Shown here piece by piece: positions 1 to 27,481 of a DNA stretch of 27,481 bases. This stretch comes from a virus. The stretch covers positions 1 to 27,481 of the IMG/VR virus record IMGVR_UViG_3300032291_001985; one strand, written 5' to 3'. The position numbers were made by a program, and so were the translations under genes. A model generated the notes under the pieces. It had not been told where the DNA came from, searched no databases, and saw nothing but the letters and a program-made list of their open reading frames with translations. Numbering within the stretch: the first letter of the stretch is position 1; the number at the start of each line of letters is the position of its first letter.

Positions 1-1528
1 CACCAAGACTACGACGTTTAGTAGCAAAATTCTTTGCTGCTGGTACGAAATATTCTTGATGATCAATCAAAGCATCCAACATTCTGACAATGATATCACA
101 AACACTTTCCATTTCATTATCATCCTTGATTTCCAACCAATTTAGTGCTGCTAAGACACAAACACCAATTTCACCATCTGGATCATTTACATCATAAATT
201 GGAATTAGTGGATGATTTACTTCAAGACATAGATTGCTTGTATCTACTTGATCCAACCAACTACCGTGTTCATTTGCGTGATCAACGAACATTGTATAAA
301 TACGTCCAGTTTCAAGACGTTCTTTAGCCAATAGACCCATTAATTCACGAGCGGGTACTTTCTTCTTGAACTTAATGTTTTTGTTGGCTTCAGCCTTTTC
401 GTACTTCTCCTTAAATCCTTCCATACCGAAAGTATTCCACAGTGAAGGACATTCGTGATAACTAAATAGTGTTACATCTTGATTCTTTAAGAAACGTTCA
501 AAGATTAACTTATCTAATCCCACACAATAATCCAACTTACGTACACGGTTATCATCAGTACCTTGGTTATTCTTCAATACGAGAATATCTAAAATATCAT
601 AATGGAACCAGGCAAAGTTTACAGTTGCACTACCACCGCGAATGCCGTTTTGGTGACAGCTCTTTACAGTGGATTCAAATGCTTTAGCGAATGGAATTGG
701 TCCTGTATGTACAACTTCGCCATTACGAATTGGAGCATTAGTAGCACGTAGTCTGGATAGATTCAATCCAATACCATAACGACTAGCTGTAGCAAATCCC
801 ACAGCACTATTGTTACTGAAAATACTACGAAGATCATCATCTACAGTAAATAGTGAACAACTAGCATAACTCTTCATTGGAGTTCTTACACCCGCCATAA
901 TAGGGGTTGGTAGATTAATCTTATGCTTACTAAAGTAGTTGTAAGCCTTCTTGATATAATCAAGACGATTTTCTTTATAACCTTTAAAGAATGTCATTGC
1001 GATAAGCATATAAGCAAACTGTGGGGTTTCATAAATCTGTTTGGTTACACGATTTTGAACCATATACTTATCACACAACTGTTTAATACCAGCATATGTG
1101 AAATTAAAATCACGGTCGTGACGTAAAAATTCATCTAGCTTATCAAACTCTTGTTTGGTGTACCAATTTAAAATTTCTTCGTCGTATACCAAAGCATCAA
1201 TATTTGCTTTGACGATATCATATAGTTTGGGAGGATTCTTACCACCCCAAACATTCTTACGTAACTGGTAATTCAACAAACGTGAAGCTACATATTGATA
1301 ATTGGGTTTGTCTTCAGAAATTAAATTTGCGGAAGCTTCAATCAACATTGCGTGAATGTCTTTGGATGTCATACCATCGAAGAACGATAGATGAGCATTC
1401 ATTGCAACTTCTTCAAAACTAACACCTTTTATGTCTTCAGTAGCCCATTGCAAAATCTTATTGATTTTATCTGCATTGAATTTCTCGACGTTACCATTTC
1501 TTTTCTTTATAAAAATTTCTTTATTCAT
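1..1528 (-). CDS. nrdA: Ribonucleotide reductase class I large (alpha) subunit, 3' end missing
   Basis: Reduces ribonucleoside diphosphates to deoxyribonucleotides for phage DNA synthesis, in complex with the NrdB radical subunit, which is not in this window. The frame is open from ATG at 1528 to the left edge, giving about 509 of the usual 750 residues. The N-terminal ATP-cone region (KKRNGNVEKFNADKI) is present. The active-site cysteines fall where expected: C224 in YASCSLF (E. coli C225), the NLCLE motif with N432, C434 and E436 (E. coli N437, C439, E441), and C457 in GVCVLAALN (E. coli C462). The domain reads as intact and catalytic as far as it goes. It is last in the replication cluster and is separated from the helicase gene by about 100 bp with a hairpin. 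I see no Shine-Dalgarno before the ATG. The family call is very secure; the C-terminus is unseen. Confidence 0.96.
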   Translation of the reverse strand, partial: MNKEIFIKKRNGNVEKFNADKINKILQWATEDIKGVSFEEVAMNAHLSFFDGMTSKDIHAMLIEASANLISEDKPNYQYVASRLLNYQLRKNVWGGKNPPKLYDIVKANIDALVYDEEILNWYTKQEFDKLDEFLRHDRDFNFTYAGIKQLCDKYMVQNRVTKQIYETPQFAYMLIAMTFFKGYKENRLDYIKKAYNYFSKHKINLPTPIMAGVRTPMKSYASCSLFTVDDDLRSIFSNNSAVGFATASRYGIGLNLSRLRATNAPIRNGEVVHTGPIPFAKAFESTVKSCHQNGIRGGSATVNFAWFHYDILDILVLKNNQGTDDNRVRKLDYCVGLDKLIFERFLKNQDVTLFSYHECPSLWNTFGMEGFKEKYEKAEANKNIKFKKKVPARELMGLLAKERLETGRIYTMFVDHANEHGSWLDQVDTSNLCLEVNHPLIPIYDVNDPDGEIGVCVLAALNWLEIKDDNEMESVCDIIVRMLDALIDHQEYFVPAAKNFATKRRSLG

Positions 1529-1534
1529 ATGGGT

Positions 1535-1560
1535 AAAAAATAACTATCTTTAGGATAGTT
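1535..1560 (-). terminator. Hairpin plus U-tract just upstream of nrdA
   Basis: On the minus strand, AACTATC and GATAGTT pair around a 5-base loop (1542-1560) and are followed by A and six T (1535-1541). This has intrinsic-terminator form, yet it lies only 7 bases before the nrdA start codon. It could end the helicase transcript or act as a 5'-leader attenuator. A TATAAT hexamer at 1575-1580 (minus) lies just upstream, so a transcript begun there would carry this hairpin at its 5' end; no convincing -35 goes with it. The rest of 1561-1630 is AT-rich with nothing else recognised. Confidence 0.55.
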
Positions 1561-1630
1561 CATTTTGTGTTTAGATTATAACTTTTTTAATAATTTATTT
1601 GTACGCTTTTTGTGTGTTACATACTATAAA

Positions 1631-3013
1631 TTATTCTTCGTCATCGCTGTTATGTACATTCCACTTGGACTTTAGTGCTTTTTTAACTTGATTTTCTCCA
1701 TCCATCATTTCATTTAGAATACTCATACCCTCACGGCTATTTTCTCCATAAATTTCAATGTGACCACAACCAGCATTCATCTTACTTGGGAATGTCAAAC
1801 CATCTGGTCCGAAACGATTCTTAATTACGTGGAATCGTGCTGTATTTGCCTGTTTATCATTGACTTTACGACTCAAACTCATAACGAAGTCAGCAGTCAT
1901 AATCTTACGATAACTATCAGCAATATTGTTGGCCTGAATGATATCTTCGTCCATAGCAGCACGATTGCTCTGTGAAGCACTCCAAATGGGAACTTGTAGT
2001 TCACCAGCTACACCACGTAACTCTTCATAGATACCACCAGCCTCACTATAACTGTTACTATTACGTTCGCTTTGTGATGGACGTAGAATATCAGCATAGT
2101 CAACAATAATCATATCTACCTTTGTACCAAGTACAGCCAATCGTTCACAATGTGCTTTCAAACTATAAGCACTAACTGTCTTGATTGGGAAGTATTTGAT
2201 CTTCAACTTGCCTGGTACATCAGCAATCTTCTGTTTTACGATATCAACGTTGTTACGAATGTTTTGGAAATCAATTCCAGTAAAACAAGCATCATAACGA
2301 AGACCCACATAGTTTTCATTCAACTCAAGAGTAAAATGAACTACATTCTTACCCTGCTTCATTGCTTCGGCACCCAACTTGGATAGTACCCAACTCTTAC
2401 CACTACCAGCACAAGCTGTAATAATACCAAGTTCACCAGCTGCCAATCCACCATCCATAATTGTATCAATTTCAGTCCAATTGGTTTTAATACAATTACG
2501 ACTCATTACACTCATACGTTTTTCAACGTCTTCAGAGTAATCGTGACCGATATTACGTTCCATACCAGCTTTCATTGCGTGGTCAACTACGTTTTTAATC
2601 TTTTCGTATTGACCAAGTGCCAATAGGTCAGCACTTTCAATAATAGCGTTCTTTAGCTTTTGATTCTTACAGAATTCCAAAAACTGTTCTTTGACAAATT
2701 TCAAATCACTATCACTAACCTTTTGATATACCAATTTGAGATTGTCTACGATGCTTCGTTTTAGAAGTTCATCATTAATTTCATCCAATTTAATTTTGAA
2801 TACTGTTAATGTTGGAAGATCTTTATACTCATTGAAATATTTTATACTTTCTTTTACTACCCACTTATTTGCATCACTTTCAAAGAAGTCTACTTCGATA
2901 ATATCGTGGATTCGTTCAATAAATGAACGATCAGATATCAAGCACGAAATACACTTGATTTGGAAGTCACGGCCATATTTTGTTAATGAATCAATTGCTT
3001 TTTTGTTTTCCAT
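1631..3013 (-). CDS. Replicative DNA helicase, DnaB/T4 gp41 type
   Basis: Ring helicase expected to unwind the replication fork 5'-3' on the lagging-strand template, with a primase not visible here. At 460 residues it is close to T4 gp41 (475). Residues 1-150 form a helical N-terminal domain. The RecA-like motor follows: Walker A ACAGSGKS at about 200-207, a Walker B-like hydrophobic strand ending in acidic residues (MIIVDYADIL), a glutamine-bearing sensor strand (VPIWSASQSNRAA), and a basic segment (FHVIKNRFGPDG) resembling the arginine-finger/DNA-loop region of DnaB. The tail is acidic. ATG at 3013 is the only good start; there is no Shine-Dalgarno. A sigma70-like promoter lies directly upstream. 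The call is secure from the fold pattern and from the UvsX/gp32/exonuclease neighbours. Confidence 0.92.
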   Translation of the reverse strand: MENKKAIDSLTKYGRDFQIKCISCLISDRSFIERIHDIIEVDFFESDANKWVVKESIKYFNEYKDLPTLTVFKIKLDEINDELLKRSIVDNLKLVYQKVSDSDLKFVKEQFLEFCKNQKLKNAIIESADLLALGQYEKIKNVVDHAMKAGMERNIGHDYSEDVEKRMSVMSRNCIKTNWTEIDTIMDGGLAAGELGIITACAGSGKSWVLSKLGAEAMKQGKNVVHFTLELNENYVGLRYDACFTGIDFQNIRNNVDIVKQKIADVPGKLKIKYFPIKTVSAYSLKAHCERLAVLGTKVDMIIVDYADILRPSQSERNSNSYSEAGGIYEELRGVAGELQVPIWSASQSNRAAMDEDIIQANNIADSYRKIMTADFVMSLSRKVNDKQANTARFHVIKNRFGPDGLTFPSKMNAGCGHIEIYGENSREGMSILNEMMDGENQVKKALKSKWNVHNSDDEE

Positions 3014-3024
3014 AAGATAACTCT

Positions 3025-3053
3025 ACTATACCACTGTTTTTTACCAACCACAA
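3025..3053 (-). promoter_or_regulatory. Putative sigma70-like promoter for the helicase gene
   Basis: On the minus strand, TTGTGG (3048-3053) and TATAGT (3025-3030) are separated by 17 bp. The -10 is a good match and the -35 a moderate one. The leader to the ATG at 3013 would be very short. The helicase-exonuclease gap holds nothing else convincing. Confidence 0.35.
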
Positions 3054-3074
3054 CGTTTAAATAACGTTTATTTT

Positions 3075-4019
3075 TTATTCGATGAAACTGTTTAGTTTGC
3101 CAAAACACTCATTCAACCAAATGTGATAATTTGGGATATTATTCCACATTTTGTCTTCTGTAATCAACTTCGTAAAAGTCATTTTATCTATTTTACGAAT
3201 AGGAGTCTTTATTATTTCTTCTATACGTAATTGTGTAAATGACTGAACCTGCGTATCACTCAATTGCATCAGAGAGTGATTTCTTTCTAGTAACAACTTA
3301 TTATCCAATACGGTATCATATATTTTATATTTACCTCTGTTGTTTTCAGAGTAATTATAAATTTCTTGTAATCCATATTGTTGACCATCTGATAAAAATG
3401 GAAATGCTTTTACTACACGTTTTAAACCCACACCGTCTAATCCAGGTATGTTATCGCTAACGTCGCCTTCCATAACTCTGTATAAGATAAAGTTATTACA
3501 AGTAATTCCATATTCATCCACTATTTCTTTACAACCAAAAATTTTCTTTTTTACAGGACTCCAGATTTTAATCTTGTCACTTGCTAGTTGAAGAAAATCT
3601 TTATCAGTAGACATAATTGTTACATTACTGTCCTTAAAAGTTTCTTTAGCTAAATAAGCAATTGTGTCGTCCGCTTCTATTCGATCAATTGCCATAACTG
3701 TTACAGGCAATGTATCTAAATAATTTACAGTACGAATCAATTCTTTTTTGAAGTTAACAGATTCAATCTGTGATGAAGATAATTCTTCGTAATTACGGTT
3801 GAGACGAATATCAGTCTTTCTGCCATTTTTGTAACCTGGATATATCTTTCTACGTTTCTGACTACCACCTTTACCATCAAATACAATAATAACTCGGGTA
3901 GGAGAAAGTAATTTAATTGCATATCCAATGCTCTTCAAGAAACCAGCAATACCCCCGGTATGTAATCCGTCTTCATTGAGTGAAGGAATGGCCATAAAAC
4001 TACGAATGTAAGTATTCAC
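3075..4019 (-). CDS. rnh: 5'-3' exonuclease (T4 RNase H/FEN-like), main C-terminal part of a split gene
   Basis: Flap/RNA-primer-removing nuclease of the T4 RNase H and Pol I 5'-nuclease family. Visible metal-site and DNA-binding motifs, numbered from the GTG at 4019, are VFDGKGG (D48), the basic helical-arch segment KRRKIYPGYK, IEADDT (E115, D117, D118), STDKDF (D139, D141), and the helix-3-turn-helix GDVSDNIPGLDGVGLK (D186, D189). The frame starts at GTG with NTYIRSFMAIP. In relatives this follows directly on a 'LLVDGL' strand that carries the first catalytic aspartate. That strand exists here but in another frame (see 4019-4147), and the two ORFs share one base in TAGTG. The product alone would lack the first metal ligand. 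Either coupled translation makes two pieces that assemble, or recoding joins them, or the gene is damaged or mis-assembled. Confidence 0.88.
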   Translation of the reverse strand: MNTYIRSFMAIPSLNEDGLHTGGIAGFLKSIGYAIKLLSPTRVIIVFDGKGGSQKRRKIYPGYKNGRKTDIRLNRNYEELSSSQIESVNFKKELIRTVNYLDTLPVTVMAIDRIEADDTIAYLAKETFKDSNVTIMSTDKDFLQLASDKIKIWSPVKKKIFGCKEIVDEYGITCNNFILYRVMEGDVSDNIPGLDGVGLKRVVKAFPFLSDGQQYGLQEIYNYSENNRGKYKIYDTVLDNKLLLERNHSLMQLSDTQVQSFTQLRIEEIIKTPIRKIDKMTFTKLITEDKMWNNIPNYHIWLNECFGKLNSFIE

Positions 4020-4147
4020 TACAATCCGTCAACCAAAAGGACATCACTATTAAGTGATTTTTTAAGTCCTCCGGTGACGGAATCGCTTTCTATATTTTGA
4101 AATAAAGAAAATAACTTCTTCATTTCTTTGTTGTCAAAGTTGCTCAT
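4019..4147 (-). CDS. N-terminal fragment of the split 5'-3' exonuclease (42 aa)
   Basis: This short ORF starts at ATG 4147 with MSNFDNKEMKKLF and ends LLVDGL, then TAG (4021-4019). The hydrophobic strand plus VDG is the first beta strand of FEN/T4 RNase H nucleases and holds the first metal-binding aspartate (D40 here; T4 RNase H D19). Deleting the five bases TAGTG would give LLVDGL-NTYIRSF, the expected continuous family sequence. The start lies inside the last codons of the upstream homing endonuclease gene, which ends at 4134, so translation may be coupled at both ends. The leader before the strand is longer than in T4 RNase H. The ORF is short, but the motif match and exact junction make it convincing as exonuclease sequence. 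Confidence 0.8.
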   Translation of the reverse strand: MSNFDNKEMKKLFSLFQNIESDSVTGGLKKSLNSDVLLVDGL

Positions 4148-5066
4148 TTAATAGTTTTTTAATGTATATATTTTTGTCTTTACATTGTTCCCAATCGTGT
4201 TGCCATATAACTTTTATTATATACCCATTCGATTCAGCAATCAACATTTTATTTTTATCTTTTTCCCATATTTTAATAACTTCATCGGACGATGTAAAAA
4301 ATCTAGGATCTCTGTGCCAATAAGTACCATTAAATTCTATTAATAAATTTTTTTCTTTTACAAACACATCGTATGGCTTCCCCCCAACAACATATTCATC
4401 TTGAATTGAATATCCTTGTTCTTTTAACAATCTAATTACTTCCTGCTGTCCTTTAGATTTAAAAATTGGTTTGTGAATTCCACTTTTCCACTGATTTTTA
4501 GTAATTAACGATAATTTGTGTTTTGTTTCAGTAGTATGTCTAAAATTAGATCGTTTGGTTTTCTTTGGTTTTCTTAATTTTAACTTATGTTCTTCTGTTA
4601 ATGGCTTTCCAAGTTGAGATTGAGACATTTTTTGTTTAGTATCTTCACTGGGTTTATACCAGTCTCTACTCTTTACTCGTTTTATTTTACTCTCCATTGT
4701 TTGGCACTTTGGTAAACAATGTTTAATCATTAAATCCCTACATCTAGATTTAGCGGACTGATTATTTTTATAATATTTTTTAATACCGACAGACATTTTT
4801 TGTCTTCTTTCTGAAGAAATAAAATAACTATCTTTGTTTCTTTTTTGATGAGCAGCTTTAGACGTTCTAACAGCACTTATTTTTTTCAAATAAGTTTCAC
4901 CATATTTATTATATAAATATTTTTTTATTTTTTCCCCAGTTTTGCTACCAATTTTATTCAGTTTAAATAAAGAAGTAAATCCACATATTGATTCATCTTT
5001 TATAAAGATTTGATATAATCGTTCAGATCGGTCTTCAAAAAAGAGTTTTTCCGCATTGTTATCCAT
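4134..5066 (-). CDS. Homing endonuclease, NUMOD3 plus EDxHD/VSR-like nuclease
   Basis: Free-standing mobile endonuclease of 310 residues. The C-terminal third carries the nuclease core: E209 in KGQQEV, D233 in KPYDVF, E244 in IEFNGTYWH (H251), and H290-D291 near the end. This matches the PD-(D/E)XK-related EDxHD family that includes I-Bth0305I and resembles VSR nucleases. The middle has a NUMOD3 DNA-binding motif (about 138-165, SEDTKQKMSQSQLGKPLTEEH) and flanking lysine-rich repeats. It sits between uvsX and the exonuclease gene and overlaps the exonuclease leader ORF by 14 bases, typical of an intergenic homing invader. Its start codon lies in the loop of a long hairpin, with a TATTTATTA element next to it. 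The target site is unknown; an invasion near the exonuclease start could explain the broken frame there. Confidence 0.88.
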   Translation of the reverse strand: MDNNAEKLFFEDRSERLYQIFIKDESICGFTSLFKLNKIGSKTGEKIKKYLYNKYGETYLKKISAVRTSKAAHQKRNKDSYFISSERRQKMSVGIKKYYKNNQSAKSRCRDLMIKHCLPKCQTMESKIKRVKSRDWYKPSEDTKQKMSQSQLGKPLTEEHKLKLRKPKKTKRSNFRHTTETKHKLSLITKNQWKSGIHKPIFKSKGQQEVIRLLKEQGYSIQDEYVVGGKPYDVFVKEKNLLIEFNGTYWHRDPRFFTSSDEVIKIWEKDKNKMLIAESNGYIIKVIWQHDWEQCKDKNIYIKKLLNEQL

Positions 5067-5096
5067 ACTAATAAATAGTAGGCAATGCGGAAAAAC
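5045..5096 (-). promoter_or_regulatory. 14-bp hairpin enclosing the homing endonuclease start
   Basis: Perfect inverted repeat with arms 5045-5058 and 5083-5096 (core TTTTTCCGCATTG / CAATGCGGAAAAA) and a 24-base loop, 5059-5082. The loop contains the endonuclease ATG (5064-5066) and the TATTTATTA element. In a uvsX read-through transcript both arms are present and the start is confined to the loop. A transcript begun inside the loop would lack the 5' arm. A U-rich run follows the 3' arm, so a terminator role for uvsX is also possible. Confidence 0.7.
5069..5077 (-). promoter_or_regulatory. TATTTATTA start-proximal element (homing endonuclease)
   Basis: TATTTATTA on the minus strand, 2 bases before the ATG, inside the hairpin loop. 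It is the only copy found at a gene outside the structural/late part of the window. Confidence 0.45.
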
Positions 5097-5110
5097 ATCC
5101 TATCAACGTA

Positions 5111-6256
5111 TTATTCTTCGTTGCCTGCAGTTTCTTCGTGTGTATCCACAACAGCATCCTCAACGATTTGACTATTGGGATCTTTGTATTTCATAATTAC
5201 AGCGTCACAAATCTTTAGGTAAATTTCTTCACCCAATTCTTTGTCAGTCTGCATTACACTCACGAAGTCTTTGGATTGGAACTTCCATTCGTTTCCGTCA
5301 TTCTTCTTATAAGTGTAATAAGCACCACCTTGTTTAATTAGACCTTGTTCTTTTAGAACTTTAATCCAACTGCCATAGTCAGCAATTCCACTATCAAAAT
5401 AGATATCAAAATTGGCCTGACGTTGTGGTGGTCCCATACGATTCTTGATAACAACTGCCTTACACTCGTTTCCGATGACTTCTTCACCCTTCTTGAGTTT
5501 ACCGGCATTATTCAAACGAACACGTACACTACAATGATATGCTAAAGCCTTACCACCACTTACTACGTACTTATCACCAAATGCCATAGCATTTAGATTC
5601 TGACGTAGTTGATTAGTAAATACAGTCAATACTTTCTGTTTACCAATCATAGTAGTAATCTTACGCATTGCCTTACTGATAATAATAGATTTACCCGTTG
5701 CAAATCCATCCTTACCGTGATCACTTTCCAATTCAACTTTAGTAGATGCTGCTGCTACAGAATCTACAATGATTGTAAGAATACGATCTTTGTTGCTCTT
5801 ACGAACAATTGCGATCATCTTCTCCATCTGAGCAAAAATATCTTCAACGGTTTCACATTGAACATATAGTAGCTTAGACAAATCTACACCAAGACTCTTC
5901 CAGAACTCAGGCGCAGCTGCGTTTTCAGTATCAATTACTACAGCGACTCCACCCTTCTTCTGTGTATCTGCGACAACGTGTGCCGACAATAGACTCTTAC
6001 CAGTACCTTCAAGTCCGTTGAATTCAACCATCTTACCAACTGGTAGACCGCCGTGTGGACGATTACTAATTGCAAGATCCAAAATAGAAGAGCCAGTACT
6101 AATCCAATCAGTAATTTCTGAAGGATTATCTTGTTCATCTAGGAAATGTGCAATTTTACCACCGTCTTTATTTGCTTTGTTAAGCTCATTCGCCAACATT
6201 TCGATTAATTCGTCACGTTGACCCGATGTATCTTTTGTAACACTTTTCTTTGCCAT
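5111..6256 (-). CDS. uvsX: RecA/UvsX recombinase
   Basis: Strand-exchange ATPase that forms filaments on single-stranded DNA and supports recombination-dependent replication with the gp32-type SSB encoded next to it. I place the start at ATG 6256 (MAKKSVTK, 381 aa). The longer frame to 6298 would run through a 10-bp hairpin and adds residues without a family counterpart. Walker A is GLEGTGKS, a RecA-type strand AVVIDTENAAAPEF follows, Walker B is LTIIVDSVAAAS, and the L2-side signature VFTNQLRQNL is clear. The segment GDKYVVSGGKALAYH matches the RecA/UvsX loop after the ATPase core. The C-terminus is acidic, as usual. All key residues are present. The family call is secure; it is closer in organisation to phage UvsX than to a host RecA because of its neighbours. 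Confidence 0.95.
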   Translation of the reverse strand: MAKKSVTKDTSGQRDELIEMLANELNKANKDGGKIAHFLDEQDNPSEITDWISTGSSILDLAISNRPHGGLPVGKMVEFNGLEGTGKSLLSAHVVADTQKKGGVAVVIDTENAAAPEFWKSLGVDLSKLLYVQCETVEDIFAQMEKMIAIVRKSNKDRILTIIVDSVAAASTKVELESDHGKDGFATGKSIIISKAMRKITTMIGKQKVLTVFTNQLRQNLNAMAFGDKYVVSGGKALAYHCSVRVRLNNAGKLKKGEEVIGNECKAVVIKNRMGPPQRQANFDIYFDSGIADYGSWIKVLKEQGLIKQGGAYYTYKKNDGNEWKFQSKDFVSVMQTDKELGEEIYLKICDAVIMKYKDPNSQIVEDAVVDTHEETAGNEE

Positions 6257-6272
6257 AACGTATATAACTAGA

Positions 6273-6304
6273 AAGCCGGTGGGGTATAAAAACTCCACCG
6301 GCTT
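6273..6304 (-). terminator. 10-bp GC-rich hairpin between the SSB and uvsX genes
   Basis: Arms AAGCCGGTGG (6273-6282) and CCACCGGCTT (6295-6304) with a 12-base spacer. It lies 11 bp after the SSB stop and 16 bp before the uvsX ATG. The T-run is better on the plus side (6305-6317) than on the minus side, so it may be bidirectional, a partial terminator, or an mRNA 3'-end stabiliser for the abundant SSB message. Confidence 0.6.
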
Positions 6305-6315
6305 ATTTTTATTTT

Positions 6316-7152
6316 TTAGGAGTTAAACAAGTCATCAAATGCTTGTTCTACACTGTCTTTACCCTTTGCTTTGGCAGCAGTTGGTGAAGCTGGTGCCTTA
6401 GCTGTAGCAGTTGCGGTTACTGCTGGCGATGTTGAAAACGGAGCTTCATCATCATCTCCACTAGGAGTAGGTTCAGCTGCAACTTCGGTTGCGGCTGATT
6501 CTGGATTCAGCCACTTATCCATAACTTCCTTCAAGTCATCATAGGATAGTTCTTCAAACAAATCCAAGATGTTTACTTGTGCCTTTAGAGCATCCAAGAG
6601 TTGGGTATTCTTTGGATCTACGGCGACACTTACGTTTGGTTTAACACGAATGCTGGTTTCTGGGAAACTAGCTCCGCCTTCAGCTGTCTTGAATTCTACA
6701 ACGATATCACGACCATTGGTTAGATCGGTAATATCACCGAAATCAGGATCACTGATGATTGAAAGAAGTTCTTGATAAACTTGCTTTCCGAATCCCCAGA
6801 ACTTGACACCTTCTCCTTCTTCGCCACGAACAATGACTGGTACGAAAGTACGCATCTTTGGTTCCATTTTACGGCCCATCTGCCAATCTTCCTTTGAACC
6901 AGTCTTCTTCAGACGGTTAGCAAACTCAACGATTGGATCTGGACGACCAAAACTATCAGGAGATAGATAAGTCTTGTTATTGATGTTGTAATGAAACTTT
7001 AGTTCGATAAACGGATTCTCAGGTACGTACTTATATGGTACGATACGAACTACTTGTTTACCTGGCTTTGGTTTCCAAATCAAGTTGGATTTTTGATTTG
7101 TGTTTGAAAGGGAGTTCAAACGACTCTTTAGTTTACTTAGATCTAATGCCAT
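6316..7152 (-). CDS. 32: Single-stranded DNA-binding protein, T4 gp32 type
   Basis: Coats single-stranded DNA at the replication fork and cooperates with UvsX, polymerase and helicase. At 278 residues it is near T4 gp32 (301). The N-terminus MALDLSKLKSRL is a basic helical arm like the gp32 cooperativity domain. The core contains the OB-fold pattern PGKQVVRIVPYKY ... FIELKFHYNI ... KMRTFVPVIVRG ... GVKFWGFGKQVYQEL. I see no Cys/His zinc site, unlike T4. Residues about 220-260 are a low-complexity Ala/Pro/Thr linker, and the C-terminus SVEQAFDDLFNS is the acidic, hydrophobic tip expected to recruit partners. The leader contains a hairpin and an A/U tract (7153-7212) suggestive of autoregulation. 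The hairpin after its stop may set its expression apart from uvsX. Confidence 0.93.
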   Translation of the reverse strand: MALDLSKLKSRLNSLSNTNQKSNLIWKPKPGKQVVRIVPYKYVPENPFIELKFHYNINNKTYLSPDSFGRPDPIVEFANRLKKTGSKEDWQMGRKMEPKMRTFVPVIVRGEEGEGVKFWGFGKQVYQELLSIISDPDFGDITDLTNGRDIVVEFKTAEGGASFPETSIRVKPNVSVAVDPKNTQLLDALKAQVNILDLFEELSYDDLKEVMDKWLNPESAATEVAAEPTPSGDDDEAPFSTSPAVTATATAKAPASPTAAKAKGKDSVEQAFDDLFNS

Positions 7153-7212
7153 AATTATTTAATGTTTAATTGTTAATTAGTTAATTACTTCAACGGATCA
7201 CTCGACCCGTCA
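7153..7212 (-). promoter_or_regulatory. gp32-like mRNA leader: hairpin plus unstructured A/U tract
   Basis: In the minus-strand RNA, 7204-7212 pairs with 7191-7199 around a GAGU loop (9 pairs, three of them G-U). It is followed by about 38 bases of nearly pure A/U built from AAUUAA/UUAAUU units, ending at the SSB AUG. No Shine-Dalgarno is visible. The layout matches the T4 gene 32 operator, where a 5' structure nucleates cooperative gp32 binding across an A/U tract that covers the start. An ACU downstream could pair with AGU in the loop as a minimal pseudoknot; that part is speculative. Confidence 0.5.
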
Positions 7213-7230
7213 TATAACCAACCTAAAATC

Positions 7231-7259
7231 AGTCTACACTATGTATAGATTGAAATCAA
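7231..7259 (-). promoter_or_regulatory. Putative sigma70-like promoter for the SSB gene
   Basis: Minus strand TTGATT (7254-7259) and TAGACT (7231-7236) with 17-bp spacing. A start near 7224 would give a leader of about 70 bases carrying the hairpin and A/U tract. Confidence 0.4.
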
Positions 7260-7273
7260 GTCTAAAATATATA

Positions 7274-7663
7274 TCAAATTTCTTGGATAGAAAACAATTT
7301 TAATGGAACTATTTTTACACCAATTTCGTTGGTTAGTATAATACTGTTTTTATATAGTTCCCAATTTAATTGGAAGTTCTTATCAAATACACCATTGTTT
7401 TCGTCAGCAATCAACTTATTCATTGCGTTGAGCGTATATAGTGTATTTGTTTGTTTCTTACGATGAATACTTATAGTGCCTTTGTAACGATTATTACGTT
7501 CGGTTTTTTCCACATTAAACGTTAAGTACAATTCCCGAAGATTGTTTTCATTTGCAAATATAAAAATCTTATTATCGATCAATGTATATTGTTGAGTTAT
7601 CTCTTTAATTGTTTCAGTATAATTTATACTGTTTGCAAATGTGCAAAGTAGTTGTTTATTCAT
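7274..7663 (-). CDS. Hypothetical protein, 129 aa
   Basis: I do not recognise this protein. It is soluble, of alternating beta/helix character (FIFANENNLRELYLTFNVE ... KGTISIHRKKQ ... NSIILTNEIGVKIVPL), with no cysteine cluster, membrane segment or nucleotide-binding motif. Its ATG overlaps the stop of the 772-residue gene upstream as ATGA (7660-7663), so the two are probably translationally coupled and functionally linked. It is the last gene before the SSB promoter region. Coding is supported by the overlap and by the uninterrupted frame; no function can be assigned. Confidence 0.75.
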   Translation of the reverse strand: MNKQLLCTFANSINYTETIKEITQQYTLIDNKIFIFANENNLRELYLTFNVEKTERNNRYKGTISIHRKKQTNTLYTLNAMNKLIADENNGVFDKNFQLNWELYKNSIILTNEIGVKIVPLKLFSIQEI

Positions 7664-9978
7664 ATTTTTTCTACTACCTTAGATCCCTCTACGCTAAATG
7701 TGAAAGCCCTACCACTGTTGCTTTTCATCAAATATTCAATATATGTTGGAACAGTTATATCATCTTCTGTAACCATGCCGTTAAAAAGATACAAATATAC
7801 CGTTAGGTATCCTTCGTCTGGGACTATGTTTATTTTAAGTTTTCCCAACTTTAAATCGTCGATTTTATCAGGTACTTCAAATTTAAAATTTCTTTTATAC
7901 TTTAATTTTTCAATTTTTTTGCCGGTAAATTTAATTAAAGGCAAACTAACATTGTTTCCAAATACAGCTTCTGTAGAAAGTACACTAGCAAGTTTAATAA
8001 ACTCCTCACGGATTTTAGAAGAATCAGATGAGTTTACATCTTTTAGTATATTTGCTAATATTAAATCAATATAACGTAATGACAATATATTAGCTCTGTA
8101 TTTTAGAATAGGATTCAATGTTGCTCTATCGATACAATCACTTACATTGTAATCATTTTCAATGCTATTTAACAAGTTTATTAAAATGCTTCTGAAATTT
8201 TTCACACTTTCAATTTGTTCTTGTGAAATTAAGATTGGAAAATTTTGTTTTAACAAAGGGTTATTTGAATATTGTAATATTTTTTGTATTAAAACTACGT
8301 CTGTATTATCGGATTTTAAAATGTTCCGAAATGCTTTCATATTTTTAAACAATGAATCTTTTAATTCTGCTCCTTCTTTACCACACTTACCTTTAGCCTC
8401 GTTTACAGGTCCAATTTCTTTTTCAATTTCATTTTCTAAACGCTGTATGTTTTTGTAATCGGAATTATTAATTTGTTTTACGTTATCATTCAATTCCTTA
8501 GAGAAAAAGCTTGAAATTTTCTTGGTAAATGGATTAATAACATTTATGAAAGATTTATAGTATTCTTTTGCTAAATCAGGTACGCCCTTTAACTTTGTTA
8601 TTAAAGTAGAAATACTTTGAGAAATTGTATCCAATAAACCTTCATTTAAAGGTTTTGGCTTTTCTTTGGAAGGTACAGCTGGAATATCTTGGCCAACATA
8701 AGAAACGAGTTGTGTTAATACACGACCAAGTTTTGCTGATCCGGCTTTTAAACTTATTAATGCAAATTTAACATTTTTATTTTTAATTTTTGCCATTGAA
8801 TCAACATCTTCTTGTTCAATGTTGCCAGATTTCAAAGCTTCATAAACATCATTAGCAGAACCACCATATATTAAAACTATATCTGCTGTGTTTTCTTTTC
8901 CTTCCTTTTCTTTGATAAATCTTTTATTATAATCTTCAGCGTAGGTATAAAACTTTTTAATATCTTTGTGAATAAAATCCGTTGGTTTACCCAAGCTTTC
9001 AAGACTTGTGCCATTAAGACCGCCTATTTCTTTCAAATCATTGTCTACTAAATCGTATATTTTTATATTTTCTACACGAGCTTTCTCATCTGATATAGCT
9101 TCTAATTTTGAACGCAAATTTCCCCACTCTTTTAAGAAACTGATGGCATATGAATTGTAATTTCCACTCACATTTAAATTTTCAAACGTCTTTATTCCAT
9201 TTGCAAATAAAATGGGAATAGTTTCAAAAATTAAAGTTCTTTGTGTTTTTTCTGCATTTTTCAAAAAGTCCAATTTACTTAATAGTTCAATATTAATTTG
9301 GTCTTTAATCTTCTCTGCTTTTTTGATATATTTAGCAGGCGCAATTGCATCAGATACAATTACATTTTTAGAAATAGTTTCATCGTATATCTGTTCACCT
9401 ATTAAATCTCCATTAGTATCAAACCATTTGAATCCTTTGTTGTAAAATCCATAACTTTTAGCTTCATCTACACTATAATTAACAAGTGGCGTTTGACCTG
9501 TTAATATAGCTTCCACTCCCCAAGCATCTTGCTTTTTCTCCGCTGGTGTTCTTTTGTCTACACCACTGTCACCTTCGATGTCTTTATTTAGTGTTTGATC
9601 CAATGTGGCAGGTTCTTTATCAGATGGTTCTGAATCTGCTTGCGCATCAGTTCCTTGTTCGCCATCAGCTTTAAAAATATTAGCTTGAGCCTTTTTGGGA
9701 TTTTCAGCGAAGTGAGTGCCTTTATTAACAGCTCTATCTCTGTATTGTTTATTGGGAAATGTTACAAGTATACCATCTTTGTTATATGCTTGTCGATCTG
9801 GAAATCTACCCGCTTCAAATAACTTAGCGGTCTTTTCTACTATCTCATCGATATTATATCCAGCTTTCTCTAGATATTCCTGCAATATAAAAACGTGATC
9901 TTCGTTCTTAAGATCCAATACACCGTTCTTAATACGATTGTCACAACAAATTTCGTTTACTAATGATTTAAAGTTCAT
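7660..9978 (-). CDS. Large hypothetical protein, 772 aa, possible virion-associated protein
   Basis: Not recognised. Residues 1-60 look like a small helical domain (KSLVNEICCDNRIKNGVLDL ...). A glutamate/aspartate/glutamine-rich linker follows at about 105-150. The middle has the segment TADIVLIYGG (about 365-375) and, some 40 residues later, KFALISLKAGSAKLG. This spacing of an aspartate strand and an 'ISLK' strand resembles PD-(D/E)XK-like nuclease cores, although the usual acidic residue before the lysine is serine here. The second half is helical and lysine-rich and ends in a beta-rich domain (about 690-772). The gene lies between polymerase and SSB genes, is coupled to the 129-residue gene downstream, and carries the start-proximal TATTTATAA element shared with the structural genes. 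That context hints at late expression, perhaps a protein packaged or injected with the DNA; this is inference only. Confidence 0.75.
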   Translation of the reverse strand: MNFKSLVNEICCDNRIKNGVLDLKNEDHVFILQEYLEKAGYNIDEIVEKTAKLFEAGRFPDRQAYNKDGILVTFPNKQYRDRAVNKGTHFAENPKKAQANIFKADGEQGTDAQADSEPSDKEPATLDQTLNKDIEGDSGVDKRTPAEKKQDAWGVEAILTGQTPLVNYSVDEAKSYGFYNKGFKWFDTNGDLIGEQIYDETISKNVIVSDAIAPAKYIKKAEKIKDQINIELLSKLDFLKNAEKTQRTLIFETIPILFANGIKTFENLNVSGNYNSYAISFLKEWGNLRSKLEAISDEKARVENIKIYDLVDNDLKEIGGLNGTSLESLGKPTDFIHKDIKKFYTYAEDYNKRFIKEKEGKENTADIVLIYGGSANDVYEALKSGNIEQEDVDSMAKIKNKNVKFALISLKAGSAKLGRVLTQLVSYVGQDIPAVPSKEKPKPLNEGLLDTISQSISTLITKLKGVPDLAKEYYKSFINVINPFTKKISSFFSKELNDNVKQINNSDYKNIQRLENEIEKEIGPVNEAKGKCGKEGAELKDSLFKNMKAFRNILKSDNTDVVLIQKILQYSNNPLLKQNFPILISQEQIESVKNFRSILINLLNSIENDYNVSDCIDRATLNPILKYRANILSLRYIDLILANILKDVNSSDSSKIREEFIKLASVLSTEAVFGNNVSLPLIKFTGKKIEKLKYKRNFKFEVPDKIDDLKLGKLKINIVPDEGYLTVYLYLFNGMVTEDDITVPTYIEYLMKSNSGRAFTFSVEGSKVVEKI

Positions 9979-9981
9979 CTA

Positions 9982-9990
9982 TTATAAATA
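9982..9990 (-). promoter_or_regulatory. TATTTATAA start-proximal element (772-aa gene)
   Basis: TATTTATAA on the minus strand, 3 bases before ATG 9978. The adjoining AT-only stretch to 10005 fills the gap to the polymerase gene. Confidence 0.4.
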
Positions 9991-10005
9991 TAGATATAAA
10001 TATAT

Positions 10006-11304
10006 TTACAATTGGACTAATTTCAAATCATTATAATTATTTCCCGTGTAAGTCTTTACCTTAAATCGCTTGTTTTTAAAGATCTCAATCAAATCAGTAA
10101 TATCTTGTCTATCCACATCATTGTGAATATCAAACACTATCGAATCATATACATACAGAATAGGTACGATCTTTTTGTTACTAACAAACTTAATACACTT
10201 ACTTAAGCTGTCAATTCCATATTCAGTTTCAGCAGCTTGAATAATATAAGCAAACAACTTGTTTTTGTTGGCATCAACTATATGTTTATTTGTTATCTTT
10301 CGTTTATATATCGGAGTTGTTATATACCCATTCTTCTCAAACTTTTTCCAATATTTATCCTTTAACTGTTCAACTTTGTGAAAATAAGGAATATCACAAT
10401 ATTGATTGGAAATCTGACCATATAGATTTACCATCGTTAATTTCTTTGATTTGCCAATATCATCAGCTGTTACATTGACAATGTTAAAGTAATATTTAGC
10501 TAAATGTTCATATATTGTTTCTTCTTCGGGTACTTTGTACTCCACAAGATTTGCTACAATGTAAGGATGGAATCCTGTAAAATCGATCATCATCAAATGA
10601 CCGTCTTGTCCATATCGTGAAACAAAACTAGCTCTCGACCCATCATCTTTTTTAAGAGCTACATAATTGATGGTATCATATGAATTACTTGGTCTTCCCG
10701 TTGGATTGTATATGTTGTAGTTGGTGTATACAAATTTATTATAAGTTTTGCTCTTGAAATATTTTGAAAAAACATCAACGTCTACTTTGATTCCATTCTT
10801 TTCCACTTCAAACAATGTATCAGATATAACATTGTTAAAAAATTTAAAACAATAACTCTCAGTTTCCTTTGAATCCAAGTGTTTGATTTGTTCTACCTCT
10901 TTATCAAAGATCTGTTGATGTATAACATATGGTAATATCAAATTAAAGTTATTGATATTGTAGTAACTATGTTGTAGAAAATTTCTGCTAAGGTTTTCCA
11001 CTTCATCCAACGTTTCATTGTTGTCTATAAATCCAAATAGATTAACATCAATTAGTTTACAGTTTAACCAATACTTATATGTCTTTTTATTGTTAACGTA
11101 TACTGTAATATCTTTTGATTCGATACTCAGTTTAAATTGATCAAACGAACAATCCACAGGCAAATCGCCGTGGGAAAAATTTAAGTAATGTTTCTTACCA
11201 TCTTTAAAATCATAAATAAAAGCTACAATAATATCATTACAAGCATTATGATAATTATTGTGCTTTGTTACTAATTTTAGATAGATTTTAGACGAATACT
11301 CCAC
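10006..11304 (-). CDS. Divergent family A DNA polymerase, lacking a recognisable 3'-5' exonuclease
   Basis: Replicative polymerase candidate of 432 residues, short for family A. Diagnostic motifs are NPTGRPS at 200-206 (the N-x-T/TGRxS signature), motif A MMIDFTGFHPYIV with D241, motif B KKLTMVNLYG with K288, Y295 and G296, a GYITTPIYKRK segment matching the fingers 'G.v.T..GR.R' region, IIQAAETEY near Q356, and motif C LYVYDSIVF with D387. Two usual residues are changed: the motif A glutamate (E. coli E710, steric gate) is histidine, and motif C HDE reads YDS. The N-terminal 160 residues contain KYWLNCKLIDVNLFGF, reminiscent of a worn exonuclease-like fold, but no DxE pair is visible. The start is GTG at 11304, because an in-frame stop lies just upstream. 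The gene sits between the tail and replication modules with its own promoter. Rhodothermus phage RM378 is a known case of a polymerase and exonuclease encoded separately. Confidence 0.85.
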   Translation of the reverse strand: MEYSSKIYLKLVTKHNNYHNACNDIIVAFIYDFKDGKKHYLNFSHGDLPVDCSFDQFKLSIESKDITVYVNNKKTYKYWLNCKLIDVNLFGFIDNNETLDEVENLSRNFLQHSYYNINNFNLILPYVIHQQIFDKEVEQIKHLDSKETESYCFKFFNNVISDTLFEVEKNGIKVDVDVFSKYFKSKTYNKFVYTNYNIYNPTGRPSNSYDTINYVALKKDDGSRASFVSRYGQDGHLMMIDFTGFHPYIVANLVEYKVPEEETIYEHLAKYYFNIVNVTADDIGKSKKLTMVNLYGQISNQYCDIPYFHKVEQLKDKYWKKFEKNGYITTPIYKRKITNKHIVDANKNKLFAYIIQAAETEYGIDSLSKCIKFVSNKKIVPILYVYDSIVFDIHNDVDRQDITDLIEIFKNKRFKVKTYTGNNYNDLKLVQL

Positions 11305-11310
11305 ATCTTT

Positions 11311-11338
11311 AGTGTATACTGTTTACACCAAATGTCAA
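11311..11338 (-). promoter_or_regulatory. Putative sigma70-like promoter for the polymerase gene
   Basis: Minus strand TTGACA (11333-11338) and TACACT (11311-11316), 16-bp spacer. The GTG start at 11304 lies 7 bases after the -10, so the mRNA could be leaderless. Confidence 0.45.
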
Positions 11339-11343
11339 TTGAT

Positions 11344-11727
11344 TTATTTGTAGAACTGAGTAAGATTGGTTAGAACTTCGTTGGTTCCGTTAATCACTGT
11401 ATTTATTTGTTCCACTTGCTTCTTGTTGTACTCAATTACTCCTTGTTCCAGTAGCATCTTACCATCATACTTACTGTTTAACGGACCTGTTATTTTCCAT
11501 TTCAATTTGGCTTTTCTGAAAAAATTTGAGTCTATTTTGTTGTAAACGTCGCCTGATACTTCTGTTATTTCCGAGTAGTTGATCTTGGAAACTAGATATC
11601 TTTCTATATAACCCACCTTGTAATCTTTTTCTAGTGGTTTTGGCAAAAACGTATTTGGTAAGTTAATGTTAAAATTACCCAGATTTAATTTTGTTTTGGT
11701 TGCAACATCAACATCTTTTATAATCAT
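11344..11727 (-). CDS. Small tail-module protein, 127 aa, unknown
   Basis: Not recognised. The N-terminal half is beta-rich (LNLGNFNINLPNTFLPKPLEKDYKVGYIERYLV), followed by a KAKLKWKITGPL strand and a C-terminal helix (VEQINTVINGTNEVLTNLTQFY). Its ATG overlaps the stop of the hub-like gene (11724-11727), so it is probably made with that protein and may be a baseplate component or its partner. It is the last gene of the tail run, followed by the polymerase promoter. No signal peptide or membrane segment is seen. Confidence 0.75.
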   Translation of the reverse strand: MIIKDVDVATKTKLNLGNFNINLPNTFLPKPLEKDYKVGYIERYLVSKINYSEITEVSGDVYNKIDSNFFRKAKLKWKITGPLNSKYDGKMLLEQGVIEYNKKQVEQINTVINGTNEVLTNLTQFYK

Positions 11728-14588
11728 ACAGGTATTAGTTCAATGTTTTGATCCGCTACACATCTTGCCAAACATCCAACAACAGTTTCCCATTTACCAT
11801 TGCCAGCTGTAACATAATGTGTAACATCTGTTATCATAAATATCACGTTCTCAGGAATATAAGGTTTTGGAAAATTTGAAATGCCAAAGTGTTGAAACAT
11901 TCTAAATCCAAATATACCATCAAATGTTACTGTCAACGAAAAGTTAGGAGAGATTCCACTATATAAAGATAAATTGTTTTCTATATCTTGATCGTCTATT
12001 ATTTGTCCCAACTTGTCTTTTAAATCGGTAGATAAATTCAACTGCTTGTAATTCTTAGCGGCATCATTTGGGTTTTCACCATCGACAATATAAGCGCTTG
12101 TTAATGTTAATACCTTGTCTATTGTCCCGTGTGTTTGTATTGCGGATATTAATGGGTTTTGATCTACTGTAATTTCTTCTTGCGAAGGCACTGTATTACT
12201 TTCACCAGTGCCTGTTTCTTCTTCATTGAAGACATCCAATCTATCTATAAAACTAGTAGCAGGCACACTTGAATTCTTAGCACTCATCGATGTGTCAGAA
12301 GAATCTGGTTTGTTGATACCCGCTTGAAATAATGTCAACGTAGCTTGTTCGCTCGTCAAAGAAGTATCTAAACTAATGTTTTTTATGCAGGAATCAGTGC
12401 CACCAGCATCAAAGACATATACTTGTTTTAGACTAGGCGATTTGTCACCTAAATCAATATAATTGTTATCCAATATAGATAATCCGCCCAAATCATCTTG
12501 TGATATTTGGAATTTCCAAAATCCATTAGAAGCTTCATTAATAACATTCAATATTGCGTTTGCAAACTGTTGCCAAGTTTGGACTTCTTTATTTTCTACA
12601 ATTTCCAAGACTTTGGTTTTACTTATGTATATATTTTTTAAATTACCATATCTAAACTTCTTGTATGTTCTTTTAATTGACTGCGATCTTGTTTTTTGGG
12701 GATCGGCTAATACAAGTTCTTCGCCTGTCAATACAACTTCTTTGTCATAAATAAACGGAAATGATATATTGTCACTTGGACTATTTTCACTTATACCACC
12801 AATATCATAATACAATCTATTGATAACAGTATCTAAATTATCTCTATAAGCACCCGCTGTTTTAAATACAGTTTCGACTTTTTTAGCAGCTCTATAAAGT
12901 TCGTCGTTTACATTAGTTACCTCGACATCATATTTTGATTTTAAAAACGCATTTTGATTTGGATCACCATTTTTCAAATATCCACCGGACTTGATTTCAT
13001 TTTCAACTCGACTTTGTGCAGTTGGATCCAATTTATTATTTTTTATAGTATTTAAGTAACTTTCATCTGGAAGTTTTTTGCCAATATTAAATTTAGGAGC
13101 GATTCCATTTGGTATTAATACGTGTGGATCACAACTTATTAAATTTGGATGTGCATTTATTATCTTATCTACATTAATAGTAAATGTTTTATTTGATACA
13201 ACAGAACAGAATTTGTTAGCAACTTCAAAAAGAAAATCCAATTGCATCCACACTTCATCGTCGCCTTTGGTATCAAAATCACATCGATCATCTTTATATG
13301 ATACAGCTTTGTAATTTACCCCACTAATATTAGTTGATTTATATGATATATTTTCATCTCCAACTGGTACAGCTGGTTTTTTATATACATTAGGCGCATC
13401 TGTTCTTCCTATGAAAATTCTGTTTTCAATTTTTCCATCATAAAAAGTTTGTTGTTTTAAAAACTCCTGTGTTTTGGAATTGTCATAATCTTCCGAATTG
13501 GATATACCGTTTGTAGCAATATATTCCATAAAATTTTTACGATCAATAACAACTTGCTTTAACTTGGGTAAAGCGGTTTTCAAAAACGTTTTTAATCCTG
13601 TATATTCTTTTGTTTCTGTTGGTATTTTTTTGCCATTGGAATCGGTCTTTGAATTTGTTGTGGTACTTACATTGTTTTCCGCAGGCATACCAGCAAACAG
13701 TGCTTGTCGAGAAGTTAGTTCCACATTGCAATCATATATAGTGCCGTCTTGTGTTGAAAAATTATACTTGGTTACGATCCCAGTAATACCACCATAGTTA
13801 CCATACGATTGGTACCATTTATCCATTATTTTTTGTGGAGATTGTATTATTGACCAACATTCATTTTTGCTGGATAAATCAATCAGTGAATTGATATTAA
13901 ACAAATTCCATCCTATTTCAACAAACACATTTATTCTGGGTGTCAAAAAGAATGGTGCTAGATATTCCAACTGAGCCAATCCATAACATTTGAATTTTAT
14001 GGTAGCAAACGACAACATATCTTTGCTAGTTTTTATTTCTATACTTTCTAAATTTGGCGGCGGTAATATAGAAGATACTTCGGATTTTTGAACGCTTTCA
14101 ACAATGTTTCCGTTTTTGTTAAATGTACTTGGCCACTTGTAAGAAAATTGAGTTCTATATCTAGAGTCTATATAATGTGGGTTTCCATTAGCTTCATATC
14201 CAATAATAGACTTGTCTTGTTTTAATACATTGCCATCTTGTTTAAAACCATACATTTCATAAAATCCGCTGCCAGGCATAAACAAAAATCCATCATAACT
14301 CTTTTCTTCTCCGTTTTTATTTAGTATCGTGCTACGAGGTACCAATCCATTTCCAGCTATACCAGTGCCGTTTGAAAAAACTCGTACCCACGGAGTCATT
14401 GGTCCTTTGTACTGACCATGCTTATTGAAGAAATCATATACAACACCACTTGGATCGCCTGAAGATGGGTAGTTAAAACCAATATTATTTGAGTTTTTTC
14501 TACGTCTTAATTCACGAATTAATGCAACAGGAATGTTTTGTACTTCCCACCATCTAGGTTCTTCTGCAATTTCATCCTCGTATGCCAT
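11724..14588 (-). CDS. Large baseplate/tail hub-like structural protein, 954 aa
   Basis: Probable virion protein. The N-terminal 150 residues are rich in Gly, Tyr and Phe (PSSGDPSGVVYDFFNKHG ... FLFMPGSGFYEMYGF). The stretch SIEIKTSKDMLSFATIKFKCYGLAQLEYL, followed by TPRINVFVEIGWNL and YNFSTQDGTIYDCNVELTS, has the alternating strands of tail hub domains. Its extreme C-terminus (FMITDVTHYVTAGNGKWETVVG) has the 'strand-THxV-NG-W-T' ending seen in many contractile-tail hub proteins. The central part (about 300-700) is probably an insertion. It lies directly after the LysM protein gene (5-bp gap) and downstream of the tape measure, the place of the hub gene in P2/Mu-like and injection-system clusters. 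The hub role is an inference from order and sequence texture; a generic baseplate protein is the alternative. Confidence 0.7.
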   Translation of the reverse strand: MAYEDEIAEEPRWWEVQNIPVALIRELRRRKNSNNIGFNYPSSGDPSGVVYDFFNKHGQYKGPMTPWVRVFSNGTGIAGNGLVPRSTILNKNGEEKSYDGFLFMPGSGFYEMYGFKQDGNVLKQDKSIIGYEANGNPHYIDSRYRTQFSYKWPSTFNKNGNIVESVQKSEVSSILPPPNLESIEIKTSKDMLSFATIKFKCYGLAQLEYLAPFFLTPRINVFVEIGWNLFNINSLIDLSSKNECWSIIQSPQKIMDKWYQSYGNYGGITGIVTKYNFSTQDGTIYDCNVELTSRQALFAGMPAENNVSTTTNSKTDSNGKKIPTETKEYTGLKTFLKTALPKLKQVVIDRKNFMEYIATNGISNSEDYDNSKTQEFLKQQTFYDGKIENRIFIGRTDAPNVYKKPAVPVGDENISYKSTNISGVNYKAVSYKDDRCDFDTKGDDEVWMQLDFLFEVANKFCSVVSNKTFTINVDKIINAHPNLISCDPHVLIPNGIAPKFNIGKKLPDESYLNTIKNNKLDPTAQSRVENEIKSGGYLKNGDPNQNAFLKSKYDVEVTNVNDELYRAAKKVETVFKTAGAYRDNLDTVINRLYYDIGGISENSPSDNISFPFIYDKEVVLTGEELVLADPQKTRSQSIKRTYKKFRYGNLKNIYISKTKVLEIVENKEVQTWQQFANAILNVINEASNGFWKFQISQDDLGGLSILDNNYIDLGDKSPSLKQVYVFDAGGTDSCIKNISLDTSLTSEQATLTLFQAGINKPDSSDTSMSAKNSSVPATSFIDRLDVFNEEETGTGESNTVPSQEEITVDQNPLISAIQTHGTIDKVLTLTSAYIVDGENPNDAAKNYKQLNLSTDLKDKLGQIIDDQDIENNLSLYSGISPNFSLTVTFDGIFGFRMFQHFGISNFPKPYIPENVIFMITDVTHYVTAGNGKWETVVGCLARCVADQNIELIPV

Positions 14589-14593
14589 ATAAC

Positions 14594-14887
14594 TTAACTA
14601 TTAATCTGTTTGAGATTCTGTAATATATTTGGTAAATTGCCTGGAATTCTTAATTGTTTATTTGCATTGACGGACAATTTGCCATCAGATATGTTGTTAG
14701 CCAAAGCAATTATCCACCAGTACATTTCATCACCATAATACTTTTTGGCTAAAGCATCCAAATAATCTTCATTGGATGCGGTAATGTATATATCGTCCTC
14801 GGTTTCCGGTATATTGGGATAATACGTGGTCTTAAATACCAATTTCCCATCATATCTTTTTTCAGTTGGCGTAAATTGATATCTCAT
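14594..14887 (-). CDS. LysM-type small baseplate protein (gp53/gpX-like), 97 aa
   Basis: Compact protein with a LysM-like fold: IYITASNEDYLDALAKKYYGD, the aromatic YWWIIALAN, and the ending NANKQLRIPGNL, which matches the 'l.pGq.l.iP' end of LysM motifs. Such proteins occur in contractile tails (T4 gp53, P2 gpX, small LysM proteins of injection systems), where they lock hub and inner baseplate together rather than bind cell wall. The start overlaps the upstream 870-residue gene as ATGA, and the hub-like gene follows 5 bp later, so the three are a tight translational unit. The fold assignment is good; the exact counterpart is uncertain. Confidence 0.82.
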   Translation of the reverse strand: MRYQFTPTEKRYDGKLVFKTTYYPNIPETEDDIYITASNEDYLDALAKKYYGDEMYWWIIALANNISDGKLSVNANKQLRIPGNLPNILQNLKQINS

Positions 14888-17496
14888 TTATTTCCTTGTC
14901 TGTCAACATCATATCGCATATTCATAGAGAAATCATTATTAGCTACATCATTATAATCTTTATCGCCATAAAGATCGGTTGTACCAAATGTAGATACAGT
15001 AGCAGTTTCTCCAGCATCCGCCTGAGTCATAGTTGCAACAGGAGCATTTCCCCACAAAGCTCTTCCTGTTTTTGGTCTGTCTTTTTCCATCAATGACATA
15101 TTGATAGTAATTTCGGCTTCTCTTGGAAATTGCGCAACTTTACCTTTCATACTGGTTTTGTCAAATGTAAATATATTTCCTAAATTATAACTCCAATCTT
15201 GTTGTTGTACAGTACTTTCGTTAATTAATTCCCAAGATGCGTCTTCAGGTATACTAACATTGCACGAATTTAAAACCACACAGTGGTTTTTGTAAAAATC
15301 GCCAAGTGTAAATTGTACCATCGGTGGTATCATAAATCCGCCATTTACAGTGGAAGTATAATTAGAAGGTCTGGTTAAACCCACCAAATAGTTTACACGT
15401 TGCCACATAGGCAGTAATTCTTTAACAGAATGTGCAACCACTTTAAAATTGAAACTAACGTCTCTGGTAAATCCTTTGTAATAGTATAACTTATCAGGTC
15501 TACCCAAATATTCAATTGGTTCCCAAGTAGATGTATTGTTTTCTTGCAACCCTTTTACAGTAGCATTAAACGGTATAAATCTGTTATTAACTATATCATA
15601 GAAGTAAAACTTAACCAAGTCAGGGCCCAATCCGTTAAATTGATCGTTATATTTTTCAGCAAATTCATCCGCATTTAATACACCCAAACTGTTAACATAG
15701 TCAACATTGTTGGTGGGTCTTATAAATCTGTCTCTACCTTCTTTTTTACCCAATAGAGTTGGAAACTTTTCTTTTCTTTCATATCTGATTCGACCAGTAT
15801 AAGTGTATTGATTTGCACTATCAGATCCATCAGGATTGGTTCTGTCTGATTTTACTTTTGCTAAATAATTAAAACCAACATCATCTGTAGCATACTGTTG
15901 TGTTTTTCCAAATATAGGATCTACACCATACTTTAAATTATCGTTTCCAGCAATTTTGGTTTTTAAAATTCTGCTTAAATCTTGAATATATTCTACAGTT
16001 TTATCTGTTTTATCTGAAAGTGTGCGTTGATAGTTTACAGATAATTTAGGATCGGTATATTGTTTATAGTTTAACAATTGATCACTATATTCTACATCTC
16101 CATCTATTTTAACTAAATCGCCGTATCGGTTTGTATTAGCTCCGTCTACAGAACTAATTTCAACATTACTAATTGTATACGAATCTGTTAATTTACCAAC
16201 GCCAGGTGTAGTTGAATATGTAACAGATAAAAAGCTGTTGTTTCTTAAATTTTTATTGCTTTGAACATATAGTCTCAATCGTTTAGAAACTATGTTTGTC
16301 AGAGGAGTGGCAAAAAATCTCATTCCACTTGTACCACTGCTGTTGCCTCCTGTTATTTGTTGTAATCCAACTGCTTTTAACAATCCACCAATAAAACCAC
16401 CTTTTGATTTTGGTTGTGTACCTGTATATAACAAATTATTACCCTGATTTAAATTAACATTTAGATTAGCACTCTTCTTACCACTTGTTCTGTCGTGTGT
16501 AATAGAATTGCTCCATCTATTGGTATTTAACATCAGATCATATGTATCTTCATCAGCTCTGTAATTTAATCCTGCTATTGGTTGAGTAGGTGGTAACAAT
16601 CCACCTAGAATTGTATTATTCTTTAAAAATGACCCAGCTGATTTTAGTAGATTACTAAAGAATCCGCCTTTGCCAGTAGAATTACTCATCAAACTCTTGT
16701 ATCGTTTGTTGTTGTAACCAGCGGTAGCTGTATTACCTCGTAGTAATCCTTTAACACCATCTCGACCTGTAATAGGCATTACTTGATCTGCTTTATCGCC
16801 ACCACCAAGTAATCCTGTAAAATTGAAAAATCCACCCAATCCACTCTTTGGCTCACTAGCTGCACTAGCCACACTACTACGTGGCGGAGATGGATTGCCT
16901 TCAGTTGCACCAAACAATCCACCAATAGCTTTTGTAATACCACCTATGCCGGCAGCACCCATTAAACCACCAACGATATTGCTACTATCTATAAATCTGG
17001 TGGGTCTTTCTATAGCACCAAATGTTGATAATCTAACCGCAGCCAAAAGAGGACTTGCTGGATTATAAATCTTGGTTTCGTCAAATGGAGCAAATCCTTG
17101 TAATAGTATTTGTTTTGTTAAAAAAGTACCACCTTTACCAGATCCTAGAAATCTTCTGATTCTGGTACCGTCTCTCAATGCGGATTGTATAGGAAACGAT
17201 CTACTAACATTTATCTTCTGACGTTGACCTTGATTTGGATTTGCGTAAAATGGAGGTGCTAATTCGCTGCTAATTAATCCTCTTGCGTATAAATCAGTTG
17301 GTTTATTCTTGCTATATAATACTTCGTTGTTATTATTAGTATTGAATAATGTTTCTAATTTACCAGGTGCTCTTAGATTTATATATTGTTCGGCATTTGG
17401 CGGCAAAGATAAACCCGCACCTTGTATATTAGAAAGTGTGGTAACTTGCGCACCATCATTACCTATTGCGCTAGAATATGTATTACTATTTGCCAT
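14884..17496 (-). CDS. Large tail/baseplate structural protein, possible tube-cap protein, 870 aa
   Basis: Probable virion protein. The first 330 residues are rich in Gly, Ser and Asn with repeated KGGFF/GGLLG-type patches (GGFFNFTGLLGGGD, GKGGFFSNLLKSAG, KGGFIGGLLKAVG), likely flexible or internal. The C-terminal third is more ordered: STWEPIEYLGRPD, YYYKGFTRDVSFNFKVVAHS, LLPMWQRVNYLVGLTRPS, then GGFMIPPMVQFTLGDFY. This block of 'EYxGRPD ... GFTRxxSFxFKV ... LxPMWxxxNYL' resembles tail-tube-associated baseplate proteins of contractile phages (T4 gp48/gp54 role), by memory rather than search. The gene comes just after the tape-measure gene and overlaps the LysM gene, which fits a protein at the tube/baseplate junction. 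The TATTTATAA element lies 3 bases before its ATG. Confidence 0.72.
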   Translation of the reverse strand: MANSNTYSSAIGNDGAQVTTLSNIQGAGLSLPPNAEQYINLRAPGKLETLFNTNNNNEVLYSKNKPTDLYARGLISSELAPPFYANPNQGQRQKINVSRSFPIQSALRDGTRIRRFLGSGKGGTFLTKQILLQGFAPFDETKIYNPASPLLAAVRLSTFGAIERPTRFIDSSNIVGGLMGAAGIGGITKAIGGLFGATEGNPSPPRSSVASAASEPKSGLGGFFNFTGLLGGGDKADQVMPITGRDGVKGLLRGNTATAGYNNKRYKSLMSNSTGKGGFFSNLLKSAGSFLKNNTILGGLLPPTQPIAGLNYRADEDTYDLMLNTNRWSNSITHDRTSGKKSANLNVNLNQGNNLLYTGTQPKSKGGFIGGLLKAVGLQQITGGNSSGTSGMRFFATPLTNIVSKRLRLYVQSNKNLRNNSFLSVTYSTTPGVGKLTDSYTISNVEISSVDGANTNRYGDLVKIDGDVEYSDQLLNYKQYTDPKLSVNYQRTLSDKTDKTVEYIQDLSRILKTKIAGNDNLKYGVDPIFGKTQQYATDDVGFNYLAKVKSDRTNPDGSDSANQYTYTGRIRYERKEKFPTLLGKKEGRDRFIRPTNNVDYVNSLGVLNADEFAEKYNDQFNGLGPDLVKFYFYDIVNNRFIPFNATVKGLQENNTSTWEPIEYLGRPDKLYYYKGFTRDVSFNFKVVAHSVKELLPMWQRVNYLVGLTRPSNYTSTVNGGFMIPPMVQFTLGDFYKNHCVVLNSCNVSIPEDASWELINESTVQQQDWSYNLGNIFTFDKTSMKGKVAQFPREAEITINMSLMEKDRPKTGRALWGNAPVATMTQADAGETATVSTFGTTDLYGDKDYNDVANNDFSMNMRYDVDRQGNK

Positions 17497-17499
17497 TAA

Positions 17500-17508
17500 T
17501 TATAAATA
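17500..17508 (-). promoter_or_regulatory. TATTTATAA start-proximal element (870-aa gene)
   Basis: TATTTATAA on the minus strand, 3 bases before ATG 17496, in the short gap after the tape-measure stop. Confidence 0.42.
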
Positions 17509-17513
17509 TCAGA

Positions 17514-20500
17514 TTAATTGGTTGTTGCTTGACCAAATGAACCAAATTTTGCGTTACTTGTTGCTAATAATTGATTTGCACGTTGACCATCAATATACAC
17601 AGCAATTTGACCAGATGCCATCATAGAAGTCAATTTATCAAGTTTTTCTGCTAAAACTCTATTGGAATTTACAATTGTATTGATCAATAAATCATCGTTT
17701 TTTACACTTGTTTTTGATTCGGCTGTGGTTTTTGATGGAGTTTCATCTGATGCCCCAACAATTCTACCTACAAAATTAAATGTTTTTCCAATTGTTTCAG
17801 ATATAAATGAACCAATTCCTTTCATTTTCTCCCACACTTTTTCAAGCGCATTAATAATAAATGTAAAAGCACCACTGAATGTATCTTTAATAAACGACCC
17901 CACTTCGGATACAGCAGACTTTATTAATTGAAATGCTTTTCTAAATGGATATGTAAGTACTTCAAATAACATATCTACTACAGATTTGATACCATCAACA
18001 ATTGTTAAACCAAGTTCAGATGGAGAAAATCCTAACCATTTTTTAATTCCTTGCCAAGCTGTTTCGAATGCACCAATGATTATAGATGGGATCGCAGCTG
18101 CTAAAAAGAAAAGTCCTTTTAAAATTACCAATCCCAATTCTGCTGTTACTTTAGCCAATGCTACAGGCAATTTAATAAACGCGAATAGAATCATTTCAAC
18201 TGCCAAATTTCCAATATTGAGGAAAATCTTACCCCACTGTATCCCACCCCCTTCACTAAACATTTCTTCTATTTTATCAGGTAAACTTGTTAATGCGTCT
18301 AATAAAAAGTTGGTTAGATCTTTAAATATTGATCCAAAATCTATCTCGGCTAAAAACAATGGTATCTTTTTAAGAAAATCAAAAACCATTTTTAATGGTT
18401 CTATTACCAAAACATTAACTACAGATTTTAATCCAGCTACAACTTTTTGACTCGTAGTACCCGTGGTTTCATTAAATGCTTTAAAAAATGCTATACCAGA
18501 TTGTATTACAGATACAACTAATCCTATAGGCCCCAAAAATTTAGCCACTACTCCAAAAAGTGGGGCAAATTTTGAAAGAGCGCCAACTCCAGTTCCTAGT
18601 TTTCCAAAAATGTTTGTTATAACACTCCCCGTTCCACTTATAAATTTACCAATGCCACTAAATGTGGATCCTATTATTCTTCCAACAGCAGATATTTTGC
18701 TTGTGCCAACTGAAAATAAACTAAATACATTTCCTATTATTTTATAAAATCCACCTACAATCGATGTGGTCGATTTTATTACCGATCCAATTGACATTAT
18801 TGCTTTTTTAGCAATATCAGAATACTGAGCAATAACTTGTAAATTTTTAAACAACAAAAATGTTTTGCCTATTTCTATAGCCAATTTTTTAATTTCTTCT
18901 CGGTTATCTTTTATATACTTTAATAACTCTGTAAATATTGGACCGATTTGTTCCAATATAGGCCCAATAAATTCCATAAATATTGCATTAATTTCATTTT
19001 GTAATTGTTTCACTCTGGTTTGATTTTTTTCTTGAATCAACCCCTTTTCATATTCGGCCTGAGCGGCTTTTTTAGCGGCAATAGGATCATTCTTCATCAT
19101 TTCCGCCATTTGTTTTTTCTTCTCCGCTTCAGCTTTTACCAATGGATCTTTTGATTTTAATGCTTCTTTCAAATTTTCTTCAGCATTTAACATGTCTTGT
19201 AATTCTTTTACAGACTTACCAGCAGCTTTTGCAAATGCTTCTTGTGCAATTGGATTTAACTGATTAAACTTAATTTTCTTAGCTTGGTCCAATATTAATT
19301 TATTTGCTTCAACAACTTTACCTTGGAATGCCAATCTACGAGCTTCATTGAAGTTAATGTTTTTACCAATCAATGCACTAGCTTTTAATTCTGATTGAAT
19401 ACTACTTTCAAAGTCAAGCAAACCCTTTGCAGTTTTTGCCATATTGTCAAGAGTAGTACCCATTTGTCTAGCTTGAGCTGCAGCTCTAACCATTTCATCT
19501 GCATTTTTACCAGCAAACATTCTAGCTTCTTCAGATGCATTTGCGACATCGAGCATTACATCGTCCAACCCAACTCCATAAGCATTTGCAGCAAATTTTG
19601 CCAATCCCAACATATTTTGTTTGGCTATTGCACTTTTTCCAGATACACCGCCTAACGTTTGTAGAAACTTAACACTTGTTTCAGAAGCTACTCCAAATTG
19701 AGCAGACATTATTGAAACATCTTTAACCAATCCTTTTTCCATAGATTGCAAACTTGTAAAAGTTGAACCTATTTGTTTCATTGTTCCGCCAAGTTGTTCA
19801 GCGTTTATACCAAACTCAGCTAACTCAATAGAAGCTTCTCGTATGTTTTTTTCAAAAATTGCACCCTGACTTGGTAATAGTCCAAATTTTTGTCTGACAT
19901 TTGTAGCAGCGGTGTCAATTTGGTTAAATATGTCGAGTATTTTTGAAAACGACTCGCCTATAGTAGATGGCACATTTAAAGATTTAAATACTTTTTCACT
20001 TATAGAAGACAGTTTTTCAAATATTTTTTCAACATTTTTCAATGTAAATTCAAAACTTTTATTTGCAAGATCTATATTTTTTTTAGTTTTTATAATTTCT
20101 GCATTAACCGATTCAAATTGTTGATCAATTAACGACCCCACATTTTTTTGCTTTTCATATACTTTAAGATTGCCATCTAAAGCAATTTTTTGCATTAATA
20201 AGTTGTTTTTAAATGATTCAGCCGCTTGAAGTTGATCTCCGACAATGTTTCCAAGATTAATTTCTTCATCAATTCTATTCATTTGAGCTTGATAAATTTC
20301 TTGCTGTAATTCTAATTTTCTTTTTTCTAAATTAAAAGATGCCTCATCATATACAATCGACGCTTTTTTTTGTTCGCTTATAATAGAAGCAATATCAGAT
20401 TGAAGATTTGTAAGAACATTTAATCGACGTTGGTTTTTTTCTTGTTCACTTAAATTTTTACTTATATCTGCCCAATCTGATTTAAGCTTTTCAGTTATAT

Positions 20501-20567
20501 TACTGGCAGCACCTAAATTTTTAAGTGCATTGGCCAGAGCGGTTGGATCAAATGGTTGTGCTGCCAT
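17514..20567 (-). CDS. Tail tape-measure protein, 1017 aa
   Basis: Sets tail length and threads the tube before DNA release. The N-terminal 550 residues are almost all helical and charged, with long coiled-coil stretches (residues 20-210, 460-560) and alanine-rich helices. Hydrophobic, membrane-like segments follow at about 665-695 (FLGPIGLVVSVIQSGIAFF) and 785-835 (around FAFIKLPVALAKV and LFFLAAAIPSIIIGAF), as in other tape measures. Gly-rich repeats with 'GSVIKSTTSIVGGF' texture lie between. At about 1.5 angstroms per residue a tail near 150 nm is expected. The position directly after the gp26-like chaperone with its frameshift extension is the classic order. No lysozyme or peptidase motif is seen. 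The call rests on length, composition and position. Confidence 0.9.
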   Translation of the reverse strand: MAAQPFDPTALANALKNLGAASNITEKLKSDWADISKNLSEQEKNQRRLNVLTNLQSDIASIISEQKKASIVYDEASFNLEKRKLELQQEIYQAQMNRIDEEINLGNIVGDQLQAAESFKNNLLMQKIALDGNLKVYEKQKNVGSLIDQQFESVNAEIIKTKKNIDLANKSFEFTLKNVEKIFEKLSSISEKVFKSLNVPSTIGESFSKILDIFNQIDTAATNVRQKFGLLPSQGAIFEKNIREASIELAEFGINAEQLGGTMKQIGSTFTSLQSMEKGLVKDVSIMSAQFGVASETSVKFLQTLGGVSGKSAIAKQNMLGLAKFAANAYGVGLDDVMLDVANASEEARMFAGKNADEMVRAAAQARQMGTTLDNMAKTAKGLLDFESSIQSELKASALIGKNINFNEARRLAFQGKVVEANKLILDQAKKIKFNQLNPIAQEAFAKAAGKSVKELQDMLNAEENLKEALKSKDPLVKAEAEKKKQMAEMMKNDPIAAKKAAQAEYEKGLIQEKNQTRVKQLQNEINAIFMEFIGPILEQIGPIFTELLKYIKDNREEIKKLAIEIGKTFLLFKNLQVIAQYSDIAKKAIMSIGSVIKSTTSIVGGFYKIIGNVFSLFSVGTSKISAVGRIIGSTFSGIGKFISGTGSVITNIFGKLGTGVGALSKFAPLFGVVAKFLGPIGLVVSVIQSGIAFFKAFNETTGTTSQKVVAGLKSVVNVLVIEPLKMVFDFLKKIPLFLAEIDFGSIFKDLTNFLLDALTSLPDKIEEMFSEGGGIQWGKIFLNIGNLAVEMILFAFIKLPVALAKVTAELGLVILKGLFFLAAAIPSIIIGAFETAWQGIKKWLGFSPSELGLTIVDGIKSVVDMLFEVLTYPFRKAFQLIKSAVSEVGSFIKDTFSGAFTFIINALEKVWEKMKGIGSFISETIGKTFNFVGRIVGASDETPSKTTAESKTSVKNDDLLINTIVNSNRVLAEKLDKLTSMMASGQIAVYIDGQRANQLLATSNAKFGSFGQATTN

Positions 20568-20572
20568 ATAAT

Positions 20573-20581
20573 ATATAAATA
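20573..20581 (-). promoter_or_regulatory. TATTTATAT start-proximal element (tape measure)
   Basis: TATTTATAT on the minus strand, 5 bases before ATG 20567, just after the stop of the frameshift extension (20603). Confidence 0.38.
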
Positions 20582-20602
20582 TGACAACTATATTATTTTA
20601 CA

Positions 20603-20830
20603 CTAAAAAGGCTTATCTACTTTACCCGACTTTTTAGCAGGTTCTTTGTAACTATCACTTTCTTTGTTCTTTATATTTGCTAATTGAGCATAGTAAAAAT
20701 TACGCAAAAATACGGGTAAATTATACGCAATTTGTACATTTACCGCTCCTTGCGAGAAATAACTCAATTCAAATATTTGACCGTGAACTTGTAACTTATA
20801 TTCAGGATTCAGGCCAAAAAAACTGTACCG
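20603..20830 (-). CDS. gp51-like tail-chaperone extension read by +1 frameshift (70 codons after the slip)
   Basis: This frame is open from just after a TGA at 20831-20833 to TAG at 20603-20605 and has no ATG or GTG. After a one-base skip at the T7 run it encodes 70 residues, beginning GLNPEYKLQVHGQIFELSYF and ending in a lysine-rich tail. The part AYNLPVFLRNFYYAQLANIKNKE has the 'LP...R.(F/W)(F/Y)...l...K.kE' ending of T4 gp51-like proteins and of the T part of lambda GT-type chaperones. With the upstream gene it would give a 340-residue fusion. It fills an otherwise unexplained 234-bp gap between the gp26-like and tape-measure genes. TTG codons could in principle start a separate protein, but none has a ribosome-binding signal. 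Confidence 0.8.
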   Translation of the reverse strand, partial: RYSFFGLNPEYKLQVHGQIFELSYFSQGAVNVQIAYNLPVFLRNFYYAQLANIKNKESDSYKEPAKKSGKVDKPF

Positions 20831-21626
20831 TCATCGGTACATCCATCCTTTCCACCTCACCACAGTGTTCACATACAAAGTCAAAACCCATATCCAATTC
20901 AGGCGCAATTGTTTTAATATAAGCTCTTAGTGCCATACTGTCTTTTGACAACAACTCATTGTCAACAAATTTATTGATAGATGCAATATCTGGTTTTCCA
21001 TCTATACTTACAATCAGCTTTTTAAGTCTGGTAGTTACTTCTGTGCTGGCTTGTTTTTTTATCTTGGTCATCGCTTTAATATCACGATCAATGCTTTCTT
21101 GATCACCAGATGTAACAAGTTTAAATGTTATTCTACGTTTACAATATGGAAACTCAAATTCAAATTCATTACTACCCTTCTGAAACTTATTGAAGTCCAC
21201 TTCTTTTTCATTTAATGTACTTAAATCAATATATGTTTTGTTTTCGGTATTACATTTTTTGCACTCAATTTTTACAGGTCCGTATTTGTCACCATATGCC
21301 AAACGTCTAGCAGCAACAAACAGTGCATTTTTGTCTACCATCAACAAATCTTGTGTTCTTACGCCGGGTGTAACAATTAAAGATTCAAGCAATTTATCCA
21401 ATACAGTACCGTTTTTGATGAAGTTTTCATTGGTTAAAATGTCTTCTTCTCTAGCGGTCATCATCTTTAATTCCACACTACCTTTGCTTAGTGGACTAGA
21501 CTCATCATAGAAATATCCTTTAGATGGCAATTCTATTGTTTCCGCAGGATAACTTGTAGGTGCAGCTATTGTTGATGCAGTTGAATGCTGTTGCTTTAAT
21601 TTTTGAATTATAATTTCGTCACTCAT
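20802..21626 (-). CDS. 26: gp26-like baseplate hub assembly / tail chaperone protein, 274 aa
   Basis: Matches the 'T4 bacteriophage base plate protein' (gp26) family as found in marine T4-like phages: IELPSKGYFYDES, the strongly typical MMTAREEDILTNENFIKNGTVLDKLL, and VDKNALFVAARRLAYGDKY. Two CxxC pairs, C122/C125 (CKKC) and C252/C255 (CEHC), are expected to make one zinc site. Residues 170-230 are helical. The zero-frame protein ends FFWPES, immediately after a T7 run that gives access to the gp51-like frame. Order on the strand is gp26-like, extension, tape measure, so a role as chaperone of the tape measure is more likely than a structural one. No TATTTATWA element is seen at its start, unlike its neighbours. 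Confidence 0.88.
   Translation of the reverse strand: MSDEIIIQKLKQQHSTASTIAAPTSYPAETIELPSKGYFYDESSPLSKGSVELKMMTAREEDILTNENFIKNGTVLDKLLESLIVTPGVRTQDLLMVDKNALFVAARRLAYGDKYGPVKIECKKCNTENKTYIDLSTLNEKEVDFNKFQKGSNEFEFEFPYCKRRITFKLVTSGDQESIDRDIKAMTKIKKQASTEVTTRLKKLIVSIDGKPDIASINKFVDNELLSKDSMALRAYIKTIAPELDMGFDFVCEHCGEVERMDVPMTVQFFWPES
20816..20822 (-). other. T7 slippery run, candidate +1 frameshift site
   Basis: Zero frame reads CAG TTT TTT TGG. Moving forward one base after the second TTT keeps the phenylalanine tRNA paired with TTT and continues GGC CTG into the gp51-like frame. A -1 move would stop within three codons, so only +1 (or -2) is productive. Polymerase slippage on the same run is an alternative route. 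Confidence 0.65.
20824..20841 (-). promoter_or_regulatory. 7-bp hairpin abutting the slippery run
   Basis: TGTACCG and CGGTACA pair around a 4-base loop, one base before the T7 on the minus strand. It could influence frameshifting from the 5' side. It also has the form of an intrinsic terminator, although inside a coding region. Confidence 0.55.
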
Positions 21627-21675
21627 AACTTTATAACAATATATAGAACTTTATATAACTTTTATGTTATTATAT

Positions 21676-22581
21676 TTAAATTGATTTCAACTGATGTTGA
21701 GCAGCATCACGAGCAGCTTTTCTACTGTCTACTCCGTCTTTTTTGTTTTTTACATTTAGTTCAGCTCTGTCTTTTTCTTCGGGGGTAGTTGCATCTTTTA
21801 AATCGTCATTTGCTTTTGTAAGTTCTTGTTGTGCCGCATCAAGTTCAGCATTACGAAGAACCAATCCAGCCATATTCCACTTTTGTCTTGCAGATTTTAT
21901 TTTTGCATCATCTTCTTTCATTATACCCACAATCAATTTCTTTAATAACTTCTTTTGCTTTTCAGTTAATTTACCGGCGTTGTTACCCAATCTATTGTTT
22001 AGTATATTATGAACATTTGTATTGTAATTACCAAACAAATCAGTAATAAAAGCCTTTTGTTGCTCTGGGGTTAATGTAGCATATTGAGATCTCAATTGAC
22101 TTGCACTTCTAGCCGGAAACCCTAGTACTGTAAAATCTGTAGTTGGTACTGTTATCAAATATCCGTGTTTTATGGCTGGGTCTAATTTGGATTGATTTTT
22201 TGGCAACGGTTGCAAATAGGAAGGAGACCCATCTTTTTTTACAAAGTTTTTGAATCGTGGATCTTCAGCCATATCCTTTTCACTAACCGCAAAAATAATA
22301 CTATCACGTTCTATATTGATTGGTATTTGATTAGCTACACTTTGCAAGTTGTAATTGTTTTTGACGTTTAGTATTTTGTTTGCGGGTATACCTGTGGTAA
22401 TCATCATTTGCTTTTTTTCATCAAAAGTAAATGGTGATTTTGGCAATTCTGTGACACCTGTGGTTGTTATATATACATCATTACCACCAAATTTAGTGGT
22501 TAGGTAGTTGTATACACTTTTGTGACCGTTATGCCATGGGTGAAATCTTCCAGGGAATATTACGAATATTTTCTTGCTCAT
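21676..22581 (-). CDS. HIGH-superfamily nucleotidyltransferase (cytidylyl/adenylyltransferase-like) with coiled-coil tail
   Basis: The Rossmann-type domain opens KKIFVIFPGRFHPWHNGH, with the (H/T)xGH nucleotide-binding motif at H17-N18-G19-H20. A later ARSASQLRSQY matches the second signature, ISxTxxR. This is the fold of NadM/NadD, glycerol-phosphate cytidylyltransferase and phosphopantetheine adenylyltransferase. About 190 residues form the enzyme. The rest is helical and Ala/Lys/Asp-rich (AELDAAQQELTKANDDLKDA), probably coiled coil. I start at ATG 22581 (MSKK); ATG 22587 is also possible. The frame to 22611 would run into a terminator hairpin. It sits between the tail tube and gp26-like genes, odd for a metabolic enzyme. 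The substrate cannot be read from sequence; NMN/NAD-type or lipid/sugar headgroup chemistry are both open. Confidence 0.82.
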   Translation of the reverse strand: MSKKIFVIFPGRFHPWHNGHKSVYNYLTTKFGGNDVYITTTGVTELPKSPFTFDEKKQMMITTGIPANKILNVKNNYNLQSVANQIPINIERDSIIFAVSEKDMAEDPRFKNFVKKDGSPSYLQPLPKNQSKLDPAIKHGYLITVPTTDFTVLGFPARSASQLRSQYATLTPEQQKAFITDLFGNYNTNVHNILNNRLGNNAGKLTEKQKKLLKKLIVGIMKEDDAKIKSARQKWNMAGLVLRNAELDAAQQELTKANDDLKDATTPEEKDRAELNVKNKKDGVDSRKAARDAAQHQLKSI

Positions 22582-22591
22582 TTGCATATAG

Positions 22592-22600
22592 TAATAAATA
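22592..22600 (-). promoter_or_regulatory. TATTTATTA start-proximal element (nucleotidyltransferase)
   Basis: TATTTATTA on the minus strand, 4 bases before ATG 22587 and 10 before ATG 22581. It follows directly on a terminator hairpin, which makes a promoter role plausible. Confidence 0.48.
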
Positions 22601-22603
22601 GAA

Positions 22604-22627
22604 AACCCCACAAATAAATGTGGGGTT
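22604..22627 (-). terminator. Bidirectional-looking terminator after the tail tube gene
   Basis: AACCCCACA (22604-22612) and TGTGGGGTT (22619-22627) form a 9-bp perfect stem with a 6-base AATAAA loop. T-rich sequence follows in both directions. It lies 20 bp after the tube stop, as expected for a highly expressed virion gene. Confidence 0.78.
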
Positions 22628-22646
22628 CTTTTTGATACAATAAATA

Positions 22647-23138
22647 TTAATATTGGAGAATTGCGTAATCGTATGCTACAGATAAACTGATCATCTGAGC
22701 AGCACCGTCATCGCTCCAATCCATTTCTTGGAAATCAGCGCTTACGATAAATGAACCTACCAACTTCCATTCTTCTACTTTGTCACCTACTGGACCCAAG
22801 ACGTTAATTGTTAGATCCTTCTTATAAAAGTCTTGATAACCGTCACGACCAGTAACTGATTCGTGGTGCAAACGTACCCATTCCATTACTGCTTGAGCAC
22901 CGGATGGTACAATTGGATCATAAAGTTCCATACTGATTTCATCCCATACACTTTTACCCTTGTAGTAGGTTTTTACGTTAATATGGTCAAGTTCCTTCTT
23001 GGCTTGTGTTAGTTTAGGACGATTGACCTTTTTGATGATGAATGATGGAATACCATCAACATAAAGAATAAAACGATTCTTTACTTTTGGTTCGAATGCC
23101 GTAGCGAATATTTCACTTGGATTTAGTAGTTCTGCCAT
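22647..23138 (-). CDS. 19: Tail tube protein, T4 gp19-like, 163 aa
   Basis: The major inner-tube subunit of the contractile tail; hexamers stack on the baseplate. Length equals T4 gp19 (163). Typical family segments are FEPKVKNRFILYVDGIPSFIIKKVNRPKL near the start, HINVKTYYKGKSVWDEISMELYDP in the middle, AVMEWVRLHHESVTGRDGYQD, and the end strand GAAQMISLSVAYDYA. No missing parts. An AGAAAGG motif 10 bases before the ATG is one of the few Shine-Dalgarno-like sequences here, in keeping with high expression, and a strong terminator follows. The sheath gene is not in the window; a plus-strand homing endonuclease lies immediately upstream. Confidence 0.93.
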   Translation of the reverse strand: MAELLNPSEIFATAFEPKVKNRFILYVDGIPSFIIKKVNRPKLTQAKKELDHINVKTYYKGKSVWDEISMELYDPIVPSGAQAVMEWVRLHHESVTGRDGYQDFYKKDLTINVLGPVGDKVEEWKLVGSFIVSADFQEMDWSDDGAAQMISLSVAYDYAILQY

Positions 23139-23158
23139 AAATTATATACCTTTCTTTA

Positions 23159-23167
23159 TAATAAATA
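23159..23167 (-). promoter_or_regulatory. TATTTATTA element upstream of the tail tube gene
   Basis: TATTTATTA on the minus strand, 20 bases before ATG 23138 and 5' of the AAAGAAAGG ribosome-binding site. The larger distance leaves room for a leader, as a promoter would. The rest of the 103-bp divergent gap is AT-rich. Confidence 0.5.
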
Positions 23168-23230
23168 TTAAAATTTAAATTTAATTTGATTTCTGGTAAT
23201 AATTTGTTAATATATATCTATGTATGAACC

Positions 23231-23235
23231 AAAGG
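23231..23235 (+). promoter_or_regulatory. Shine-Dalgarno of the plus-strand homing endonuclease
   Basis: AAAGG, 6 bases before ATG 23242. It is a clear signal at normal spacing, unlike most minus-strand genes around it, and it fixes the start. Confidence 0.6.
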
Positions 23236-23241
23236 TAAATT

Positions 23242-24747
23242 ATGAGCAGACCTAAAAATAATCCGGATTTTATTGAAAAGGTATGTGGAACTTGTAATAT
23301 AAAGTATAAAATTTCCTTTTACAAGCGAAATACATCAATATACTGTAGCAAACAGTGTTCAAATGCAAACGTTAAAGTTTTAAATAAAATACGTGAATCA
23401 CAGAAAAAAACGTATTCGCAAAAATATAATGGAATGCATCCAATGCAAACCGAAGAAACAAAGAAAAATTTTAAAAATGCTATTTTGGATAAATACGGAG
23501 TTGAATCGTATAGTAAATTAGTTGTATATAAACAACGTGTTAAAAACACTAAATTTAAAAAATATGGAGATGAAAATTATAACAATATTGAAAAAATAAA
23601 ATCCACTTGTCTTACAAAATACGGAGTTGATAATGCTTTAAAAGATGTTACCATAAGGAAAAATATTGCGGATAAATCTAAAATAGAACGTTTTGGTTTT
23701 ATTAAAAATTACTGTGAGGTTAGAAATATATCTCCTTTATTTTCTGAATCTGAGTACAATGGTTATTTATATAAAAATAAATATAAATTTTTGTGTACAA
23801 AGTGTAACAAGATATTTGAAACGGACGTTTATAAATTAAATCATATATTTTGTAGTTACTGTAATCCATTAGACAAAGATACGCTTGAAAATGAAATATA
23901 TCACTTTATCAAATCTATTGTGCAAGATGATATTATTGTAAAGAGAAAAGATAGAACTGTACTTAACGGTAAAGAGTTAGATATTTATGTACCGTCTAAA
24001 AATATAGCTATTGAACTAAATGGATTGTATTGGCACAGTGAAAACGGTAACGGTATTAAAAAACATTATCATTTAAATAAAAGTCGCAGTTGTAATTCAA
24101 AAGGCATACGACTAGTACACATATTTGAAAATGAATGGATTCATAAAAAAGAAATTGTTAAATCTGTACTTTGTTATTTGTTTAAAACTAATATTAACAA
24201 AATTTACGCGCGTGAATGCGATGTTCGGTTGGTTTGCGAAGATGAAAAAAACACGTTTTTAGAACACAATCACTTACAAGGAAAAGATAAATCTTCTATA
24301 AAATACGGATTGTATTATAAGAATGAATTGGTCTCTTTGATGACATTTGTTAAGTCTAGATTTGATAAAAAAATACAATACGAAATGTATCGCTATTGCA
24401 ATAAACTAAACACATCTGTTATAGGATCCGCATCAAAATTATTTAAAAGATTTATCCACGATCATACACCTAAGAGCATTATATCTTATAATGACAAAAG
24501 GTATTTTGATGGCATAGTATACCAAAATTTAGGTTTCAATTTTATCGAAAATACTACACCTAACTATTGGTATATAAGTCCAGATTATAAAATATTATTT
24601 AATCGAATGTCATTTCAAAAACATAAATTAAATAAGATATTGAATAAGTTTGAGTCAAATTTAACAGAATGGAAAAATATGCAGTTAAATGGTTATGATC
24701 GTATCTGGGATTGTGGAAACGGAAAATGGGTATGGACTTCCGTGTAA
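23242..24747 (+). CDS. Hef-like homing endonuclease, 501 aa, opposite strand
   Basis: Large mobile endonuclease of the phage Hef-like group. N-terminal zinc-finger-like cysteines are C15/C18 (CGTC) and C35/C39. Three KYG(V/D)xN/S-type repeats follow at about 84, 107 and 126 (DKYGVESY, KKYGDENY, TKYGVDNA), typical DNA-contact repeats. A second cysteine set is C185/C188/C204/C207. The nuclease core is GKELDIYVP (D247), IAIELNGLYWHSE (E258, H265), and IRLVHIFENEW. A long C-terminal domain (about 310-501) ends WDCGNGKWVW. It is the only plus-strand gene, inserted between the tail tube gene and the HAD-NTase gene and ending 5 bp from the latter convergently. The YWH nuclease motif is shared with the endonuclease at 4134-5066, but the rest is unrelated. 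Intact and probably active. Confidence 0.88.
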   Translation: MSRPKNNPDFIEKVCGTCNIKYKISFYKRNTSIYCSKQCSNANVKVLNKIRESQKKTYSQKYNGMHPMQTEETKKNFKNAILDKYGVESYSKLVVYKQRVKNTKFKKYGDENYNNIEKIKSTCLTKYGVDNALKDVTIRKNIADKSKIERFGFIKNYCEVRNISPLFSESEYNGYLYKNKYKFLCTKCNKIFETDVYKLNHIFCSYCNPLDKDTLENEIYHFIKSIVQDDIIVKRKDRTVLNGKELDIYVPSKNIAIELNGLYWHSENGNGIKKHYHLNKSRSCNSKGIRLVHIFENEWIHKKEIVKSVLCYLFKTNINKIYARECDVRLVCEDEKNTFLEHNHLQGKDKSSIKYGLYYKNELVSLMTFVKSRFDKKIQYEMYRYCNKLNTSVIGSASKLFKRFIHDHTPKSIISYNDKRYFDGIVYQNLGFNFIENTTPNYWYISPDYKILFNRMSFQKHKLNKILNKFESNLTEWKNMQLNGYDRIWDCGNGKWVWTSV

Positions 24748-24752
24748 TTGTA

Positions 24753-25916
24753 TCATTTACTCAAATTTTTATCTGTAATATTTGTGATAGCATCTTTTAG
24801 TTGATTAACGTAACCTGTGGATCTTAAAAGTTTGAATACCAAGTTTTCTGTACTATATTCGCCACTCTTACTTAATCCAGCTTCTCTCATTTCATACAAA
24901 CGTTTAACCAAACGCTTTAATTTATCTAAATTTTGTTCTTTTATAGCTGTGGAAATAAACGAAACATATTGTTTGTATTTCTTTGTAATAGCATCTTTAT
25001 CAATCTGAATGTCTTCTATTTTTGGCTTTTTTACCCATTCATTTTTCATCAAACTATATACAGCTTGACTTCTATTGACCTCTTTAATATCTTGAATGTA
25101 AACTTCCACAGGATGATTACCTATTCTAATGTTGTGGTTTTCATTCCATTTGCTTTTTAAGCCATCCACATAATTCTTAACCAATTCTTCATTTGAATCA
25201 ATTTTGGAAAAATCCACAACCAAATGTAAGTCAATATCACTAGTTGGCGTCCAATTATATCCAGCAGTACTACCAAGAAAGTATATATTTTCAAGCGGTA
25301 CATTCAAATCAGTATCTTTGTAAAAAGTATTTGCAATAGTTAATAACTTGTTTAATACGTCAGGTTTAATAGCATTTTCAGTAGCCCATATCTCAGGATT
25401 TAAAATGCTATTATAAATTCTATGAGATTCTTTAATACCCAACATTTCTTTTAGTTTATTAATTGTATCTATTGCGCTTTTATGCAATATTGCTTTACCA
25501 CCAGCTTTGATAAAATCATTTACATTATCTTCACGGTCATCTATCAAAATACTATCAGGAGTTGCAAACTTTGCTTTTAAATTTCTATGCGGTACCAAAT
25601 TAGCTTTAATATCAATATTGTTATTAGCTAACCACTGCTTTTTACCAACATATGACAAATTGGTAGGGGCATGACTCAATATCTCCACAGGCAAATTTGA
25701 TACAAAATTATAAAGCAATCTACCATCTTTCATCCAAGGCATACTAGAATAGTAACCAGGACAATTCTTATCTACAAATTTAAATCTATTCTTTTTACCG
25801 TGTTCAGCATCATAAGTTTCAACAGGTACACCACCACTATATCGCTTGAATTGCAATTCCCAATCACTTATCACACCATCCATATCCAAATATATTTTAT
25901 GTTTATTAGTAATCAT
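24753..25916 (-). CDS. HAD phosphatase - nucleotidyltransferase fusion, 387 aa
   Basis: Two enzyme domains in one chain. Residues 1-160 are a HAD domain of the 5'(3')-deoxyribonucleotidase type: nucleophile motif DMDG (D11, D13), EILSHAP (S81), a lysine in GKKQW, and SILIDDRED (D126, D127). Residues about 205-290 are a minimal nucleotidyltransferase: FLGSTAGYNW (GS 215-216), SDIDLHLVV (D227, D229) and a third carboxylate in VEVYI (E271), fitting the hG[GS]..Dh[DE]h..h[DE]h rule. A basic helical C-terminus follows. All catalytic residues are present in both halves. It lies between the tail fibre and tail tube genes and has its own promoter and structured leader. Substrates are unknown; nucleotide or nucleic-acid end processing is a reasonable guess, no more. 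Confidence 0.82.
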   Translation of the reverse strand: MITNKHKIYLDMDGVISDWELQFKRYSGGVPVETYDAEHGKKNRFKFVDKNCPGYYSSMPWMKDGRLLYNFVSNLPVEILSHAPTNLSYVGKKQWLANNNIDIKANLVPHRNLKAKFATPDSILIDDREDNVNDFIKAGGKAILHKSAIDTINKLKEMLGIKESHRIYNSILNPEIWATENAIKPDVLNKLLTIANTFYKDTDLNVPLENIYFLGSTAGYNWTPTSDIDLHLVVDFSKIDSNEELVKNYVDGLKSKWNENHNIRIGNHPVEVYIQDIKEVNRSQAVYSLMKNEWVKKPKIEDIQIDKDAITKKYKQYVSFISTAIKEQNLDKLKRLVKRLYEMREAGLSKSGEYSTENLVFKLLRSTGYVNQLKDAITNITDKNLSK

Positions 25917-25919
25917 TTA

Positions 25920-25928
25920 TAATAAATA
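25920..25928 (-). promoter_or_regulatory. TATTTATTA start-proximal element (HAD-NTase gene)
   Basis: TATTTATTA on the minus strand, 3 bases before ATG 25916. Confidence 0.42.
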
Positions 25929-25940
25929 GTAGCATATTAT

Positions 25941-26019
25941 GCGCTTACAGTTAATTTAACTATCAATATTTTAGTATTATTATTTAATAATTAACTTAAC
26001 CATTTAATTAACTAAGCGC
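25941..26019 (-). repeat. Long imperfect inverted repeat in the HAD-NTase leader
   Basis: Arms 25941-25956 (GCGCTTACAGTTAATT) and 26006-26019 (AATTAACTAAGCGC) pair over 14 bp with a two-base bulge. The 49-base AT-rich interior has further TTAATT/AATTAA units. It lies in the 160-bp gene-free gap between the fibre and HAD-NTase genes, downstream of a putative promoter, and would be a stem in the mRNA leader. There is no U-tract, so a terminator is not favoured. Confidence 0.6.
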
Positions 26020-26028
26020 TAGCTTTAG

Positions 26029-26057
26029 CTTATACTTTATATAAAAGTAAAAGTCAA
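26029..26057 (-). promoter_or_regulatory. Putative sigma70-like promoter for the HAD-NTase gene
   Basis: Minus strand TTGACT (26052-26057) and TATAAG (26029-26034), spacer exactly 17 bp; one mismatch in each hexamer. It is the best such match in the window. A start near 26022 gives a leader of about 105 bases. Confidence 0.5.
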
Positions 26058-26076
26058 GTGTTATATTAATTTTAAT

Positions 26077-27481
26077 TTAAGCTCTAACAAATTCAGCTCT
26101 TACAGCTACACAATCATATAATGTATTATTATAATATTCACAAGCCAATCTACAACTACCTGCTACTTGCGCATTGGCTTGTCTAGGTACAAACAATCCA
26201 ACGTTATATAAGCTACTTGCATTTGTAAAGTCTAATGTACAAGTACCAGCAACAGTGTAATACGCATCCACAAATGCGGTGGTAAAATTAACAGTATAAT
26301 CACCAACGCCATTGTCTGTGATTGATGTAACGTTATTTGATCCATTAATAGTAACTGTGCCTGTACCATTGAAATAAACATAAGCTCTAACAGGTGACCC
26401 ACCAACAGATGAACCACTACTGCCACTCGTTCCAGTGACACCGCTAGATCCAGGACTACCATTTGCGCCACTGGTGCCGCTGGTGCCTGGACTGCCATTT
26501 GCGCCACTGGTACCACTAGTACCGCTTACTCCATTGGTACCACTACTACCAGTACTACCTGGACTACCATTTGCGCCACTGGTACCACTTGTTCCATTAA
26601 CGCCACCAGTACGATAATTAACATTTCCAGAAGCATCGATGGTCAAGAAATTTGCATCGGATGCAGATGATACTGTTCTGATTCTTAGAGTACCATTAAT
26701 ATCAAGTTTTTGTGTAGGACTTGTTGTGCCTATACCAACGTTACCGTCATTTTTAATTCTTACTCTTTCGGCGTTATCCAAATCAAATCCACTAGTATGC
26801 AATGCTAATCCAACCATTCTGTTATAACCAGCACTATTTTCTTCGCTTACAGCATATACACACGCAGATTTTCCTTTGATGTTTATGGAATCAATAGAAC
26901 CATTCATCTTGATGCCCCACTTAGCACCACCGTTAGATACCGAAGCCGGACTTGCTCCAAATGGAGCGGTCAATACTACGAAGTCATTAACTTTATTAGC
27001 ATCCATATAGGTACTGGTAGTAGCAGTACCAAGTTGAATTCTCGATCCTGTATTGTTTGTAGCAATCACAGTTAAGGTAGCAGTTGGACTACTTGTGCCT
27101 ATACCTACGTTACCATCAGCCGCAATACGCATTTTTTCATTATTATTAGTTAAAAATCTCATATAACCATTGTTATATTGATTAATATCTAAATTTGATC
27201 CGCCACCATAATAAATGCCACCATCATTTGTGATGGTACTGGTTGTTTTTAAAGTCCCCGCAACTTCCAATTTATAGGTAGGATTTGTTGTTCCTATACC
27301 TAAATTGCCAGAACTGTTAATAATAGCATAATTAGTTCCTCCGCCTCTAGCTCTAAAATAGTGTGTAGTATTGTCGTAGTAATTTGCTGGATCACTATTA
27401 TTGCCTAAATACAATGCTGGATTGCCAGCTGGCTCATATATTCTATTATAATATCCTGAAAACCAAGCAATTGGTGAACCA
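26077..27481 (-). CDS. Tail fibre / receptor-binding protein with collagen-like segment, 5' end missing
   Basis: The frame is open to the right edge; no proper start is inside, as the first in-frame TTG (27414) is preceded by 22 more open codons. The visible part, about 467 residues, has three copies of a 'G(N/D)(L/V)GIGTxxP(T)xxL' motif (GNLGIGTTNPTYKLEVAG, GNVGIGTSSPTATL, GNVGIGTTSPTQKLDING) typical of phage fibre stalk proteins. A Gly-X-Y collagen-like segment follows, then a C-terminal domain (YVYFNGTGTVTINGS ... ITDNGVGDYTVNFTTAF ... EFVRA) common at the tip of many phage fibres. There is no S74 chaperone domain at the end. It likely contacts the host surface. It is the first of the minus-strand genes in the window; the next gene is 160 bp away. 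Confidence 0.88.
   Translation of the reverse strand, partial: GSPIAWFSGYYNRIYEPAGNPALYLGNNSDPANYYDNTTHYFRARGGGTNYAIINSSGNLGIGTTNPTYKLEVAGTLKTTSTITNDGGIYYGGGSNLDINQYNNGYMRFLTNNNEKMRIAADGNVGIGTSSPTATLTVIATNNTGSRIQLGTATTSTYMDANKVNDFVVLTAPFGASPASVSNGGAKWGIKMNGSIDSINIKGKSACVYAVSEENSAGYNRMVGLALHTSGFDLDNAERVRIKNDGNVGIGTTSPTQKLDINGTLRIRTVSSASDANFLTIDASGNVNYRTGGVNGTSGTSGANGSPGSTGSSGTNGVSGTSGTSGANGSPGTSGTSGANGSPGSSGVTGTSGSSGSSVGGSPVRAYVYFNGTGTVTINGSNNVTSITDNGVGDYTVNFTTAFVDAYYTVAGTCTLDFTNASSLYNVGLFVPRQANAQVAGSCRLACEYYNNTLYDCVAVRAEFVRA
26400..26605 (-). repeat. Gly-X-Y (collagen-like) coding repeat in the tail fibre
   Basis: Codes for about 65 residues of GTS, GAN, GSP and GSS triplets. The unit GTSGTSGANGSP occurs three times, and the plus-strand core CCATTTGCGCCACTGGT appears near 26460, 26497 and 26570. 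The repeats invite recombination and length change. Confidence 0.85.

Follow-up and report, generated by a model that had tools for sequence, protein, structure and literature searches.

A gp26-like gene of a bacterial virus (IMG/VR record IMGVR_UViG_3300032291_001985) ends at a run of seven T just ahead of the tape measure gene, and an open frame without ATG or GTG lies one base out of phase with it. Does this locus produce a short and a frameshifted long tail assembly chaperone and, if so, in which direction does the ribosome shift, and what favours that direction? We analysed these questions in the window, that is, the whole stretch of 27,481 nucleotides under study, and in the corresponding loci of its relatives.

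The chaperone locus and its reading frames

Profile matches and direct reading give the order tail tube, cytidylyltransferase-like gene, gp26-like gene, +1 extension and tape measure on the minus strand of the window.

22647..23138, minus strand: tail tube protein, upstream neighbour (phrog_4542 tail tube, E 2.8e-25)
21676-22611, minus strand: cytidylyltransferase-like gene, between the tail tube and chaperone genes (phrog_395, E 2.1e-7)
20802..21626, minus strand: gp26-like short tail assembly chaperone (TAC-N), zero frame, 274 codons (PF12322, E 9.3e-12; phrog_150, E 1e-13)
20824..20841, minus strand: 5' hairpin TGTACCG-ATGA-CGGTACA, 7 pairs, loop of 4 (fold −9.3 kcal/mol; terminator scan)
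20816..20822, minus strand: slippery run T7 (read from the sequence; core kept as YTT-T in 84/84 representatives)
20822-20820, 20819-20817 and 20816-20814, minus strand: slip codons, E-site TTT, P-site TTT and A-site TGG, respectively
20603..20815, minus strand: +1-frame extension (TAC-C), 70 codons at 20815..20606 and stop TAG at 20605-20603 (read from the sequence)
17514..20567, minus strand: tape measure protein, downstream neighbour (phrog_1535 tail length tape measure, E 6.6e-13)

The gp26-like gene matches PF12322 with 45.5 bits (cut-off 24.5) and ends ATG ACG GTA CAG TTT TTT TGG CCT GAA TCC TGA. When the T at 20816 is skipped, reading continues as GGC CTG AAT CCT GAA TAT AAG... for 70 codons, and the first-pass annotation had both the frame end and the extension peptide right. 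As it also stated, the extension contains no ATG or GTG; none occurs in this frame from the upstream stop to the end, which leaves TTG, present at offsets 16 and 36, as the sole candidate start codon. The extension was further said to end exactly before the tape measure gene; the two are adjacent but do not abut, with a gap of 35 nt between the extension stop and the tape-measure ATG (20567). The chaperone gene thus occupies the position between tail tube and tape measure, with the cytidylyltransferase-like gene intervening on the tube side, unlike in phages immuto and Mel-JY01, where the tube and chaperone genes are adjacent. In such AT-rich DNA a 70-codon open frame is, by itself, weak evidence, and it is conservation that settles the question.

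Several other features of the window were recorded. A strong inverted repeat with a terminator-like score on both strands lies at 22602-22629, between the tail tube and cytidylyltransferase genes. An ORF of 501 aa (23242-24747, plus strand), on the strand opposite to the tail tube gene and immediately upstream of that gene, matches PF24308 (DUF7487, E 4.9e-15) and, judged by eye, looks like a selfish endonuclease-type insertion. A 310-aa ORF beside a RecA-like gene (4134-5066, minus strand) matches the nuclease fold PF18741 weakly, with 31.7 bits at a cut-off of 38.2, and a repetitive protein cut by the window end (26077-27480, minus strand) includes a collagen-type stretch (PF01391, E 1.3e-8). 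A search of the PDB for relatives of TAC-N returned none at E up to 1.

Conservation of the offset and of the extension

The frame offset is conserved among relatives to a striking degree. It is +1 in 46/46 usable loci of a close set of 48 (L048 and L049 were dropped because of contig ends, and the extension of L024 is cut after 22 codons) and in 80/80 loci of a wider set, in which L065 and L066 are contigs already present in the close set. In 6 of these 80 loci the open −1 frame is at least as long as the +1 frame (L073, L090, L091, L097 and L133, with a tie in L106); in the first five, the +1 frame aligns with other extensions, and L106, at a contig end, is too short for this comparison. A later set of 142 loci, seven of which run off and some of whose contigs repeat the wider set, has the site together with an open +1 frame in 132/135 complete loci, the other 3 lacking this combination. 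Among 17 loci from MAGs, of which one runs off and two (L446 and L447) share a contig, the offset is kept in 15/16 complete loci, the exception being a 23% relative (L450). Finally, a further set with 18 usable loci (L204 and L205 were dropped because of contig ends) comprises 16 with the +1 arrangement and two, L197 and L201, with a separate ATG-started gene. The zero-frame stop within a few codons of the site is kept in nearly all relatives.

The extension itself is conserved from its very beginning. With L128 and extensions of 45 codons or fewer (e.g. L024, L086 and L106) left out, the alignment of 92 unique extensions starts at their first codon and includes a motif around VYNMPI-LR-FY. 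In 141 close pairs of extensions, the differences at codon positions 1, 2 and 3 of the +1 frame number 627, 343 and 1953, respectively. These comparisons show that the predicted extension is under selection as a protein. The offset, the missing start codon and the fused chaperone with G/GT-like forms, all put forward in the first-pass annotation, are supported.

An ATG-started extension gene in relatives, which that annotation regarded as evidence against fusion, does exist in L197 and L201. There it directly follows the gp26-like stop and adds about 20 N-terminal residues (MENIDNLL.. and MNIDRFLQ..). On the tree, these two loci are sister to Flavobacterium phage immuto, and because both sit inside the +1 clade, the separate gene looks derived; frameshifting seems to have been replaced in this pair. 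In a different lineage, represented by L415-L417, the extension follows TTC TTC TGG CCT and is read in the −1 frame, although a standard −1 site is absent (from about 2231 onwards). This arrangement is identical in three contigs and is therefore probably not an assembly error.

The slip site and the conserved hairpin behind it

We clustered 146 loci with a recognised site at 85% identity, which yielded 84 representatives. The site is TTTTTTTGG in 63 of these, TTTTTTTAC in 8, TTTCTTTGG in 7, TTCTTTTGG in 3, TTTTTTTAT in 2 and CTTTTTTGG in 1. The slip codon is TTT in 77 and CTT in 7 representatives and is followed by T in 84/84, such that the codon can re-pair one base forward (YTT-T) throughout. 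The first-pass annotation had proposed to check conservation of the T-run; the core is invariant, and the longest run in some members is 3 or 4. Where the slip codon encodes Phe it is never TTC (0/77), as opposed to 19% TTC (164/846) among the upstream Phe codons. The A-site codon is UGG, with UAC or UAU in some relatives, and the zero-frame codon that follows it is CCT in 82/84 representatives, which is largely explained by the Leu encoded in the +1 frame. A T directly before the run is strongly avoided, with 2/65 observed versus 36.4 expected and 2/40 in a hold-out set.

A Shine-Dalgarno stimulator was considered and rejected: only 21/84 representatives have an SD-like core in the 15 nt preceding the slip codon, and the last 15 nt before the slip site of the window contain no SD-like sequence. 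Structure downstream of the site is detectable, with a z of −1.04 ± 0.18 over 60 nt against synonymous versions (pooled codon usage) and dips of about −1 to −1.5 in the positional profile around 0 to +36 and +66 to +96. This signal is smaller than that of the 5' hairpin.

In the window, the 3' end of the hairpin lies one base before the T-run. Compared with other positions of the same gene, the 24 nt 5' of the run fold with a mean z of −3.84 ± 0.35 across the 84 representatives, the strongest signal coming from windows with start positions between −27 and −21; 55/84 representatives fall in the lowest 5% of their own gene, and 29/84 do not. Against versions with synonymous codons, z is −1.62 ± 0.18 at the site as opposed to −0.22 to +0.04 at eight other offsets. 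The hold-out set behaves similarly (31/40 in the lowest 5%, mean z −2.83 ± 0.27), and the hairpin ranks at ≤0.05 in 11/15 MAG loci, a count in which L446 and L447 are one stretch entered twice and L435 was scored one codon off. Weak hairpins are seen in the cultured main-clade relatives Microcystis phage Mel-JY01 (−1.1 kcal/mol) and immuto (−2.6 kcal/mol). The end of the stem falls 0-4 nt before the run in 53/62 folded representatives.

A single shared stem register is not the rule. Among 19 sequences of the window's subclade, covariation is found in two registers, of which the window's own is the weaker: its covariation score was reached by 6/500 shuffles and its percentage of paired cells, hardly above chance, by 71/500, compared to 0/500 for the covariation score of the second register, all these shuffle tests being inflatable by shared ancestry, to which the synonymous and positional controls are less exposed. 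Because two registers covary, we relied on register-free tests, in which the 3' arms were swapped between sequences; the hairpin was then lost (z −12.5 for the 84 representatives and −6.2 for the 40 hold-out sequences). These results show that the predicted hairpin immediately 5' of the slip site is conserved as a structure.

The hairpin is also associated with the direction of the shift. It is present in 68/109 +1 representatives versus 4/30 −1 representatives (Fisher p 2e-6; the −1 set does not include L184 or L059, the latter having the −1 frame with no standard heptamer), and in 13/25 SP15-like +1 representatives versus the same 4/30 (Fisher p 0.003). Another set of 80 loci contributed 51 to this comparison and 20 to that of the frame offset.

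Taken together, these observations make it very probable, as far as comparative sequence evidence goes, that a programmed +1 ribosomal frameshift on a P-site YUU-U yields short and long tail assembly chaperones. Under this model, most ribosomes would end at the zero-frame stop and release the gp26-like short form, and a fraction, whose P-site peptidyl-tRNA is paired to UUU (in some relatives to CUU), would slip +1 onto UUU and read 70 more codons, producing a long form that would be the counterpart of lambda GT and T4 gp51. When the E, P and A sites are occupied by UUU, YUU and UGG, respectively, the stem would take the position of the Shine-Dalgarno helix of prfB; refolding of the hairpin behind the E site would favour forward over backward slippage, and slow decoding of the A-site codon might help. 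The hairpin would in this way probably drive the ribosome in the +1 direction. Both forms would presumably act on the tape measure protein. According to the accessible part of the study by Huang, Cho and Chang (2018, PMC6321510), hairpins placed upstream at the E site promote +1 shifting and dampen −1 shifting by 70S ribosomes in vitro, an effect also seen at a hungry sense codon and weaker than that of an SD helix. In an excerpt on PRFect (PMC10885494), CUU is cited as the most slippery codon at the prfB site, followed by UUU and CCC.

Two alternatives would place the event in transcription. RNA polymerase, aided by the nascent hairpin, could drop one U in T7, so that normal translation gives the long form; the window does have seven T after a hairpin, and transcriptional slippage that depends on a stem-loop and has features resembling a terminator is known (Penno et al. 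2015, as listed among the references of PMC5009743). Alternatively, hairpin and T-run could form an intrinsic terminator or attenuator that lowers tape-measure expression, with the frameshift a separate matter; the geometry is indeed terminator-like, including the position of the stem end noted above, and a terminator scan finds the same stem. Interrupted T-runs that keep both the offset and the hairpin argue against transcriptional slippage and against simple termination alike. The +1 offset persists where the longest T-run is 3 or 4 (TTTCTTTGG, TTCTTTTGG and the SP15-like TTCTTTC), and among 22 loci with runs of 4 or fewer, 11 have the hairpin in the lowest 5% (mean z −2.40). Furthermore, the terminator scan gives 4 such sites in 7 kb compared to 3.1 in shuffles, and the hairpin tracks the frame direction although −1 members also have a T6 run. 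We accordingly regard a terminator as unlikely and transcriptional slippage as slightly less likely than that.

Other readings accept the frame and differ in how it is reached. A −2 ribosomal shift, left open by the first-pass annotation beside +1, would arrive at the same offset with one more Phe and is feasible on an unbroken T7. It is disfavoured by the TTT CTT TGG and TTC TTT TGG types, which make up 10/84 representatives: a −2 shift would move the P-site tRNA from CUU to UUC in the former and from UUU to UCU in the latter, whereas +1 leads to UUU in both; moreover, CUU-U is the prfB +1 site (PMC8710568, in part). Expression of the extension as a separate gene, from a non-ATG start or by translational coupling, gains some plausibility from the ATG-started version in L197 and L201 and from the two TTG codons of the window. 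However, extension offsets 0-20 are free of ATG and GTG in 66/84 representatives, 31/84 have no ATG, GTG or TTG from the upstream stop to offset 20, the conserved block begins at the first extension codon, and an independent start would not require an invariant slip core. Homopolymers being generally error-prone, one continuous gene broken by a sequencing or assembly error might also be envisaged, but run and offset are alike in many separate contigs, in cultured phages (L050 and L051) and in MAGs, and the nearby zero-frame stop is retained as well. A separate gene appears very improbable, a −2 shift even more so, and an error next to negligible. A +1 ribosomal frameshift is the reading we retain.

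SPP1 has a +1 tail gene. In the available passages of a 2016 review (PMC5009743), +1 is considered very likely for the tail chaperone of the haloarchaeal myovirus HSTV-2 and is also described for structural genes of Listeria phages PSA, A118 and A500; the PSA-type sites involve a Pro CCC before a stop, or a pseudoknot, and no 5' hairpin is described in those passages. Bacterial prfB (RF2) shares the CUU-U slip with the TTTCTTTGG members and has its stimulator immediately 5' of the E-site codon (PMC5009743 and PMC8710568, both in part); the window locus differs in its sense A-site codon and in that its 5' element is a hairpin. The engineered hairpins of PMC6321510 are juxtaposed to the E site like those of the phages, although H1, as described in the part of that paper at hand, is a designed GC-rich stem of 12 pairs on an RF2 site in vitro and the phage stems are shorter, with 7 pairs in the window. 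Several MAG matches are labelled Flavobacteriales, and Bacteroidia ribosomes do not recognise SD sequences, according to an excerpt of PMC9976891. That SD-blind host ribosomes need a hairpin instead is nevertheless unproven: prfB frameshifting with an SD-like sequence is common in Bacteroidia (523/726 genomes, PMC8710568, in part), and the hairpin of immuto is weak.

Shift direction and kinship across the family

Beyond the window's closest relatives, +1 is also found in SP15-like and other phages, including Listeria LIS04, Streptococcus GXN1 and 29/35 usable loci of a 38-locus set (L149, L154 and L174, cut short, were dropped), with a site that is mostly TTY TTT CGN; L175 belongs with the main +1 type. 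A slip on YUU does not fit a few SP15-like members (TTA TTT AAT CCC A and similar), in which the hairpin is absent. Specifically, L166, L167, L169, L171 and L172 are +1 loci with TTA/CTA TTY AAT CCC A, no YUU site and no hairpin, and the shift may occur on CCC-A. A −1 shift at U-UUU-UUN, mostly UUC, is indicated in cyanophages, Rhizobium IC12 and RL38J1, Agrobacterium Atu_ph07, Xanthomonas XacN1, Stenotrophomonas RAS14, Pseudomonas Paride, LR756511-like phages and L177-L182; Cygsa01 is −1 without a standard heptamer. T4-type phages have separate genes 26 and 51 (T4 and the layout of six others).

On a tree of 97 rows, with the main clade thinned at 60% identity, the window falls in a +1 clade of 41 rows (39 +1 and 2 ATG-type; SH-aLRT 98), and a branch with support 100 separates this clade from T4 and the cyanophages. 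With the separate-gene rows left out, at least two changes between +1 and −1 are needed, a number that is uncertain because the tree was built by a quick method without bootstrap and many of its inner branches are weak. We lean, by a modest degree, towards the view that an orthologous Phe-Phe site has switched between −1 and +1, its direction being set by whether a 5' hairpin abuts the E site and whether a U precedes the run.

The first-pass annotation saw in the locus a gp26-like protein joined to a gp51-like extension. Kinship with the gp26/gp51 family is supported, but gp51 does not correspond to the extension alone: in T4, gp26 as well as gp51 is a full-length member of PF12322/phrog_150, and gp51 has an extra C-terminus, so that the short form is comparable to gp26 and the long form to gp51. 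Directly aligned by hhalign, the +1 extension matches the gp51 C-terminus weakly, albeit in the same register (probability 2.8, E 0.017). The −1 extension profile reaches a probability of 95.4 (E 1.9e-8) against the +1 extension profile and of 96.3 (E 1.7e-9) against the C-terminus of gp51. The predicted link between the extension and the gp51 C-terminus, and with it the proposed resemblance to the gp51 end, therefore runs through the −1 phages. Against Pfam and PHROGs profiles the 70 residues alone gave no match, and adding them to the gp26-like part did not lengthen the phrog_150 match.

Vladimirov, Gautam and Davidson (Virology 566:9-15, 2022) reportedly dealt with T4-like tail chaperones, made in some cases by frameshift and in T4 from separate genes. 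The novelty claimed in the first-pass annotation, that the locus links the T4 and lambda systems, cannot be upheld, frameshifted chaperones of T4-like phages being already in print, as citing passages in PMC12846349, PMC10274946 and PMC10885494 also indicate. These chaperones are alike in belonging to the PF12322/phrog_150 family and in having short and long forms, but their polyT signal is called −1 in the passage of PMC12846349, whereas the window's clade has +1 with a YUU-U core and a 5' hairpin. G-T type frameshifting is widely conserved except in T4, according to the 2016 review (PMC5009743, in part). Lambda G/GT likewise lies before the tape measure gene and has short and frameshift-extended forms (same source); lambda and the widespread −1 chaperones differ from the window in direction and slip site, with no sequence kinship shown. 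A literature search of titles and abstract starts found neither a +1 shift in gp26/gp51-type chaperones, one of which the 2022 paper might hold, nor a natural phage case of an upstream hairpin. On the basis of this search, three points appear to be new: a clade that shifts +1, the apparent change of direction at an orthologous site, and the conservation of the 5' hairpin.

The practical consequence is that a predicted long tail chaperone is restored in genomes where the extension is annotated as hypothetical (Mel-JY01), is partly covered by a short hypothetical gene (immuto) or is unannotated (LIS04). More generally, orthologous phage genes would use opposite recoding directions at one site. 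They form a natural series, from +1 with and without a hairpin, through −1 mostly without, to a separate ATG gene and the separate full-length genes of T4, and with which the effect of an mRNA duplex behind the ribosome on frame direction could be tested directly. If our model is correct, these phages would be a natural family in which +1 shifting is stimulated by a hairpin located behind the ribosome.
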